A DNA stretch of 64,000 nucleotides from Thermoleophilaceae bacterium (lineage in GTDB: Bacteria; Actinomycetota; Thermoleophilia; Solirubrobacterales; Thermoleophilaceae): contig JBBDYQ010000012.1 of the NCBI GenBank assembly GCA_040901445.1, positions 15,234-79,233 on the forward strand, written 5' to 3'. Of this stretch, positions 1 through 64,000 are shown in pieces (the stretch's first letter is position 1; the number at the start of each line of letters is the position of its first letter). The notes beneath the pieces were generated by a model. That model did not search any database. It had not been told where the DNA came from and saw only the letters and a program-made list of their open reading frames with translations. The position numbers and the translations under genes are program-made.

Positions 1-591
1 GCCGAGGAGCAGCCCGCGGCCGAGGAGCAGCCCGCGGCCGAGGAGCCGCCCGCGGAGGAGCCCGAGGCCCCGGCCGAGGAGCCAGCCGCGCCCGCGGCCG
101 AGACCACCCCGGCCACGGAGGCCGAGCCCGAGGAGCAGCTCGGGCCCAAGGAGCGCCGTAGGCGCGCGCGCTCCCTCCACACCGGCGAGGCGCGGCCGCC
201 GCGCACCTCCGAGGAGCGCGCCGCCGAGCGCGACGAGCGCCGCCGCCGCAAGGCCGCCGGCCGCCGCGCCTATCGCGTCAAGCAGCGCGCCAAGCGCCCC
301 GAGCGGGCGCCGGTCGAGCCGATCGCGCCGGATCGGGAGAGCACCGGCCGCCGGCGCGAGCGCCAGGGCGTCGTCGTGTCCGCCAAGCCGGACAAGACGA
401 TCACGGTGCGCATCGACGTCACCCGGCGCCACCGCGAGTACAAGAAGATCGTCCGCGAGTCCTCCACGCTCCATGCACACGACGAGCGCAACGAGGCCGG
501 CGAGGGCGACAAGGTCCGCGTGGTCGAGAGCCGCCCGCTGTCGCGCTCCAAGCGCTGGCGCCTCGTGGAGATCCTGGAGAAGGCCCGGTAG
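1..591 (+). CDS. rpsQ: 30S ribosomal protein S17 (uS17) with long acidic/basic N-terminal extension; 5' end outside window
   Basis: Primary 16S rRNA-binding protein of the small subunit. The S17 core is the last ~80 codons, beginning [17 protein letters not shown] and ending LVEILEKAR. The frame is open from base 1, so the protein continues upstream. The visible extension (~120 residues) has an acidic part built on [14 protein letters not shown] repeats, then a very Arg-rich part. The GTG at 376 is an unlikely start because it cuts inside the conserved first beta strand ([11 protein letters not shown]). It lies immediately upstream of rplN in the usual spc order. An L29-S17 fusion cannot be excluded, since rpmC would lie just outside the window. 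Function is secure; the full N-terminus is unknown. Confidence 0.93.
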
Positions 592-617
592 GCAGTGGCC
601 CCTCCGAGGAACCACCG

Positions 618-986
618 ATGATCCAGCCCGAGACACGCCTGCGCGTGGCCGACAACACCGGCGCCCGCGAGATCCTCTGCATCCGCGTCCGCGGCGGCTC
701 CAACCGCCGCTACGCCGGGGTGGGGGACATCATCGTCGGAACCGTCAAGCAGGCCATCCCGCAGGGCGCGGTCAAGAAGGGCGAGGTGGTCACCGCCGTC
801 GTGGTCCGCACGAAGAAGCAGTTCGGTCGCGACGACGGCACCTACATCGCCTTCGACGAGAACGCCGCGGTGCTGATCGACGTGCAGAACAACCCGCGCG
901 GCACCCGCATCTTCGGGCCGGTGGCGCGCGAGCTGCGCGAGCGCAACTTCATGAAGATCGTCTCCCTCGCGCCGGAGGTGCTCTGA
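618..986 (+). CDS. rplN: 50S ribosomal protein L14 (uL14)
   Basis: Large-subunit protein at the subunit interface, contacting 16S rRNA and L19. The 122-residue length is standard. It opens with [19 protein letters not shown] and ends with the conserved [20 protein letters not shown]. It follows rpsQ by 26 bases and precedes rplX by 2 bases, as expected for a co-transcribed spc operon. Nothing unusual. Confidence 0.98.
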
Positions 987-988
987 CC

Positions 989-1321
989 ATGGCGCTAAAG
1001 ATCCGCAGGGACGACATGGTCAAGGTCATCTCCGGCAAGGAGAAGGGCCGCACGGGCCGCGTGCTCCGGGTCGACCCCGAGAGGGACCGCGTCTATGTCG
1101 AGGGCCTCAACATCGTCAAGCGCCACCAGCGCCCGCGTTCGCTGCGCGACGCCCAGCGCTCTCAGGAGATCGGCGGCATCGTGGAGAAGGAGGGCCCGAT
1201 CCACGTGTCCAACGTGATGCTGCTCGACCCCAGGAACGGCGAACCCACGCGCGTCGGCATCCGGCGCGAGGACGGGCAGCGCAGGCGCTACGCGAAGAAG
1301 ACCGGGGAGGTGCTCGACTGA
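989..1321 (+). CDS. rplX: 50S ribosomal protein L24 (uL24)
   Basis: Assembly initiator that binds the 5' end of 23S rRNA. It is 110 residues, starting [20 protein letters not shown], with the KOW motif ([20 protein letters not shown]) at about residues 8-28. The ATG at 989 is chosen because the conserved N-terminus begins there, two bases after the rplN stop. Its stop overlaps the rplE start (TGATG), suggesting translational coupling. Confidence 0.97.
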
Positions 1322-2079
1322 TGGCTCTCGCCGAGGCCAAGGTCGTGCCGCGCCTCAAGGAGCGCTACGAACGCGAGCTCAAGCCCGGGCTGATCGAGCA
1401 CTTCGGCTACTCGACCGCGATGGAGGCGCCCAAGCTCGTGAAGATCACGCTCAACATGGGCGTGGGCGAGGCCAAGCAGGACTCCAAGCTCCTCGATGCC
1501 GCCGCCGAGCAGCTCGCCACGATCGCGGGCCAGAAGCCCAACATCCGCCGCGCCCGCAGGTCCATCGCCAACTTCAAGCTGCGCGAGGGCATGGCCGTCG
1601 GCGTGTCGGTCACGCTGCGCGACGCCCGCATGTGGGAGTTCCTCGACCGGCTGACGTCGGTGGCCATCCCCCGAATCCGCGACTTCCGCGGGCTCAACCC
1701 GCGCTCCTTCGACGGCCGCGGCAACTACTCCATGGGTGTCCGCGAGCAGATCATCTTCCCGGAGATCGACTACGACGCCATCGACCACGTGCGCGGGCTC
1801 GACATCACCATCACCACCACCGCGCAGAGCGACGCCGAGGCGTTCGCGCTGCTCGACCAGCTCGGCATGCCGTTCGCCCACGAGGGCCGGCCGGGCGAGG
1901 ACACAGAGGCGCAGGAGGCCGCGGAGGAGGAGCAGCGCAAGGAGGAGGCGCGCCGGCGGGCCGAGGCCGAGCGGGCCGCGCTGGAACAGTTGAAGGAAGA
2001 AAACCCCGAGGCGTACGAGCGCCCGGCCGAGGAGCCCGAGGCCGAAGCGGGCGAAGCCGCCGAACAGGAGAGCGAGTAA
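1321..2079 (+). CDS. rplE: 50S ribosomal protein L5 (uL5) with ~65-residue charged C-terminal tail
   Basis: 5S rRNA-binding protein of the central protuberance. Residues 1 to ~185 are a normal L5 ([43 protein letters not shown]). The family usually stops near residue 180. Here residues ~186-252 form a Glu/Ala/Arg-rich, probably helical or disordered tail ending in [14 protein letters not shown] similar acidic extension occurs on S17 and S5 in the same operon, so it is unlikely to be an assembly error. The start codon overlaps the rplX stop. Confidence 0.97.
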
Positions 2080-2081
2080 TC

Positions 2082-2267
2082 GTGGCCAAGACGTCCCAGT
2101 GGGTGCGCTCCGAGCGCCCCCAGAAGTACAAGTCCCGCGAGTACCATCGCTGCCGGCGGTGCGGCCGCTCGCGCGCCTACTTCCGCAAGTTCGGCCTCTG
2201 CCGGATCTGTCTGCGGCAGGTTGCGCACCGCGGCCAGATCCCCGGCCTCACCAAGTCCAGCTGGTAA
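2082..2267 (+). CDS. rpsZ: 30S ribosomal protein S14, zinc type (uS14)
   Basis: Small-subunit head protein. It is the short 61-residue zinc form, with two CxxC pairs (HRCRRCGR and GLCRICLR) that make a zinc ribbon. It starts with GTG two bases after rplE and ends GLTKSSW. The zinc-type paralogue in the spc operon is usual for actinobacteria and Gram-positives. Some species also carry a zinc-independent copy elsewhere; none is visible here. Confidence 0.97.
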
Positions 2268-2274
2268 CCCGAGC

Positions 2275-2673
2275 ATGTCCGTAACCGATCCCGTCGCCGA
2301 CCTTCTCACCCGCATCCGCAACGGCCTGCGGGCCGATCACGAGTGGGTGGACATGCCGGCGTCGAAGTTCAAGCTCGAGATCACCCGAATCCTGCGGGAG
2401 CAGGGCTATGTCGAGAGCTTCTCGATCGAGCCGGCGCCGGTGGGTCAGACGCTGCGCGTCGTGCTCAAGTACACCGACGACCGCAAGCCGGTGATCTCGG
2501 GCATCAAGCGCATCTCCACCCCCGGCCGGCGCAACTACGTCGACTCCACCCAGATCCCCAAGGTCCTCGGCGGCATGGGCACCGCCATCATCTCCACCTC
2601 CAGGGGCGTGATGACAGGCCACGACGCCCGCCGCAAGGGTGTTGGCGGCGAGGTCGTCGCGTACGTCTGGTAA
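2275..2673 (+). CDS. rpsH: 30S ribosomal protein S8 (uS8)
   Basis: Central-domain 16S rRNA-binding protein; in other bacteria it is also the translational repressor of the spc operon. It is 132 residues, starting MSVTDPVADLLTRIRNG and ending with the S8 signature region STSRGVMTGHDARRKGVGG. ATG 2275 is chosen because the family begins there; the longer reading frame upstream overlaps rpsZ. It lies 7 bases after rpsZ and 6 before rplF. Confidence 0.98.
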   Translation: MSVTDPVADLLTRIRNGLRADHEWVDMPASKFKLEITRILREQGYVESFSIEPAPVGQTLRVVLKYTDDRKPVISGIKRISTPGRRNYVDSTQIPKVLGGMGTAIISTSRGVMTGHDARRKGVGGEVVAYVW

Positions 2674-2679
2674 CCGACC

Positions 2680-3213
2680 ATGAGCCGCATCGGAAAGCAG
2701 CCCATCACCGTGCCCTCCGGCGTCACCGTCTCGGTGGAGCCGGAGCTCGTGCGCGTGAACGGGCCCAAGGGCGAGCTGTCCGAGCGCATCTCGCGCGAGA
2801 TGACCGTGGAGCAGGGCGGCGACGAGGTGCTGGTCAAGCGGCCCACCGACCGCGGCGAGCACCGCGCGCTTCACGGCCTCACCCGCAGCCTGATCGCCAA
2901 CATGGTCGTGGGCGTGACCGACGGCTACGAGAAGCGCCTGGAGATCCAGGGTGTGGGCTACCGCGCCCAGCTCAAGGGCAAGACCATCGAGCTGGCGGTG
3001 GGCTATTCCCATCCCGTCCAGATCGAGGCGCCCGAGGGCATCGAGTTCGAGGTCCCGCAGCAGACGCAGATCGTGGTGCGGGGCATCTCCAAGCAGGCCG
3101 TCGGCGAGGTTGCGGCGCGCATCCGCAAGGTCCGCCCGCCCGAGCCCTACAAGGGCAAGGGCATCCGCTACGCCGGCGAGTACGTCGCGCGGAAGGTGGG
3201 CAAGCGAGCATGA
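2680..3213 (+). CDS. rplF: 50S ribosomal protein L6 (uL6)
   Basis: 23S rRNA-binding protein near the factor-binding centre. It is 177 residues, the standard length, beginning [15 protein letters not shown] and ending with the L6 signature ([16 protein letters not shown]). Unlike the rest of the operon, it is followed by a 160-base spacer, which is occupied almost entirely by a large inverted-repeat element. Confidence 0.98.
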
Positions 3214-3220
3214 GCTTTTC

Positions 3221-3381
3221 ACGCTCATTCCCTCGCCTCCGCCGTTCTTCGGCGGCTGCAAACCTTCGCCTGGCGGCGTCCTCGGGCTCGCCAATGCCTA
3301 TCGACATTGGCTGCGCCCTGCGTCCTTGCCAGACTCGGTTTTCGCTCGCCGAAGAACTGCCGGAGGCTCGGTCATGAGCGT
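3221..3381 (+). repeat. Dispersed stem-loop element, copy A (rplF-rplR spacer)
   Basis: Nested inverted repeat filling the spacer. The outer arms 3221-3254 and 3347-3381 pair at about 29 of 34 positions. A 7-bp middle stem (3268-3274 with 3328-3334, one mismatch) follows, then a 16-nt loop strand GGCGTCCTCGGGCTCG. The apical stem is CCAATG/CATTGG around 3297-3304, and the 17-nt return strand is CTGCGCCCTGCGTCCTT. The core is nearly identical to copy B at 32.7 kb. The 3' outer arm contains the rplR Shine-Dalgarno (GGAGG at 3362) and its ATG. Confidence 0.85.
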
Positions 3382-3727
3382 CTCGACGAGGACCGCCAAG
3401 CGCCTGCGCCGCCGCCGGCGCGTGCGCGCCAAGGTGCGCGGCAGCTCGCAGCGGCCGCGGCTGGCCGTGTTCCGCTCCAACCGCGGCATCCAGGTGCAGC
3501 TCATCGACGACGACAGGGGCCACACGCTGGCCGCCGTCACCTGGACCGAGCAGGAGGTCAAGGACCTCGATCGCATGGAGGCCGCCAAGAAGGTCGGCGA
3601 GCTCATCGCAGCGCGGGCCAAGGAGGCCGGCGTCGAGACCTGCGTCTTCGACCGCGGCGGCTATCGCTACCACGGGCGCGTCAAGGCGCTCGCCGACGGC
3701 GCCCGCGAGGCCGGGCTCACCTTCTAG
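3374..3727 (+). CDS. rplR: 50S ribosomal protein L18 (uL18)
   Basis: 5S rRNA-binding protein. It is 117 residues, with an Arg-rich N-terminus ([17 protein letters not shown]), the [19 protein letters not shown] strand region and the C-terminal [22 protein letters not shown] 3374 is preceded by GGAGG at 8 bases. The open frame extends upstream through repeat copy A, but that part is not L18. Start and Shine-Dalgarno both lie in the 3' arm of the repeat, so initiation could depend on opening the hairpin (inference). Confidence 0.97.
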
Positions 3728-3758
3728 ACCCCTTCGCTACCCTCGACAGGATTCTCTA

Positions 3759-4421
3759 ATGGCACGAGACCAAGGACCACCCAGGCAGCGCCGCGACGGC
3801 GGTCGTCAAGACGACCTCCAGGAGCGCGTCGTCGAGATCAACCGCGTCGCCAAGGTCGTCAAGGGCGGCCGGCGCTTCTCGTTCACCGCCCTCGTGGTGG
3901 TCGGCGACGAGAAGTCGAAGGTCGGCATCGGCTACGGCAAGGCCCGCGAGGTGCCGCTGGCCATTCAGAAGGCCGTCGAGCGAGCCCGCAAGAGCATGAT
4001 CACGGTGCCCATGCACCACTCGACCATCACCCACCAGGTCATCGGCGTGCACAGCGCCTCGCGCGTGCTGCTCAAGCCCGCCTCCGAGGGCACCGGCGTC
4101 ATCGCCGGCGGCGGTGTCCGGGCCGTGCTCGAGCTCGCGGGCGTCCATGACGTCCTGTCCAAGTCGCTCGGCAGCCAGACGCCCATCAACCTGGTCAAGG
4201 CCACGATGGAGGGGCTGCGCTCGTTGCGCACCCCGAAGGGCATCGCCGAGCTGCGCGGACTCACGGTCCACGAGGTGCTGGGCATCCACAAGGGCGAGAA
4301 CGGCACGGAGGGCGAGGGCGAGGGCGAGAGCGGGCAGTCCGAGGCTGAGGCGCAGCCCGCCGAGGCGCAGCCCGCCGAGGACCAGCCCGCCGAGGACCAG
4401 CCCGCGGAGGCCACCACCTGA
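3759..4421 (+). CDS. rpsE: 30S ribosomal protein S5 (uS5) with acidic repeat tail
   Basis: Small-subunit protein of the mRNA entry/decoding fidelity region. It has the N-terminal double-stranded RNA-binding domain ([28 protein letters not shown]) and the C-terminal domain ([30 protein letters not shown]). The core ends near residue 178. The remaining ~40 residues are Gly/Glu-rich, then tandem [10 protein letters not shown] repeats ending PAEATT. The repeat is similar in composition to the S17 extension. The stop overlaps the rpmD start (TGATG). Confidence 0.97.
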
Positions 4422-4606
4422 TGGCCGCGGCCAAGCTCAGGGTCACGCAGCTCAAGTCGGCCAACGGCGCCAATCCCAAGCAGCGCGACACCCTGCGCAC
4501 ACTCGGGCTCGGCAAGATCGGCAGCTCCACCGAGCGCCCCGACCAGGACACCGTTCGCGGCGCGCTCGACACCGTCCGCCACCTCGTGAAGGTCGAGGAC
4601 GGCTGA
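4421..4606 (+). CDS. rpmD: 50S ribosomal protein L30 (uL30)
   Basis: Small 61-residue large-subunit protein. It shows the L30 pattern: LRVTQLKSANGANPKQRDTL, then RTLGLGKIGSS and VRGALDTVRHLVKVEDG. It overlaps both neighbours by one base (TGATG at each end), so rpsE-rpmD-rplO are probably translationally coupled. Confidence 0.96.
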   Translation: MAAAKLRVTQLKSANGANPKQRDTLRTLGLGKIGSSTERPDQDTVRGALDTVRHLVKVEDG

Positions 4607-5088
4607 TGGGCCAGGAGATCGGACTCCACTCGCTCAAGCCCAAGCCGGGTTCGCGCCACCGCAAGAAGCGGGTCGGCCGCGGCGAAGGCTCGGGCATGGG
4701 CAAGACGTCGGGCCGCGGCCACAAGGGCGCCGGCTCGCGCTCGGGCGCGAAGACGCGCGTGAACTTCGAGGGCGGCCAGATGCCCATCCACATGCGGATG
4801 CGCAAGCTACGAGGCCCGCACATGAAGAAGTCGATGCCCTTCGAGCAGTTCCGCACCCAGACTCAGCCGGTCAACCTCCGCGACCTCGAGGCACGCTTCG
4901 ACAAGGACGCCGAGGTCACGCCCGAGGGGCTGAAGGCGCGTGGCCTCGCCACTCGCAAGGACGTGCCGGTCAAGGTGCTCGGCCAAGGCGAGCTGTCGAA
5001 GGCCCTCACCGTCCACGCGCACGGGTTCTCCAAGGCGGCCCGCGAGAAGATCGAGTCGGCCGGCGGCACCTGCCAGCTGATCGAGTAG
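4606..5088 (+). CDS. rplO: 50S ribosomal protein L15 (uL15)
   Basis: Late-assembly 23S rRNA-binding protein. It is 160 residues, starting MGQEIGLHSLKPKPGSRHRKKRVGRGEGSGMGKTSG region, with the Gly/Arg/Lys-rich N-terminal half typical of L15 and ending CQLIE. ATG 4606 overlaps the rpmD stop. A longer open frame upstream is a shadow of rpsE/rpmD. secY follows after 10 bases. Confidence 0.97.
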   Translation: MGQEIGLHSLKPKPGSRHRKKRVGRGEGSGMGKTSGRGHKGAGSRSGAKTRVNFEGGQMPIHMRMRKLRGPHMKKSMPFEQFRTQTQPVNLRDLEARFDKDAEVTPEGLKARGLATRKDVPVKVLGQGELSKALTVHAHGFSKAAREKIESAGGTCQLIE

Positions 5089-5098
5089 GTCCTCCGCA

Positions 5099-6367
5099 GT
5101 GCTCGCCACCCTCACCGGCGCCTTCCGCGTAGCCGACATCCGGAAGAAGCTGGCGTTCACGGCGGCGATGCTGCTGCTGTACCGCGTCGGCGCCTACATC
5201 CCGGCGCCGGGCATCGACATCGACCGGGTCGAGGAGCTGGCCGACCAGTTCTCAGGCTCCAACGTCCTCGGCTTCCTCAACCTCTTCTCGGGGGGGAGCC
5301 TCCAGCGCTTCGCGATCTTCGCGCTCGGGATCATGCCCTACATCACCGCCTCGATCATCCTGCAGCTGATGACGGTGGTCGTGCCGGCGCTCGAGAAGCT
5401 GCGCAAGGAAGGCGAGGTCGGCCAGCAGAAGATCACGCAGTACACGCGCTACCTCACGGTCGGCCTCTCGTTCGGCCAGTCCATCGGCTACGTCTTCCTC
5501 TTTCGCACCTTCGCCGCGGGCGGCTCCTCGGTGGTGGACGGCTTCACCTTCGGCACCGTCTTCGTGATCGTCTGCACGCTCACCGCGGGGTCGATCCTCC
5601 TGATGTGGTTCGGCGAGCTCATCACCCAGCGCGGCATCGGCAACGGCATCTCGCTGATGATCTTCGCCAGCATCGTCTCCGGCCTGCCCAACGGCATCCA
5701 GGCCTGGTGGACCAACCCGGACCAGATCTTCAAGGTGATGATGCCCTTCCTCGCGCTGGCCATCATCGCCGCCATCGTCTTCATGCAGGAGGGCCAGCGC
5801 CGCATCCCGGTCCAGTACGCCAAGCGCGTGGTGGGGCGGCGGATGTCGGGCGGCGGCTCCACGTACCTACCGCTGCGCGTGAACATGGCCGGGGTGATCC
5901 CGGTGATCTTCGCCGCCTCGCTCATGGCCTTCCCGCCCACGGTGGGCGAGCTCTCACAGGCCGGCTGGGCGCGCGACTTCTCGGCCTTCTTCAGCCCCAA
6001 CGGCGCCCCCTACCTCGTGGGCGAGTCCGTGTTCATCATCCTCTTCACCTACTTCTACACCGCGGTCACGTTCAACCCGGTGGAGCAGGCCGACAACCTG
6101 AAGAAGTACGGCGGCTTCATCCCGGGGGTGAGACCCGGCCGGCCCACGGCGGAGTACCTCGACCGCATCCTTGCGCGCCTCACCTTCCCGGGAGCGCTCT
6201 ACCTGGCGGCCGTCGCGGCGCTGCCGACGATCCTCATCAACCAGACGTCGGCCAACTTCTTCTTCGGCGGCACCTCGATCCTGATCGTGGTGGGCGTGGC
6301 CCTGGACACGATGAAGCAGCTCGAGGCGCAACTCATGATGAGGAATTACGAAGGCTTCTTGAAGTAA
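5099..6367 (+). CDS. secY: Preprotein translocase subunit SecY
   Basis: Central channel of the Sec translocon in the cytoplasmic membrane, exporting unfolded proteins with SecE/SecG and SecA. It is 422 residues with ten hydrophobic spans. Family signatures are visible: the plug/TM2 region (NLFSGGSLQRFAIFALGIMPYITASIILQL), the TM4-5 region (LMWFGELITQRGIGNGISLMIF), and the cytosolic tip (YGGFIPGVRPGRPTAEYLDRIL). It starts with GTG at 5099. Location between rplO and adk is canonical. Confidence 0.97.
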   Translation: MLATLTGAFRVADIRKKLAFTAAMLLLYRVGAYIPAPGIDIDRVEELADQFSGSNVLGFLNLFSGGSLQRFAIFALGIMPYITASIILQLMTVVVPALEKLRKEGEVGQQKITQYTRYLTVGLSFGQSIGYVFLFRTFAAGGSSVVDGFTFGTVFVIVCTLTAGSILLMWFGELITQRGIGNGISLMIFASIVSGLPNGIQAWWTNPDQIFKVMMPFLALAIIAAIVFMQEGQRRIPVQYAKRVVGRRMSGGGSTYLPLRVNMAGVIPVIFAASLMAFPPTVGELSQAGWARDFSAFFSPNGAPYLVGESVFIILFTYFYTAVTFNPVEQADNLKKYGGFIPGVRPGRPTAEYLDRILARLTFPGALYLAAVAALPTILINQTSANFFFGGTSILIVVGVALDTMKQLEAQLMMRNYEGFLK

Positions 6368-6386
6368 GTACGCTTCGCCGCTGCCC

Positions 6387-7061
6387 GTGACGGAGCTGAA
6401 CCTCATCCTGCTCGGCCCGCCGGGGGCCGGCAAGGGCACCCAGGCCGACCGCCTGCAGTCCGACTTCGACTTCCCCTACTACGCCACCGGGGACATCCTG
6501 CGCGCCGCCGTCCAGGACGGCTCGGAGCTGGGCCGCAAGGCCCGGGAGTACATGGAGCGCGGCGATCTCGTGCCCGATGACCTGGTCTGCGACATGATCG
6601 TCGAGCGCATCGACAGCAGGGAGGCCGCGGACGGCTTCCTGCTCGACGGCTTCCCCCGCAACCGCGAGCAGGCCGAGGTGCTCGCCGAGCAGATGGAGCG
6701 GCTGGGCCGGCGGATCACCGCGGCGCTGCTCATAGACACGCCCGACGACGAGGTCGTGCGGCGCCTCTCCGGCCGCCGCGTCTGCGTCAAGAACCAGCAC
6801 GTCTACCACGTGGAGTTCGACCCTCCCAAGCACGAGGGCGTGTGCGACCAGGACGGTTCTCGCCTCGTGCAGCGCGACGACGACAAGCCCGAGACCGTCA
6901 AGCACCGCCTCGAGGTCTTCCACGAGCAGACCAGCCCGCTCATCGACTACTACGAGGAGAAGGGCCTGCTCCGTCGCTTCGAAGGCTCGCGGCCGCCCGG
7001 CGAGGTCCACGACCACATCCGCGCCACGCTGGCTACGCTCCGTCTCGAAGACGAACTGTGA
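6387..7061 (+). CDS. adk: Adenylate kinase
   Basis: Interconverts ATP + AMP and 2 ADP. It is 224 residues, the long-LID type. The P-loop GPPGAGKGT is at residues ~9-17, with DGFPRN in the AMP-binding part. In the LID, Gram-positive enzymes often hold zinc with four Cys. Here I see C-x2-N and C-x2-D (VCVKNQH and VCDQDGS), so only two of the four positions are Cys and zinc binding is doubtful. GTG start. It overlaps map by 4 bases. Confidence 0.96.
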   Translation: MTELNLILLGPPGAGKGTQADRLQSDFDFPYYATGDILRAAVQDGSELGRKAREYMERGDLVPDDLVCDMIVERIDSREAADGFLLDGFPRNREQAEVLAEQMERLGRRITAALLIDTPDDEVVRRLSGRRVCVKNQHVYHVEFDPPKHEGVCDQDGSRLVQRDDDKPETVKHRLEVFHEQTSPLIDYYEEKGLLRRFEGSRPPGEVHDHIRATLATLRLEDEL

Positions 7062-7831
7062 TCATCAAGAAGTCCCCCGAGGAGATCGACCAGATCGCGG
7101 CGGCGGGGCGGATCCTGGCCCGCTGCCACGCCCTGGTGCGCTCGAAGGCGCGCGCCGGGGTCACCACGGGAGAGCTGGACGAGGCGGCCGAGCGCTTCAT
7201 CCGCTCTCAGGGGGCCGAGCCCGCGTTCAAGGGCTACCGCGGCTTCCCCGGCTCCATCTGCGCCTCGCCGAACTCGATGGTGGTGCACGGCATCCCGGGC
7301 AACTACAAGCTCGATCGCGGCGACGTGCTGTCGGTGGACATCGGCGTCGTGCTGGACGGCTGGGTGGCGGACGCCGCGGTCACGTTGGCGATCGGCCCGC
7401 TGGCGTCCGTCGCGCGCGCCCTGCTCGACACCACGCGCGCCTCCCTCTTCGACGCGGTGGAGCAGTGCCGCGCCGGCAACCGCCTGGGCGACGTCTCGCA
7501 CGCCGTCCAATCGCGGGTGGAGCAGGCGGGCTTCTCCGTCGTCCGCTCGCTCGTGGGCCACGGGATCGGGCGTGACATGCACGAGGACCCCCAGATCCCC
7601 AACTACGGCCGGCCCGGCACCGGCCCGGACCTCGAGGTGGGCATGGTGCTGGCCGTGGAGCCCATGGTCAACGTCGGCACGCACGGCATCCGGATGGGTT
7701 CCGACAACTGGTCCGTCTACTCTCAGGACGGCTCCCTCGCCGCCCACTTCGAACACACGGTGGCGATCACGGAGGAGGGGCCGCGGATCCTGACTCCGTG
7801 GCACCTCGAAGAGGAGCGGCGGGCCGCGTGA
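7058..7831 (+). CDS. map: Methionine aminopeptidase, type I
   Basis: Removes the initiator methionine co-translationally. It is 257 residues, starting with GTG within GTGA shared with the adk stop. Metal-site motifs are visible: VDIGVVLDGWVADAA (two Asp), VGHGIGRDMHEDPQ (His), EPMVN (Glu) and the C-terminal FEHTVAITE (Glu). There is no N-terminal SH3/zinc extension, so it is the simple type I form. In most bacteria infA follows; here the next gene is rpmJ. Confidence 0.96.
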   Translation: MIIKKSPEEIDQIAAAGRILARCHALVRSKARAGVTTGELDEAAERFIRSQGAEPAFKGYRGFPGSICASPNSMVVHGIPGNYKLDRGDVLSVDIGVVLDGWVADAAVTLAIGPLASVARALLDTTRASLFDAVEQCRAGNRLGDVSHAVQSRVEQAGFSVVRSLVGHGIGRDMHEDPQIPNYGRPGTGPDLEVGMVLAVEPMVNVGTHGIRMGSDNWSVYSQDGSLAAHFEHTVAITEEGPRILTPWHLEEERRAA

Positions 7832-7936
7832 GGCGGCCGGTCGGCTCTCGCACGCGGCTGCTAATCTTCCCGGTCGCGCTTCGGCCGTTTCCTGGGCCGT
7901 GGGCGCCGTCCTTTTCAGCGAGATGAATGCGGAGCG

Positions 7937-8050
7937 ATGAAGGTCAGAGCTTCGGTTAAGCCGATGTGCGAGAAGTGCAAGATCATCCGCCGCCATGGCG
8001 CGGTCCTCGTGATCTGCCAGAACCCCCGTCACAAGCAGCGGCAGGGGTAA
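7937..8050 (+). CDS. rpmJ: 50S ribosomal protein L36 (bL36), zinc form
   Basis: A 37-residue protein, [17 protein letters not shown]..., with the zinc ligands Cys11, Cys14, Cys27 and His32 of the C+ form. It is preceded by GGAGCG at a short spacing and followed after 7 bases by rpsM. The 105-base gap between map and rpmJ is too short for infA (about 73 codons) and shows no coding frame. It may contain a promoter, but I see no convincing -35/-10 pair. Confidence 0.97.
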
Positions 8051-8057
8051 GGCGGGC

Positions 8058-8441
8058 GTGGCGCGCATCTCAGGCATAAACCTTCCGCTCAACAAGCGGG
8101 TCGAGGTGGGGCTCACCTACATCTTCGGCGTCGGGCCGTCCAGGTCCAGGGAGATCCTCGGCAAGTCCGGTGTCGACCCCAACACCTACGTCAAGGACCT
8201 CACAGACGACGAGGTGGTCAAGCTCCGCAACCTCGTCGACTCGGATCTCACGGTGGAGGGCGACCTCCGCCGCGAGCGCTCCCAGAACGTCAAGCGCCTC
8301 ATGGAGATCGGCGCCTACCGGGGCCTGCGGCACCGCCGCGGCCTCCCCGTCAACGGCCAGCGCACCAAGACCAACGCGCGCAGCCGCAAGGGCCCGAGGC
8401 GCATGCAGGTCGCCGGCAAGAAGAAGGTGGCGAAGAAGTAA
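8058..8441 (+). CDS. rpsM: 30S ribosomal protein S13 (uS13)
   Basis: Head protein contacting P-site tRNA and the B1 bridges. It is 127 residues with GTG start: [20 protein letters not shown], the helix-hairpin-helix part, and the C-terminal tail ([21 protein letters not shown]). The stop overlaps the rpsK start (TAATG). Alpha-operon position is canonical. Confidence 0.98.
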
Positions 8442-8839
8442 TGGCGCAGCAGAGGCCAGCGCGCCCGCGGGGGCGGCGCAAGGTGCGCAAGAACATCCCC
8501 GTCGGCCAGGCCCACATCAAGACGAGCTTCAACAACACGATCGTTGCCCTCACGGATCGTGAGGGCAACGTGATCGCGTGGGAGTCCGCCGGCGGCGCCG
8601 GCTTCAAGGGCTCGCGCAAGTCCACGCCGTTCGCGGCCCAGGTCACGGCGGACGCCGCCGCCAAGAAGGGCATCGAGCAGGGCCTGCAGAAGGTGGACGT
8701 CTTCGTCAAGGGCCCGGGCTCGGGCCGCGAGACCGCGATCCGCTCCCTCCAGGCCGCCGGCCTCGAGGTCACGAGCATCAAGGACGTCACCCCCCAGGCC
8801 CACAACGGCTGCCGCCCCCGCAAGAGGAGGAGGGTGTAA
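8441..8839 (+). CDS. rpsK: 30S ribosomal protein S11 (uS11)
   Basis: Platform protein near the mRNA exit. It is 132 residues, with [38 protein letters not shown] and the C-terminal [15 protein letters not shown], all standard. Its first codon overlaps the rpsM stop; rpsD follows after 3 bases. Confidence 0.98.
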
Positions 8840-8842
8840 GGC

Positions 8843-9463
8843 ATGGCCCGCGACACCTCCCCCCAGTGCAAGCAGTGCCGCCGCGAGGGCACCAAGCTGT
8901 TCCTCAAGGGCGAGCGTTGCCTAACCGACAAGTGCGGCGTCGAGCGCCGGTCCTACCCGCCGGGCGACCACGGCCGCGGCCGCCAGAAGCAGTCCGAGTA
9001 CCGCGTGCAGCTGCGTGAGAAGCAGAAGGCCCGCCGCTACTACGGCGTGCTCGAGAAGCAGTTCCGCAACTACTACGCCAAGGCCAGCCGCCAGCCTGGC
9101 GTCACCGGCGAGAACCTGCTGCGCCTGCTCGAGACCCGCTTCGACAACCTCCTGGTCCGGCTCGGCTTCGCCGGGTCGCGCCGCCAGGCGCGCCAGCTCA
9201 TCCTCCACGGCCACTGGACCATCAACGGGCGCAGGGTGAACATCCCCTCGTACCAGGTGCGCCCGGACGACGTGATCGCCATCAAGGCGAGCTCGAAGGC
9301 CGAGCCCAGCGTCCGAGAGGCCACGGAGCTCACGTCGGCGGTGCCCGCGTGGCTCATCGCCGATCACGACGGACTTACGGCGAAGGTGCTGCGCCTCCCG
9401 GAGCGGGCAGAGATCTCGACTCCGGTGCAGGAGCAGCTCATCGTCGAGCTGTACTCGAAGTAA
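8843..9463 (+). CDS. rpsD: 30S ribosomal protein S4 (uS4)
   Basis: Primary assembly protein of the 16S 5' domain. It is 206 residues. The N-terminal zinc-like cluster has four Cys ([12 protein letters not shown] and CLTDKCG). The S4 RNA-binding domain ([38 protein letters not shown]) lies around residues 98-140. In other bacteria S4 regulates the alpha operon. A GC-rich hairpin separates it from rpoA. Confidence 0.97.
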
Positions 9464-9474
9464 GTGCTCTTCCC

Positions 9475-9506
9475 GCCGCCCGCGGGCATGTCCGCAGGCG
9501 GGCGGC
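9475..9506 (+). terminator. GC-rich hairpin between rpsD and rpoA
   Basis: Perfect 9-bp stem GCCGCCCGC (9475-9483) with GCGGGCGGC (9498-9506) around a 14-nt loop, in the 67-base rpsD-rpoA gap. No U-run follows, so it could be an attenuator, a weak terminator or an RNA-processing site that sets rpoA level relative to the ribosomal proteins. Its role is inferred from position only. Confidence 0.45.
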
Positions 9507-9530
9507 AGGACCCGACGCGAAGGAAACCCC

Positions 9531-10502
9531 ATGCTTGAGTTCCAGACCCCACAGATCACGTCCGAGAAGGTCGAGGACAACCGCGGCCAGTTCACGATCG
9601 AGCCTCTCGATCGCGGCTTCGGCTACACCTTCGGCGCCTCGCTGCGCCGTGTGCTGCTGTCCTCCCTGAAGGGCGCCGCCATCACCAGCGCGCGGATCGA
9701 GGGCGTGGCGCACGAGTTCTCCACGATCTCGGGGGTGAAGGAGGACGTCACCGACATCGTCCTCAACCTCAAGGAGATCGTCTGCCGGATGCACTCGGAG
9801 GCCGCCGAGGTCGAGGTGCCGCTCGTGGCCACGGGCCCGGGCGACGTCTTCGCGAAGGACATCGATCTGCCGTCCGGGGTCGAGGTGCTCAACCCCGACG
9901 CCCGCGTGGCCACGCTCGAGAAGAAGACGAAGCTCGAGATGTACCTCACGGTCGGCCACGGCCGCGGCTACTCGCCCGCGGAGGAGAACAAGTCGCCCGA
10001 CCAGCCGATCGGCGTCATCCCGATCGACTCGATCTTCTCGCCGGTCAAGCGCGTCGCCTACCAGGTGGAGGCCGCGCGCGTGGGCCAGCGCACCGACTAC
10101 GACAAGCTCACGCTCGACATCGAGACGGACGGCTCCGTGGAGCCGCAGGCGGCGCTGCGCGAGGCGGCGGAGATCCTGATCTCCTCGCTGGCCATCTTCA
10201 CGGATGCCGACATCGCCGACCTCACGGGCCGCGGCGACGGCGCCGAGGCGGCCGTGGCAGCCGGCGGCCCCGCGGCGGCGGGCGGCCGGGCGCCCGACGG
10301 CATGGACGAGATCCTCATCGAGGAGCTCGAGCTGGGCGTGCGCTCCTACAACTGCCTCAAGCGCGCCGGCATCCAGACGGTCGGCGACCTCGTGCAGAAG
10401 TCCGAGTCCGAGCTCAACGCCATCCCCAACTTCGGCCGCAAGTCGATCGAGGAGGTCATCGAGACCCTCGAGGCGCGCGGGCTGTCGCTGCGGGCGGGCT
10501 AG
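9531..10502 (+). CDS. rpoA: DNA-directed RNA polymerase subunit alpha
   Basis: Assembles the RNA polymerase core and binds promoter UP elements and activators. It is 323 residues. The N-terminal dimerisation domain (residues ~1-230) includes GFGYTFGASLRRVLLSSLKGAA. A linker unusually rich in Ala/Gly (GAEAAVAAGGPAAAGG) leads to the C-terminal domain (ELELGVRSYNCLKRAGIQTVGDLV...NFGRKSIEEVIETL). ATG 9531 has GAAGGAAA just upstream. Confidence 0.98.
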   Translation: MLEFQTPQITSEKVEDNRGQFTIEPLDRGFGYTFGASLRRVLLSSLKGAAITSARIEGVAHEFSTISGVKEDVTDIVLNLKEIVCRMHSEAAEVEVPLVATGPGDVFAKDIDLPSGVEVLNPDARVATLEKKTKLEMYLTVGHGRGYSPAEENKSPDQPIGVIPIDSIFSPVKRVAYQVEAARVGQRTDYDKLTLDIETDGSVEPQAALREAAEILISSLAIFTDADIADLTGRGDGAEAAVAAGGPAAAGGRAPDGMDEILIEELELGVRSYNCLKRAGIQTVGDLVQKSESELNAIPNFGRKSIEEVIETLEARGLSLRAG

Positions 10503-10521
10503 CGGGTACCCTCGGGACGCC

Positions 10522-10875
10522 ATGCGCCATCGCCGGGATCGCCGCAAGCTGTCGCGCAGCGCCTCGCACCGCAAGGCGCTGTTCATGAACCTCGCGCGCG
10601 AGGTCATCGACCACGAGCGCATCAAGACGACCGAGGCCAAGGCCAAGGCGGTCAAGCCCGAGGTGGACAGGCTGATCACGCTCGCGAAGCGAGGGGACCA
10701 GCACGCGCGGCGCCAGGCGATGTCGCAGCTCGGGCAGGACAAGTTCATCGTCTACAAGCTGTTCGAGGAGATCGGCCCGCGCTATGCCGAGCGCGAGGGC
10801 GGCTACACGCGCATCCTCAAGCTTGGGCCGCGCCACTCGGATTCAACCGAGATGGTCTTCCTCGAACTCGTCTGA
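10522..10875 (+). CDS. rplQ: 50S ribosomal protein L17 (bL17)
   Basis: Large-subunit protein near the peptide exit. It is 117 residues, starting MRHRRDRRKLSRSASHRKALFMNL, with the family region IKTTEAKAKAVKPEVDRLITLAK. It ends the ribosomal superoperon. Its last codons and TGA stop form the 5' outer arm of repeat copy D, so the end of the gene is built into a long hairpin. Confidence 0.97.
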   Translation: MRHRRDRRKLSRSASHRKALFMNLAREVIDHERIKTTEAKAKAVKPEVDRLITLAKRGDQHARRQAMSQLGQDKFIVYKLFEEIGPRYAEREGGYTRILKLGPRHSDSTEMVFLELV

Positions 10876-10975
10876 GCCGCGATAGCCGTCGCAGAGCTGC
10901 GTCCTCGCTCGCTCGCGTGCGTAGTAGCACGCGTCGCTCACTGCGTCCTTGCTCTGCTCGGCTCTCGCGGCTCAG
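10872..10975 (+). repeat. Dispersed stem-loop element, copy D (rplQ 3' end)
   Basis: Outer stem of 17 bp with one mismatch (10872-10888 with 10959-10975), containing the rplQ stop codon. The middle stem is 7 bp (GCAGAGC 10891 with GCTCTGC 10951). The loop strand TGCGTCCTCGCTCGCTC is followed by apical stem GCGTGC/GCACGC around GTAGTA, then return strand GTCGCTCACTGCGTCCTT. It shares the TGCGTCCT loop motifs with copies A, B, C and E, while all stems differ. Position suggests a role in ending the ribosomal transcript. Confidence 0.85.
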
Positions 10976-11501
10976 GGCGTGACCCCCTTTTCGCAGTTTG
11001 CGGGATGAGCGCGGGCTCCCGGGCCCCGCTTCGCTTTTCCGGCTGACGACGCGGTTAGTCTGCCCCCGCCGCTGGACTCGTTGACCACGTGGCGTCAGTC
11101 ATGGCTCGACACAACCGCCGATCCGCCTTCCGATCCTCCCTCCCCCCAGCCCACAACGGCCTCCCCGCCGGTGGGCGCAGCACCCCGGCCACGGCCCCCG
11201 CGACGGGCGGCGATCCCCCAGTTCGCCGCCGTACCCCCCGTCCGCGGCAGCCGTCGAGTCCGCGTCGCGACCGCGAGCGGGTCACTCTCCCGCCGGCCCG
11301 CTCGCCGGTCGCCTCGCTTCCTGCCACGGCGCCCCCCGCCTTTGCGCCCGTGACAGGTCGTGCCGCCTCGGCCCCCGGGCGGCAACGCGCGCCCGGCCGC
11401 GTCCGCGCCCGCCGGCCTCGTGCCGGCGCTGATCGCGGGCGCGGCCGGGCCGCACTTACGCACGGCTGACCAAGAGGCAGCCTCTAAGGTTCCAGCGGCC
11501 G
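10976..11501 (+). other. Intergenic region without a confident gene; possible terminator and Pro-rich remnant
   Basis: At 11011-11029 a short GC stem (GCGGG/CCCGC around CTCCCGGGC) is followed by TTCGCTTTT and may be an intrinsic terminator for the ribosomal operon. From 11081 (TTG) to 11353 a 90-codon frame begins TTWRQSWLDTTADPPSDPPS and becomes Pro/Arg-rich. The first ~25 residues look protein-like, but the rest looks like GC-driven noise in every frame. It could be the start of a decayed or frameshifted gene. I do not recognise a family. Confidence 0.3.
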
Positions 11502-12314
11502 ATGGCCCTCGACTACGACGCCCTGAAGGACCGCAGCCGCGCCGTCTGGTCGCTGGGCGACTACTCCCGCATCGCGCCGCTCACGATGCCGGCCGCCGAG
11601 GCGCTCGTGGACGCCTGCGCGATCTCGGCGGGCCAGGAGGTGCTCGACGTGGCCGCCGGCACGGGCAATGCAGCCATCCTCGCCGCGCGCGAGGGCGCCG
11701 CCGTCGTGGCCTCCGACCTCACCCCGGCGCTGCTGGACCTGGGCCGCCGCCGCGCCGAGGAGGAGGACCTCGACATCGAGTGGGTGGAGGCCGACGCCGA
11801 GGCGCTGCCCTTCGATGACGCGCGCTTCGACTGCGTGACCTCGGTCTTCGGCGCGATGTTCGCGCCGCGGCCCGAGCTGGTCGCCCAGGAGCTGTTCCGG
11901 GTCACCCGGCCGGGCAACACCGTCGGCATGGCCAACTGGACGCCGGACGGCTTCCCCGGCCGCCTCTTCGACATCAACGCGAAGTACGTGCCGCCGCCGC
12001 CCGACCTGCCGCGGCCGTCGGGCGCCTGGGGAGTTGAGGAGGCGGTGCGCCAGCGCTTCGAGGGGCTGGCCGGCACGCTCGACATGGAGCGCCGCACGGT
12101 GCGCTGGGAGTTCCCCTCCGCAGATGAGATGGCCGCCCACTTCGAGCAGGGCACTGGCCCGGCCGTGGCCATGCGCGAGGCGCTGTCCGAAGAGCGATCC
12201 GCGGCGGTCCGGGAGGACGTCCTCGCCCTCATACGCGAGTTCGACCGCGGCTCGGGCGACGGCGTCGCCGTGGACTGCGAGTACCTGCTCGTGGTTGCTC
12301 GCCGTCGCGGGTGA
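11502..12314 (+). CDS. Class I SAM-dependent methyltransferase (UbiE-like)
   Basis: A 270-residue soluble protein with the Rossmann methyltransferase fold. Motif I is VLDVAAGTGNAAILAA at ~residues 47-62, and motif II is the acidic residue after VVASD. The region ALPFDDARFDCVTSVFGAMF is the post-II/III part typical of UbiE/COQ5-type enzymes, followed by LFRVTRPGNTVGMANWTPDG. The substrate cannot be told from sequence. Its stop overlaps the truA start (GTGA), so the two are co-translated, but a functional link to tRNA modification is not shown. Confidence 0.85.
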   Translation: MALDYDALKDRSRAVWSLGDYSRIAPLTMPAAEALVDACAISAGQEVLDVAAGTGNAAILAAREGAAVVASDLTPALLDLGRRRAEEEDLDIEWVEADAEALPFDDARFDCVTSVFGAMFAPRPELVAQELFRVTRPGNTVGMANWTPDGFPGRLFDINAKYVPPPPDLPRPSGAWGVEEAVRQRFEGLAGTLDMERRTVRWEFPSADEMAAHFEQGTGPAVAMREALSEERSAAVREDVLALIREFDRGSGDGVAVDCEYLLVVARRRG

Positions 12315-13030
12315 GCGCGCGGCTGCTGCTCGAGTACGACGGGGCGGCCTTCTCCGGTTGGGCGCGCCAGCCAGGGCTGCGCTCGGTGCAGGAGGTGCTC
12401 GAGGGCGCGCTGTCCATCCTGCTGGGCCAGGCCGTGGCGGTCACCGCGGCGGGGCGTACCGACGCCGGGGTTCACGCCCGCGGCCAGGTGGCAAGCCACG
12501 CGGGCGCGCCGGCACCGGCCCGCGCGCTCAACGGGCTGCTTCCCCACGACGTTCGCGTGCTCGCCAGCGATCCGGCGCCGGACGGCTTCGACGCCCGCCG
12601 CGACGCCCTGGCGCGCCGCTATCGCTACCGCATGGACACGCGGCCGGCCGGGAGCGTGTTCGAGCGCGGTCGCGCCCTGCACTGGCCCGGTCCGCTCGAC
12701 CGGCCGGCGCTCGACGCCTGCGCCGCGGCGGCGGCCGGGACGCATGACTTCACCGCCTTCACCCCCACCCAGACCGCCCACGTGCGCTTCCGGCGCGACG
12801 TGTTCCTGTCGGAGTGGAGGCCCGACGGCGAGCACGCGCTCGAGTACCACGTCGAGGCGGACACATTCATGCGCCACATGGTGCGCACGCTCGTGGGCAG
12901 CATGCTGGCGGTGTCCAGCGGCCACTTCGACCTGGCGCACTTCGAGCGCCTGCTGAGCGGCCGCCCGCGCGCCGAGGCCGGCGACACGGCGGCCGCGCAC
13001 GGGCTGTACCTGGAGGCCGTGAGGTACTAG
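12311..13030 (+). CDS. truA: tRNA pseudouridine(38-40) synthase
   Basis: Converts U38, U39 and U40 of the tRNA anticodon stem to pseudouridine. It is 239 residues. Catalytic Asp51 is in the family motif GRTDAGVHARGQVAS, with RYRYRMDTR and the C-terminal ADTFMRHMVRTLVGSML motif also present. It starts with GTG in a GTGA overlap with the upstream methyltransferase. In many bacteria truA follows rplQ directly; here one gene and a repeat intervene. Confidence 0.95.
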   Translation: MSARLLLEYDGAAFSGWARQPGLRSVQEVLEGALSILLGQAVAVTAAGRTDAGVHARGQVASHAGAPAPARALNGLLPHDVRVLASDPAPDGFDARRDALARRYRYRMDTRPAGSVFERGRALHWPGPLDRPALDACAAAAAGTHDFTAFTPTQTAHVRFRRDVFLSEWRPDGEHALEYHVEADTFMRHMVRTLVGSMLAVSSGHFDLAHFERLLSGRPRAEAGDTAAAHGLYLEAVRY

Positions 13031-13088
13031 GCCGGCCGTGCGAGGGGCGAGTTTCGCCGCGCCGCCGCTCTCTATCCTCGGAGGCCGC

Positions 13089-13901
13089 ATGAAGGTCCTG
13101 CTCACCAACGACGACGGCATCTCGGCCACGGGCATCAATGCCATGCGGCGCGCGCTGCTCGACGTGCCGGGCCTCGAGCTGGCCGTGATAGCGCCGGACT
13201 CCAATCGCAGCGCCACCGCCCGCAGCATCACCACGCGCAAGCCGCTCTGGGTGGAGGAGATCGAGTTCGGCGACGGCACCAGCGGCTTCGCCACCGACGG
13301 CACGCCTGTGGACTGCGTGCGCTTCGCCGCCCTCGGCCTGGTGGAGTTCGAGCCGGAGCTGATCGTCTCGGGCATCAACCATGGCGCCAACCTGGGCGAC
13401 GACATCACCTACTCGGGCACGGTCGCGGCCGCGCTCGAGGGCATCGTGCTGGGCATCCCGGCCATCGCCGTCTCGCAGCAGTCGGCCAGGCGCGAGATGG
13501 ACTTCCGCCTGGGCCGCGAGTTCGACTTCACCGAGGCCGCGACGTTCACCGCCCGGCTGGTGGAGGAGCTGGAGCAGGTGCCCATGCCCGAAGGCACGCT
13601 CCTCAACGTCAACTGCCCGGCGGGCGACGCCAAGGGCGCCCGCGCGTGCCGCCTGGGCAAGCGCATCTACCGCGACCGGCTGGAGCTCCAGGAGGAGAAG
13701 GGCGGCCGCCGGCGCTTCCGCATCTACGGCGACGACCCGTCCTATGAGCACGAGGACGGCACGGACTTCGCGGCCATCGCCGACGGCTGCATCGCCGTCA
13801 CGCCGCTGCATTTCGACCTCACCGACCAGGCGGGCATCGAGGAGCTCGGTGGCTTCGACCTCGACCGGCTCATGCGCCCGGCCGCCAGAGAGATTGAGTA
13901 G
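13089..13901 (+). CDS. surE: 5'-nucleotidase/exopolyphosphatase SurE
   Basis: Metal-dependent nucleoside monophosphate phosphatase. It is 270 residues. The N-terminal metal site MKVLLTNDDGISATGI and conserved segments DSNRSATARSIT, GTPVDCV, SGINHGANLGDDITYSGTVAAALEG are all present. ATG 13089 is chosen because the family always begins with the LLTNDDG strand, and GGAGG lies just upstream. The gap to ligA contains repeat copy E. Confidence 0.95.
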   Translation: MKVLLTNDDGISATGINAMRRALLDVPGLELAVIAPDSNRSATARSITTRKPLWVEEIEFGDGTSGFATDGTPVDCVRFAALGLVEFEPELIVSGINHGANLGDDITYSGTVAAALEGIVLGIPAIAVSQQSARREMDFRLGREFDFTEAATFTARLVEELEQVPMPEGTLLNVNCPAGDAKGARACRLGKRIYRDRLELQEEKGGRRRFRIYGDDPSYEHEDGTDFAAIADGCIAVTPLHFDLTDQAGIEELGGFDLDRLMRPAAREIE

Positions 13902-16102
<2,201 letters not shown>

Positions 16103-16107
16103 GACGC

Positions 16108-17322
16108 TCAGCCGTAGCGGGCGATTGCCTGCACGATGCGGTCCTCGATGCGCTTGGCGGAGTTCGTGCTCCTCACGCCGTTGGAGAGGATCGAGAAGAC
16201 GATCGTGTCGCCCGAGCTGGCGCGGCAGTAGCCCGACAGCGCGCTGACGCCGCGCAGCGTGCCGGTCTTGCCCCGGCAGCGGCGGCGGGCGGAGCCGCGG
16301 CGCAGGCCGCGGTGGTTGGAGTCGTCGAGGGTGCCGTCCACGCCGGCGATCGCCAGGGAGTCGTAGAAGGCGTCGAACTCGTCGCGGTCGCGCATCTCGT
16401 CGAGCAGCTCGACCACCTCCTCCGGTGAGGCGCGGTTGCCGCGCGACAGGCCGGAGCCGTCGCGCAGCCGCGGCCGTGAGCCGAGGCGCTTGGCGAAGCG
16501 GTACGCGTCGCGGGCGCCGTCCTTCGTGGTGCCCTCGTCGCCGTCGGCGGCGCTGAGCGCCTTGAGCAGCATCTCGGCCATGAAGTTGCTCGATTCCTTG
16601 TTCGTGAGCCGCACGAGCCGGGCCATCTCCGGCGACTCCACGGCGGCCAGGCGGACGCCGCCCGCCTGCGAGGGCACGGCGCTCACGCGTGCGGATGCGC
16701 GAACCGGCACGCGGCGGTCCTCGAGGGCGTCGGTGAGGGCCCTTGCCGCGGCCTCGGGCGGCGTGCGGCCGCGCAGCCGACCGTTCCAGTCATAGCTCAG
16801 GGCGCTGAGCTGCGCGTGCCAGGGGGAGGGGCCGAAATTGGAGTCCGGCCCGCCGCGGCGGGAATCCCAGGCCGACTCGTCGCCCAGCACGCGGCCGGTG
16901 ACGCGGTCGATGCCGGCCTCCTCCGCGAGCTGGCGCGCGAGCTCCTCGATCTCGTCACGCCCCAGGGTGGGGTCGCCGCCGCCGCGGATGTAGAGGTTGC
17001 CCGCGAAGGTGCCCGACTCGCGCTTCTCGCCGACTCCCACGACCGTGGTGCCCAGCGTGCCGTCCGGCGAGAACTGCGCCAGCGCGGCGGCCGTGGTGAA
17101 CAGCTTGGTGTTCGAGGCGATGATCCGCGAGCGGCGCTCGTCGTGTTCGTAGACGACGTCGCGCTCGGTGGCGTCGAGGATGAACATCCCGCTCGAGGAG
17201 CCGAGATCGCGCATGGCGGACGCTGCCACGCGGCGAACCTTGGAGTGGCTCTCGGCGGCCTCCGCGACGGGCGCGGCGGCCAGCAGCGCGAGGGCGACGA
17301 TGAGCGTGACGGTTCGGCGCAT
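16108..17322 (-). CDS. dacB: D-alanyl-D-alanine carboxypeptidase/endopeptidase, PBP4 (DacB) family
   Basis: Penicillin-binding enzyme trimming peptidoglycan cross-links outside the membrane. It is 404 residues from ATG 17322, which gives a clean signal peptide (MRRTVTLIVALALLAAAPVAEA). An upstream in-frame ATG would place 18 charged residues before it. The active-site triad motifs are visible: SxxK as SNTK (Ser70, Lys73), SRGN for SxN, and GKTGTL for KTG. It is somewhat shorter than typical PBP4. It is divergent from the patatin gene, with a 74-base gap between starts. Confidence 0.88.
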   Translation of the reverse strand: MRRTVTLIVALALLAAAPVAEAAESHSKVRRVAASAMRDLGSSSGMFILDATERDVVYEHDERRSRIIASNTKLFTTAAALAQFSPDGTLGTTVVGVGEKRESGTFAGNLYIRGGGDPTLGRDEIEELARQLAEEAGIDRVTGRVLGDESAWDSRRGGPDSNFGPSPWHAQLSALSYDWNGRLRGRTPPEAAARALTDALEDRRVPVRASARVSAVPSQAGGVRLAAVESPEMARLVRLTNKESSNFMAEMLLKALSAADGDEGTTKDGARDAYRFAKRLGSRPRLRDGSGLSRGNRASPEEVVELLDEMRDRDEFDAFYDSLAIAGVDGTLDDSNHRGLRRGSARRRCRGKTGTLRGVSALSGYCRASSGDTIVFSILSNGVRSTNSAKRIEDRIVQAIARYG

Positions 17323-17396
17323 CGGGCGTTGAAACAGCACGAAGCGGCCAGGGTAGCGGCCGTTCCGGGCGACCATCGCGATATGTTCAGTGGGGC

Positions 17397-18665
17397 ATGG
17401 GCACCGTTGTGAAGCTGGAGAAGACGGGCCGGGCGCGCTCGTCGTCCTCCTCCCAGGGCCAGCGGCGGCGCTCTCGCCGCTCCCGCACGGCGCTCGTCCT
17501 CGGCGGCGGCGGCTTCACCGGCGGCGTGTACGAGATCGGCGCCCTGCGCGCCCTCGATCTCCTTGCGGTCAACCGGACCGTCAACCAGTTCGACGTCTAC
17601 GTGGGCACCAGCGCCGGCTCGTTCGTGGCCAGCCTCGCCTCCAACGGGGTCACCCCCGAGGAGATGATGCGCGTGGTCAACCAGCAGGTGCCCACGCCGT
17701 TCCGGGACATCGACATCGGAACGCTGCTGCGGCTCAACTACGCCGAGTTCGCCAAGAGCACCGCGCTGTTGCCGCTGCGCCTGCTCGGCATGGGACGGCA
17801 GATGGCGTCCAACCTCGGCTCGGTCTCGGTCATGGACCTCGCGGTGGGCCTGGCCGAGGCGCTGCCCTCGGGCCTCTACGACAGCTCGGGCATCGCCGGC
17901 TACATCGATGACGTCCTGGGCGATCCCGACCGCACCAACGACTTCCGCCTGCTGCAGAACGAGCTCTACCTCCCGGCCACCGACCTCGACACGTGCGAGC
18001 GGATCGTGCTCGGCGCCGATGGCTGGGAGGACGTGCCCATCTCCCAGGCGGTCGCCGCCTCCACCGCCCTGCCGATGGTCTACAAGCCGGTGGAGATCAA
18101 GGGGCGCCACCTGGTGGACGGCGGCATCCGCTCCACCACGAACGTGGACGTGGCCGTGGAGCAGGGCGCCAAGTTCATCATCGTCGTGAACCCGCTGGTG
18201 CCCTACGTCAACGACTTCCAGAAGCTCATCCCGACGATGACCGGCAGCCGCGTGCGCCGGGTGTCGGACATGGGCTTCCCCCAGATCGGCTACCAGGCGT
18301 TCAAGCTGCTGGCCCACCAGCGGCTGCACGAGGCGGTGGCGCGCTGGGAGGAGAAGTACCCGGGCGTGGACATCATCCTCATCGAGCCCGACCCCAACGA
18401 CGAGCTGATGTTCGACACGAACGTCCTCAACTTCACCAAGCGCGTGGAGATCGCCCGCCACGGTTTCGAGTCGGTCACGCTCAAGCTCGCGCGCGACTAC
18501 GACCGGCTGCGCGACGTCTGCGCCAAGCACGGCATCGAGATCTCGGCCACCCGCGTGCGCAAGGTGGTGCGCCATTTCGCCCAGGAGCGCGAGAAGACGC
18601 GCGCCTGGCGCCGCATCCTCGAGCAGACCACGGGCGCGCTCCTGCGGCAGTCCGAGGACGCGTAG
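17397..18665 (+). CDS. Patatin-like phospholipase
   Basis: Predicted lipid acyl hydrolase with a Ser-Asp dyad. It is 422 residues. After a basic, Ser-rich N-terminus come the oxyanion loop (LVLGGGGFTGGVYEIGALRAL), the nucleophile elbow GTSAG (Ser72) and VDGG (Asp241). There is no signal peptide. The C-terminal ~130 residues continue past the usual patatin core with a basic end (RHFAQEREKTRAWRR). The target lipid is unknown. Confidence 0.88.
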   Translation: MGTVVKLEKTGRARSSSSSQGQRRRSRRSRTALVLGGGGFTGGVYEIGALRALDLLAVNRTVNQFDVYVGTSAGSFVASLASNGVTPEEMMRVVNQQVPTPFRDIDIGTLLRLNYAEFAKSTALLPLRLLGMGRQMASNLGSVSVMDLAVGLAEALPSGLYDSSGIAGYIDDVLGDPDRTNDFRLLQNELYLPATDLDTCERIVLGADGWEDVPISQAVAASTALPMVYKPVEIKGRHLVDGGIRSTTNVDVAVEQGAKFIIVVNPLVPYVNDFQKLIPTMTGSRVRRVSDMGFPQIGYQAFKLLAHQRLHEAVARWEEKYPGVDIILIEPDPNDELMFDTNVLNFTKRVEIARHGFESVTLKLARDYDRLRDVCAKHGIEISATRVRKVVRHFAQEREKTRAWRRILEQTTGALLRQSEDA

Positions 18666-18685
18666 GCCTCTCGGCGGCCGGGCCT

Positions 18686-19114
18686 GTGGCGCACGCCGGC
18701 CAGGAGATCCGCGGGCCCGGCGGATACCGCCTGCTCCTCGTGCGCACCGCCGCCGAGACGGACGGCGAGCTGCTCGAGATGGAGGCCGTGTACGCGGATG
18801 CGGCCGGGTTGCCGCCCGAGCACCTGCATCCCTCCCAGGAGGAGCGCTTCGAGGTGCTGGAGGGGAGCGTCCACGCGGTGATCGGCGACGTGGAGCGCCG
18901 GTACGGGCCGGGCGAAGCGTTCACCGTGCCGCCGAACACGCCCCACCGGATGGCCGCGGACGGCCCGGCCCGGATGCGCTGGGAGGTGCGGCCGGCCCTG
19001 CGCACGGCGGAGTTCTTCGAGCGCCTGTACGGCGACGGCCCGGACAGCGCCCGCGAGGCCGCTTCACCCGCAGGCTTCGTGGCCGAGTTCGCCGGCGAGA
19101 TCCGGCTGACGTAG
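18686..19114 (+). CDS. Cupin-domain protein
   Basis: A small 142-residue single-domain cupin. The first cupin motif is around GLPPEHLHPSQEERFEVLEGSVH (His, His, Glu metal ligands) and the second around YGPGEAFTVPPNTPHRM (His). GTG 18686 is the first plausible start after the patatin stop. Substrate and reaction cannot be told. It runs towards hisC, and the two share the hairpin at 19153-19205. Confidence 0.75.
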   Translation: MAHAGQEIRGPGGYRLLLVRTAAETDGELLEMEAVYADAAGLPPEHLHPSQEERFEVLEGSVHAVIGDVERRYGPGEAFTVPPNTPHRMAADGPARMRWEVRPALRTAEFFERLYGDGPDSAREAASPAGFVAEFAGEIRLT

Positions 19115-19152
19115 GTCAGGCTGTCGCCGCCGGTCGACCAGTCGTCACCGGA

Positions 19153-19205
19153 GAGCGTTCCTGGATTCTGGGTCCATATGACCCAGAAGTCCGGAACGTT
19201 CGCTC
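19153..19205 (+). terminator. Convergent hairpin terminator of the GGATTC type (copy H1)
   Basis: Between the cupin (+) and hisC (-). Stem TTCTGGGTC (19166-19174) with GACCCAGAA closes a CATAT loop. An outer GTTCC/GGAAC and GAGC/GCTC pairing includes the hisC stop. There is no U-run. The 16-base segment GGATTCTGGGTCCATA matches GGATTCCGGGGCCATA in the hairpin after the Ada/Ogt gene at 14 of 16 positions; the paired change T:A to G:C in the stem keeps the structure. Confidence 0.65.
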
Positions 19206-20319
19206 AGGCGAGCACCGCGCGCAGCGCGGCCAGCAGGCGGTTGGTGGCGGGCGAGTCGCGGATCGAGACGCGCACGTGCTCGTCGTCGCCGAGCGGCCCG
19301 CCGGGCGCGACGATGACCTTCTCCTGCTCGAGCCGGCCCGCCAGCTGGGCCCCCGTGAGCGAGGGCGCGCGCAGCCAGGCGAAGTTTGCCTGGCTGTCGG
19401 GGGCGTCCACGTGCAGGTCGTGCAGGGCGTCGAGAAGGCGCTCGCGCTGCTCTATCACCATGGCCCGCCGGCGCTCGATCTCGGGGATCCCGATCCGCAG
19501 CGCCTGCTGCACCGCGGCCTGGGTGAGCGCGTTCACGCCGAGGACCGGCGAAACGGTCTCGAGCAGCGAGGCGGCGCTGGGGGAGCCCACCGCGTAGCCG
19601 GCGCGCAGCCCGGACAGTCCCCACGCCTTCGAGAAGGTCCGGAACACCACCAGGCGCGGGAAGGCGTCCACCAGACGCAGGCAGGCGTCGGCCGGCTCGA
19701 GGTCGGCGAAGTCCACGTAAGCCTCGTCCAGCAGCACGTGCACGTGGTCGGGAAGCGCCGACAGCAGCTCGCCCAGCTCATCCGAGGAGAGGTACGTGCC
19801 GGTGGGGTCATTGGGGTTGCAGACGGCCACTACGCGCGTGCGCTCACCCACCGCGGCGCGCAGCGCCGCCGGGTCCACGCGCCCGCCCGCGAGGTCCACC
19901 GCCACCGGCTGCGCCCCCGCGCGCGAGGCCATGAGCGGGTAGAGGGGGTAGGACGGCCAGGCCGTCACGAGCTCGTCGCCCTGACCCAGCAGAGCGAGTG
20001 CCGCGGCCTGCAGCAGCTCCGCCGCGCCGTTGCCCACCACCACCTGCTCGGCACCCACCTCGTGGCGATCGGCCAGCGCCCGGCGGATGCCGGCGGCGTG
20101 ACGGTCCGGGTAGCCGTTCACGCGCCCGCGCGCGACGGCGATCGAGGCGTTGACCACCTCGGAGTTGGGGAACTCGGGCCACTCCGTGCTGGACAGGTCG
20201 AGCTCGGGCACCTGCTCGAGCGCCAGCGCCTTCTCCTGCGCCCGCCGTTCGCGCAGCCCGCGGTTGACCTCCTCCTGGTCCATGTCCTCGAACTGCCGGT
20301 AGTAGTCCAGGAGACCCAT
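19204..20319 (-). CDS. hisC: Histidinol-phosphate aminotransferase family (class I/II PLP aminotransferase)
   Basis: PLP enzyme expected to convert imidazole-acetol phosphate and glutamate in histidine synthesis. It is 371 residues from ATG 20319. Visible are VVVGNGAAELLQ (PLP phosphate region), AVCNPNDPTGTYLS, LLDEAYVDFAD and the Schiff-base Lys in FRTFSKAWGLSGLRAGYA. The start overlaps the upstream membrane-protein stop (TGATG), so translation is coupled. No other his gene is nearby, so a related activity (e.g. aromatic or threonine-phosphate) remains possible. Confidence 0.8.
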   Translation of the reverse strand: MGLLDYYRQFEDMDQEEVNRGLRERRAQEKALALEQVPELDLSSTEWPEFPNSEVVNASIAVARGRVNGYPDRHAAGIRRALADRHEVGAEQVVVGNGAAELLQAAALALLGQGDELVTAWPSYPLYPLMASRAGAQPVAVDLAGGRVDPAALRAAVGERTRVVAVCNPNDPTGTYLSSDELGELLSALPDHVHVLLDEAYVDFADLEPADACLRLVDAFPRLVVFRTFSKAWGLSGLRAGYAVGSPSAASLLETVSPVLGVNALTQAAVQQALRIGIPEIERRRAMVIEQRERLLDALHDLHVDAPDSQANFAWLRAPSLTGAQLAGRLEQEKVIVAPGGPLGDDEHVRVSIRDSPATNRLLAALRAVLA

Positions 20320-20837
20320 CAGGCCTGCTGCGTGAACAGCGACGACCCGGGCCCTTCGAGGATGAAGAACCAGAAGCCGAACGCCGAGCCCGCGATCATC
20401 AGCGTGACCACGAACACGGGCTCGAGGATGCCACGCTTCTGCTCGTGGCCGGCGGCGCGGCGCGTGAGCTTCCACCAGTGGTCGAGCCGCTTGAGCAGCG
20501 CCAGCGTGCCCATCAGCGTGGTCATCATCCCCGCGAACGCCACGAGGATCCCGGCGACCACGGAGTCCATCAGGTAGTCCACCTGCGAGCCCACCCACAG
20601 CCAGCCCGCGGGCTGCGGCCCCCACAGGCTGAGACAGAGCACTATCTCGGCGGCGAAGATCGATGCGGCGATGCCGCGGTCCACGCGCTGCCGGCTCGCG
20701 CCCGCGGTGACCGGCTGGGCGCGGTAGCGCAGCGGCGCCGTGCCCGGACGGCGGCCGACGAACAGGCCGCCGGTGTCTGTGGGGTCGTTCTTGGCCAGGC
20801 GGCTGAGTTTAGAAGGGGCCCCGCTACCGCCGCGCAC
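20319..20837 (-). CDS. Small membrane protein of unknown function
   Basis: 172 residues with about three hydrophobic spans (around IAASIFAAEIVLCLSLW, SVVAGILVAFAGMMTTLMG and VFVVTLMIAGSAFGFWFFI) and a basic cytosolic loop (KRLDHWWKLTRRAAGHEQK). I do not recognise a family. It overlaps the acyl-CoA synthetase end by 14 bases and the hisC start by 1 base, so it belongs to a three-gene transcription unit. The exact start is uncertain, as internal starts would also keep all spans. Confidence 0.6.
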   Translation of the reverse strand: MRGGSGAPSKLSRLAKNDPTDTGGLFVGRRPGTAPLRYRAQPVTAGASRQRVDRGIAASIFAAEIVLCLSLWGPQPAGWLWVGSQVDYLMDSVVAGILVAFAGMMTTLMGTLALLKRLDHWWKLTRRAAGHEQKRGILEPVFVVTLMIAGSAFGFWFFILEGPGSSLFTQQA

Positions 20838-22617
20838 CCTCGTACAGCGCGTCGACCTCCCCCGCGAACTTCTCGTTGACCACGTTGCGCTTGACCTTCA
20901 GCGTGGGCGTGAGCTCGCCGGTTTCCTGCGACAGGTCCTGCGGGAGGATCTTGAAGTACTTGATCTGCTCCACCGGGCCGACCTTGCCGTTGACCGTGTC
21001 GACGACCTTCTGCACCTCGGCCTGCATCTGCTCGGACTCGGGAACGTCCTCCAGCGCCAGGCCGTGCTGCTCCGCGAACTTGGGCGCCTCCTCGGGGTCG
21101 AGGGTGATGAGCGCGACGAGGAACGGGCGGCGGTCGCCCACCACCACGGCCTGCGAGATCCAGCGGTTCTGCTTGAGGCCGTTCTCCAGGTTGGCCGGCG
21201 TGATGTTCTTGCCGCCCGCCGTGATGATGATGTCCTTCTTGCGGCCGGTGATGTAGATGAAGCCATCGTCGTCCATGCGGCCGAGGTCGCCCGTGTGGAG
21301 CCAGCCGTCGTCGAGCGTGTCCTTCGTGGCGTCCTCGTTCTTGTAGTAGCCCTGGAAGATGTTGGGGCCACGCAGCAGCACCTCTCCGTCCTCGCCGATC
21401 TTCGCCTCGAGCCCGGGCAGCGCCCGCCCCACCGACCCGAAGCGGAAGTCCTCGGGCGTGTTGATGGTGGCGGCCGTGGCCGTCTCCGTCATCCCGTAGC
21501 CCTCCATCACGGGCACGCCGCAGGCGTAGAAGAACTCGAGGATCTCCTGCGCGATCGGCGCCGCACCCGTGACGCACTGGCGGATCTTGCCGCCGAAGAG
21601 GTTGCGGACGTTGACGTAGAGCTTCTCGTCGGCAGCGTCGAAGGCCTGCTGCAGCTCGGCCGGCACGTCCTCGCCGCGGGCCTGCATCTGGCGCACCTTC
21701 ACGCCGAGCTCCACCGCCGCGCGCATCTGGGCCGGATCCTCAGCCGCGGTCGTGGCCATCGTGTAGATCTTCTCGAACATCCGCGGCACCGACGGGAAGT
21801 AGGTCGGCTTGAGCTCCATGAGGTTGGGGACGATCTTCGTCGCGTCCTTCTCCCAGTAGGCGAGCGTCGCCCCGAGGTCGATCGTCACGAACTGGATGAG
21901 GATCGCGAAGGCATGTGCGAGCGGGAGGAAGAGGTAGGCCACCTCGCCCGGCTCGAGCGCGCCCTCCTGCTCGACCATGTTCGCGATCGAGCGGTAGTTG
22001 GCGTGGGTGAGAATGCAGCCCTTCGGCGGGCCCGTGGTGCCCGACGTGTAGATGAAGACGCACACGTCGTCGGGGCTCACGCCGGCCACGCGCTGCTCGA
22101 ACTCCGCGTCGTCGCGGCCGCGGCCGCGCTCGCGCAGGGCGTCGAGCGTGATGGCGTCGCCGCTCGCGTCACCCGCCTCGAAGACGATCACGTGCTGGAG
22201 CTCGGGCAGGTCACCGCGGACCTGCTCGACCTTCGCGAGCTGTTCGGCGTCCTCGCAGAAGACGGCCACCGACTCGGAGTGCTCGAGCACGTAGTGGCAC
22301 TCCTCGGGGGAGTTCGTCTGGTAGATCGAGACCTGCGCGGCGCCCGCGGCGAGGATGCCGAAGTCGGCGTAGGTCCACTCGGGCCGGGTGTTGGCGAGGA
22401 TCGAGACGCGGTCGCCGGGCTGGATCCCGAGGTCCACGAGGCCGAGCGCGACCTCCTTGACGATCGTGCCGAGCTCGGCGTAGCTGACGTCGACCCACGC
22501 GTCGCCCTGCTTGTGGCGCAGCGCCGGGGCGTCGCCGTGCTTCGCGGCCGCGAGCCCGACCATGTCGGCCATCGTCTTGGACCCGGTGCTCGCCTCCGTG
22601 GCGGCCACTGCTGCCAT
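20824..22617 (-). CDS. Long-chain acyl-CoA synthetase (AMP-forming, FadD15-like)
   Basis: Activates fatty acids to acyl-CoA through acyl-adenylate. It is 597 residues. The P-loop-like A3 motif IYTSGTTGPPKGCILTHAN, the GYGMTETATAATINTP motif, TGDLGRMDDDGFIYITGRKKD (A7/A8) and the region near the end holding the catalytic Lys (ELTPTLKVKRNVV) are present. There are no membrane spans. It is first in the cluster with the membrane protein and hisC. Confidence 0.9.
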   Translation of the reverse strand: MAAVAATEASTGSKTMADMVGLAAAKHGDAPALRHKQGDAWVDVSYAELGTIVKEVALGLVDLGIQPGDRVSILANTRPEWTYADFGILAAGAAQVSIYQTNSPEECHYVLEHSESVAVFCEDAEQLAKVEQVRGDLPELQHVIVFEAGDASGDAITLDALRERGRGRDDAEFEQRVAGVSPDDVCVFIYTSGTTGPPKGCILTHANYRSIANMVEQEGALEPGEVAYLFLPLAHAFAILIQFVTIDLGATLAYWEKDATKIVPNLMELKPTYFPSVPRMFEKIYTMATTAAEDPAQMRAAVELGVKVRQMQARGEDVPAELQQAFDAADEKLYVNVRNLFGGKIRQCVTGAAPIAQEILEFFYACGVPVMEGYGMTETATAATINTPEDFRFGSVGRALPGLEAKIGEDGEVLLRGPNIFQGYYKNEDATKDTLDDGWLHTGDLGRMDDDGFIYITGRKKDIIITAGGKNITPANLENGLKQNRWISQAVVVGDRRPFLVALITLDPEEAPKFAEQHGLALEDVPESEQMQAEVQKVVDTVNGKVGPVEQIKYFKILPQDLSQETGELTPTLKVKRNVVNEKFAGEVDALYEGARR

Positions 22618-22676
22618 GTGATCCCTCTCCCTCGCTCTTGGCTGCTACCGGGGCGGATTCTATGCCGGACAACGAA

Positions 22677-22700
22677 AGCGGGGCGCTGGCGCGCCCCGCT
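22677..22700 (-). terminator. Strong GC hairpin downstream of the 58-residue protein gene
   Basis: Perfect 10-bp stem AGCGGGGCGC/GCGCCCCGCT with a TGGC loop, 24 bases past the stop of the small minus-strand gene and upstream of the acyl-CoA synthetase start. No U-run is seen on either strand. It probably separates the two transcription units. Confidence 0.55.
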
Positions 22701-22724
22701 GGATCCCTCGTGAAGCGTGGTCTC

Positions 22725-22901
22725 TCAGACCTGGGCGAGCTGACGCTTCGTGTTCGCCTGCTTCAGCGAGCTCAGGAACAGCGTCTTGTCGATCCGTCCC
22801 TGAAAGATCGGCACACCGAGCTCCATGCACTTCATGATGACCTCGCGCCGGTGCATCCCGGCCTCGCGTCCGAGCTCGGTGGGCGTCAAATGGATCGCCA
22901 T
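22725..22901 (-). CDS. Small helix-turn-helix-like protein (58 aa), unknown function
   Basis: MAIHLTPTELGREAGMHRRE is followed by VIMKCMELGVPIFQGRIDKT. The N-terminal half resembles a short HTH (LTPTELGREAGMHRREVIMKCMELGVPI pattern), as in excisionase/MerR-like DNA readers, but it is too short to assign. ATG 22901 is preceded by a very strong Shine-Dalgarno, GAGGAGGAG, and the sequence is coherent, so I consider it real. It is followed by a strong hairpin. Confidence 0.65.
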   Translation of the reverse strand: MAIHLTPTELGREAGMHRREVIMKCMELGVPIFQGRIDKTLFLSSLKQANTKRQLAQV

Positions 22902-22996
22902 GCGTCTCCTCCTCGTCGCTGCAGTCAGTGATGAATGTACCGCGCGCGGCAGATGGAGCAAACCTTTCCGGGACGGATGTCGTACCCGGAGGCCGC

Positions 22997-23755
22997 TCAG
23001 ACCGGGTTCGGCACGTCGATGAACACGTGCTCGACGCCGAAGCGCTCGGCCACGAGCTCGCCCACGCGGCGGATGCCGAGCGTCTCGGTGGCGTAGTGGC
23101 CGGCGGCGATGAAGTGCACGCCGGCCTCTCGCGCGTCGGCCATCACGTGCTCGGCCGGCTCGCCGGTGAGGAACGCATCCAGGCCGGCCGCTGCGGCCTC
23201 CGACACGCTCGACGCGCCCGCGCCCGACACCACGCCGATGCTGTGCACGACCTCGGGACCGGCGTCGAACACGAGCGGCTCCTGACCGAAGACCTTGCCG
23301 CAGCGGGCCACGAGCTCGGCCGCGCCGATCCCCTCCGCCGAGCGGCCGACGAAGCCGACGGAGCGGTCGCGCGCCTTCCCGAACGGCTCGGCTCGCTCGA
23401 ACCCGAGCGCCTGGCAGATGAGCGCGTTGTTGCCCACCTCGGGATGGGCGTCGAGCGGAAGGTGGTAGGCGGCCAGCGCGATGCCGGCGCCGAACAGCGC
23501 TTCGAGCCGGGCCTTCATCTGCGGCGACAGCGCCCGCGGGTGGAAGTCCCAGAACAGGCCGTGATGTGTCAGGAGCAGGTCCGCGCCGGCCTCGGCGGCG
23601 CGGCGGAACAGCTCGAGCTGGGCCGAGACTCCGGTGGCCACGCGCCAGGTTTCCGCCGCGCCCGGCACCTGAAGTCCGTTCGGGCCGTAGTCATCCCAGG
23701 TGGAGGGCTCGAGCAGCTCGTCGAGAAAGGTCACGATGTCGGTGGTCGCGGTCAT
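22997..23755 (-). CDS. Nif3-like dinuclear metal protein (YbgI/GTP cyclohydrolase I type 2 family)
   Basis: 252 residues. Metal-binding His clusters typical of the NIF3 fold: LLLTHHGLFWDF, YHLPLDAHPEVGN and, near the C-terminus, HFIAAGHYATE. The C-terminal VGELVAERFGVEHVFIDVPNPV is also family-like. ATG 23755 is preferred over the in-frame ATG 12 codons upstream because alignment to the family begins at TDIVTFLDELLEP. Biochemical role is not firmly known for this family. Divergent from the ECF sigma gene. Confidence 0.85.
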   Translation of the reverse strand: MTATTDIVTFLDELLEPSTWDDYGPNGLQVPGAAETWRVATGVSAQLELFRRAAEAGADLLLTHHGLFWDFHPRALSPQMKARLEALFGAGIALAAYHLPLDAHPEVGNNALICQALGFERAEPFGKARDRSVGFVGRSAEGIGAAELVARCGKVFGQEPLVFDAGPEVVHSIGVVSGAGASSVSEAAAAGLDAFLTGEPAEHVMADAREAGVHFIAAGHYATETLGIRRVGELVAERFGVEHVFIDVPNPV

Positions 23756-23847
23756 GGTTGGATTCTGCAAGTTGGGGAACTCAGGTACCATCTACCACTC
23801 ACGTCAGCGCTGCTGTCGGTAGGGGAAGTCACGAGGGATCGTCTGCA

Positions 23848-25368
23848 ATGAGTGTGATCGCGAGGGCGACGGACGCCGGCGACCGCGAACTGGTCGCGGC
23901 GGTCCGTGACGGGGACGACGGGGCGTTCGAGGAGCTGTACCGGCGCTACAACCGGCGTGTGGCCGGCTACGTCTGCCGCATGGTGGGCGATCCCGACCGC
24001 GCCGAGGACGTCACTCAGGAGGCCTTCTTCTCCGCCCTGCGCCGCCTGCGCCGCACCGACTCCGAGATCGTCTTCAAGCCCTGGATCTTCGAGATCGCGA
24101 AGAACGCCTCGATCGATCACTTCCGGCGCACCAGCCGCGCCGAGGAGGTCTCGATCAACCCCGACGACGGCGGCCTGCGCCCGGCCGACCACCTGCGCCT
24201 CGTAGGCGGCGGCCCTGCCCCCGAGGTGGCGTATGAGGGCAAGGAGCGCATGGACCACCTGAAGGGCGCGTTCGACGAGCTTTCCGACAGCCACTCGCGC
24301 ATCCTGGTGCTGCGCGAGCTCGAGGGGCTCTCCTACCGCGAGATCGGCGAGCGCATGGAGCTCACCCGGCCCGCCGTCGAGAGCACGCTGTTCCGCGCCC
24401 GCCGGCGGCTCAACGAGGAGTACGCCGAACTGGACACCGGCGCCCGCTGCGTGGCCGTCTGTGCGGCCATCGCCCGCCTCGCCGAGGGCATCGAGTCTGC
24501 TCGCGACCGCCGGCGCGTCGGGCGCCACGCGGCGCGCTGCTCGGGCTGTCGCCGCCAGGCACGCGAGCTCGGGGTGTCCGTCGAGACGCCGGTGCGCACC
24601 CGCGTCGCGGGGCTGCTGCCCATCCCGGTGCTCGCACGGCGCCGCCGCGATGCAGCGCACGACGGCAGCGCGGGCGCGGCGGCCGGCGGCTACACGTCGA
24701 GCGTGCACCAGGTGGCCGGCACCTGGGCCCCGGCCATCGTCACCACCGGGGCGGCCGAGGGCACCGCCCACGCATGGGGGAAGGCCGCGGCCATAGTGGC
24801 CACGCTCGCCCTCGCGGGCGGCGGAGCCGCGATCCAGGAGCGCGTGGTCAATGCCGAGCGCGGCACCGAGACCGAGGAGGTGGCGCCCGCCGGCGACGGC
24901 GGCGCCCGCGACGGCGGCGACCCCGCTCGCGGTGGTCCGGGTGCCCCCGCTGGGCCGCGCGGCCAGCGCGACGGCTCGGGCGGCACCGGTGGTGGCGGCA
25001 CCCGTGCCGGCAACCTGCTTCCGGACGTGCCGCGCGTGAGCCCCTCGCCGGGTTCCGCGCCCGCTGTGACCCCACCCGCTTTCGGGCCGCCCGCCGTCGC
25101 CCCGCCGGGCGCCGGACCGTTCCCCGCGCCGCCCGCGCGCCGTGATGTGACAGGGATCACCGAGGAGATCACCGGGCCTTCGCCGGCCCGCCCCGACCAG
25201 GCGCTCGGAGACCTCGGCTCCACGACCCTTGAAGGCGCCACCGGCGTCGTGCCGTTGCTTCCGCCCGTCACGCCGCCGGAGCAGATAGACGTCCCGCCGC
25301 CCCCCCAGGGATCGGTCAATCCCCCGGCGCCGCCGGGCTCGCCTGAGATCACGCTCCCCGGGGGCTAA
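23848..25368 (+). CDS. ECF sigma factor fused to ZAS zinc motif, membrane span and Pro-rich tail
   Basis: 506 residues. Sigma region 2 (about residues 20-95, with RAEDVTQEAFFSALRRLR and FEIAKNASIDHFRR) and region 4 (about 135-192, LSYREIGERMELTRPAVESTLFRARRRL) form a complete ECF sigma. Directly after comes Cys201-x25-His227-x3-Cys231-x2-Cys234, the exact spacing of the ZAS anti-sigma zinc motif known from RsrA. One hydrophobic span follows (311-329), then ~175 residues rich in Gly/Pro, presumably outside the cell. This looks like a sigma factor tethered to, and possibly inhibited by, its own anti-sigma domain (inference). Confidence 0.88.
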   Translation: MSVIARATDAGDRELVAAVRDGDDGAFEELYRRYNRRVAGYVCRMVGDPDRAEDVTQEAFFSALRRLRRTDSEIVFKPWIFEIAKNASIDHFRRTSRAEEVSINPDDGGLRPADHLRLVGGGPAPEVAYEGKERMDHLKGAFDELSDSHSRILVLRELEGLSYREIGERMELTRPAVESTLFRARRRLNEEYAELDTGARCVAVCAAIARLAEGIESARDRRRVGRHAARCSGCRRQARELGVSVETPVRTRVAGLLPIPVLARRRRDAAHDGSAGAAAGGYTSSVHQVAGTWAPAIVTTGAAEGTAHAWGKAAAIVATLALAGGGAAIQERVVNAERGTETEEVAPAGDGGARDGGDPARGGPGAPAGPRGQRDGSGGTGGGGTRAGNLLPDVPRVSPSPGSAPAVTPPAFGPPAVAPPGAGPFPAPPARRDVTGITEEITGPSPARPDQALGDLGSTTLEGATGVVPLLPPVTPPEQIDVPPPPQGSVNPPAPPGSPEITLPGG

Positions 25369-25380
25369 TCTCCAGACCAC

Positions 25381-25638
25381 ATGGCCGAGCACGCCACGGG
25401 CTCCCTGCGGGAGGACACGTTCCTCGAGTCCCTGATGGACACGAGCCTGTACTCGATGGGCGCGTTCTTCTCCGATGAGCACCCCAACCTCGTGGACGAG
25501 GTGATCGCGCAGAGCGTGGCCATCGAGGAACAGGGACTGCGCGGGTACGCCGGCGCGCACGAGCTGTCGCTGGAGGAATGCTTCCAGACGCTCCTCACCG
25601 GGCTGGCCGTCCGCTACTACAAGTCGGTCGTGGGATGA
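25381..25638 (+). CDS. Small conserved-looking protein of unknown function (85 aa)
   Basis: 85 residues, acidic, predicted helical, with no membrane span: MAEHATGSLREDTFLESLMD at the start and CFQTLLTGLAVRYYKSVVG at the end. It starts 12 bases after the sigma gene, and its stop overlaps the next start (ATGA), so it is likely co-transcribed with the sigma factor and the dehydrogenase. No family recognised. Confidence 0.65.
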   Translation: MAEHATGSLREDTFLESLMDTSLYSMGAFFSDEHPNLVDEVIAQSVAIEEQGLRGYAGAHELSLEECFQTLLTGLAVRYYKSVVG

Positions 25639-26783
25639 GGGGCGCCTGGCCGGCGACCGTCGCGCTGCTCACCGTGGTCGGCGGCTGGGCGGCGCTCGGC
25701 GCCGAGACGTCCGAGTCCCAGTCGAGCTCGCTGCGGCTCGTCCGCGTGGGCACGTTCGACTCGCCCACCTTCGTCACGGCGCCGCCCGGCGATCGCAACC
25801 GCGTCTTCGTGGTCGAGCAGGGCGGCACGATCCGCGTGGTCCGCAACGGGCGGATCCTGCGACGCGCCTTCCTCGACATCCGCCGCGACGTGAGCTCGGG
25901 CGGCGAGCGCGGCCTGCTGTCGATGGCGTTCGCACCCGACTACGAGCGCAGCCGCCGCTTCTACGTGTACTTCACGGACCGCAGCGGGCACACGCGAGTC
26001 CAGGAGTTCCTGCGCTCGCGGCGCAGCGCAGACCGCGCGGACCGCCGCTCTCGGCGCCAGGTGCTGTTCCAGCGCCAGCCCTTCCCCAACCACAACGGTG
26101 GGCAGCTCCAGTTCGGCCCCGACCGCCTCCTCTACGTCGGCATGGGTGACGGCGGCAGCGGCGGCGACCCCCAGGGCAACGGGCAGGATCTCGGCACCTT
26201 CCTGGGCAAGGTGCTGCGCATCGACCCGCGCCGCCGTGGCGGGCGGCGCTACACCGTTCCGCGCAGCAACCCGTTCCGCGGGCGCCGGGGAGCGCGGCCG
26301 GAGATCTACGCATACGGCCTGCGCAATCCCTGGCGCTTCTCGTTCGACCGGCGGACCGGCGCCCTCACGCTCGCCGACGTGGGTCAGAGCGCGGTCGAGG
26401 AGGTCAACTACCTGCGTGAGGGACGCGCCCGCGGCGCCAACTTCGGCTGGAACGTGTTCGAGGGGCGCCGGCGCTTCACCGCGGGGAGCGCACCCGGGCA
26501 CGTGCGGCCGGTGCTTCAGCGCCTGCACACGGAGGGCGCCTGCTCCATCACGGGCGGCTACGTCGTGCGCGACCGCGCGCTGCGCGCGCTCTACGGACGC
26601 TACGTGTACGGCGACTTCTGCGAGCCCCGGATCCGCTCGGCGCTGTTGCGCAGCGGCCGCGCCCGCGGCGACCGCGCCACCGGCCTGCGCGTGGAGGGCA
26701 TCTCCTCGTTCGGGGAGGACGCGCTCGGGCGCGTGTACGTGGCGTCGCTCGACGGCCCGGTCCACCGTCTTGCCGCACGCTGA
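25635..26783 (+). CDS. PQQ-dependent sugar (aldose) dehydrogenase-type beta-propeller protein
   Basis: 382 residues, exported: ATG 25635 gives a signal sequence (MRGAWPATVALLTVVGGWAA). The soluble glucose-dehydrogenase fold is indicated by DSPTFVTAPPGDRNRVFVVEQGG, the active-site region PFPNHNGGQLQFGPDRLLYVGMGDGG (catalytic-type His), GKVLRIDPRR, YAYGLRNPWRFSFDR and GANFGWNVFEG. Six blades are expected. The natural substrate is unknown; PQQ synthesis genes are not in the window. Confidence 0.88.
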   Translation: MRGAWPATVALLTVVGGWAALGAETSESQSSSLRLVRVGTFDSPTFVTAPPGDRNRVFVVEQGGTIRVVRNGRILRRAFLDIRRDVSSGGERGLLSMAFAPDYERSRRFYVYFTDRSGHTRVQEFLRSRRSADRADRRSRRQVLFQRQPFPNHNGGQLQFGPDRLLYVGMGDGGSGGDPQGNGQDLGTFLGKVLRIDPRRRGGRRYTVPRSNPFRGRRGARPEIYAYGLRNPWRFSFDRRTGALTLADVGQSAVEEVNYLREGRARGANFGWNVFEGRRRFTAGSAPGHVRPVLQRLHTEGACSITGGYVVRDRALRALYGRYVYGDFCEPRIRSALLRSGRARGDRATGLRVEGISSFGEDALGRVYVASLDGPVHRLAAR

Positions 26784-26786
26784 CCC

Positions 26787-27743
26787 GTGGACGCCGACGA
26801 CATCCGCCGGCGCAGGGACGAGGTGGCCGAGCGCCACGGCGCCTGGACCGCGCACAACATCCACCTCGGCCACGGCGTCTACACGATGGGGGACCCGTCC
26901 GCCGGCGGCAACGAGTCGCGCATGCGCCGTGCCGTGCAGGCCACGGCCGATCTCACCGGCCGTCCGTTCGAGCAGCTGCGCGTGGTCGACCTGGGCTCCC
27001 TCGAAGGCAGCTATGCGGTGGAGTTCGCAAGCCGCGGCGCGGCGGTGGTCGCGGTGGAGGGGCGCGAGGCGAACATCGAGAAGGTGCGCTTGGCGAAGGA
27101 GGCGCTGGCGCTCGAGCGGCTCGACCTGGTCCAGGACGATGTGCGCAACTTCAGCCGGGAGCGCTATGGCGCGTTCGACGTGGTGCTCGCCGTCGGGATC
27201 GTCTACCACCTCGATGTTCCGGTTGTGTTCGAGTTCCTGGCGAACATCGCCGCGGCGTGCACGAACGTTGCCATCGTCGACACCGAGATCGGCGCGGCGG
27301 AGGCGGCCACCGAGACCCAGGTGCACGACGGAGTGGCCTATCGCGGCTTCTTCTACGAGGAGCCCACGGGCGCCCCGCACGATCGCGACGTGCTGTGGTC
27401 GTCGATCGGCAATCCCCGCAGCTTCGTCTTCAGCCGGGCGTCGTTGCACAATGCGCTCCTGCAGGCGGGCTTCACGACGACGGCGGAGTGCCACGGCCCA
27501 CCGGTGATCGACGCCCGGGTGGAGCGCGCCACCTTCCTGGCGTTGAAGGGTGAGCGGCAGCGGTTCGTCTCGATCCCCGCCCTCAACGACCTCGCGCCCC
27601 GCGAGGTGCCCGAGTTCACCCTGGCCCTCCCGGGCGCCGCGGGGACGCCGCCGGCGCCTGCCCCACTGCCGTTGGCGAGGCTCCGCCGGCTCGTGCCGGC
27701 GGCGGTCAAGCGGCGGGTGCGCCACCTGATGGACGGCCGCTAG
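26787..27743 (+). CDS. SAM-dependent methyltransferase
   Basis: 318 residues with GTG start 4 bases after the dehydrogenase. The Rossmann core shows motif I as VVDLGSLEGSYAVEFASRG (~residues 70-88), then AVVAVEGREANIEKVRLAKEAL, the acidic DDVRNF segment and FDVVLAVGIVYHLD. The general arrangement recalls DUF1698/CmoB-like enzymes, but the target is not identifiable. The stop shares the palindrome CTAG with the stop of the convergent GH2 gene. Confidence 0.8.
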   Translation: MDADDIRRRRDEVAERHGAWTAHNIHLGHGVYTMGDPSAGGNESRMRRAVQATADLTGRPFEQLRVVDLGSLEGSYAVEFASRGAAVVAVEGREANIEKVRLAKEALALERLDLVQDDVRNFSRERYGAFDVVLAVGIVYHLDVPVVFEFLANIAAACTNVAIVDTEIGAAEAATETQVHDGVAYRGFFYEEPTGAPHDRDVLWSSIGNPRSFVFSRASLHNALLQAGFTTTAECHGPPVIDARVERATFLALKGERQRFVSIPALNDLAPREVPEFTLALPGAAGTPPAPAPLPLARLRRLVPAAVKRRVRHLMDGR

Positions 27744-29608
27744 CGCAGGGGCGCGACGTTGCGATACATGCGAGCCGTGTCCTCGAACGCGGGCTTGCGC
27801 TGGCCGTCCATCGTCACCAGGCCCTTGAAGTTCACCGGCGGCTCGGGCAGCGGGTTGCCGCCGTCCCAGTCCGGGCGCACGCGGAAGTCGCGCAGGATCC
27901 AGGCGATGGCGCCGTTCACGTGGGGGTTGCTGTCGTAGGTGGACACGTGGAACTGCATGAACTCCTGCTGGAAGGCGAACGTGCCCCGCTCGTCGATGGG
28001 CCCCTCGCGGTTGGCCTCCGCGCCGAACTCCGTCACGAACAGAGCCTCCGTCGGGTAGTGCTCGTGGAGCTGGTCGATGTAGGGGGAGAGCAGGTCGCGC
28101 TCGACGATCTGGCCGCTGGGCCCCGGGTACCAGCCGAAGTAGCTGTTCACGCCGAGGGCGTCGAAATCGCGGTAGGCCACCGACGGCGTGGCGGTCGGAT
28201 AGCCCGCGAAGTCGATGCCGGACAGGCGGCTGGGGTCGAGGCGGCGGACAAGCGCCGCCGACGCCTGGAGGTAGCGGCGCTGCCCCGCGCTGATACGCGT
28301 GGGCAGCTCGTTGGCCACGCTCCAGACGAAGACGGAAGGGTGGTTGCGGTCGCGCCGGATCATCGCCTCGAGCATGCGCAGGCCCTTGTCGCGCACCGCC
28401 CTGCGCCGCATGGCGTCGTTGCGCAGCTGGTAGAAGGGGACCTGGTTCCAGACGAGGATGCCGGAGCGGTCGAGCATCTCGTACGTCTCCGGGTGGAGCG
28501 GGTAGTGGGCGCGGGTGACCGTGGCGCCCAGGTCCTGCAGCAGCGACACGTTGAAGCGCCGCTCGGCCGATCCGAGTGCGGCGCCGAGGGCGGGGTGGTC
28601 CTCGTGCATGCTGGCGCCGCGCAGCTGCACCGGCCGCCCGTTGAGGCGCATGCGGCCGCCCGAGTCCACGCGCAGCGAGCGCACGCCCACGTGGGCCGAC
28701 CACGAGCCGCCCGAGCGCCGGCCCACCTGCACGCGCGCCCGGAGCTTGTAGAGCTCGGGGTCGCCCGGCTCCCATAGGCGCGGATCGGGTATGCGGATGC
28801 GCGCCTGCACCTCTCGGGAGCCGCGGCCCGGGATGCGCACCGCCGGCGACGCGCCGCGAAGGCCGCCGACGGTCACGCGCAGCCTGGCCCGCTGTGGCCG
28901 GCGGCCCGGGTTGCGCAGCACGCCGCGCACGACCACGGTGGCGGCGCAGCGCCGGCAGGGCAGCACGGGCCGGGCGAACAGCTCGGCCAGGTCCACGCGC
29001 TCGATGCGCCGGAGATAGACCTCGCGCAGCAGGCCGCCGTAGTTCCACCAGCCCCCACCGGGCCGGCCGTTGGCCTGGTCGCGACCGGGCGGGAGGTCGT
29101 TGCTCGTGCGGCGGTTGTCCACGCGGACCACGAGCCGGTTGACGCCGCGGCGGCGGATGGCGCGCGCCGGCACCTCGAACGGCACGTAGCCGCCCTCGTG
29201 ACGGCCCATCTCGCGCCCGTTGAGGAAGACGCGGGCGCGGTAGTTCACGGATTCGAAGCGGAACGCCCAGGCCGCTGGGCGCGCGCCGCGCGGCAGCCGG
29301 AAGTCCTTGCGGTACCAGCCCACCGTGCCGCGCTGGCTGTCGTCGGAGAGGTCGGTGGCGTTCCAGGCGTTCGGCACGCTGACGTTGGTCCAGCCGGCCG
29401 CGGAGCGGCTGCGGGCGAACCCCCGGGCCAGCCCCTGGTCGGCGGGATCGAGGCGGAAGAGCCAGGTGCCGTCCATGAGGTGGCGGCCGCCGTGGCCGTC
29501 GGCGTAGAGCACCCGCTTCGAGGGCACCGACACCTGCGCAGGCGCCGGTGCGGCCGCGACGGCTGCGAGGACCAGCGCGAGGCTGAGGCTCGTGAGGATG
29601 CGAGTCAC
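27740..29608 (-). CDS. Secreted glycoside hydrolase family 2 (beta-glucuronidase/beta-galactosidase-like)
   Basis: 622 residues from GTG 29608, which opens a good signal peptide (TRILTSLSLALVLAAVAAAP). Jelly-roll, Ig-like and TIM-barrel parts are in order. The acid/base is Glu434 in WSVANELPTR and the nucleophile Glu527 in VTEFGAEANREGP. LRGASMHEDHPALG is the GH2 family signature region. Length and the FAFQQEFMQFH segment favour glucuronidase-like enzymes, but specificity is not proven. The stop codon overlaps that of the convergent methyltransferase. Confidence 0.9.
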   Translation of the reverse strand: MTRILTSLSLALVLAAVAAAPAPAQVSVPSKRVLYADGHGGRHLMDGTWLFRLDPADQGLARGFARSRSAAGWTNVSVPNAWNATDLSDDSQRGTVGWYRKDFRLPRGARPAAWAFRFESVNYRARVFLNGREMGRHEGGYVPFEVPARAIRRRGVNRLVVRVDNRRTSNDLPPGRDQANGRPGGGWWNYGGLLREVYLRRIERVDLAELFARPVLPCRRCAATVVVRGVLRNPGRRPQRARLRVTVGGLRGASPAVRIPGRGSREVQARIRIPDPRLWEPGDPELYKLRARVQVGRRSGGSWSAHVGVRSLRVDSGGRMRLNGRPVQLRGASMHEDHPALGAALGSAERRFNVSLLQDLGATVTRAHYPLHPETYEMLDRSGILVWNQVPFYQLRNDAMRRRAVRDKGLRMLEAMIRRDRNHPSVFVWSVANELPTRISAGQRRYLQASAALVRRLDPSRLSGIDFAGYPTATPSVAYRDFDALGVNSYFGWYPGPSGQIVERDLLSPYIDQLHEHYPTEALFVTEFGAEANREGPIDERGTFAFQQEFMQFHVSTYDSNPHVNGAIAWILRDFRVRPDWDGGNPLPEPPVNFKGLVTMDGQRKPAFEDTARMYRNVAPLR

Positions 29609-29660
29609 GTCTGGAGGACTCCCGGCGGACACCAGAGTACGTCAGGTCCCTCCGGACCGG

Positions 29661-30431
29661 CTAGGCCATCGCGACCAGCGGCGTGCGCGCGGCAGAGGTC
29701 CCCTCTCGCACGACCTCGCCGGTGACGCTCGAGTTGGCCTGGGATCCGAGGAACAGCACGAGCCGGGCGACGTCCTCGGGGCCAGACAGCCGGCGCTGGG
29801 GTACGAGTCCCGCCATGCGCTCGCGCAGCTCCTCCGGGAACCGCTCACGGTTGCGGTCGGTGGCCGTGAAGCCGGTGCCCACGACGTTCACGAGGATCTC
29901 GTCACGGCCGAGGTCCCACGCCAGCGTGCGCGCGAACCCGTGCAGTCCGGCCTTGGCCGCGGCGTAGGACCAAGTGACCGGGTGTCCTTCCTCGGCGATG
30001 CCCGATGAGATCAGCACCACCCGCCCCCAGGGCCGTTGCCGCATCGCCGGCAGCGCCGCCCGCACGGTGGCGAACGCCCCCTCGAGGTTGGCGCGCAGGA
30101 CGCCCTGCCACTCGTCGTCCGGCTGATCCTCGAAGCGGTCGCTGCTCACCTGCGGCCAGCGCACCGCGTTGACCACCAGCACGTCGATGCCGCCCAGGCG
30201 CCGAACGACCGTGGCCACTGCCTCGCCGATGGTATGGGGCGACTCCAGGTCCATCCGGACTGCCACGCCGTTCCGGGCCGCGCCGACGACGGCCTCCGCC
30301 TGCTCACGCCGATCGCGGTAGGTCACGGCCAGCTGCGCCCCCTCGGCCGCGAAGGCCTGGGCCATCGCAAGGCCGATTCCAGATGACCCGCCGGTGACGA
30401 GAACCACCTTGTCGCCGAGTCCCGTGTTCAC
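29661..30431 (-). CDS. Short-chain dehydrogenase/reductase (SDR)
   Basis: 256 residues with GTG start. The cofactor motif VLVTGGSSGIGLAMAQAF is at ~residues 10-27, followed by a VVNA equivalent of NNAG. Catalytic Ser is in VVLISSGIA and YAAAK is the Tyr-x3-Lys. A short hairpin (GGTCC/GGACC at 29645) lies past the stop. The gene lies just downstream of a MarR-type regulator, with a twin palindrome directly in front of it, so it is likely the regulated target. Confidence 0.88.
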   Translation of the reverse strand: MNTGLGDKVVLVTGGSSGIGLAMAQAFAAEGAQLAVTYRDRREQAEAVVGAARNGVAVRMDLESPHTIGEAVATVVRRLGGIDVLVVNAVRWPQVSSDRFEDQPDDEWQGVLRANLEGAFATVRAALPAMRQRPWGRVVLISSGIAEEGHPVTWSYAAAKAGLHGFARTLAWDLGRDEILVNVVGTGFTATDRNRERFPEELRERMAGLVPQRRLSGPEDVARLVLFLGSQANSSVTGEVVREGTSAARTPLVAMA

Positions 30432-30456
30432 AGCCTCAACCTTTCGCCTGGATCAG

Positions 30457-30487
30457 TAGCTGGCTATCTATGTTACATAGCCGGCTA
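30457..30487. promoter_or_regulatory. Twin-palindrome operator between marR-type gene and SDR gene
   Basis: Two 10-bp perfect palindromes, TAGCTGGCTA (30457-30466) and TAGCCGGCTA (30478-30487), have centres 21 bp apart (two helical turns). They are separated by an AT-rich spacer TCTATGTTACA in an otherwise ~70% GC neighbourhood. The right copy includes the stop codon of the MarR gene. Spacing on one DNA face suits two dimers of the adjacent MarR regulator controlling the SDR gene (inference). Confidence 0.7.
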
Positions 30488-30907
30488 GCGGAGGTTGGTG
30501 CGGACGCGCTCCAAGAGCTCGCGCAACGTGTCGCGCTCCTGCGCCGAGAACCCCCTCGTCGCGGACCGCGTGACGGCATCGAGGGCTCGGCGAACGGCGG
30601 GCTCCACGGCGCGGCCGCGATCGGTGAGCACCACTCGCGCCCGTCGGCGATCGTGCGGATCACGGACGCGGCGCACGAGGCCGGAGGCCTCCATGCGCTG
30701 GACCGTGCGCACCACGGTGGGCGCCTCGATGCCGAGCCGTTCGGCGATCGCTCCCACGCCCAAGCCATCTTCCTCCCACAGGACCTCGAGGAGATAGTCC
30801 TGGCCCGCGTGCACCCCGTGGGGCTCCAGCTCGCGCTGAAGCTGGCCGCGCGCGGCCTTGAACGCCTGGGCCAGGGAGCGGGGAAGGGGCGCCGCGCGGC
30901 GAGCCAT
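30485..30907 (-). CDS. MarR-family transcriptional regulator
   Basis: 140 residues from ATG 30907. The winged helix is centred on GLGVGAIAERLGIEAPTVVRTVQRMEASGLVRRVRDPHDRRRARVVLTDRG. Asp-x-Arg in the wing (DPHDRRRARV) is the MarR hallmark. It is upstream of, and in the same direction as, the SDR gene, and divergent from the thiolase. Twin palindromes at its 3' end are the probable binding site; a second site in the 105-base thiolase gap is not obvious. Confidence 0.9.
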   Translation of the reverse strand: MARRAAPLPRSLAQAFKAARGQLQRELEPHGVHAGQDYLLEVLWEEDGLGVGAIAERLGIEAPTVVRTVQRMEASGLVRRVRDPHDRRRARVVLTDRGRAVEPAVRRALDAVTRSATRGFSAQERDTLRELLERVRTNLR

Positions 30908-31012
30908 CGTGAGGCGACCGTAGCGCGTCGAGCGGCCGTGGAACTCGACCGGCGTGTCACCGGTAGCCTTCGGCCCGCCGCTGACCCGCACCGCACGCAG
31001 GAGGATGCTCTC

Positions 31013-32191
31013 GTGACCGACGTCGTCATCTCCTCGGCCGCCCGCACGGCCGTCGGCTCCTATGGCAAGAGCCTCAAGGACGTTCCCACCACCGAGCTCG
31101 GCGCCATCGCCGTGAGGAGCGCCATGGAGCGCGCGAAGATCGAGCCCGGCGACGTGCAGCAGGTGGTGTTCGGCAACGTCATCCACTCCGCGCCCGAGGA
31201 CATGTACATGGCTCGCGTGGTGGGCATCAAGGCCGGCATCCCCAAGGAGGCGCCGGCGTTCACGGTCAACCGCCTCTGCGGCACCGGCGTGCAGTCGATC
31301 GTCTCCGCCGCCCAGAGCATCCAGACCGGCGAGGCCGACTGCGTGGTTGCCGGCGGCGCCGAGAACATGAGCCGCGGCCCCTACTGGATGCCCGACGCCC
31401 GCTGGGGCGCGCGCATGGGCGAGGCCAAGATGGTGGACCCCGTCGTGGGCGGCCTCACGGACCCGTTCAACAACATCCACATGGGCATCACCGCGGAGAA
31501 CCTGGCCGAGTCCCATTGGATCTCGCGCGAGGAGCAGGACGCGTTCGCGCTGCGCTCCCACCAGCTCGCCAAGGCCGCCATCGACGGCGGCCGGTTCGAG
31601 GACGAGGTCGTGCCGGTGCCCGTGAAGGTGAAGAGGGACACGGTGGACTTCACCCAGGACGAGCACGTGCGCCCCGAAGCCTCGATGGAGTCGATGGCCA
31701 AGCTCAAGCCCGTCTTCAAGCCCGACGGCACCGTCACCGCCGGCAACGCGTCCGGCATGAACGACGCCGGCGCGGCGGTGGTCCTGATGTCCAAGCAGCG
31801 GGCGGAGGAGACCGGGGCACCCGTGCGCGCGCGGATCCTGTCCTACGCGTACTGCGGCGTGGACCCCAAGACGATGGGCATCGGGCCGGTGCCCGCGGTC
31901 AAGAAGGCCCTCGACAAGGCCGGGCTCACCATCGGCGACGTCGACGTGGTCGAGCTCAACGAGGCCTTCGCCGCGCAGGCGTTGGCGGTGATGAAGGACC
32001 TCGAGCTCGACCCGGACAAGGTGAACCCCAACGGCGGGGCCATCGCGCTCGGCCATCCGATCGCCGCCACGGGCTCGGTGATCACCGCCAAGATCCTCGC
32101 CGAGATGGAGCGCGAGGACCACGACGTGGGCCTGGTCACGCTCTGCATCGGCGGAGGCCAGGGCATCGCGATGCTGCTCGGCCGGGAGTAG
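31013..32191 (+). CDS. Acetyl-CoA acetyltransferase (thiolase)
   Basis: 392 residues. The acyl-enzyme Cys89 is in NRLCGTGVQS, the catalytic His348 in GGAIALGHPIAATG, and the second Cys378 in LCIGGGQG. GTG 31013 is chosen because it follows AGGAGGA at 8 bases and starts the family N-terminus TDVVISSAARTAVGSYGK. With SCP2, alcohol dehydrogenase and acetoacetyl-CoA synthetase downstream, it likely handles acetoacetyl-CoA (synthetic or degradative direction not decided). Confidence 0.93.
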   Translation: MTDVVISSAARTAVGSYGKSLKDVPTTELGAIAVRSAMERAKIEPGDVQQVVFGNVIHSAPEDMYMARVVGIKAGIPKEAPAFTVNRLCGTGVQSIVSAAQSIQTGEADCVVAGGAENMSRGPYWMPDARWGARMGEAKMVDPVVGGLTDPFNNIHMGITAENLAESHWISREEQDAFALRSHQLAKAAIDGGRFEDEVVPVPVKVKRDTVDFTQDEHVRPEASMESMAKLKPVFKPDGTVTAGNASGMNDAGAAVVLMSKQRAEETGAPVRARILSYAYCGVDPKTMGIGPVPAVKKALDKAGLTIGDVDVVELNEAFAAQALAVMKDLELDPDKVNPNGGAIALGHPIAATGSVITAKILAEMEREDHDVGLVTLCIGGGQGIAMLLGRE

Positions 32192-32220
32192 GGTTCACCC
32201 GGCCCAACGAGGAGGGAGAC

Positions 32221-32640
32221 ATGGCCTACTTCAAGGACGCCGACGAGGTCTACGCCTACATCGGCAAGCTGTTCCAGGACCTCACCGAGGACGACGAGCT
32301 GCGGCCCAAGTTCCAGAAGGCCGACACGATCGTCCAGTACCAGTACCGCAACCCCGAGTCGCAGATCACCGTGAAGATGCTCGAGGGCCAGGACGGGCAG
32401 GTCGACTTCGGCGACACGACGCTGGAGCCCGAGGTCGTCATGACGATGGAGGCCGACACCGCACACAAGTTCTGGCTCGGCAAAATCAATGTCACGGTGG
32501 CGCTTGCACGCGGCCAGATGAAGGCCAAGGGGCCCGTGGCGAAGATCCTCAAGCTCGTGCCGCTGGTCAAGCCGGTCTTCCCGCGCTACCGGTCGATGCT
32601 CGAGGACGCCGGCCGCCAGGACCTGGTCGAGGCGGCCTGA
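32221..32640 (+). CDS. SCP2 sterol/lipid-carrier domain protein
   Basis: 139 residues forming one SCP2 fold (VYAYIGKLFQDLTEDDELRPK ... MTMEADTAHKFWLGKINVTVALARGQMKAKGPV). It probably binds acyl-CoA or other lipids in the cytosol. The Shine-Dalgarno GGAGGGAG lies ahead of ATG 32221. It is 29 bases after the thiolase and in the same operon. The TGA stop starts the outer arm of repeat copy B. Confidence 0.88.
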   Translation: MAYFKDADEVYAYIGKLFQDLTEDDELRPKFQKADTIVQYQYRNPESQITVKMLEGQDGQVDFGDTTLEPEVVMTMEADTAHKFWLGKINVTVALARGQMKAKGPVAKILKLVPLVKPVFPRYRSMLEDAGRQDLVEAA

Positions 32641-32800
32641 TGACCGCCGCCTCGATCACGACCTCGTTCGCCGGCTGCGAACCTTCGCCTGGCGGCGTCC
32701 TCGGGCCCGCCAATGCTTCGGCATTGGCTGCGCCCTGCGTCCTTGCCAGCCTCGGTTCTCGCTCGGCGTGCCGAGGCCGTGCTCTCGGCGGAGGTCATTA
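32638..32800 (+). repeat. Dispersed stem-loop element, copy B (SCP2-alcohol dehydrogenase spacer)
   Basis: The core 32672-32765 is nearly identical to copy A. Middle stem GCCTGGC/GCCAGCC (one mismatch), loop strand GGCGTCCTCGGGCCCG, apical stem CCAATGC/GCATTGG with a TTCG loop, return strand CTGCGCCCTGCGTCCTT. The apical stem is one pair longer than in A and the loop is replaced. The outer arms (32638-32666 with 32773-32800, ~23 pairs) are unrelated to those of A, begin at the SCP2 stop codon and include the Shine-Dalgarno of the next gene. Confidence 0.85.
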
Positions 32801-32802
32801 GC

Positions 32803-34023
32803 GTGGAGGCATCCGAGGCGCTCGACGCCCGCCAGATGGCGGGCTTCAAGGACTTCTACCAGTTCGTCTGGGCCACGCGGGTGGTGTCGGGCAAGGGGCT
32901 CGTCGACGGCGCGGGCTTCGAGTTCGCCAAGGAGGGCGCGCACCGCGTCTTCGTCGTCACCGACAAGGTCATCCGCGGCACCGGGCTCATCGACCGGGTG
33001 GAGTCCGGCGTCACCGACGGCGGGCTCGAGGTGGCCGGCGTGTTCGACCACGTGCCGCAGGACTCCGCCATCGACACCGTCGAGCGCTGCGCCGCCGCCG
33101 CCAAGGAGGCGGGCGCCGACTCCTTCCTCGCGGTGGGGGGCGGCTCGGTGATGGACACGGCCAAGATCGCCGACGCCGTGTTCTCCTACGGCGGCGGGGT
33201 GCACGAGTACGAGGGCATCTACACGCTTCCGCGTGAGGACGATGGGCTGGGCGCGCCGCTTCCCATCGCGCCGCTCGCCTGCATCCCCACCACGTCGGGC
33301 ACAGGCTCCGAGGTGTCCATGGCAGCCGTGGTCAAGGACCACGAGGCCAAGGTCAAGCTCGAGTTCGCGGACTTCCCGTTCTTCCCGCGGCTCGCCATCC
33401 TCGATCCCGACTCCACGGCCACGCTGCCGCCGGCGATCGCGGCCGCCACCGGCATGGACGCGATGACGCACGCCATCGAGGGCTACGTGTCCGTTGATTG
33501 GAGCCCGCACAACGACGCGCAGGCGCTGCACGCGCTGCGCATGATCCGCCAGAACCTCGAGCGCGCCGTGCACACGCCCGAGGACGAGGAGGCGCGCGGC
33601 AACATGCTCATCGCGGCCTCGCTCGCCATCACGGCGTCGCTGGGCATCACCCATTCGATGTCGCATCCGTGCGGCGGCCACTACGGCGTGCCGCACGGGG
33701 TGGCCAATGCCATCAACCTGCCGCACTCGATCCGCTACAACGCGCGCGGCGGCTCGGACATCGCGGCGCGCTACCGGGAGGTGGCCGAGGTGCTGGGGTC
33801 CGAGCCGGGCGGCGGCGACGCCGACATGGGCGACGCCCTGGCCGATCGCGTGAGCGAGATCACGAGCTCTGTGGGGCTGCCGAAGCGGCTGTCCGAGGTC
33901 GGCGTGCCCGAGGAGGGCATCCCGCTGCTGGTGGAGGGCGCCATCGGCGACGGCTGCACGCTGATGAACCCGCGCGAGACGGGCGAGGACGAGTTCACGG
34001 AGCTGTTCAAGGCGGCGCTGTAG
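32803..34023 (+). CDS. Iron-containing alcohol dehydrogenase (ADHFE1/hydroxyacid-oxoacid transhydrogenase-like)
   Basis: 406 residues. NAD-binding GGGSVMDTAK, TTSGTGSEVS, and metal ligands in MDAMTHAIEG and HSMSHPCGGHYGVPHGVANAI mark group III Fe-ADH. The eukaryotic ADHFE1-like subgroup is suggested by the N-terminal FYQFVWATRVVSGKG. GTG 32803 is chosen because the reading frame upstream simply translates repeat copy B. GGAGG lies at 9 bases, within the repeat arm. Substrate may be 3-/4-hydroxyacids (inference). Confidence 0.85.
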   Translation: MEASEALDARQMAGFKDFYQFVWATRVVSGKGLVDGAGFEFAKEGAHRVFVVTDKVIRGTGLIDRVESGVTDGGLEVAGVFDHVPQDSAIDTVERCAAAAKEAGADSFLAVGGGSVMDTAKIADAVFSYGGGVHEYEGIYTLPREDDGLGAPLPIAPLACIPTTSGTGSEVSMAAVVKDHEAKVKLEFADFPFFPRLAILDPDSTATLPPAIAAATGMDAMTHAIEGYVSVDWSPHNDAQALHALRMIRQNLERAVHTPEDEEARGNMLIAASLAITASLGITHSMSHPCGGHYGVPHGVANAINLPHSIRYNARGGSDIAARYREVAEVLGSEPGGGDADMGDALADRVSEITSSVGLPKRLSEVGVPEEGIPLLVEGAIGDGCTLMNPRETGEDEFTELFKAAL

Positions 34024-34025
34024 CG

Positions 34026-35966
34026 TTGGCCGACGTCCTCTGGGAGCCCTCGCCCGAGCGGAAGGAGCGCGCAGCGCTCACCCGCTACATGCGGGAGAGG
34101 GGATTCGAGGACTACGACTCGCTGTGGGCGTGGTCGGTGTCCGAGCTCGACGAGTTCTGGGCGTCGATCTGGGAGTACTTCGACGTGCAGGCGGCGGAGC
34201 CTTACGAGCGCGTGCTGGGCTCGCGTGAGATGCCCGGCGCCGAGTGGTTCGCCGGCGCGCGGCTCAACTACGCGGAGCACATCTTCCGCGGCAAGCGCCC
34301 GGACGACGTCGCAATCCGGCACGCGTCGGAGCTGCGCGAGCTGGGGGAGATGACATGGGCGGAGCTGCGCCACCTCACGGCGGGCATCGCCACCGGCCTG
34401 GCGCAGCTCGGCGTCGCGCGCGGCGACCGGGTGGTGGCGTACATGCCCAACATCCCGGAGACGATCGCGGCGTTCCTCGCGTGCGCCTCGCTGGGGGCGG
34501 TGTGGTCGAGTTGCTCCCCGGACTTCGGCGCTCGCAGCGTGGTGGACCGCTTCGCGCAGATCGAGCCCAAGGTGCTGCTGTGCGTGGACGGCTACCGCTA
34601 CAACGGCAGGGACTTCGACCGCCGCGACGTGATCGCCGCGCTCCAGGCCGAGATGCCCAGCCTGCAGTGCACGGTGGTGCTGCCCTACCTCGACCCCACC
34701 CCGGACCTCACGTCCTTGCGCGACGCGATGGGCTGGGACGGGCTGTTCGACAACACGCCCGCGCTGGTGTTCGACCGTGTGCCCTTCGACCACCCGCTGT
34801 GGGTGCTCTACTCATCGGGCACGACCGGGCTGCCCAAGGCCATCGTGCAGGGCCAGGGCGGCATCCTCATGGAGCACCTCAAGAAGCTCCACCTGCACCT
34901 GGACGCCCAGGAGGGCGACCGCGTCTTCTGGTTCACCACCACGGGCTGGATGATGTGGAACTTCCTGGTGGGCGTGCTGCTCACGCCGGCCTCGATCGTG
35001 CTCTACGACGGCTCGCCCGGGCACCCGGACCTCGGCGTGCTGTGGGACCTGGCCGAGCGCGCCGGGATCACGTGCTTCGGCACCAGCGCGTCGTTCATCG
35101 CCAACTGCATGAAGGAGGGCGTGGAGCCGTCGGCGGGGCGCGACCTCTCGGCGCTCGTGTCGGTGGGCTCCACCGGCTCGCCGCTCTCGCCCGAGGGCTT
35201 CGAGTGGGTGTATGAGCACGTGGGACGCGACACCTGGCTGTTCTCCACCTCCGGCGGCACCGACGTGTGCACGGCGTTCGTGGGCGGCTGCCCGCTGCTG
35301 CCCGTGTATCGCGGCGAGCTGCAGGCACGCTCCCTGGGCTGCGCGGTGGAGGCGTGGGACGAGGACGGCAACAGCGTGATTGACGAGGTGGGCGAGCTGG
35401 TGATCACCCGGCCCATGCCGTCGATGCCGCTGTTCTTCTGGAACGACCCGGATGGCTCGCGATACCAGGAGTCCTATTTCTCGATGTACCCCGGTGTGTG
35501 GCGTCACGGGGATTGGATCGAGATCACCTCGCGCGGCACGGCGGTGATCTACGGCCGCTCGGACTCGACCATCAACCGCGGCGGCATCCGAATGGGCACG
35601 AGCGAGATCTACCGCGCGGTACTGGCCGAGCCCGACGTCGTGGACGCGCTGGTGGTGGACGTGCCGCGCGGCGACGGCGAGTCGTGGATGCCTCTGTTCG
35701 TGGTGCTGCGCGAGGGCGTTTCGCTGGATGACGAGGTCGTGGGGAGGCTGGCCGCGCGCATCCGCTCCGACTGCTCGCCACGCCACGTGCCGAACGAGGT
35801 GTTCGCGATAGACGAGGTGCCGCGCACGCTGTCGGGCAAGGCGCTCGAGGTGCCGGTCAAGCGCATCCTCATGGGCACGGCGCCGGAGAAGGCCGCCAGC
35901 CGCGACTCGCTGGCCAACCCGGCCGCGCTGGACTGGTTCGTGGACTTCGCCGCGCGGGTCGCGTAG
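34026..35966 (+). CDS. Acetoacetyl-CoA synthetase
   Basis: 646 residues, AMP-forming. It starts with TTG two bases after the dehydrogenase stop; ADVLWEPSPERKERAALTRYM is the family N-terminus. WEYFDVQAAEPYERVLG, the A3 motif YSSGTTGLPKAIVQG (Tyr262), WFTTTGWMMWN and SRGTAVIYGRSDSTINRGGIRMG are diagnostic for AacS. The C-terminal catalytic Lys605 is in TLSGKALEVPVKR. Activates acetoacetate directly, fitting the upstream thiolase. Confidence 0.92.
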   Translation: MADVLWEPSPERKERAALTRYMRERGFEDYDSLWAWSVSELDEFWASIWEYFDVQAAEPYERVLGSREMPGAEWFAGARLNYAEHIFRGKRPDDVAIRHASELRELGEMTWAELRHLTAGIATGLAQLGVARGDRVVAYMPNIPETIAAFLACASLGAVWSSCSPDFGARSVVDRFAQIEPKVLLCVDGYRYNGRDFDRRDVIAALQAEMPSLQCTVVLPYLDPTPDLTSLRDAMGWDGLFDNTPALVFDRVPFDHPLWVLYSSGTTGLPKAIVQGQGGILMEHLKKLHLHLDAQEGDRVFWFTTTGWMMWNFLVGVLLTPASIVLYDGSPGHPDLGVLWDLAERAGITCFGTSASFIANCMKEGVEPSAGRDLSALVSVGSTGSPLSPEGFEWVYEHVGRDTWLFSTSGGTDVCTAFVGGCPLLPVYRGELQARSLGCAVEAWDEDGNSVIDEVGELVITRPMPSMPLFFWNDPDGSRYQESYFSMYPGVWRHGDWIEITSRGTAVIYGRSDSTINRGGIRMGTSEIYRAVLAEPDVVDALVVDVPRGDGESWMPLFVVLREGVSLDDEVVGRLAARIRSDCSPRHVPNEVFAIDEVPRTLSGKALEVPVKRILMGTAPEKAASRDSLANPAALDWFVDFAARVA

Positions 35967-36003
35967 CGCCTCACGACCTTGCGCTTGCGGGCGTTCTCTC
36001 TGT

Positions 36004-36750
36004 GTGTTCACGCTGATCGGACCCGATGGGCGGCCATGCGAGAGCTCTGCGCCGGGAACGCTCGGCGGGCATCGCGGCAACCGCGTTTATGGGCGGCTTG
36101 ACTGCCCGGGGGCGCTGCGCTGGATCGCCCGCGGGCACTATGTGCGCCAGCGGGTGTTCTTTGCTGATGAGGCGGATGCGGTTGCCGCGGGCTATCGGCC
36201 GTGCGCGACTTGTCTTCCCTCCGGGTACCGCGAATGGAAGGATCGGCAGGCGATGATGCAGCGGCTTGTCGTGGAGAGTCCCTTGGGGCCCTTGGTGCTT
36301 CGTGGTGACCATGACGCCCTGGTCGGCCTCGCGTTCGCGCGGCGGGGCGCTGCGTACGGAGGCGATGAAGGGGGAGTCGCCGGGGATGCCGCCCGCCGGC
36401 TCTCCGAGTACTTCGCCGGCTCGCGCTCCGGGTTCGAGCTGCCGCTGCGCTTCGAGCGCGGCTCTGCGTTCGAGCGGCGGGTGTGGAACGCGCTGCTGGA
36501 GATCCCCTACGGCGCCACGACCACCTACGGAGAGCTGGCCACGGCGCTCGGCGAGCCGGGCGCGGCCCGTGCCGTGGGAGCGGCCAACGGCCGCAACCCG
36601 ATCGCGATCATCGTGCCCTGCCACAGGGTGATCGGTGCGGGCGGCCGGCTCACGGGCTACGGCGGCGGGCTGCCGCGCAAGCGGGCGCTGCTGGCGCTGG
36701 AGGGCGCGGCGGCGGCCGATGCGAGCCGCTCGCCCCAGCTGAGCTTCTGA
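36004..36750 (+). CDS. Ada-type metal-binding domain fused to methylated-DNA-protein-cysteine methyltransferase
   Basis: 248 residues, GTG start. Residues ~1-75 resemble the Ada zinc-binding module (YGRLDCPGALRWIARGHYVRQRVFF then GYRPCATCLP), with Cys12, a Cys near 34 and the CxxC pair. The pattern lacks one of the four E. coli Ada Cys positions in the usual spacing. Residues ~85-235 are a full Ogt/MGMT with acceptor Cys206 in IIVPCHRVIG and the helix NALLEIPYGATTTYGELA. It would repair O6-alkylguanine; a sensing role for the N-terminal part is inference. Confidence 0.88.
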   Translation: MFTLIGPDGRPCESSAPGTLGGHRGNRVYGRLDCPGALRWIARGHYVRQRVFFADEADAVAAGYRPCATCLPSGYREWKDRQAMMQRLVVESPLGPLVLRGDHDALVGLAFARRGAAYGGDEGGVAGDAARRLSEYFAGSRSGFELPLRFERGSAFERRVWNALLEIPYGATTTYGELATALGEPGAARAVGAANGRNPIAIIVPCHRVIGAGGRLTGYGGGLPRKRALLALEGAAAADASRSPQLSF

Positions 36751-36772
36751 GGCTTCGCGGCCTTCCGAGCGC

Positions 36773-36818
36773 CGATTGAACGGATTCCGGGGCCATAGCC
36801 CCCGTATGTGTTCAATCG
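36773..36818 (+). terminator. Hairpin of the GGATTC type (copy H2) after the Ada/Ogt gene
   Basis: Outer stem of 9 perfect bp (CGATTGAAC 36773-36781 with GTTCAATCG 36810-36818) and inner GGGGC/GCCCC around CATA. It begins 22 bases after the stop. It shares GGATTCYGGGKCCATA with the hairpin before hisC. No U-run. It likely ends the upstream gene before the aldehyde dehydrogenase promoter region. Confidence 0.6.
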
Positions 36819-36918
36819 ACGGGCGCCGCGGGTAGGCGGGCGGCTTCCCTCGCCCCGCGATGCGCCCAGCGCGTAGGATTGGCCGGCCAGCCAGGATCGA
36901 GTAGCCAGGAGGAGTCGC

Positions 36919-38448
36919 ATGGCCGTCGCGCCCACGCAGGAGGTCAAGGCCTACAGGAACTACGTAGGCGGGGAGTGGGTCGAGGCCGCGTCCGGCGAGA
37001 CCTTCGACGTGATCAACCCGTCGAGCGGCGACACGATCGCCACTGTGCCGAAGGGCGGTCGCGAGGACGCCCACCGGGCCATCGCCGCTGCGCGCGAGAG
37101 CTTCGACTCCGGTGTGTGGGCCGACATGGACCCGGACGAGCGCGTGCGGATCATGAAGTCGGTGGTGGACAAGTTCACCGAGCACGAGGACGAGCTGGCC
37201 GAGCTCGAGGCCATGAACGCGGGAATGACCTTGCGGGCCACCGGCACCGTCGTCACCGGCTACTGCATCACCCACTGGGACTACTTCGCCCGCCAGACCG
37301 ACCGCCCGCGCCAGGAGGCGCTCGCCCCGGTCGAGTTCCCCACGCACTCCTACAACTTCGTCCTGCGCGAGCCGGTGGGCGTCTGCGCCGGGATCATCCC
37401 GTGGAACTTCCCGCTGGTCATGGCCGTATGGAAGCTGGCCCCGGCGCTGGCCATGGGCAACAGCGTCGTGCTCAAGCCCGCCTCCAACACGCCGTTGACG
37501 GCGCTGCGCTTCGCCGAGCTGCTGGACGAGACCGACCTGCCCAAGGGCGTGGTCAACGTGATCACCGGCGGGGGCGCCTCGGTGGGCGAGGAGCTGGCGT
37601 CTCACCCCGACGTGGACAAGGTCTCCTTCACCGGTTCAACCGTCGTGGGCCGCCGGATCATGCAGCTGGCCTCGAGCACGATCAAGCGCTGCACGCTGGA
37701 GCTGGGCGGCAAGTCCCCCAACATCGTGTTCGAGGACGCCAACATGGAGGCCGCGGTGGACGGCGCCCTGTGGGCCACCTTCTTCCACCAGGGCCAGGTG
37801 TGCGAGTCCGGCACGCGGCTGCTGCTGCCGGAGTCCATCCACGACGAGTTCGTCGAGCGGCTGGTGGAGCGGGCCAAGCAGATCAAGATCGGCGACGCCC
37901 TGGATTACGAGACCGACATGGGCCCGCTCGTGTCCGAGGCCCAGCGCGACACGGTGGAGAACTACGTGCGCATCGGGCAGGAGGAGGGCGCCAGGCTCGT
38001 GCTGGGCGGCAAGCGACCGACGGACGTGCCCGACGGCGGCTTCTTCTACGAGCCCACGATCTTCACCGACGTGGACAACTCGATGACGATCGCGCAGGAG
38101 GAGATCTTCGGCCCGGTGCTGTCGGTGATCAAGTTCTCCGACGACGACGACGCCATCCGGATCGCCAACGACTCGATCTACGGACTGGCCAGCGCCGTCT
38201 GGTCCGAGGACCACGATCGCGCGCTCACCGCCGCCAAGCGCATCCGGGCGGGGACCGTGTGGATCAACGACCACCACCTCATCAACTGCGTGGCGCCGTT
38301 CGGCGGCTACAAGCAGTCCGGGCTGGGGCGCGAGCTGGCGAGCTACGGGCTGGACGAGTACACCGAGGTCAAGCACGTGCACGTGGACCTCACGCGCGAC
38401 CCGGACGGCAAGATGTTCGGCGTGCTGCTCAGCGAGCCGCGGCCGTAG
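36919..38448 (+). CDS. NAD(P)-dependent aldehyde dehydrogenase
   Basis: 509 residues of the ALDH superfamily. N-terminal GGEWVEAASGETFDVINPSSG, cofactor region GVCAGIIPWNFPLVMAVWKLAPAL, Glu261 in TLELGGKSPNIVF, catalytic Cys295 in HQGQVCESGTR, and EEIFGPVLSVIKF. It resembles betaine/phenylacetaldehyde/gamma-aminobutyraldehyde-type enzymes; specificity cannot be told. AGGAGG precedes ATG 36919. The 3' end overlaps the convergent helicase by 20 bases. Confidence 0.92.
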   Translation: MAVAPTQEVKAYRNYVGGEWVEAASGETFDVINPSSGDTIATVPKGGREDAHRAIAAARESFDSGVWADMDPDERVRIMKSVVDKFTEHEDELAELEAMNAGMTLRATGTVVTGYCITHWDYFARQTDRPRQEALAPVEFPTHSYNFVLREPVGVCAGIIPWNFPLVMAVWKLAPALAMGNSVVLKPASNTPLTALRFAELLDETDLPKGVVNVITGGGASVGEELASHPDVDKVSFTGSTVVGRRIMQLASSTIKRCTLELGGKSPNIVFEDANMEAAVDGALWATFFHQGQVCESGTRLLLPESIHDEFVERLVERAKQIKIGDALDYETDMGPLVSEAQRDTVENYVRIGQEEGARLVLGGKRPTDVPDGGFFYEPTIFTDVDNSMTIAQEEIFGPVLSVIKFSDDDDAIRIANDSIYGLASAVWSEDHDRALTAAKRIRAGTVWINDHHLINCVAPFGGYKQSGLGRELASYGLDEYTEVKHVHVDLTRDPDGKMFGVLLSEPRP

Positions 38449-40033
38449 CGCGACCGCTGAGTTGGTCAAGCAGCAGTCCGATCGAGCGCTCGAGCTGCTC
38501 GAGTGACGCGTCCTGCACGCGCCCGACGCCGAGTGCGCCGTTGACGTGCGCGTTGATCTCGGCGTGGCTGCGGCCCGTGCGCCTCGAGAGCGACGAGACC
38601 AGCTCGTGGCGCTGCTTGCGCAGCGCCACGCGGCGGGCGTAGAGGGGGGCTGCCTCCGGCTCGGCGCGCGGGGGCGGAGCAGGCGTCGCCGCGGCGGCAA
38701 GGGCGGGCGCGGGGTCCGGGGCCCCGAAGAGCGTCATCTGCGGGGCCACGTCCGCACTCACCGGCACGAACTCCAGGTCGTCGCCGGGTTCGCACCCGCC
38801 GCGCTCCGGAAGGCCATCGAGCTCTTCCGGCGGCAGCTCGTCGGCCGGCGGGCGCAGCGTGTGGCGGAGCTCGGTCTCGACGTCGTTGGCGTAGGCCTGC
38901 AGCACGCGGTCGGCCGGCAGGAACAGGTAGGACTGCTCGCCCGCGACGGCGCCTGCCGTGCGCACGAAGCGGCCGACGATCTGGCGGAAGATCAGGGGCG
39001 TGCGGGCGGCGGTGGCGTACACGCCCACGCGCAGGCGCGGGATGTCCACGCCCTCCGACACCATGTTCACGGCCACGATCCACTCGTCGCGCGAGCGCGT
39101 GAACGCCTGCAGCTTCTGGGCCGCGCGCGCCTCTGTGTGGAGCACCATGAGCGGCCTCCTGCCGGTGATGCGCTCGAGCGCGTCGCGGATCTCGCGGGCG
39201 TGGTCCGAGTCCGCGGCGATGGCCAGCGCCCCCGCGTCGCGGTGGCCGTGAGCGCGAACCTGGCGCAGCCGCTCGTGGGCTGCGGCGAGGATGCGCGGGA
39301 GCCCGTCGGCCAGCCGGGCGCTGATGGCCGTGCGGTAGCGGCGGCCGGCCTCGCGCGTGGCCAGTTCCTCCGCGAAGCCCGCCTCGATCACCTCGTCGCC
39401 GCTCTGCCACTGCAGCACGCCGTCGTAGGGGACGAAGGCCACGCGCCGGCAGACGCCGTCGGCGATGGCCTGGCCGTAGCTGTAGGCGAAGTCGGGCACG
39501 GCCACGCCGTCCTCGTAGCGGACTCCCGGGATGGCCATGTCGTCGCTGCGGAAGGGGGTGCCCGAGAGCAGCAGCCAGCGCGGCGAGGAGCCGAAGGCGC
39601 GCGTGAAGCCGGCGCCCCAGGTGAGGTCGTCGCCCAGATGGTGGGCCTCGTCGGCGATGACGAGCGTGTCCGGGCCGCAGCCGCGGGCGAACGCCTCCGG
39701 CGCCTGGCCCACGCGCGCGTAGGTGATGGCCACGCCGTGGAAGTCCGCGGTGGTGCGCAGCTCGGGCGCGTCGGGCAGCAGCTGGAGGCCGAGCGAGCCC
39801 GCCGCCTGCGCCCACTGGCGGGTGAGCGGGCTGGTTGGGCAGACCACCGCCACGCGGCGCACCTCGCCCCGCCGCAGCAGCTCGCGCGCCAGCACGAGCG
39901 CCGGGCGCGTCTTGCCCGCGCCGGGCGCCGCGGCCAGGAGGTACGGGCCGCCCGACCAGTCCGCGAGCCCGGCCAGCGCGCGGCGCTGCCAGGCTCGAAG
40001 TGAGGGGTCTCGGTGTGCGGAGTCCGTTCCCAC
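38429..40033 (-). CDS. DEAD/DEAH-box superfamily 2 helicase
   Basis: 534 residues. Walker A AAPGAGKTRPALVLA (~residues 34-48), motif Ia CPTSPL, DEAH box VIADEAHHLGDD, motif III LLLSGTPFRSDD and the C-terminal RecA part with MVSEGVDIPRLRVG and FRQIVGRFVRT (motif VI). It is similar in layout to stand-alone ComFA/RadD-like or restriction-type ATPases. The last ~130 residues are Pro/Ala-rich and then basic (YARRVALRKQRHELVSSLSRR), unlike the core. Nucleic acid substrate unknown. Confidence 0.85.
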   Translation of the reverse strand: MGTDSAHRDPSLRAWQRRALAGLADWSGGPYLLAAAPGAGKTRPALVLARELLRRGEVRRVAVVCPTSPLTRQWAQAAGSLGLQLLPDAPELRTTADFHGVAITYARVGQAPEAFARGCGPDTLVIADEAHHLGDDLTWGAGFTRAFGSSPRWLLLSGTPFRSDDMAIPGVRYEDGVAVPDFAYSYGQAIADGVCRRVAFVPYDGVLQWQSGDEVIEAGFAEELATREAGRRYRTAISARLADGLPRILAAAHERLRQVRAHGHRDAGALAIAADSDHAREIRDALERITGRRPLMVLHTEARAAQKLQAFTRSRDEWIVAVNMVSEGVDIPRLRVGVYATAARTPLIFRQIVGRFVRTAGAVAGEQSYLFLPADRVLQAYANDVETELRHTLRPPADELPPEELDGLPERGGCEPGDDLEFVPVSADVAPQMTLFGAPDPAPALAAAATPAPPPRAEPEAAPLYARRVALRKQRHELVSSLSRRTGRSHAEINAHVNGALGVGRVQDASLEQLERSIGLLLDQLSGRATAAAR

Positions 40034-40084
40034 GGGAGCGCGGCATCCTGCGCGACGGGTCGGACGGATCCTCCCCGACGCGAT

Positions 40085-40129
40085 GAACGTCCCGCGCCCC
40101 CACGGAATCCGGGGGCACGCGGGACGTTC
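40085..40129 (-). terminator. Long hairpin (copy H3) downstream of the MMPL transporter gene
   Basis: 12-bp perfect stem GAACGTCCCGCG (40085-40096) with CGCGGGACGTTC (40118-40129), then CCCCC/GGGGG around a loop that reads GGATTCCGT on the minus strand. It is 12 bases past the MMPL stop, so it is a probable terminator. It shares GGATTC and GAAC/GTTC elements with hairpins at 19.2 and 36.8 kb, but in a different arrangement. Confidence 0.6.
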
Positions 40130-40140
40130 GCGCGCGGCGG

Positions 40141-42309
40141 TCAGTCAGCCGAGGCCGCGGCCGGCGCGGCTGGTGCGGGCGTGGCCGGGGAGTGGCCGTT
40201 CACCCGCGGCAGGAGCCGGTCGAGCCAGTTCGGCATCCACCAGTTGGCCCGCCCGAGGATCTGCATCACGGCCGGCACGAGCAGCATCCGCACGATCGTG
40301 GCGTCCACGAGGATCGCCGTGGCCATGCCGATGCCCATGAGCTTGAGGATCACGTCATCGCTCAGGGCGAACGAGCTGAAGACAGCGACCATGATCAGGG
40401 CAGCCGCCGTGATCACGCGGCCGGTCTTGGCCAGCCCGTCCACCACGGCCCGGGGGTTGTCCCCGGAGGCCAGGTACTCCTCACGGATCCGCGAGAGCAG
40501 GAACACCTCGTAGTCCATGGAGAGCCCGAACAGGATCGCGAACATCATCACCGGGACGAACGGCGGGACCGGCGTCGCCGTGTCGATTCCCACCAGCTCG
40601 CCGGCGAAGCCGCCCTGCGAGAGCAGCGCCACCACGCCGTACGCCGCCCCGATCGACAGCAGGTTCATGAACGCCGCCTTCACCGCCACCGGCACCGACC
40701 GGAAGGAGGCGAGCAGCAGCAGGAACGACAGTCCGACGACCACTGCGATCATCAGCGGCAGCCGACCCAGCGTGTAGTCGCTCTGGTCCACGAGCGCGGC
40801 GGTGATGCCGCCCACGTGCACCTCGGCGCCGCCGGCCTGCTCGACGGGCGGGATCACGTCGTCGCGCAGCCGCGTGACCAGGGCCTCCGTGGCCTCGTCC
40901 TGGGGCGACGTCTCGGGGATGGCCATGAGCACGGCGGCGTCGCCGGCCTCGTTCGGCCGCGGCGGCGAGACCGACGCCACGCCCGGCGTGTCCGCCACGC
41001 CCTGGCGCAGGTCGGCGAGCGCGGCCTGGCCGCCGCCGTCGGGCAGCTCCGCCGTGAGCAGCAGCGGGCCGTTGGCGCCCGGTCCGAAGCCCTCGGACAC
41101 GAGCTCGTAGGCCTGGCGGGTGGTGGTCTCCTCCCGGTCGTTGCCCGAGTCGGGGAAGCCCAGGCGGAAGTCGGTCACCGGCAGCGCCATGGCCGCGATC
41201 AGGGCCACGCCGGCGGCCAGCGCCGCCCACGGGCGGCGCTGGATGCCGCGACTCCACGCCAGCCAGCGTGAGCCGCCGTCGCCGGCCGCCACGCGAGCCT
41301 TGCTGCCCGGGATGTGCAGGCGGTCGATGCGCGGGCCGATGACCCCCAGGGTCGCCGGCAGGAGCGTGATCGCGGCAACCACGGCCACGAGCACCGCCAG
41401 GCTGGCAGCGATGGCCACGCCGTTCAGGAACGACAGGCCCATGGCCATCAGGCCGAGCATCGCGATGACCACCGTGAGCCCGGCGATCACCACCGAGCGG
41501 CCGGCGGTGGCGGTGGCCTCGGCCACCGCCTGGCGCGGCTCCTTGCCGTCCGCGAGGCCGGTCCGGTAGCGGGTGACCACCAGCAGCGCGTAGTCGATGC
41601 CCACGCCGATCCCGATCATCCCCGCGACCGCGGGCGCGAAGTCCGGAACGTCCATCACGCCTGCGACCAGGCCGATGAGCGCCGTGGCCACGCCGAGGCC
41701 GAACAGCGCGGTGAGGATGGGCAGCCCCGCGGCGACCACCGAGCCGAAGGTGAGCAGCAGGATGATGGCCGCCATGATGAAGCCGACCATCTCGGGGCTC
41801 GTCTCCGACGCCTGTGCCTCCTGGATCTCGAAGCCCGCGAGCTCGATCTGGAGCCCGCTTCCGGCGGCGCCCTCGGCGAGCTCGATCAGCGCCTCGGCCG
41901 ACTCCGCGGGCGCCTCGTCACCGTCGATCTGGAGGCGCGCGACAGCGGTCTCGCCGTCGCGTGAGACCTCGGCCGGCGTCGCGCCCTTTAGGCCCTCGAG
42001 CTGCGACGCCTCGACCAGCAGCCCGTCGATGCGCTCCTTCACCGCAGGCGACTGTGCGCCCTCGGCCGAGTGCCAGACCACGTCGAGCGACGACGATGAC
42101 CTGTCCGTGAACCGCTCGGTGAGCACGGCATCCGCCGCCTCGGAGTCGGAGTTCGGCGTGGTGAACTCGGCGTTGTAGTCGCCTGCCAGCGGCATCAGGA
42201 TCGCGATTGCGGCGACGAGGGTCAGGAGCCAGGCTCCCACCACGCGGCGGCGGTGGACGAACGACCAGGAGCCCAGGCGGGCGAGGGTGGTCTTGGGCTG
42301 CGGTGACAT
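40141..42309 (-). CDS. MMPL-family RND transporter
   Basis: 722 residues from ATG 42309 (GAGGAG upstream). Two repeats each have one span, a large extracytoplasmic domain and a five-span bundle. The first bundle includes FIMAAIILLLTFGSVVAAGLPILTALFG and GMIGIGVGIDYALLVVTRYR; the second includes LFGLSMDYEVFLLSRIREEY. The Asp-Tyr pairs in both are the proton relay of the family. It probably exports lipids or small hydrophobic molecules. It is far shorter than mycobacterial MmpL3-type C-terminal-tailed forms. Confidence 0.9.
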   Translation of the reverse strand: MSPQPKTTLARLGSWSFVHRRRVVGAWLLTLVAAIAILMPLAGDYNAEFTTPNSDSEAADAVLTERFTDRSSSSLDVVWHSAEGAQSPAVKERIDGLLVEASQLEGLKGATPAEVSRDGETAVARLQIDGDEAPAESAEALIELAEGAAGSGLQIELAGFEIQEAQASETSPEMVGFIMAAIILLLTFGSVVAAGLPILTALFGLGVATALIGLVAGVMDVPDFAPAVAGMIGIGVGIDYALLVVTRYRTGLADGKEPRQAVAEATATAGRSVVIAGLTVVIAMLGLMAMGLSFLNGVAIAASLAVLVAVVAAITLLPATLGVIGPRIDRLHIPGSKARVAAGDGGSRWLAWSRGIQRRPWAALAAGVALIAAMALPVTDFRLGFPDSGNDREETTTRQAYELVSEGFGPGANGPLLLTAELPDGGGQAALADLRQGVADTPGVASVSPPRPNEAGDAAVLMAIPETSPQDEATEALVTRLRDDVIPPVEQAGGAEVHVGGITAALVDQSDYTLGRLPLMIAVVVGLSFLLLLASFRSVPVAVKAAFMNLLSIGAAYGVVALLSQGGFAGELVGIDTATPVPPFVPVMMFAILFGLSMDYEVFLLSRIREEYLASGDNPRAVVDGLAKTGRVITAAALIMVAVFSSFALSDDVILKLMGIGMATAILVDATIVRMLLVPAVMQILGRANWWMPNWLDRLLPRVNGHSPATPAPAAPAAASAD

Positions 42310-42411
42310 TCGTGCTCCTCGGCGTCGGGAGAGAGGGAACGTCGTCAGCCTGCCGGGCGCGCGGCTTGCCCACAATTGGGGATGCCCCCGAGCGGGGCCT
42401 GGGGATGGCCC

Positions 42412-43437
42412 CTAGTGCATGGGGCGGTTGTCCGCACGGTGGGCGGCCGCGAGGGCCTTCAACGTGCGGCGGGAGCTGTACTGCGGCTTCCAGCGCAGCA
42501 GCTTGCGGGCGCGGTCCGTGCGCATGAGCACGGGCTTGCGCACCGCCTGGATCCAGGAGACGGCGTCGGGCACGGCGGGCACGCGTGCCAGCACCTCGGC
42601 GCCGAGGTCCACGGCCAGCTCGGGCACGGGGATCGAGTACCAGCCGAGGGCGTCGGCGAGGTCGCTCACGGTGAGCGTGTCCTTCGCCGTGACGTTGTAC
42701 GGGCCCGGTTCGCCGCGGCCCAGCACGCCCGCGAGGAACGCCTGGGCCACGTCGTCCTCGTGCACGAGCTGGAAGCGGATGCCGGGGTCGGGGAGCACGG
42801 GCCTCAGCGCCGGCATGCCCGACAGCAGGCGCACGACCGCATCGGGCATGCGCTCGGACAGCCGCACGTACGGGATCTCGTCGACAAGCGTCTGCGCCCG
42901 CGGGCCCGCGATCACCGGGGGCCGGAACACCCACGCAGCCGTCTTGCGCCGCCGCTCGAGCACCTTCGCCAGCACCTCCTCGACCTCCGCCTTCTGCGCC
43001 GAGTAGGCGTGCTCGGGCGAGCCGCGGGCCGGGATGTCCTCGTCCAGCCAGTCCGGGTTGTCGTCGTGGAACCCGTAGGCGGCCACGCTCGAGGCGTAGC
43101 AGATGCGCTCGGCGCCGCTCTTGGCCGCCTCCTCGAACACGATCCGCGAGCCGTCCACGTTGATCGCGCGCGTGGAGTCGCCGGCGGTGAGGATCGCGAA
43201 CGCCAGGTGCACCACGGCGTCGGCGCCCTTGACCGCGCCGCGGACGCTCGCGCGGTCCTGCACGTCGCCCTGGCGGTACTCCGTCTTGCGCCAGCCCTCG
43301 CTTGCGGGGTCGAACGGGCTGCGCGCCATGCCCACGATCCGCTTCACCCGGCGCGAGCGCTCGAGCGCGGAGACAACGGCGACGCCGAGGTCCCCGGTGG
43401 GGCCGGTCACGGCGACGGTGAGCCCGTCGGTGGCCAT
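42412..43437 (-). CDS. NAD-dependent epimerase/dehydratase family protein
   Basis: 341 residues, extended-SDR fold. Cofactor motif TVAVTGPTGDLGVAVVSAL near the N-terminus (TGxxGxxG), VVHLAFAI, SSVAAYGFHDD and Tyr-x3-Lys as YSAQKAEVEE. Substrate not identifiable; related proteins act on nucleotide sugars or steroids. It is divergent from the DUF779 gene, with 39 bases between starts. Confidence 0.82.
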   Translation of the reverse strand: MATDGLTVAVTGPTGDLGVAVVSALERSRRVKRIVGMARSPFDPASEGWRKTEYRQGDVQDRASVRGAVKGADAVVHLAFAILTAGDSTRAINVDGSRIVFEEAAKSGAERICYASSVAAYGFHDDNPDWLDEDIPARGSPEHAYSAQKAEVEEVLAKVLERRRKTAAWVFRPPVIAGPRAQTLVDEIPYVRLSERMPDAVVRLLSGMPALRPVLPDPGIRFQLVHEDDVAQAFLAGVLGRGEPGPYNVTAKDTLTVSDLADALGWYSIPVPELAVDLGAEVLARVPAVPDAVSWIQAVRKPVLMRTDRARKLLRWKPQYSSRRTLKALAAAHRADNRPMH

Positions 43438-43476
43438 GTCGGTGTTCTACCTGATTTCCGGGGCTAGGATGGCTCT

Positions 43477-43821
43477 GTGGTCAGCGTCGTGCTCACCGAT
43501 TCCGCCGCCGATGCGCTCGAGCGCGTGCGGGGCGAGCTGGGCGACGACCTCATGTTCGTGATCGGCAACGGCTGCTGCGACTCCACGGCGCCGTTCCTGT
43601 TCTCCCGCCACGTGCGGACGGGCGAGGCCCACGTCGGCGACGTGGGCGGGGTCCCCATCCTGCTCGACGCGGCGCTGGTCGCCCTGTTCGAGGGCCGCGA
43701 GGTCGTGATCGACGCCGGCCCGGATGCCGGCGGCGACTCGTTCTCGGCCGAGACCGAGCTGGGCCTGCGCTTTTCGATGGAGCGCCTGCCGTTGCCGGGA
43801 GGCGCTCAGGCTTCGTCGTAG
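43477..43821 (+). CDS. DUF779 family protein
   Basis: 114 residues with GTG start. The diagnostic segment is [16 protein letters not shown] (paired Cys), followed by [21 protein letters not shown]. In other actinobacteria DUF779 genes often sit next to acetaldehyde/aldehyde dehydrogenases and are thought to be accessory. Here the nearest ALDH is 5 kb away. The 3' end overlaps the convergent Nudix gene by 16 bases. Confidence 0.8.
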
Positions 43822-44426
43822 CCGGGCTCGCCCGGCAGCAGCACCGCCGCGTGGTCCCCCTTCATCACCACACGCGGCTGCACGGGCTCCACCTGGCGCG
43901 AGCGGCCGTCCTCCAGGGCAGCGTCCACCGACCGGAACTCGGCCAGCGCCTCGAGGTGCTTGATGGTGGGGAAGACGAGCAGCATCTCCTCGCGCGAGTA
44001 GGCCGCGAGGGCGTCCACGGGCCGGATCCAGCGGTGGTCCACGCACTCCTGGCCGTCGCAGGTGACCTCGGCGTCCGCGGGCGCCTCGGCCACGAAGAAC
44101 CAGGTGTCGAAGCGGATCTTGACCTCGCTGGGGGTGATCCAGCGCGAGAACGGCACCAGGGAGTCCGTGCCGGGCAGTCGCAGCCCCGCCTCCTCCTGCG
44201 CCTCGCGCAGCGCCGCGCCGTCCGGCCCGCCGTCGCCCTCGTCCACCGCGCCGCCCGGGAAGACCCACGCGCCGCCCATGAAGCGGGCGTCCGGATTGCG
44301 CTGCACGAGCAGCACCTCGGGGCCCTCGGGGGAGTCGCGCAGGACGATCAGCGAGGCGGCGGGGCGGGCGGGCGATTCCTCACCCGGATTGAGCTCCTCG
44401 CCGGGTCCGGGCCGATCGACGCGCAC
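43806..44426 (-). CDS. Nudix hydrolase
   Basis: 206 residues, GTG start. The Nudix box reads [20 protein letters not shown] then EEAGL, preceded by [13 protein letters not shown]; all catalytic Glu are present. The length and a C-terminal [19 protein letters not shown] resemble the RppH-unlike, NUDT19/CoA-diphosphatase side of the family, but substrate is not assignable. It is divergent from rubredoxin with only 27 bases between starts. Confidence 0.87.
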
Positions 44427-44453
44427 GAGCGGACCCTACTAACCTTCCGCGCC

Positions 44454-44630
44454 GTGGAAGCCGCCACCGCACAGAAGTGGATCTGCGAATCCTGCGGGTT
44501 CATCTACGACCCCGTCGAGGGCGATCCGGACGGCGGCGTGCCCGCCGGCACGCCGTTCCCCGAGATCCCCGACGACTGGTTCTGCCCGGTCTGCGGCGCG
44601 CGCAAGAAGGACTTCAAGCCGCTGGACTAG
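44454..44630 (+). CDS. Rubredoxin
   Basis: 58-residue one-iron electron carrier. The two knuckles [10 protein letters not shown] and [11 protein letters not shown] give Cys11, Cys14, Cys44 and Cys47 for the Fe site, with [14 protein letters not shown] typical between. GTG 44454 start. In actinobacteria rubredoxins commonly serve alkane or fatty-acid hydroxylases; no such partner is in the window. Confidence 0.95.
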
Positions 44631-44659
44631 GCGCCCCGCCCCCCGGGTAGGGCAACGGT

Positions 44660-45163
44660 ATGCCCCGGGTCGTGGCAATCGCGGCTGCAATGGCGGCCCT
44701 GCTCGCCGGCTGCGGTGAGGAGGAGACCGATTCGGGCGACGCGGCAGGCGAGTCGGCGGATGTGGCGGCGATCGAGGCCGCGGACCTCCTCGAGGACACG
44801 CGCGAGGTGGTGCGCAAGCTCTCCGAGCGCGCGGAGGACCCTTCGGACACCGAGGAGCTCGAGGAGCTCCGAGACGAGGCACGCGGCCTCGCCAGGCAGG
44901 CGCGCGAGGGACTGCCGGAGGACGATCCCGCGCGGCAGCCGCTGATCACCGCGAACGAGCAGGCGGCCCAGGCCTCGTTCGCCCTGCGCCAGTACGCGTC
45001 CGATGGGCGTGAGAATGCTCTCGAGCGGGCGCGCACCAACCTCGATGAGGTCCGCGGGACGCTCGCCCGCGTGGTCGACGGACTGCGCGGCCGGCTGCCC
45101 GCTGACGTCGTCCAGCGGCTCGAGAGCGCGCTGCCCGACATCCCGGACGTGCCGTCGCCCTGA
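44660..45163 (+). CDS. Putative lipoprotein with helical acidic domain
   Basis: 167 residues. N-terminal MPRVVAIAAAMAALLAGC is a lipoprotein signal with lipobox LLAGC (Cys18). The mature part is acidic and predicted fully helical (EEETDSGDAAGESADVAAIE then repeated Glu/Ala/Leu/Arg), possibly a helical bundle. No family recognised. It lies convergent to the small 62-residue gene, with 3 bases between stops. Confidence 0.7.
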   Translation: MPRVVAIAAAMAALLAGCGEEETDSGDAAGESADVAAIEAADLLEDTREVVRKLSERAEDPSDTEELEELRDEARGLARQAREGLPEDDPARQPLITANEQAAQASFALRQYASDGRENALERARTNLDEVRGTLARVVDGLRGRLPADVVQRLESALPDIPDVPSP

Positions 45164-45166
45164 GGA

Positions 45167-45355
45167 TCAGGCCAGCGCCGGCGAGTCCGCGTCCGGCTCG
45201 GGCTCCGGATCGTGCTCGGCGCGGCGCAGGCCCTCCAGCGCCGCGATCAGCTCGACGTAGCCGGTGAAGGAGAGCGGCTGCCCGGTCGCGGGGCACACCC
45301 GCCCCGCGACCTGTGTGCTGCCGGGGTCGAGCTCGATGCGGACCCAGCCGGTCAC
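45167..45355 (-). CDS. Small protein of unknown function coupled to the RTX gene
   Basis: 62 residues: MTGWVRIELDPGSTQVAGRV then SFTGYVELIAALEGLRR and an acidic tail. GTG start overlaps the RTX stop (GTGA), so it would be translated by coupling. The pattern (WVRIELDPG ... FTGYVELIAALE) looks like a conserved short actinobacterial protein; function unknown. Confidence 0.6.
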   Translation of the reverse strand: MTGWVRIELDPGSTQVAGRVCPATGQPLSFTGYVELIAALEGLRRAEHDPEPEPDADSPALA

Positions 45356-48300
45356 CTGCGCCTCGCCCTCACGACCCGGAAGGACGCGCGCCGCGGCCTC
45401 GACTCGTTGCCCGCCTCATCCGTCGCCGTGACCATTACGCGGTAGAGCCCCGGGCGCAGCGCCCTGCGGCGGATGCGGCCCGTGAAGCGCTGGGAGTTCC
45501 TCCCCTCCCGGCCCTCGCGCCGCAGCACCGCGCGCTGGCGGTAGAAGGCGCAGCGCGCCCTGCGGACCTCCCGGCGCACCCTCCTGGCGCCGGTCCTGCC
45601 CCGGGCCCTCCTGCCGAGCTCGCGCCTGATCTGGCGCAGCAGGGTGCGCCGCCGGCGGCTTGTGGAGCGGACGCATGCCGTGTCTCCGTCGCTGTCCTCG
45701 AGCCGCACTCCCACCGTCCGCTGCTGGATCGAGGTCTCGACCCTCGCCGCCTCGGTCAGCCGGTAGCGGACGATGAAGCCGCGGCGCTGCGCCACGCGCC
45801 TGCGCGAGAGCGAGACCCTGCCCACCCGCGGGGCCGCCGTGTCGCCCTGAGCCTGAGTCTGCTCGGCCGGCGCCTGGTCCCCGCCGGGCGCCGGAGCGGG
45901 CTGCGGCTGAGGCTGCGGGGCCGGCGGCGCCGGCTGGGGAGCCGGGTCGGGCTGCGGATCCGGTGGCGGCGGCGGCGGCGGGGGGATGACGAAGTCGACG
46001 CTCTCGCAGCTCGCGTCGATCGTGTCCACGCCCGCCTCGTCGGCGGTCACGGAGTCCGCGCCGGTGCCGCAGTTGGCGGTGTCCGCCTCGCCGTCTCGGA
46101 TCAGGAGCGCATCGTCCCCGGTGGCGCCGGACAGGACGTCGCTTCCGGCGCCGCCGTCGAGCGTGTCGTTGCCGGCCCCGCCCTCGAGCTCGTCATCGCC
46201 GCCGGCGCCGGCGACCGTGTCGTCGCCGGCGTTGCCGAGGATGCGGTTCGGCCCGCCGTCGCCGGTGAACGCGTCGTTGCCCGGCGAGCCGAAGAGCTCC
46301 TCGATCGAGACGAGCGTGTCGTTTCCGTCGCCGGTGGCCTGCCCGGTGGAGAGGTTCGCGGCGACCGGGCTCGGGCTGCCCCTGAAGTCGGCGGCATCCG
46401 TGCCGGGGCCCCCGTCCAGTGTGTCGTCGCCGCCGCCGCCCCTGAGGGTGTCTGTGCCGCCGCCGCCGGAGAGGACGTTCGCCGCGGCGTCGCCCCACAG
46501 GATGTCGTCACCGGAGGAGCCGGCCAGGTTCTCGATCGAATCGAGCGTGTCGTCTCCGTGGCCGGTCGCCTGCCCGGTGTCGAGGTCGGCGATCACGGCG
46601 GCCGGGCTCGAGGCGAAGCCCGCAGTGTCGTTGCCGGCCCCGCCAAGAAGCTCGTCGTCCCCGCCCGCGCCGTCGAGCGTGTCGTCGCCGTCGAGGCCGA
46701 GCAGGCGATTGGGCCCGCCGTCGCCGGCGAGCGTGTCGTTCGCGCTCGAGCCGAGGACGCCCTCGATCGAGTCGAGTGTGTCGTTGCCCTCGCCTGCTGC
46801 CGTGCCGGCTCCGAGGTCGACGGTCACGGCGCTCGGGCTGGCCGAGAAGTCGGCCTGGTCCGTGCCGGGGCCGCCGGCGAGCAGGTCGTCGCCGCCCCCG
46901 CCCGCGAGGACCGGGTCGTTGCCTGCCTCGCCGAGGAGGCTGTCCTGGCCGTCGCCGCCGAAGAGCAGGTCGTCGCCGGCCCCCCCGAAAAGGAAGCCGC
47001 CGGTGTCCGCGAGCGTGAGGATGTCGTTGTGGTCCGAGCCCCGGATGACCTCGAGGAAGGTCAGCATGTCGGCCCCGTAGCCCGTGGCCTGCCCGCTGTC
47101 GAGGCTGGCGATGACGCCGCCGGGAGCGTCGCCGAAGTCGGCGGTGTCCGTGCCGTCGCCGCCGTTCAGCCCGTCGTCCTCGCCGCCGCCGTCGAGCGTG
47201 TCGTTGCCCGGTCCGCCCTCCAGCACGTCGTCGCCGCGCTCGCCGAAGAGCTGGTCGTTGCCATCCCCGCCGAGCAGGTTGTCGTTGTCGGTGGGGCCCG
47301 TGAACTCGTCGTTGTTGTCGCCGTAGAGGACGTCCTGGCCGGCGGCACCCGAGATGAAGTCGGAGCCCAACCCGCCCTTGATCTCGTCGTTGCCGGCGTC
47401 CCCGAAGATGACGTCGTCCCCGCCGGCCCCGCTGAGCGTGTCGTCGCCGTCGCCGCCGATCAGCAGGTTCACGGCGTTGTTGCCCACCAGCGTGTCGTCC
47501 CCGGCGGAGCCCGTCAGGAACTCGATGCCCGTCAGGGTGTCGTCCCCCTCGCCGCTTGCGGTGCCGGAGAAGAGACTGGCGGTGACGCCCGCGGGCGAGG
47601 AGGACCAGTCGGCCGTGTCGGAGTCGCCGCCGCCGCCGTCGAGCTCGTCGTTGCCCGCGTCGCCGTGAAGCTGGTCCGCGCCGTCGCCGCCGCTCAGGGA
47701 GTCGTCGCCGTCGCCCCCGTGCAGCTCGTCGGCACCGTCGCCGCCGAATAGCGCGTCCGCATCGCCGAAACCGCGGATGACGTCATCGCCGCCGTCGCCG
47801 CCGCTCAGCACGTTCGGGCCGTTGTTCCCCGCAATCACGTCGTCGTGGTCGCTGCCGGCCACCCGCTCCACGCGGGCCAGGGTGTCGGTCCCGTCGACGG
47901 CGAAGGCGATGCCGAGCCCCAGATTCACGGTCACCGAGCCGGGGCTGGCGCTGTAGTCGACCTGGTCCTCGCCCTCGCCCCCGTCGAGCGTGTCGGCGCC
48001 GGGGCCGCCGGCCAGGTTGCTAAGGGCGCCCGAGCCGCCGGTGTAGTCGTCGTTGCCGGAGCCGCCGAGGAAGTGCGCCGCCAAGGTGTCCATCACGCTC
48101 GCGTCGACCGCGTCGTTCTGGTCCCCCACGTCAAAGACCACGGCGCCCACGCCCGTGCAGGTGATCGTGTCGCCGGGGTCGTCGTCGCCGGAGCAGCCGG
48201 CTGCGAGGGCGGTCACCGGCGCTGCGTCGTCCTTGAGCGTGACCGTCGCGGGGAAGGAGTTGGTCTCGGACAGGACCGTGACGCGATTCGCCTCGCCGGG

Positions 48301-48438
48301 AGCCGCCACGAAGCTCAGCGCTCCGCCCGTGACCGATGCCGTGGCAGCGAGTGCGGGCGCGGCCGTCAGCGCCAGCGCCAGCGCCGTGAGGGCGCACAGG
48401 AGCGCGATGCGCGGACGGCGGTGCTCGTGCTTCGTCAT
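45352..48438 (-). CDS. Secreted RTX/hemolysin-type calcium-binding repeat protein
   Basis: 1028 residues from ATG 48438 (GGGGGGA upstream). A Sec-type signal (IALLCALTALALALTAAPALAA) is followed by ~700 residues dominated by RTX nonapeptides of the GGxGxDxLx type (e.g. GGDGDDSLSGGDGADQLHGD), in blocks separated by recurring spacers (SSPAGVTASL, ASPSAVTVDL). After a poly-Pro/Gln linker, the last ~190 residues are Arg-rich and Ig-like (FTGRIRRRALRPGLYRVMVTATDEAGN). Classical RTX proteins leave by type I secretion without a Sec signal; this one has one. Likely a calcium-dependent surface or matrix protein. Confidence 0.9.
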   Translation of the reverse strand: MTKHEHRRPRIALLCALTALALALTAAPALAATASVTGGALSFVAAPGEANRVTVLSETNSFPATVTLKDDAAPVTALAAGCSGDDDPGDTITCTGVGAVVFDVGDQNDAVDASVMDTLAAHFLGGSGNDDYTGGSGALSNLAGGPGADTLDGGEGEDQVDYSASPGSVTVNLGLGIAFAVDGTDTLARVERVAGSDHDDVIAGNNGPNVLSGGDGGDDVIRGFGDADALFGGDGADELHGGDGDDSLSGGDGADQLHGDAGNDELDGGGGDSDTADWSSSPAGVTASLFSGTASGEGDDTLTGIEFLTGSAGDDTLVGNNAVNLLIGGDGDDTLSGAGGDDVIFGDAGNDEIKGGLGSDFISGAAGQDVLYGDNNDEFTGPTDNDNLLGGDGNDQLFGERGDDVLEGGPGNDTLDGGGEDDGLNGGDGTDTADFGDAPGGVIASLDSGQATGYGADMLTFLEVIRGSDHNDILTLADTGGFLFGGAGDDLLFGGDGQDSLLGEAGNDPVLAGGGGDDLLAGGPGTDQADFSASPSAVTVDLGAGTAAGEGNDTLDSIEGVLGSSANDTLAGDGGPNRLLGLDGDDTLDGAGGDDELLGGAGNDTAGFASSPAAVIADLDTGQATGHGDDTLDSIENLAGSSGDDILWGDAAANVLSGGGGTDTLRGGGGDDTLDGGPGTDAADFRGSPSPVAANLSTGQATGDGNDTLVSIEELFGSPGNDAFTGDGGPNRILGNAGDDTVAGAGGDDELEGGAGNDTLDGGAGSDVLSGATGDDALLIRDGEADTANCGTGADSVTADEAGVDTIDASCESVDFVIPPPPPPPPDPQPDPAPQPAPPAPQPQPQPAPAPGGDQAPAEQTQAQGDTAAPRVGRVSLSRRRVAQRRGFIVRYRLTEAARVETSIQQRTVGVRLEDSDGDTACVRSTSRRRRTLLRQIRRELGRRARGRTGARRVRREVRRARCAFYRQRAVLRREGREGRNSQRFTGRIRRRALRPGLYRVMVTATDEAGNESRPRRASFRVVRARRR

Positions 48439-48585
48439 GGTTCCCCCCACTGGCTCGAGTCGGACGGGGCGAGCCTGCGCCCCGCCGGCCCGGCGCGCTA
48501 CGTAGAGGCCTCCGAAGAGTTGTCACCTGGGGTCCGAAGGTTTTTCTCGATCGCACCAGGAGGTCGAGTACGGTGGAACGGGTAC

Positions 48586-51447
48586 ATGGACTCCACCCGC
48601 CTGGGTACTGACGGCCTGCTGCTCGAGCGCGAGCTGCAGCTTGCCGCGCTCGATCGCCTGATCGGGGCGGTCGCGGGCGGACGGGGCGCCGTGGCGGTAA
48701 TCGAGGGGGAGGCGGGCCTCGGGAAGTCGCGGCTGCTGCGCGAGGGCGTCCTCCGCGCGAGCGACGCCGGGCTCGACGTTCTCCGGGCGCGGGGCAGCGA
48801 GCTCGAGCGCAACTTCAGCTTCGGGGCCGCCCTCCAGCTGCTCGGGCCGCGCGTGCTCGGCACCGGCGGGCCCGAGCGGCGCGAGCTCTTCCGGGGTGCG
48901 GCGGGACACGCCGAGGCGCTTTTCCGCGACGGCCCGGCGGGGCTCGGCGACGTCTCGGCGGAGCAGACGTTCCCCCTCTACCACGGACTGCACTGGCTGA
49001 TCGTGAGCCTGGCGGAGCGCTCGCCCGTCCTGCTGGCGGTGGACGACGCCCAGTGGATCGACGATCAGACGCGCGGCTTCCTCGTCTACCTCGCCCAGCG
49101 GCTGGAAGAGCTCCCGCTGGCGCTGGTCCTGACGGTCCGCACCGGTGAGCCCGCGGCTGAGGAGGAGGTGCTCGGGCTCCTGCGCGAGAGCCCCGAGACG
49201 GAGGTCCTGCGGTTGAGCCCCCTGAGCGAGACGGCGTGCGAGCAGATCGTGCTCGACGCCATCCCGCATGCGGACCCGCGCTTCGCTCGCGCGTGCTTTG
49301 CGGCAAGCGGGGGCAACCCGTTCGTGCTGCGGGAGCTCGCTGCGTCGATCGAGTCGGAGGGCATCCCGCCCACGGCCGAGTCGGCCGAGCGGGTCTTCGC
49401 GCTGACGCCGGCCACCGTCTCGCGATCGGTGCTCGCCCGCCTCGGGCGGCTGCCCGGGCCGGCGCGCGAGCTGGCCCGCGCGGTGGCGGTGCTCGGCGAG
49501 GCATCGCTGGCCGACGCCGCGGCCGTCGCCGGGCTGGAGCGGGCGCCGGCCGCGGAGGGGGCCGCCGCGCTGCAGCGCGCTCACGTGCTCGCCCAGGTGG
49601 AGCCGCTTGCCTTCGCCCATCCCGTCCTTCGCTCGGTGGTCTACGACGACGCGCCGGTCGCATGGACGGTGCGCGCGCACGCGCGCGCCGCCGAGCTCGC
49701 CCGCGACCGCGGGGCGCCCGCCGAGGTGGTGGCGGCCCATCTGCTCCCCGCCGAGCGCGGCGCCGGCCACTGGACCGCGGACGCGCTCGACGCGGCCGCC
49801 CGAGACGCTCGGCGGCGAGGCGCTCCGGCGACGGCGGCCCGCTACCTGCGCCGCGCGCTCGAGGAGGACCCGGATCCGGCAGCCCGCGGCGAGCTGCTGC
49901 TGGCGCTCGGTCAGGCCGAGGCGGACGCGGGGGAGGAGGGCGGCCTGGGGCGCTTCGAGGCGGCGCGCGAGCTCATCGCCGATCCCGCCCTCCGGGTCGA
50001 GGCGCTGCGCGACCTCACGGGCCTGCTGATCCACCGCGGCCGCTACCCCGACGCGTCGGCGGCGGCACGCGAGGCGCTGGCGGCTCTCGGCGACGCGACG
50101 GTGGCCGGCGAGGGCGGGCTCGCCACGGATCTCGAGGCCATGTGGCTGATCGCCAACCACTGGGGCGTCGTCGTGGCCGAGCGCGCCGAGTCCTGGCAGC
50201 AGGTCGAGGCGCTCATCGCCCAGCCGCAACTCGAGGGAACCCCCGCGGGTCGCGCCCTGCTCGGTCACGCGGCGATCGGCGAGTGCTACGCGGCCAAGCG
50301 GCGGGCGCGGGCCGTCGAGCTGGCCCGCCGGGCGCTGTCCGGGGACGAGCCGAGCGAGCATCCGCTCGACAGCATGGCCTTCGCGCTCGCGGGCTTCGCG
50401 CTCGTCATCGCGGACGAGCTGGCAGCGGCGGAGCGCGCCACCACGGTGGCCATCGAGGCCGGCCGCCGGCGAGGCTCGATCCTGGAGATGGGTCCGTCGC
50501 CCCACGTCCGCTCGATCGCCCGTTACCACCTCGGGCGGCTCGCCGAGGCGGCCAGCGACGCCGAGGACGCGGTGGAGGCCGGCCGGCACGGCTGGGGCGC
50601 GACGCTGCCCATGGCCCACGCCTACCTGGCCATGATCCGGCTGGAGATGGGGGAGGCCCAAGCCGCCGAACGGGCCCTCGAGCTGCCGGGCGGCGAGGCG
50701 CGCTGGCGGTTCAACCCCTCATGGGGCTTCTACCTCGTCGTCCGGGCTCGCATCCGGCTGGGCCGCGGCGAGCTGGAGGAGGCGGGGGCCGACCTCGCGC
50801 AGGCCGCCGCCCTGGGGGAGGCGGTGGGGGCGCCCAACCCGGCGATCCTGCCATGGCGCTCCTGGGCGGGGGTCTGCGCGCAACGGCTGGGCGACGAAGC
50901 CGAGGCGCGGCGGCTCGCCGCCGAGGACCTGAAGCTGGCGCGCGACTTCGGCGCCCCGCGCGAGATGGCGCGAGCCCTGCGCGCCGAGGCCGTGGTGAGC
51001 GGCGACGAGCAGGGGATCGGGATGCTCGAGGAGGCGGTCGATCTGCTGGAGGACTCGCCCGCCGGGCTGGAGGGCGCGCACGCGCGCTTCGCGCTCGGCG
51101 CGGCGCTGCGCCGGACGGGCCGGCGCCAGGCCGCGCGCGAGCGGCTGGCGGAGGCGCTCGACATGGCTCACCGGTGCGGGGCCGGCGCGCTGATGGAGCG
51201 CGCCTTCGGCGAGCTCCACGTGGCGGGTGCGCGCCCGCGCCGCCCGGCCATGCGCGGTGTGGCCGCGCTCACTCCCAGCGAGCGCCGGGTCACCGGGCTC
51301 GCCGCGCAGGGGATGAGCAACCGGGAGATCGCCGAGAGCCTCTTCGTCACCCGCCGCACCGTCGAGATGCACCTCTCCAACGCCTACCGCAAGCTCGAGA
51401 TCGGCTCGCGTGACGAGCTGGACGGCGCCCTGGGGGCAGCCGGCTAG
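48586..51447 (+). CDS. LuxR-family regulator with N-terminal AAA ATPase (LAL type)
   Basis: 953 residues. Walker A GEAGLGKS (Lys47), Walker B VLLAVDDAQWIDD, a STAND/MalT-like ATPase, a long TPR-like helical middle, and a C-terminal LuxR HTH (LTPSERRVTGLAAQGMSNRE ... TVEMHLSNAYRKLEIGSRDEL). It is divergent from the RTX gene, 147 bases between starts, and may control it (inference). The open frame continues upstream of 48586 but there only mirrors the RTX gene. The TAG stop lies in a 6-base target duplication made by the insertion element that follows. Confidence 0.9.
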   Translation: MDSTRLGTDGLLLERELQLAALDRLIGAVAGGRGAVAVIEGEAGLGKSRLLREGVLRASDAGLDVLRARGSELERNFSFGAALQLLGPRVLGTGGPERRELFRGAAGHAEALFRDGPAGLGDVSAEQTFPLYHGLHWLIVSLAERSPVLLAVDDAQWIDDQTRGFLVYLAQRLEELPLALVLTVRTGEPAAEEEVLGLLRESPETEVLRLSPLSETACEQIVLDAIPHADPRFARACFAASGGNPFVLRELAASIESEGIPPTAESAERVFALTPATVSRSVLARLGRLPGPARELARAVAVLGEASLADAAAVAGLERAPAAEGAAALQRAHVLAQVEPLAFAHPVLRSVVYDDAPVAWTVRAHARAAELARDRGAPAEVVAAHLLPAERGAGHWTADALDAAARDARRRGAPATAARYLRRALEEDPDPAARGELLLALGQAEADAGEEGGLGRFEAARELIADPALRVEALRDLTGLLIHRGRYPDASAAAREALAALGDATVAGEGGLATDLEAMWLIANHWGVVVAERAESWQQVEALIAQPQLEGTPAGRALLGHAAIGECYAAKRRARAVELARRALSGDEPSEHPLDSMAFALAGFALVIADELAAAERATTVAIEAGRRRGSILEMGPSPHVRSIARYHLGRLAEAASDAEDAVEAGRHGWGATLPMAHAYLAMIRLEMGEAQAAERALELPGGEARWRFNPSWGFYLVVRARIRLGRGELEEAGADLAQAAALGEAVGAPNPAILPWRSWAGVCAQRLGDEAEARRLAAEDLKLARDFGAPREMARALRAEAVVSGDEQGIGMLEEAVDLLEDSPAGLEGAHARFALGAALRRTGRRQAARERLAEALDMAHRCGAGALMERAFGELHVAGARPRRPAMRGVAALTPSERRVTGLAAQGMSNREIAESLFVTRRTVEMHLSNAYRKLEIGSRDELDGALGAAG

Positions 51448-51448
51448 C
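51443..51448. repeat. Left copy of target-site duplication GCTAGC
   Basis: GCTAGC here and at 54064-54069 flank the inverted terminal repeats of the IS481-type element. Because GC/CTAG is symmetrical, the duplication may be 4 bases (CTAG) with element ends CTGTAG/CTACAG, or 6 bases with ends TGTAG/CTACA. This copy supplies the stop codon of the LuxR gene on the plus strand and of the transposase on the minus strand. Confidence 0.85.
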
Positions 51449-52385
51449 TGTAGGACCCAGCAACGTTGTTCGTGAGCTGCGCGAGGCGGCTCATGGGCGG
51501 CTGGTGGCTGAGGGCGGCGTGTGGTCGGTGGCGATTGTAGAAGTCGATCCAGCCGTCGAGCGCGGCGGTTCGTTGGGCGCTGGTGGCGTAAATCGCGCCG
51601 CTGTAGGCCCAGCCGGCCAGCAGGGTGCGGATGAAGCGCTCCGCCTTGCCGTTGGTGCGGGGCCGGTAGGGACGGGTGCGCAGGTGGCGGATGCCGAGCG
51701 CCCGGCAGGCGAGGGCGTGCACGGTCGAGCGGTAGGCCGATCCGTTATCGGTCATCAGCCGCTCGACGGTGATGTCGTAGCGTCGGTAGAAGGCGACGGC
51801 GCGGCGCAGGAAGCCGATCGCGGTCGTGGCCCGCTCGTCAGGGAGCACCTCGACGTAGGCCAGGCGGGTCGCGTCGTCGACGCAGACGTGCACGAACTCC
51901 CAGCCCGCGCCCGAGTGATGGCGCCCTGGGCCGCGGCCGAGCACGCGCTTGCCGGGACGCTTGATCCGACCGAGCTTCTTGACGTCGATGTGCAGCAGCT
52001 CGCCGGCGCGGCGGCGCTCGTAGCGGTTGGGCGGCTCGGGCGGCTCGAGCCGGGAGAGCTTGCCCAGCCCGATCCGCTTGAGCACCGCCGACACCGTCGA
52101 GAGCGCCATCCCGAGGCTGAGCGCGATCTCCTGGCCCGTGAAGCGCAGCCGCCGCAGGCAAGCGATCGCCTCGACGCGATCCTCCGGGGTGCGGTGCGGC
52201 ACCGAGCGAGGCGTCGAGGGGCGGTCGACCAGCCCCGCCTCGCCCTCGGCGCGGTAGCGCCCCACCCACTTCGAGCAGCTGCGCTCGCTGACTCCGGCGG
52301 CCTCGGCCGCCTCCGTCAGCGACCACCCCTCATCAACGACTCGACGCACCACCGTGAGCCGTCCCTTCGGGCCGAACGGCGCGTT
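51444..52385 (-). pseudogene. IS481-family transposase, N-terminus severed by IS110 insertion
   Basis: DDE integrase-fold transposase. The HTH part (LTEAAEAAGVSERSCSKWVGRYRAEGEAGLVDRPS) is followed by catalytic Asp in LLHIDVKKLGRI, Asp in LMTDNGSAY and Glu in RTNGKAERFIRTL. The native start is at 53980, where ATGAAGCTCCACGC (MKLHA) follows AAGGAGG. The next residues (NAPFGPKG) resume at 52385 on the other side of the IS110. A TTG at 52400 could open a nearly full-length frame, but through IS110 sequence. The stop codon comes from the host target CTAG. Confidence 0.85.
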
Positions 52386-52462
52386 ACGGATGAAAGTCAA
52401 GTGCCGTTGCCAGATGCGGCCTGCTTTGCAAGGGTGGGCGTTGGGTGCGGGTGACTGACGAG

Positions 52463-53730
52463 CTAAAGCGCAGGCGTCTGGGGCTTTGAGGTCTGCCGCG
52501 CTGCTTTGCCCTTCGAGGGCCTTTGAGATGCGCGCCCCGGTGTCGCGCCCGCACCCTTCTTCGAGGCCTGCCAGTCGCTGACGAGCCGTCGGTAGCTGCG
52601 CTCGGCTTGGCGCTGCAGCAAGCGCTCCTGGTCGGCGAATCGGCGCTGGTGGCGGGCGTCGACCAGGGTGCCCGCCGGCGCGTCGGCGAGTCGCTCGAGG
52701 CGGCGCGCTTGCCGCGGACGAGGCTGGGCCGCGCGAACGCGTAGTCCTCCTCCTTGGAGAGCATGTGCCAGGCGATCGTGGCGATCTTGCGCGCCACCGC
52801 GACGGCGGCGATCTGTTTGCCGCGTCGCGCCCGGATCCGCTCGCCGAACGCGCGCAGCGGCCCGGGGCTGCGGGTCGCCGTCCAGGCCGCCTCGACGAGC
52901 ACGTGGCGGGCGCGCGCGTCGCCGCGCTTGGAGATCTTGCCGTGGCGGGCCGGCTCTGAGCCGGACTGGCGGACCTTCGGGTCCAGTCCGAGGTAGGCGA
53001 CCAGCTGGCGCGGGGACGCAAAGCGCGCGATGTCGCCGATCGCCGCGACAAGCGCAGCGGCGGTCACCACATCGATGCCGGGGACCGTCATCAGCCGACG
53101 CGCATCGGGCGAGCCGAGCACGAACTGCGCCACCTTGCGGTCGATCAGCGCGATCTCGGTGTCGAGGAAGTCGATCTGGCGCAGACACCCTTCGACGGTC
53201 TCTTGCTCTTCCTCGACGAGATCGTGGCCTGCCAGCCAGCGCCGGCCCGCCTTGCCGAACAGATCACTGACCGGCGGTCGGCCAAGCAGGCAGCGCGAGA
53301 GCACTGCGTGCACCTCATTCTTGGCCCGCGTGCGCTGGCGAACCAGCGCCCCGCGACGGGCCAGGCGCCGGCGCAGAGCGCCGATGCGCTCGTCGCAGAC
53401 CCACACCTCCGCCAGCAGATCGGCCGACAGCAACCGCGCGAGCGTCGCCGCATCGAAGCGGTCGGACTTCACCCGGGCGTGGCTGATCGCTCGCACCTCC
53501 TGCGCGTTTGCGACAACAACCCGAGCGACGTGCGACCGCAGGATCCGCGCGATCGCGAACGCCGGACCGGTCGCCTCCAACACCACCTGATCGTCCGGCG
53601 CCAAGCTGCCAGCGAACAGCTCAAGCGACGCCGTCGACGTCTCGATCCGCCCGCGGTGGCTGACCTGCCCGCGCTCGGCGACGGCCACCTCGCAGAAGTC
53701 GCGGTGCACGTCCAACCCGATGCAGCGCAT
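52463..53730 (-). pseudogene. IS110-family (DEDD) transposase, frameshifted near the C-terminus
   Basis: From ATG 53730 (GGAGAG upstream): MRCIGLDVHRDFCEVAVAER. The RuvC-like DEDD residues lie in GLDVHRDF, VLEATGPAF and KSDRFDAATLARLL. The C-terminal Tnp_20 domain reads LMTVPGIDVVTAAALVAAIG ... YLGLDPKVRQSGS and includes the catalytic-Ser region. After YAFARPSLVRGK (about 52695-52712) the frame loses sense. A different frame then continues naturally (ARRLERLADAP ... ERSYRRLVSDWQAS) to a stop at 52463. The core is intact, so partial activity is conceivable. Confidence 0.75.
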
Positions 53731-53965
53731 CCCACTCTCCTCTCGTTGCACTTGATCGAGAGGCAGGCGGGCGACACGACAACTACGGATTCGCGCTCGC
53801 AGCGCAACCGGGCAAGTCGCAGGGGCGGCCAGTTAGCGATTAACGAGCTCGCAGCTCAGAACGCAACGCCGGCCTGCCCTGCCTGCATCTCCCAACAGCC
53901 CCAATCCCGGTCCGCCGACGCTACGACCGGCCCCGGACAGGAGCACCGCCCAGTTTCATGCCGGT
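53731..53965 (-). ncRNA. IS110 left-end non-coding region, candidate bridge RNA
   Basis: About 235 bases without a gene between the IS110 edge and its transposase start. In IS110-group elements such as IS621 the region 5' of the transposase encodes the bridge RNA that pairs with target and donor DNA. Local inverted repeats are present (for example GCTGCGAGC near 53848 and GCGAGCGC near 53792), but I cannot fold the region or prove guide loops. The assignment rests on family knowledge and position. Confidence 0.4.
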
Positions 53966-53975
53966 AGCGTGGAGC

Positions 53976-54043
53976 TTCATCCGGTGTCCTCCTTGGACTG
54001 AGTGGCTTCGACACCTCTCAGCCTCCAAGGAGGCCCGGATGAA
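53976..54043 (-). promoter_or_regulatory. Fold-back hairpin sequestering the IS481 transposase start codon and Shine-Dalgarno
   Basis: On the minus strand, TTCATCCGG (54043-54035) pairs perfectly with CCGGATGAA (53984-53976), which holds the native ATG. CCTCCTTGG (54033-54025) pairs with CCAAGGAGG (53996-53988), the Shine-Dalgarno. A further CTGAG/CTCAG closes the top. The 5' arm adjoins the terminal repeat, so transcripts entering from outside would fold and mask translation, as known for IS10 and IS50. Confidence 0.75.
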
Positions 54044-54063
54044 CAACGTGGTCAGGAACTACA

Positions 54064-54069
54064 GCTAGC
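54064..54069. repeat. Right copy of target-site duplication GCTAGC
   Basis: Matches 51443-51448. On the minus strand it contains the TAG stop of the adjoining MCE gene (54065-54067), so the insertion left that gene's reading frame complete. Confidence 0.85.
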
Positions 54070-55546
54070 CCGGAGGGCCGGTGGGCACCGTCTGCGTGCC
54101 CTCGTTGCCGAGCGGCGGCGGGACGACCGGGGCCTCTCCCTGCTCGATCGTGGTGAACGTGTTGTTGTCCCACAGCGACGGCGGCTCGACCAGGCACGGG
54201 GGTGAGCCATCCGACGGGTTGGGCTGCTCGCCGCCGATGTGGGAGCAGTCGAAGCTCTCGAGGATGCCCGCCTCGCGGCGGCGGTTCTGCGCGTTGGGGG
54301 CGAGGTAGGCGTTGGCGCGCTCGCCGGCCGGGCGGGTGGCGTTCATCCCGCTCAGCGACGTCTGGTTGATCAGGCCCACCTGACGGAGCACGTGGCGCGG
54401 GTGGCCCTCGTCGCCGCCGCGGTTGAGCGTGTTCGCCAGGGCCGCCCCGCCTACGGTGATGAAGTCGGCGACCTGGGGCGCCTGGAAGTTGAGGTAGGAC
54501 AGGATCGGGTTGAGCTCGAACAGGAACGGGTTGAGCGCCTCCAGCACGGGCTCGGCCCCGCTCAGGAAGCGGCGGGCGTCCGGGAAGGTGTCCGGCGCCA
54601 CCTCGTTGAGGGCGTCCACGTCGCGGAAGAGGTCTTCGAGGTCGGGCGAGAGGTCGGCCACGCTGGCAAGCGTGGGGGTGAGCTCACGCGTGACGGGCTG
54701 CAGGTCCTCCACGAGCGGCTGCGTGTCGCGCGCGAAGGTCTCGAGCCGGGCGAGCGTGGTTCGCGACTCGTCCAGGAACGTGGGGAAGACCGAGATCGTC
54801 TCCGCGAGCGCGTCGTCGCGCGCTGCGGTGGTCTCGAACAGGCGGTTGGAGTTCACGATCAGCTCGGCGATCAGGTCACGCTCGCTCAGCGCCTCGAAGA
54901 CCACGCCCGTGTTGCGCACGAACCGCCCGAGCGCCTGCTCGCGCCGGTCCAGGATCTCGAGCACGTCGGCGCCCGCCTCGGCGAACCCGGGCAGGTTCGC
55001 GAGCGACTCGTTGAGGTCGCGCCCACCGCCGCCGTCCACGGACTTCGCGAGCTCCTCCTGCCAGCGCTCGAAGGCCTCGCGCGTCTCCGGGTCGAATGCG
55101 CTGAACAGCTCGTCGAACTCCACCGTGGGCCGCACGTTCGCCTCCGGCAGGTTGCCGCCGTCGTCGATGGCCTCCCCTTCGTCCGTGCTGGGGGTCAGCT
55201 CCACATAGGTCTCCCCGAGGATGGTCTTCTGGCGCAGGATCGCGCGTGTGCCCGCGGGCAGCGGCGCGTAGCGCGACTCGATCTCGAGCGTGGCGAGGGT
55301 GCGCGGCGGCCGCTTCTGCAGCTCCGTGGCCTTGACCTTGCCGACGTTTATGCCGGAGACGCGCACGTCGGCCTCCTCCACCAGAACGGCCGCCTCCGGC
55401 AGCGGCACGGTGACGCGGTAGCCCTCCGGCCGCAGCGGGATCGAGCCGCCGAAGGAGATCCAGAGGAACAGCAGCAGCCCGAACACCGACAGCGTGAACC
55501 CCACCATCGCCGCGATTCCGGAGAGTCCAGGCGTCTGCTTCTGCAT
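54065..55546 (-). CDS. MCE-family protein (sixth and last of cluster)
   Basis: 493 residues from ATG 55546 (TGATG overlap with the gene before). One N-terminal span (IAAMVGFTLSVFGLLLFLWISF), an MCE/MlaD domain at ~40-120 (YRVTVPLPEAAVLVEEADVRVSGINVGKV ... ILGETYVELTP), a long helical region, and a Pro/Gly-rich tail ending PTGPPG. It would contribute one ring subunit or part of the hydrophobic tunnel of an Mce lipid importer in the cell envelope. The stop lies in the insertion's target duplication. Confidence 0.88.
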   Translation of the reverse strand: MQKQTPGLSGIAAMVGFTLSVFGLLLFLWISFGGSIPLRPEGYRVTVPLPEAAVLVEEADVRVSGINVGKVKATELQKRPPRTLATLEIESRYAPLPAGTRAILRQKTILGETYVELTPSTDEGEAIDDGGNLPEANVRPTVEFDELFSAFDPETREAFERWQEELAKSVDGGGGRDLNESLANLPGFAEAGADVLEILDRREQALGRFVRNTGVVFEALSERDLIAELIVNSNRLFETTAARDDALAETISVFPTFLDESRTTLARLETFARDTQPLVEDLQPVTRELTPTLASVADLSPDLEDLFRDVDALNEVAPDTFPDARRFLSGAEPVLEALNPFLFELNPILSYLNFQAPQVADFITVGGAALANTLNRGGDEGHPRHVLRQVGLINQTSLSGMNATRPAGERANAYLAPNAQNRRREAGILESFDCSHIGGEQPNPSDGSPPCLVEPPSLWDNNTFTTIEQGEAPVVPPPLGNEGTQTVPTGPPG

Positions 55547-56880
55547 CAGGGCGTCCCCCCGCTCGGGCACAGGCCGAGGCTGCCGAGGACGTTCGTCAGG
55601 CCGAATGCCTCGGCCAGAAGGGGCTCGATCACGAGCAGCTCACGGAGCGAGTTGCAGTCGAGCGCGAAGGCGGTGCGGCGGAACGGCCCGGACGCGTCGG
55701 AGGCGGAGAACAGCAGGTTGGTGTTGTGGGCGACCCAGGCGAGCCAGAAGAGGTAGCCCTCCTCGCGCACCCGGCCGCTGGTCACGGGCTCGGCGCCGCC
55801 GGGGTTGAAGGCCGCCATGTTCACGAAGCGGTTGAGCTGGCCGAAGGACTCCGACAGGTCGGGCAGCGCGCCGGCGAGGTCGCGGGCGGCCGGGCGCAGG
55901 TCGTCGAGGTAGGGCTGCGCGCGGCGCACGAACGGCCGGATGTCGTCACGGATCGTGCCTGTGGTCTCGCTCGCGAGCTCGCGCAGCGAGGCGTTGGCGT
56001 CGTCGAGCTCGCGGAACGCCGGCCGCAGCGACTCGAGCGTCGGGCCGAGCAGGTCGGCGAAGCTGTCCACCCGGACGAGCGCCGACTCCGTCTGGCGCAG
56101 CGCGCCCGGCAGCCGGCGGACAGCCTCGGAGATGTCGTCGTCCTGGGAGGCGAGCGCGTCGAACACCTCGTTGGAGGAGCGCACCAGCGAGGTGAGCTGC
56201 TGCGGCTCCTGCGCGAGCTCGCCGGTGAGCTGCCCGTAGTCGTGCACCAGGCGGCGGAGCTTGCGCCGCTGGCCGGCCACCGCGCCGTTCACGCGCTCGA
56301 GGTCGCGGTGCAGCGGCTCGAGGCGCCGGTAGAGGTCGCGCAGGTCGTCCGTGCGGTTCTCCACGCCGCCCGCGCCGCCGTTGACGAGCAGGCTGAGGTA
56401 GTCGCGCGTGCGGGTGTCGAGCTGGTTGAGGATCTGGTCCGAGTCGACGTCGGGGAGCGTGTCGCCGATCCGGATGAGCGCCTCCTCCTCGATGCGCGGC
56501 GCGCGCTCGCTGCCGGGGGCGAGGTCGACGAACATGTCCTCCAGCCCGGTCCGCGGCCGCAGCAGCGCGGTGGCGTCGGCGCCGATCCGGTCCGCGTACT
56601 CCTGGTCGATGGCCATCGTGACGACGGCGCGGCCGTCCTGGAGCTCGACCCCGGAGATCTCGCCGATGCGCACCCCCGCCATCCGCACGGACTGGTTCTG
56701 GCCGGGCTTGACGCCGCCGGCTTCGCTGAACGCCGCCTTGATCTCGAACGGCGCCGCCTGGATCAGGGGAATGCGGAAGCCCTGCTGCTGGAGGATGTAG
56801 TACGCGGTGCCGAGCCCGATCGCGGCGAGCACGACGATCGCGATCATGTCTGAGAGGTGCTTGCGGATGGCGACCTTCAC
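55546..56880 (-). CDS. MCE-family protein (fifth of cluster)
   Basis: 444 residues from GTG 56880 (GTGA overlap). N-terminal span DMIAIVVLAAIGLGTAYYIL, then MCE domain (FEIKAAFSEAGGVKPGQNQSVRMAGVRIGEISGVEL ... GLEDMFVDLAPG), then a long coiled/helical part (DLRDLYRRLEPLHRDLERV; VDSFADLLGPTLESLRPAF). The membrane-anchored, helical-tail architecture matches actinobacterial Mce subunits. A longer upstream frame is a shadow of the fourth gene. Confidence 0.88.
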   Translation of the reverse strand: MKVAIRKHLSDMIAIVVLAAIGLGTAYYILQQQGFRIPLIQAAPFEIKAAFSEAGGVKPGQNQSVRMAGVRIGEISGVELQDGRAVVTMAIDQEYADRIGADATALLRPRTGLEDMFVDLAPGSERAPRIEEEALIRIGDTLPDVDSDQILNQLDTRTRDYLSLLVNGGAGGVENRTDDLRDLYRRLEPLHRDLERVNGAVAGQRRKLRRLVHDYGQLTGELAQEPQQLTSLVRSSNEVFDALASQDDDISEAVRRLPGALRQTESALVRVDSFADLLGPTLESLRPAFRELDDANASLRELASETTGTIRDDIRPFVRRAQPYLDDLRPAARDLAGALPDLSESFGQLNRFVNMAAFNPGGAEPVTSGRVREEGYLFWLAWVAHNTNLLFSASDASGPFRRTAFALDCNSLRELLVIEPLLAEAFGLTNVLGSLGLCPSGGTP

Positions 56881-58418
56881 CGCTGCTCCTCCTCGCGCGC
56901 GCCCCGGTAGTCCAGCGGGCTGCGCTCGCGCTCGCCCGCGATGAACTCCTGCAGCTGGCGCAGCTCGGTGCGCACCTCGGTGACCGCCGCCGTGGGCTCG
57001 GCGCCGGCGCTCATCGTCGTGGTGGTGCCGGCGCTGCCGCTCTGGCCCTCGAGGTTGGGCGGCTCCTGGGTCTCGCACGGCACGTCCGGGCGGAACTGCG
57101 GGCGCTCCGCCGGGCGCACCGGGCGGACCCCGAGCGGCTGGAAGAGCGGGGAGGCGAACAGCGTGTCGGTGAGGGGGCCGTCGAGCTGCAGCAGGTTGGT
57201 GCCGGAGCTGGACGCGTTCACGCGGAACCACTGGCCGTTGGCGTCGCCCGTGCGGCTCTCGCCGGCGAGGCCCACGAAGGCGCGACCCGACTCCTTGAAG
57301 AACGGCTGGTTCGACGCCTCCGGGAAGTCCGGGTCGGGGATGGGGGTCTCGGCGAAGGGCACCAGCACGTCGGCCGTACAGGACGCGAGCGCGCGGTTCT
57401 CGCCGAGGAAGCGGATGTTGGCCTCGCTGAGCTCCGCCAGCGGCGGGATCGCGCGCCGCAGCTCGCGGGCCACGCCCTGCAGCTCGTCCTCGCCCACGAG
57501 GCGGCTGAGCTGCTCCACGAACGGCTGCGCGACCTCGAGCGTGGGGTCGGCGCTGCGAACGCCCGGGAGGGCGTCGCGTGCGAACGCACGCAGCGACGGC
57601 AGCGCGCCGTTGACCGAGTCGAGCGCCGGCATCCCCACGCGCAGCACATCGCGCAGCTCGGGGATCGAGGCGCGGAGCGCGTCGTCCTCGCGGGCGAACG
57701 CGGCGGTGGTGAGGTTGAGGTTCGTGACCAGGCCGCGCAGGGCATCGCGATCCTCCGCGAGCGCGGCGAAGGTGCGCTGCTGGCCGCGCAGCACGCGCGC
57801 GAGGTCACCCTCCTCCTGGCCCAGCAGCGCGTCCGTGGCGAGCGCCGTCGTGCGGTAGGCCTCGCGCCAGAACGGGATCGAGTCGCGGAACGCCTCGGCC
57901 CCGCCCTCGTCGAACGCGGTGGAGTAGTCGTCGAGCAGCGTCTGCAGCGACTGGCGCGTGTCCTTGTCGAGCACGGCCGCGATCTGGTCGAAGCTCACGG
58001 AGTTCGCGGTCCGGTCCAGCGAGATCGTGGCGCCGCTGTCCACCTCGGGCGCGGACGGCGAGCCCGGCTTGAGCTCGATCGTGAAGTTGCCCTCGAGGAA
58101 GAGGCGCGGGATCACCTGCAGCTCGGCGTCCTCGTGGATCGGCAGCCCCGCGTCGTCGATCTCCATGAAGACCTCCGCCGCGCCCGAGCCGTCGTCCACG
58201 GCCTCGACCTTGGAGACCGTCCCGACGTCCACGCCCGCCGTGCGGACCGGCGAGCCGGGCTTGAGGTTCTGCGCGTCGCGGAAGAGGGCCGACAGCTCGT
58301 ACGGGTCGGCGAACGGGTTGGCCTTCGAGAAGGCGAAGAACACCCCCACGGCCACCAGCACGACGGCCACGAGGCCCGCGGCGAAGTCGGTCAGGCGGGT
58401 GCGGCGCATGCCCCTCAC
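56877..58418 (-). CDS. MCE-family protein (fourth of cluster)
   Basis: 513 residues from GTG 58418 (GTGA overlap; ATG 58409 is an alternative three codons in). Span FAAGLVAVVLVAVGVFFAFSK, MCE domain with ELSALFRDAQNLKPGSPVRTAGVDVGTVSKVEAV and LFLEGNFTIELKPG, helical region, and a Pro/Thr-rich C-terminal part followed by a charged end (LRQLQEFIAGERERSPLDYRG). Same inferred role as its neighbours. Confidence 0.88.
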   Translation of the reverse strand: MRGMRRTRLTDFAAGLVAVVLVAVGVFFAFSKANPFADPYELSALFRDAQNLKPGSPVRTAGVDVGTVSKVEAVDDGSGAAEVFMEIDDAGLPIHEDAELQVIPRLFLEGNFTIELKPGSPSAPEVDSGATISLDRTANSVSFDQIAAVLDKDTRQSLQTLLDDYSTAFDEGGAEAFRDSIPFWREAYRTTALATDALLGQEEGDLARVLRGQQRTFAALAEDRDALRGLVTNLNLTTAAFAREDDALRASIPELRDVLRVGMPALDSVNGALPSLRAFARDALPGVRSADPTLEVAQPFVEQLSRLVGEDELQGVARELRRAIPPLAELSEANIRFLGENRALASCTADVLVPFAETPIPDPDFPEASNQPFFKESGRAFVGLAGESRTGDANGQWFRVNASSSGTNLLQLDGPLTDTLFASPLFQPLGVRPVRPAERPQFRPDVPCETQEPPNLEGQSGSAGTTTTMSAGAEPTAAVTEVRTELRQLQEFIAGERERSPLDYRGAREEEQR

Positions 58419-59944
58419 GGCACGTCCTCCAGCCCGTCGATGTCCAGCGCGCGCGACCTGTAGGTGCCGCCGGCCTCGCCGGGCGAGTCGGGGTCCAGCA
58501 CCACGTGAGCGCCGCCCGGCTCGGTGGGCGGGTAGCGGCCCGTGGTGTTGAGCGGGCCGTCCGGGTAGCCCGTCTGGCCCGCCTGGCAGTCAGCGCGTCC
58601 CTCGGGCGTGACCGCGGGCCCGTAGAACTGGGTGGCCAGGCGCGTGATGGGCCCGAATGCGTCCGCCGCCTCCTGCGGATCCTCTCCCGCCGGGACGTCG
58701 GCCGGGCGGTCCGCGTCCGAGTGTGCGATGCCGTCGTCCTGCTCCAGGTTGCCGATGACCACCTGGGCGCGCTGGAGCGTGCCGCCCTGGATCTCCTCGG
58801 AGAGGTGCTCGGACAGCGGCGTGAAGAAGTAGTTGAAGTAGTTGCAGACGGTCTGGTAGGGCGCCACGAAGCCGACGAACGGCGCGGCGACGTCGACCGT
58901 GCGGTGCAGGTTGCCGAGAGCCATGAGCGTGGCGGGGTTCTCCGCGAGCTCGTCGAGCTGCCGCAGCACGCCCTCGGCCAGCTCGTTGGTGGGCGGGGTC
59001 TCGCGCAGCACGGGCGTGCCCACGGCAAGGGCGGAGTTGAACGGCGGCAGCGAGCGCTCGAGTGCGGCGGAGGCCGGCTGGAGGTCACGCGACAGCTCCG
59101 CGAACTCCGTGAGGAAGGGCTGCTGCACGCGGAAGCTGGAGATGGCCGCGTCGAGCGTCTCGGGCGAGCGGTCGATGGTCTCGGCCAGCGCAGACTCGTC
59201 CCGCGCGAGCGCCTCGAAGGTCGTGGCCGCGTTGGCGAACAGGGCCGCCTGCACCTGCGCCACCGGGGCGGCCTGGCCCGCGGCGTCGCCGAGCGCGCGG
59301 AACAGCGCGTCGAGCTGGGTGTCGGGATCGGACAGCGTCTCCATGACGGGCTGCAGGTGGGTGAGGAACGGGCGCAGCTCGCGCAGGGTGACGTTGAGCG
59401 CCGGGCCGCGGCCGGCGAACGCGTTCCCGTAGCCCTCCAGCGCGGCGCGTGCGGCGACGCGCGTCTCGGCGTCGAACGTGGACAGCACGTCCTCGAGGTC
59501 CACCGGCGCGGTGGCGTTGGCCAGGCTGAGCGTGGCGCCCGGCTGCAGGGTCTGCTCGGACTCGCCCGGCGTCAGCTCGACGTACTTCAGGCCGAGCAGC
59601 GACTGCGGCCGCACGATGACCTGCGTGTCCGCGGCCAGCGGCTGCACCCGTTTGTCCAGCTCCATCTCGATGACGGCGATCGACACCGGCTCGCCGTCCT
59701 GCTCGACTGTCTCGGTCTCGATCTCGGTGATCTGGCCCACGCGGTCGCCGCCGATCCGCACGGCGTTGCCGGCGATGAGCTTGGCGCCGCTGGGCAGCTG
59801 CGCCCTGACGTCGTAGGTGGGCACGAACGGCAGGCCGGCGTTGGCGTTGTAGGCGAGGAAGACCGCCACGATCGTGATGAGCACGGTGACCGCCCCCACG
59901 AGCACGGGGCTGGCGACGATGGATGCGCGGGCCTGGCGGGTCAT
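58415..59944 (-). CDS. MCE-family protein (third of cluster)
   Basis: 509 residues from ATG 59944 (ATGA overlap with the second gene). Span SPVLVGAVTVLITIVAVFLAYNA, MCE domain (YDVRAQLPSGAKLIAGNAVRIGGDRVGQITEI ... LLGLKYVELTPGE), helical middle, then a C-terminal region with two Cys and Pro/Gly-rich segments (TGRYPPTEPGGAHVVLDPDS). The upstream in-frame extension is not MCE-like and is rejected. Confidence 0.88.
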   Translation of the reverse strand: MTRQARASIVASPVLVGAVTVLITIVAVFLAYNANAGLPFVPTYDVRAQLPSGAKLIAGNAVRIGGDRVGQITEIETETVEQDGEPVSIAVIEMELDKRVQPLAADTQVIVRPQSLLGLKYVELTPGESEQTLQPGATLSLANATAPVDLEDVLSTFDAETRVAARAALEGYGNAFAGRGPALNVTLRELRPFLTHLQPVMETLSDPDTQLDALFRALGDAAGQAAPVAQVQAALFANAATTFEALARDESALAETIDRSPETLDAAISSFRVQQPFLTEFAELSRDLQPASAALERSLPPFNSALAVGTPVLRETPPTNELAEGVLRQLDELAENPATLMALGNLHRTVDVAAPFVGFVAPYQTVCNYFNYFFTPLSEHLSEEIQGGTLQRAQVVIGNLEQDDGIAHSDADRPADVPAGEDPQEAADAFGPITRLATQFYGPAVTPEGRADCQAGQTGYPDGPLNTTGRYPPTEPGGAHVVLDPDSPGEAGGTYRSRALDIDGLEDVP

Positions 59945-61554
59945 GGGCCGAGGAGGAAGTCGAGGAGGCTGGTGTTGGGCGCCTGCTGCGGGCGCGGAGC
60001 GGACTCGGCGCCACCGCCGCCGCTGCTGCCGCCGCCGCCGACGAGGCCGCCGAGGCGGTCCACGAGGTCCTGCACGCCATCGGGGAGCACCGTCTGCGGA
60101 CGCGAGCGGTCGACCGGCTCGGGCTCGCCGTCGCCGCCGACAGGGCCGCCGTCGGCCGGGGCGCCGGCGGAGCGCTCGTCCTCGCCGCGCTCGGCCCGCG
60201 CCTCGGTGGGTGACGGTGTGGGCTCGTCGAAGCCCTCGGTGGGATCCGGCGTGGTGACGCCCGGCTGGTGCGGGCCCAGCCACGACACGCAGTGCGCGCG
60301 GCCCTCCTCGATCGGGTTGACCGAGTAGGGCGAGCACTCGTCGATGTTCAGGCTCGCCCGGAGGATGTGGCTGACCTCGTCGAACATGTTGATCGCGAGG
60401 GTCTGCCAGTAGAAGTAGTTGAGCAGCGACTCGAAGCCCGTGAAGCCCTTGCCCTGCGCATCCGCGTTCTTGTCGGGCGCCGGCGGCGCGCTCTCCGCCG
60501 CGCGGACGTCGGGCTCGATGGAGCGGTCGCGATCGTCCAGGGCCTGGAGCAGCTTGCGCAGCGGCTCGGCCAGGTCGGGCGCCTGCTCGGCGAGCTGGCG
60601 CAGCTCGTCGACCTCGTCCTGGCTCTCCTCGATCGCCTCCTGGCCGGTGCTCGACAGCTCGCCCAGGCTCGTGAGCGCGGGCTGTGCCGACTCCGCGAAC
60701 GGCTGGAGCCGCTGGAAGGTGCGGTTGAGGTCCGGGGCGGCCGAGCGCAGGTTGCGCAGCACCGGGACCTGCTCGTCGGCCACCTCCTCGAGGCGCGCCA
60801 TGGTGGGCTCGAGCTCCTCGAGAAAGGTGGGAAGGCGGTCGAAGGTGCGCGCCAGCTCCTCGCGCCGGGTGGCCGTGACGCGGGCGGCGTTCTCGGATTC
60901 GTCCACGAAGCGGACGACGTCGTCCTTGCGCTCCTCGAGCTCATGGATGACCGTGTCCGCGTCGGCGATGAAGCGTGCGATCACGTCGTCCTGGCGGGCG
61001 AGGATGCGCAGCGTCTGGTTGGTCTCGCGCAGGCCGGGGTGGGCGCGCTTCAGCACCTCCTGCACGTCGGCCGGGCGGCCGGCGAGGCCGGCGCCCAGCG
61101 CGTTGAGGATGAGCGGCAGGCGCTCGCGCTGCGGCTCGCGGAGCACGTTGTTCACGAGGTCGAGCGTGATCGTGTTGAAGGTCTGGGCCACGGGCACGGT
61201 GTCGTCGGGCAGCGGCCGCTCGGACTGCCCCGGCAGGCAGTCCACGAAGTACTCGCCGATGAGCGACTGCGGCTTGACCTCGCAGCGCGCGTCGGCTCGC
61301 AGCGCCCGCAGGCCCTCCTGCTCCACCACGACGTCGATGACCGCGCGCGGCGGGTAGCCCTCCGAGAGGTCGAAGCTCTCGACCTGGCCCGCGCGGACGC
61401 CGGCCACCTTGAAGTCGGCTCCCTCGACTATGCCGAAGGCGCTGTCGAAGACGAGGCGGTAGCGCTGTCCCTCCTGGTCCCCGGCCGCGCCGGTGAGCAC
61501 GGCTCCGGCGGCGATGGCGGCGAGCACGCCCCCGATGGCGAGGGTGCGCCTCAT
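59941..61554 (-). CDS. MCE-family protein (second of cluster) with Gly/Pro-rich tail
   Basis: 537 residues from ATG 61554 (ATGA overlap). N-terminal hydrophobic segment RTLAIGGVLAAIAAGAVLTG without a lipobox Cys, MCE domain (YRLVFDSAFGIVEGADFKVAGVRAGQVESFDL ... SLIGEYFVDCLPG), helical middle, then ~110 residues of acidic/Pro-rich low complexity and a poly-Gly/Ser stretch before the end NTSLLDFLLGP. The tail is longer than in the other five. Confidence 0.87.
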   Translation of the reverse strand: MRRTLAIGGVLAAIAAGAVLTGAAGDQEGQRYRLVFDSAFGIVEGADFKVAGVRAGQVESFDLSEGYPPRAVIDVVVEQEGLRALRADARCEVKPQSLIGEYFVDCLPGQSERPLPDDTVPVAQTFNTITLDLVNNVLREPQRERLPLILNALGAGLAGRPADVQEVLKRAHPGLRETNQTLRILARQDDVIARFIADADTVIHELEERKDDVVRFVDESENAARVTATRREELARTFDRLPTFLEELEPTMARLEEVADEQVPVLRNLRSAAPDLNRTFQRLQPFAESAQPALTSLGELSSTGQEAIEESQDEVDELRQLAEQAPDLAEPLRKLLQALDDRDRSIEPDVRAAESAPPAPDKNADAQGKGFTGFESLLNYFYWQTLAINMFDEVSHILRASLNIDECSPYSVNPIEEGRAHCVSWLGPHQPGVTTPDPTEGFDEPTPSPTEARAERGEDERSAGAPADGGPVGGDGEPEPVDRSRPQTVLPDGVQDLVDRLGGLVGGGGSSGGGGAESAPRPQQAPNTSLLDFLLGP

Positions 61555-62978
61555 GGCCCCGCCGCCCGGTGGTCGGGGTTGCACTCGAAGCGCTCGATCT
61601 CGTCCTGCGTGTAGACGTTCGAGCCGTCGGGCGCGGCCACGTCGGCGTGGCCGGGGCAGCGCCGGAACTGCTTCGTGCGGCCCGTGCCGAGGAACTGCGC
61701 TATCCGCTCCTGCGGGTCGAGCAGCTCGGGCAGGCCGAGCGGCGGGACGTTGGCGCTGAAGAGGTTGAAGTAGATCTGCGAGCGCGAGAAGCCGCCGATG
61801 GCGTCGTAGGAGCCCGAATGGGAGAAGTCGTCGAACCAGCCGAGGAGGTCCGGCGTGTAGGGGCGGCCGAAGCCGATGACCGGGGTGGCCTCGCTCAGCG
61901 CCTCGACGGTCTGCGGGAACGACCCCGGGCGCTCCTCGCCGTTGCGCTCTGCGGAGTCCAGGGCGATGTCGGCGAGCGGCGGGAAGGTGCGCAGCACGTC
62001 GATGAGGTCGTCGTTCTCACCCCGGTCGCGGATGGTGCGCGAGAGGTCGCGAACCGTGGGCTCGCCGTCCTCGGCGAGGGTGCGCAGGGCGGGCAGGAAC
62101 TCGCGCAGCTCGGCCGTGGCCGGCTCGGCGGCGTCCACCAGCGGGTCGACGTCGTCGAGGGCCGCGCGCAGGTTCACGAACGTGGTGTTGGCGCGGCGCA
62201 TGAAGTCCGGGAAGCGGTCGAGCGTCTCCGACAGCGCCTGGGTGTCGGCCCCGGCGGCGGCCGTGGTGGCGTTGAGGTTGCCCACGAGGCCGGCGAGGTC
62301 GGCGCGGCGGTCCGCGACCGTGGTGACGAGGTTCGCGCTGTCCACCACGAAGCGCTCGAGCAGCGCGGTGTCGGCCGCCAGCTCGCCGAACAGGCGCCGC
62401 GAGGACGCCAGCGCCGGGCTCAGGTAGCGGAAGCCCTCGCGGGCCTCGTCCCCGCGGCCCTCGAGCGCGTCCGCCGAGCCCTGGACGAAGGTCTGGAGCG
62501 CCTCGCGCGTCTCGGGCGTGAAGGTGTTGAGCACGCTGTCGATCTCGACCGCCGCCCTGGCGTTCTCCGCGGGGATCTCGCCGCCGTCGTCGATCTCGTC
62601 GCCGCTGGCGCCGTTGGGCATCTGGAGGTCCACGAAGCGGTTCGCGATGCCCGACAGCGAGGTCTGGCGCACCACGGCCTGCGTGCCGCGGTCGAGCGGC
62701 GCGGAGTCGTCTTCGATCTCCATCGTGATGCGCGCCATCCCGTCGTCGGCGAGCTCGAGCTGGGTGACCGATCCGACCGTGGCGCCGCCGATGCGGACCT
62801 CGTTGCCCTCGACGAGCTGGGACGCGTTGAAGAACGTGGCGGTGACGGTGTAGCCGGAGCTCTGCGAGAACAGGATCCAGCCCACGAGCAGGATCGCCGC
62901 GAGCACGCCCGCGACCACGGCGACGCGTGCGCCCGTACTGCGTTCCTCCTCGCTCTCGAGCGCCCGGTCCCTGGCCAC
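61551..62978 (-). CDS. MCE-family protein (first of cluster)
   Basis: 475 residues with GTG start. Charged N-terminus, span VAVVAGVLAAILLVGWILF, MCE domain (YTVTATFFNASQLVEGNEVRIGGATVGSVTQLEL ... SLSGIANRFVDLQMP), helical region, and a C-terminal part with two Cys. It opens the cluster. In mycobacterial-type mce operons two YrbE permease genes come immediately before; here the preceding gene is bioA. The 57-base gap has TTGCCC and TAAACA 15 bases apart, a weak promoter guess only. Confidence 0.87.
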   Translation of the reverse strand: MARDRALESEEERSTGARVAVVAGVLAAILLVGWILFSQSSGYTVTATFFNASQLVEGNEVRIGGATVGSVTQLELADDGMARITMEIEDDSAPLDRGTQAVVRQTSLSGIANRFVDLQMPNGASGDEIDDGGEIPAENARAAVEIDSVLNTFTPETREALQTFVQGSADALEGRGDEAREGFRYLSPALASSRRLFGELAADTALLERFVVDSANLVTTVADRRADLAGLVGNLNATTAAAGADTQALSETLDRFPDFMRRANTTFVNLRAALDDVDPLVDAAEPATAELREFLPALRTLAEDGEPTVRDLSRTIRDRGENDDLIDVLRTFPPLADIALDSAERNGEERPGSFPQTVEALSEATPVIGFGRPYTPDLLGWFDDFSHSGSYDAIGGFSRSQIYFNLFSANVPPLGLPELLDPQERIAQFLGTGRTKQFRRCPGHADVAAPDGSNVYTQDEIERFECNPDHRAAGP

Positions 62979-63035
62979 TCCGGGGTGTTTACCAGGAACT
63001 CCGCGCGGGCAATCCCCGTATCCGTTAGCGCGCGG

Positions 63036-64000
63036 TTAAGCCGCGACTGATGTTTGGGCCGTGTCCGCGACCGCCGCCTGGATCGAGTCGGCGGTGATCT
63101 GCACCAGACGGGTGAGGTCGTGGTGCGAGATGGCGAGCGGCGGCATGAGCACGACGACGTCGCCGAGTGGGCGCACGATTGCGCCCCGGCGGCGCGCCTC
63201 GAGCGTGACGCGGTGGCCCATGCGCGCCTTCAGCTCATGCTCGCCCAGGTCGATGCCCACCATGAGGCCGCGGCGGCGGACCTCCGCCACGCAGTCCAGG
63301 GCAGCCACCGGCTCGAGCAGCTCTCCCAGCAGCTCGAGGGTGGGGCCCAGGCGCTCGAGCGTGCGCTCCTCCTCGAACACGTCCAGCGTGGCGAGGGCGG
63401 CCGCACAGGCCAGCGGATTGCCCGTGTAGGTGTGGCCGTGGAAGAAGGTGCGGAACTCCTCGAAGCGGCCGAGGAAGCCCTCGTAGATCCGCTCCGTGGC
63501 CAGCGTGGCCGCGAGCGGCAGGTAGCCGCCGGTGATGCCCTTGGCCAGGCAGAGGAGGTCCGGGCTGACGCCCTCGTGCTCGCAGGCGAACATGCGGCCG
63601 GTGCGGCCGAAGCCGGTGGCCACCTCGTCGCAGATGAGCAGCACGCCGTGGCGGTCGCAGAGCTCGCGGACCGCGCGCAGGTAGCCCTCGGGCTGGACCA
63701 GGATGCCCGCCGCGCCCTGTACGAGCGGCTCCACGATGACCGCGGCCACGTCGGGGCCGAGCGCGCGCTCCATGGCTCCGACATCGCCCGCCGGCACGCG
63801 CGTGGCCTCGAACAGCAGCGGCCGGTAGAGCGAGTGGAAGAGGTCGATGCCGCCCACCGACACCGATCCCACCGTGTCCCCGTGGTAGGCGTTCTCCAGG
63901 CAGACGAAGCGCTCCCGGGCCTCGCCCTGCTGGCGCCAGTACTGGAACGCCATCTTCAGGGCGATCTCGCACGCCGTGGAGCCCGAGTCCGAGTAGAAGA
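63036..64000 (-). CDS. bioA: Adenosylmethionine-8-amino-7-oxononanoate aminotransferase (partial; N-terminus outside window)
   Basis: PLP aminotransferase of biotin synthesis (KAPA to DAPA, using S-adenosylmethionine). The visible 320 residues begin in FYSDSGSTACEIALKMAFQYW, which is diagnostic for BioA, and continue with YHGDTVGSVSVGG, LLICDEVATGFGRTGRMFACE and the Schiff-base Lys in CLAKGITGGYLPLAAT. The frame runs off the right edge, so the start is not seen. No other bio gene is in the window. It precedes the MCE cluster on the same strand. Confidence 0.9.
   Translation of the reverse strand, partial: FYSDSGSTACEIALKMAFQYWRQQGEARERFVCLENAYHGDTVGSVSVGGIDLFHSLYRPLLFEATRVPAGDVGAMERALGPDVAAVIVEPLVQGAAGILVQPEGYLRAVRELCDRHGVLLICDEVATGFGRTGRMFACEHEGVSPDLLCLAKGITGGYLPLAATLATERIYEGFLGRFEEFRTFFHGHTYTGNPLACAAALATLDVFEEERTLERLGPTLELLGELLEPVAALDCVAEVRRRGLMVGIDLGEHELKARMGHRVTLEARRRGAIVRPLGDVVVLMPPLAISHHDLTRLVQITADSIQAAVADTAQTSVAA

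What the first reader, a model, noticed from the sequence alone, without database searches (positions are those of the whole stretch)
23848..25368. Sigma factor fused to its own zinc anti-sigma motif and a membrane anchor
The ECF sigma domains are followed by Cys-x25-His-x3-Cys-x2-Cys (201, 227, 231, 234), identical in spacing to the redox-sensing ZAS site of RsrA, then a single membrane span and an extracytoplasmic Gly/Pro-rich region. Normally sigma and anti-sigma are separate proteins. A fused version implies cis-inhibition and perhaps release by proteolysis or oxidation.
Basis: partly seen in the sequence, partly recalled or inferred. Interest (0 to 1): 0.7.

Follow-up and report, generated by a model that had tools for sequence, protein, structure and literature searches.

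The report
Self-inhibited sigma factor with zinc anti-sigma domain
This gene encodes a transcription-switching sigma factor that carries its own zinc-dependent inhibitor and probably a membrane anchor in one protein chain; the architecture is genuine and conserved, but proteins of this kind are already described in actinobacteria (groups ECF48, ECF52 and ECF53).

Summary
Window 23848-25368 (+) encodes a 506-aa ECF sigma factor followed directly by C201-x25-H227-x3-C231-x2-C234, invariant in 30 aligned Solirubrobacterales homologues. The extension is a zinc anti-sigma (ZAS) domain: 23 of 30 homologues match zf-HC2, the only meaningful PDB profile hits are RslA, RsiW and ChrR, and AlphaFold places the helices as in RsrA. 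No neighbour looks like an anti-sigma factor. The membrane span is only marginally hydrophobic, though its position is conserved.

Cis-inhibition with release by proteolysis fits, and is already proposed for ECF48/52/53. The redox part is not supported: RsiW has almost the same motif yet is not redox-regulated, C-to-H spacing varies among homologues, and RsrA's redox-tuning residues are absent. The same genome has six such fusions among 34 sigma-70 region-2 matches.

Not previously noted, as far as I could search: the sigma gene sits between DUF34/NIF3 and an order-restricted 85-aa orphan gene, often with overlapping or nearly overlapping ends. The orphan persists beside NIF3 where the sigma gene is missing.

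Verdict: a sound new member of a known kind.

The parts
23848..25368 (+). ECF sigma factor with C-terminal ZAS domain, probable membrane segment and disordered tail (506 aa)
23935..24138 (+). sigma region 2 (residues 30-97)
   Evidence: Pfam PF04542 E 6.5e-17; AF2 pLDDT about 86-96 over most of it
24271..24411 (+). sigma region 4 (residues 142-188)
   Evidence: Pfam PF08281 E 1.1e-11
24442..24567 (+). ZAS three-helix segment (residues 199-240): helices 199-212, 218-228, 232-240; ligands C201 (24448-24450), H227 (24526-24528), C231 (24538-24540), C234 (24547-24549)
   Evidence: invariant ligands; zf-HC2 in 23/30 homologues; PDB profile hits RslA/RsiW/ChrR; AF2 pLDDT 91-97
24595..24645 (+). conserved hydrophobic/basic element (residues 250-266, around 'RVAGLLPIPVLARRR'), candidate anti-sigma helix 4 or membrane-proximal segment
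   Evidence: conserved [KR]-[IV]-A-x-x-L-P-x-P motif in orthologues; not modelled with confidence
24778..24834 (+). probable single membrane-spanning segment (residues 311-329), marginal hydrophobicity
24835..25365 (+). low-complexity Pro/Gly/Ala-rich, Cys-free C-terminal tail; no Pfam domain
25381..25638 (+). 85-aa conserved orphan protein, 12 nt downstream; candidate operon partner
25635..26783 (+). glucose/sorbosone dehydrogenase-like protein; the start at ATG 25635 (overlapping the orphan's stop) is inferred and gives a signal-peptide-like N-terminus
   Evidence: PF07995 E 1e-38 on the longer ORF; sequence
22997..23791 (-). divergent DUF34/NIF3 gene, conserved upstream neighbour; not an anti-sigma factor
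   Evidence: PF01784 E 2e-59; a relative found in 27 of 34 homologous loci

Best explanation
A membrane-tethered, self-inhibited ECF sigma factor. The ZAS domain, joined to the last sigma4 helix by a one- to two-residue break, folds back on sigma2/sigma4 and blocks RNA polymerase or promoter binding. A C-terminal hydrophobic segment holds the protein at the membrane with a disordered Pro/Gly-rich tail outside. An envelope signal triggers cleavage outside or near the membrane, a site-2 (M50) protease cuts the Ala/Gly-rich segment, and degradation of the ZAS stub frees the sigma domain. Shown here: domain order, invariant putative zinc ligands, ZAS homology, predicted ZAS helices, no anti-sigma-like neighbour. 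Inferred: zinc binding, cis-inhibition, membrane topology, proteolysis and the signal.
For: Sigma domains score well above Pfam cut-offs. The four ligands are invariant in 30 homologues. zf-HC2 is matched by 23/30, best E 1e-7. The PDB profile search returns RslA, RsiW and ChrR, all zinc anti-sigmas, as its first four hits, each weak on its own (E 0.07-0.6). AF2 helices 199-212, 218-228 and 232-240 (pLDDT 91-97) put C201 near the start of helix I and H227 at the end of helix II, as in RsrA. The modelled sigma2-sigma4 arrangement is nearer to anti-sigma-bound SigE and AlgU (rmsd 7.5-8.4 over 141-161 residues) than to RNAP-bound sigmas (about 18-26 A). No anti-sigma-like neighbour. M50 proteases are present. 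For SCO4117 (ECF52), a strain keeping only the sigma domain has a milder defect than the full deletion and activates SCO4117 expression (PMC5826349).
Against: The membrane segment is marginal (dG about +2 kcal/mol, parameters recalled from memory). Model pTM is only 0.44-0.52, so docking of ZAS on the sigma domains is not established. A fourth anti-sigma helix is not modelled. M50 proteases occur in all 14 control genomes, so their presence is weak evidence. I found no experiment on this subgroup.
Confidence: 0.6

Rival explanations
1. Redox switch like RsrA: disulfide formation between C201 and C231/C234 expels zinc and releases the sigma domain from its own ZAS.
For: Same CHCC ligands and spacing as RsrA C11/H37/C41/C44; an N-terminal cysteine is needed for RsrA sensing (PMC4960319).
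Against: RsiW has CHCC with one residue more between C and H and is redox-insensitive, being controlled by proteolysis (PMC5358783). RsrA determinants E39/E40/L45/E46 are A229/R230/R235/R236 here, with R235 invariant and R236 nearly so. C-to-H spacing varies 24-28 in orthologues. About half of membrane-bound class I anti-sigmas carry the motif, possibly in a structural role (PMC7406223).
Confidence: 0.12
2. The protein is soluble: the Ala/Gly-rich segment is not a membrane span, and the ZAS plus disordered tail form a cytoplasmic regulatory extension changed by a ligand, a partner (for example the 85-aa product) or phosphorylation.
For: Weak hydrophobicity of 311-329 and of its counterparts; low AF2 confidence there; conserved neighbouring small gene.
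Against: A hydrophobic stretch recurs at nearly the same distance after the ZAS in most homologues, followed by long Pro/Gly/Ala/Ser/Thr-rich tails without cysteine; catalogued relatives are described with a ZAS plus one or two membrane helices.
Confidence: 0.2
3. The ZAS domain is only structural, or a membrane-docking element, and does not inhibit; the sigma factor is controlled mainly at transcription.
For: A -10-like element within an inverted repeat (GAAC-N6-GTTC) precedes the gene in 9 of 32 homologous loci, suggesting transcriptional control there; the zinc site can be structural in membrane anti-sigmas (PMC7406223).
Against: The ligands and the arginines around them are under strong constraint, and the extension follows sigma4 directly, as expected for a fused anti-sigma.
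Confidence: 0.08

Closest known systems
ECF52 sigma factors (SCO4117, Streptomyces coelicolor)
   Same: ECF sigma + zinc finger (PF13490) + membrane segment + proline-rich C-terminal region in one protein; actinobacterial (PMC5826349)
   Different: No carbohydrate-binding module found here or in the homologue tails scanned; this subfamily was found only in one order; different gene neighbourhood
ECF48 and ECF53 sigma factors (Actinobacteria)
   Same: Described as ECF sigma fused to a zinc-finger (likely ZAS) part and one or two membrane helices, extensions up to 400 aa, expected to be released by proteolysis (PMC8999054)
SigW-RsiW (Bacillus subtilis)
   Same: CHCC ZAS motif, single membrane span in the anti-sigma, control by regulated intramembrane proteolysis (PMC5358783)
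   Different: Two separate proteins; C-to-H spacing 26 instead of 25
SigR-RsrA (Streptomyces)
   Same: Identical C-x25-H-x3-C-x2-C spacing and matching placement of the first two helices
   Different: RsrA is a separate redox sensor; its redox-tuning flanking residues are absent here
IutY (Pseudomonas putida, ECF243)
   Same: One protein carrying sigma and membrane anti-sigma parts, cleaved by Prc and RseP (PMC8999054)
   Different: An iron cell-surface-signalling system in a different ECF group

Membership tests
ECF sigma factor | sigma2 and sigma4 domains without sigma3 | tested here: met
   PF04542, PF08281 and PF07638 above cut-offs; all 30 homologues match
Zinc class I anti-sigma domain (ZAS, zf-HC2) | HxxxCxxC plus an upstream Cys/His ligand | tested here: met
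Zinc class I anti-sigma domain (ZAS, zf-HC2) | sequence homology to zf-HC2 and known ZAS proteins | tested here: met
   23/30 homologues match zf-HC2 at E<=0.01, best 1e-7; the window's own copy is below the curated cut-off (16.9 against 22.2 bits); PDB profile hits RslA, RsiW, ChrR, E 0.07-0.6
Zinc class I anti-sigma domain (ZAS, zf-HC2) | helices 1-3 with ligands at the start of helix 1 and end of helix 2, and a fourth helix contacting sigma2 | tested here: inconclusive
   helices 1-3 modelled at pLDDT 91-97; no confident fourth helix
Zinc class I anti-sigma domain (ZAS, zf-HC2) | inhibits the sigma factor and binds zinc | not testable with these tools
   needs biochemistry
RsrA-type redox sensor | CHCC ligand set with x25 spacing | tested here: met
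RsrA-type redox sensor | flanking residues E39, E40, L45, E46 that contribute to redox sensitivity | tested here: not met
   A229, R230, R235, R236 in the window; residues named in PMC5358783
ECF52 | zinc finger, membrane segment and proline-rich extension after the sigma domains | tested here: met
   the membrane segment is marginal
ECF52 | C-terminal carbohydrate-binding module | tested here: not met
   no such Pfam match in the window tail or nine homologue tails
ECF48 / ECF53 | membership by ECF group HMM or phylogeny with reference members | not testable with these tools
Substrate of regulated intramembrane proteolysis | single membrane span and site-2 protease in the cell | tested here: inconclusive
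   marginal span; M50 homologues present

The most novel reading that the evidence does not exclude
The fused sigma factor forms a module with an order-specific 85-aa orphan protein encoded immediately downstream (often overlapping) and, in the window, with a glucose/sorbosone-dehydrogenase-like gene. The orphan product would be a new kind of regulator of self-inhibited sigma factors, for example gating ZAS release or the fate of the freed sigma domain. In Solirubrobacterales, fused sigmas (six in this genome) would then stand in for many separate sigma/anti-sigma pairs.
Probability: 0.15. Interest if true: 0.55.

Novelty: new member of a known kind. Interest (0 to 1): 0.33.

Why it matters
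Fused sigma/anti-sigma proteins turn a two-protein switch into a one-protein receptor-to-promoter pathway, with fixed 1:1 stoichiometry and little room for cross-talk. Only one member of the actinobacterial type (SCO4117) has been studied, as far as I could find. A conserved, order-wide subfamily with fixed neighbours and several paralogues per genome is good material for testing cis-inhibition and for asking how fusions arise and are lost.

Tried and rejected
Redox sensing by analogy to RsrA spacing: rejected as unsupported. The orphan 85-aa gene as a dedicated anti-sigma: unlikely, because it is found in 86 of 151 genomes of the order and sits beside NIF3 in many that lack this sigma gene there. 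ECF-type autoregulatory promoter (GGAAC...CGT): no consistent match upstream of homologues. Single origin of all fusions: neither shown nor rejected (AU p 0.244; the fused label needs 3 changes on the tree). Single-sequence PDB search with the extension gave only chance hits. Profile-to-one-sequence comparison with the genome's separate zf-HC2 anti-sigma was weak (19% probability, 19 columns). Membership in ECF48/53 could not be tested.

Full report
Observation. The reading frame 23848-25368 (+) encodes 506 aa. Its Cys/His positions confirm C201, H227, C231 and C234, i.e. C-x25-H-x3-C-x2-C; C205 is an extra, unconserved cysteine. sigma2 (30-97) and sigma4 (142-188) score far above Pfam cut-offs. 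The ATG start is sensible because homology begins about residue 11-12.

Is it more than chance? Homologues were collected from related genomes and from named GTDB contigs (34 clear homologues, L033-L066, nearly all from records labelled Solirubrobacter, Solirubrobacterales, Solirubrobacteraceae or Thermoleophilaceae). In a 30-sequence alignment all four ligands are invariant, together with G198, R200, R222, R235 and A238. The spacing between C and H is 25 in most, but 24 or 28 in some, and mostly 23 in other fused sigmas of related genomes (the script printed N-2). So identity with RsrA's spacing is true for this protein but is not a fixed property.

What the extension is. zf-HC2 (PF13490) is matched by 23 of 30 isolated extensions (best E 1e-7) and no other family is; the window's own copy is weak (E 0.0072, below the curated cut-off). 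A profile of the extension against all PDB sequences returns, in order, RslA, RsiW and ChrR (two entries), all zinc anti-sigma proteins, then noise; each match is weak alone (E 0.07-0.6). AlphaFold2 with 30 homologues gives helices 199-212, 218-228 and 232-240 at pLDDT 91-97. Subtracting 190 puts the first two on RsrA helices I (11-23) and II (29-39), with C201 near the start of helix I and H227 at the end of helix II, as described for RsrA (PMC4960319). The overall pTM is 0.52 for residues 1-265, so how the ZAS packs on the sigma domains is not established. The modelled sigma2-sigma4 arrangement is closer to anti-sigma-bound SigE and AlgU (7.5-8.4 A over 141-161 residues) than to RNAP-bound sigma factors (about 18-26 A), which is weak support for a closed form.

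Membrane segment and tail. The best hydrophobic segment is residues 311-329 (Kyte-Doolittle 1.53). An approximate insertion free energy (parameters recalled from memory) is +2.07 kcal/mol, against +0.26 for the best span of a neighbouring membrane protein. Similar Ala/Gly-rich segments lie about 60-90 residues after the His in most homologues. I therefore call the span probable, not shown. Small helix-breaking residues would suit an intramembrane protease substrate, but that is inference. A second conserved element, '[KR][IV]A..LP.P', lies at about 250-266; it may be the fourth anti-sigma helix or a membrane-proximal segment. The tails are 54-73% Gly/Ala/Pro/Ser/Thr in the homologues, have no cysteine and carry no credible domain.

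No separate anti-sigma nearby. The neighbours are DUF34/NIF3 (divergent), an AMP-binding enzyme, an aminotransferase, a small protein without a Pfam match, a glucose/sorbosone dehydrogenase and a methyltransferase. A NIF3 relative is found in 27 of 34 homologous loci. A remote anti-sigma cannot be excluded. The genome does contain a separate zf-HC2 protein next to another sigma gene (C14:22099 beside C14:22497), so the two-protein arrangement coexists.

Not an isolated case. Of 34 sigma-70 region-2 matches in this genome, six encode the fused ZAS motif: C12 (this gene), C2:179 kb, C17:65 kb, C4:130 kb, C15:50 kb and C15:174 kb. Of 29 loci taken from related genomes as the best matches, 28 carry the motif after the sigma domains. 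In a tree, the window's group is one well-supported clade (100/100) apart from the larger C-x23-H clade; one origin of all fusions is neither shown nor rejected (p 0.244). At E <= 1e-40 the window's subfamily was found only in this order in a sample of 61 genomes of the class.

A conserved small neighbour. An 85-aa ORF (25381-25638) starts 12 nt after the sigma stop. It lies directly downstream of the sigma gene in about half of the homologous loci that extend that far, often with overlapping or nearly overlapping ends. It has 24 invariant positions in 12 sequences and no Pfam, NCBIfam or PDB relative. It is present once per genome in 86 of 151 genomes of the order and in only 6 of 296 sampled across the phylum, all of this order. 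In many genomes without this sigma gene at the locus it sits directly beside NIF3. So the sigma gene was gained or lost within an older gene pair, and the small protein has a role that does not need the sigma factor. That argues against a dedicated anti-sigma, but not against a regulatory link.

Mechanism. The best-supported model is cis-inhibition by the ZAS domain at the membrane, with release by proteolysis. The redox reading is weaker. RsiW has C3-H30-C34-C37 and stays bound to SigW when oxidised; it is controlled by regulated proteolysis (PMC5358783). The RsrA flanking residues that contribute to redox sensitivity (E39, E40, L45, E46) are A229, R230, R235 and R236 here. A survey found the zinc motif in about half of membrane-bound class I anti-sigmas and suggested a structural role (PMC7406223).

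What is known. A 2022 review describes ECF48, ECF52 and ECF53 of Actinobacteria as sigma factors fused to a zinc-finger anti-sigma-like part with one or two membrane helices, expected to be released by proteolysis; IutY is the experimentally shown example of a fused, cleaved protein (PMC8999054). SCO4117 (ECF52) has been studied genetically (PMC5826349). The present protein lacks the carbohydrate-binding module of ECF52. Assignment to ECF48, ECF53 or another group was not testable. I found no paper on such proteins in Solirubrobacterales or Thermoleophilia within the held library, which lacks most subscription journals.

Noticed in passing
window 25381-25638 (+): 85-aa conserved orphan protein ('LYSIGAYFxDRHPEL...TLxTGLAVRYY'), directly downstream of the sigma gene in many homologous loci and beside NIF3 where the sigma gene is absent; order-restricted, one copy per genome, no known family.
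   Followed up: partly
L033, L034, L040, L044, L049, L054, L056, L059, L063, 48-96 nt upstream of the sigma start: Inverted repeat GAAC-N6-GTTC enclosing a -10-like TACAGT, in 9 of 32 loci and at no other spacing from 0 to 14; absent in the window. Possible operator.
   Followed up: partly
own genome G000:C4:184542-184643 (L001): Open frame with a sigma4-like segment, zf-HC2 and a strong C-terminal hydrophobic span but apparently no sigma2: perhaps a fused sigma that lost its sigma2 domain.
   Followed up: no
window 25578-26783 (+): The glucose/sorbosone dehydrogenase-like ORF probably starts at ATG 25635, overlapping the stop of the 85-aa gene, which gives a signal-peptide-like N-terminus; the sigma, orphan and dehydrogenase genes would form one operon.
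   Followed up: partly
L037 and L041 C-terminal tails: Solirubrobacter homologues have a helical, apolipoprotein/phasin-like stretch near the C-terminus (weak, below cut-off matches) not seen in the window protein.
   Followed up: no
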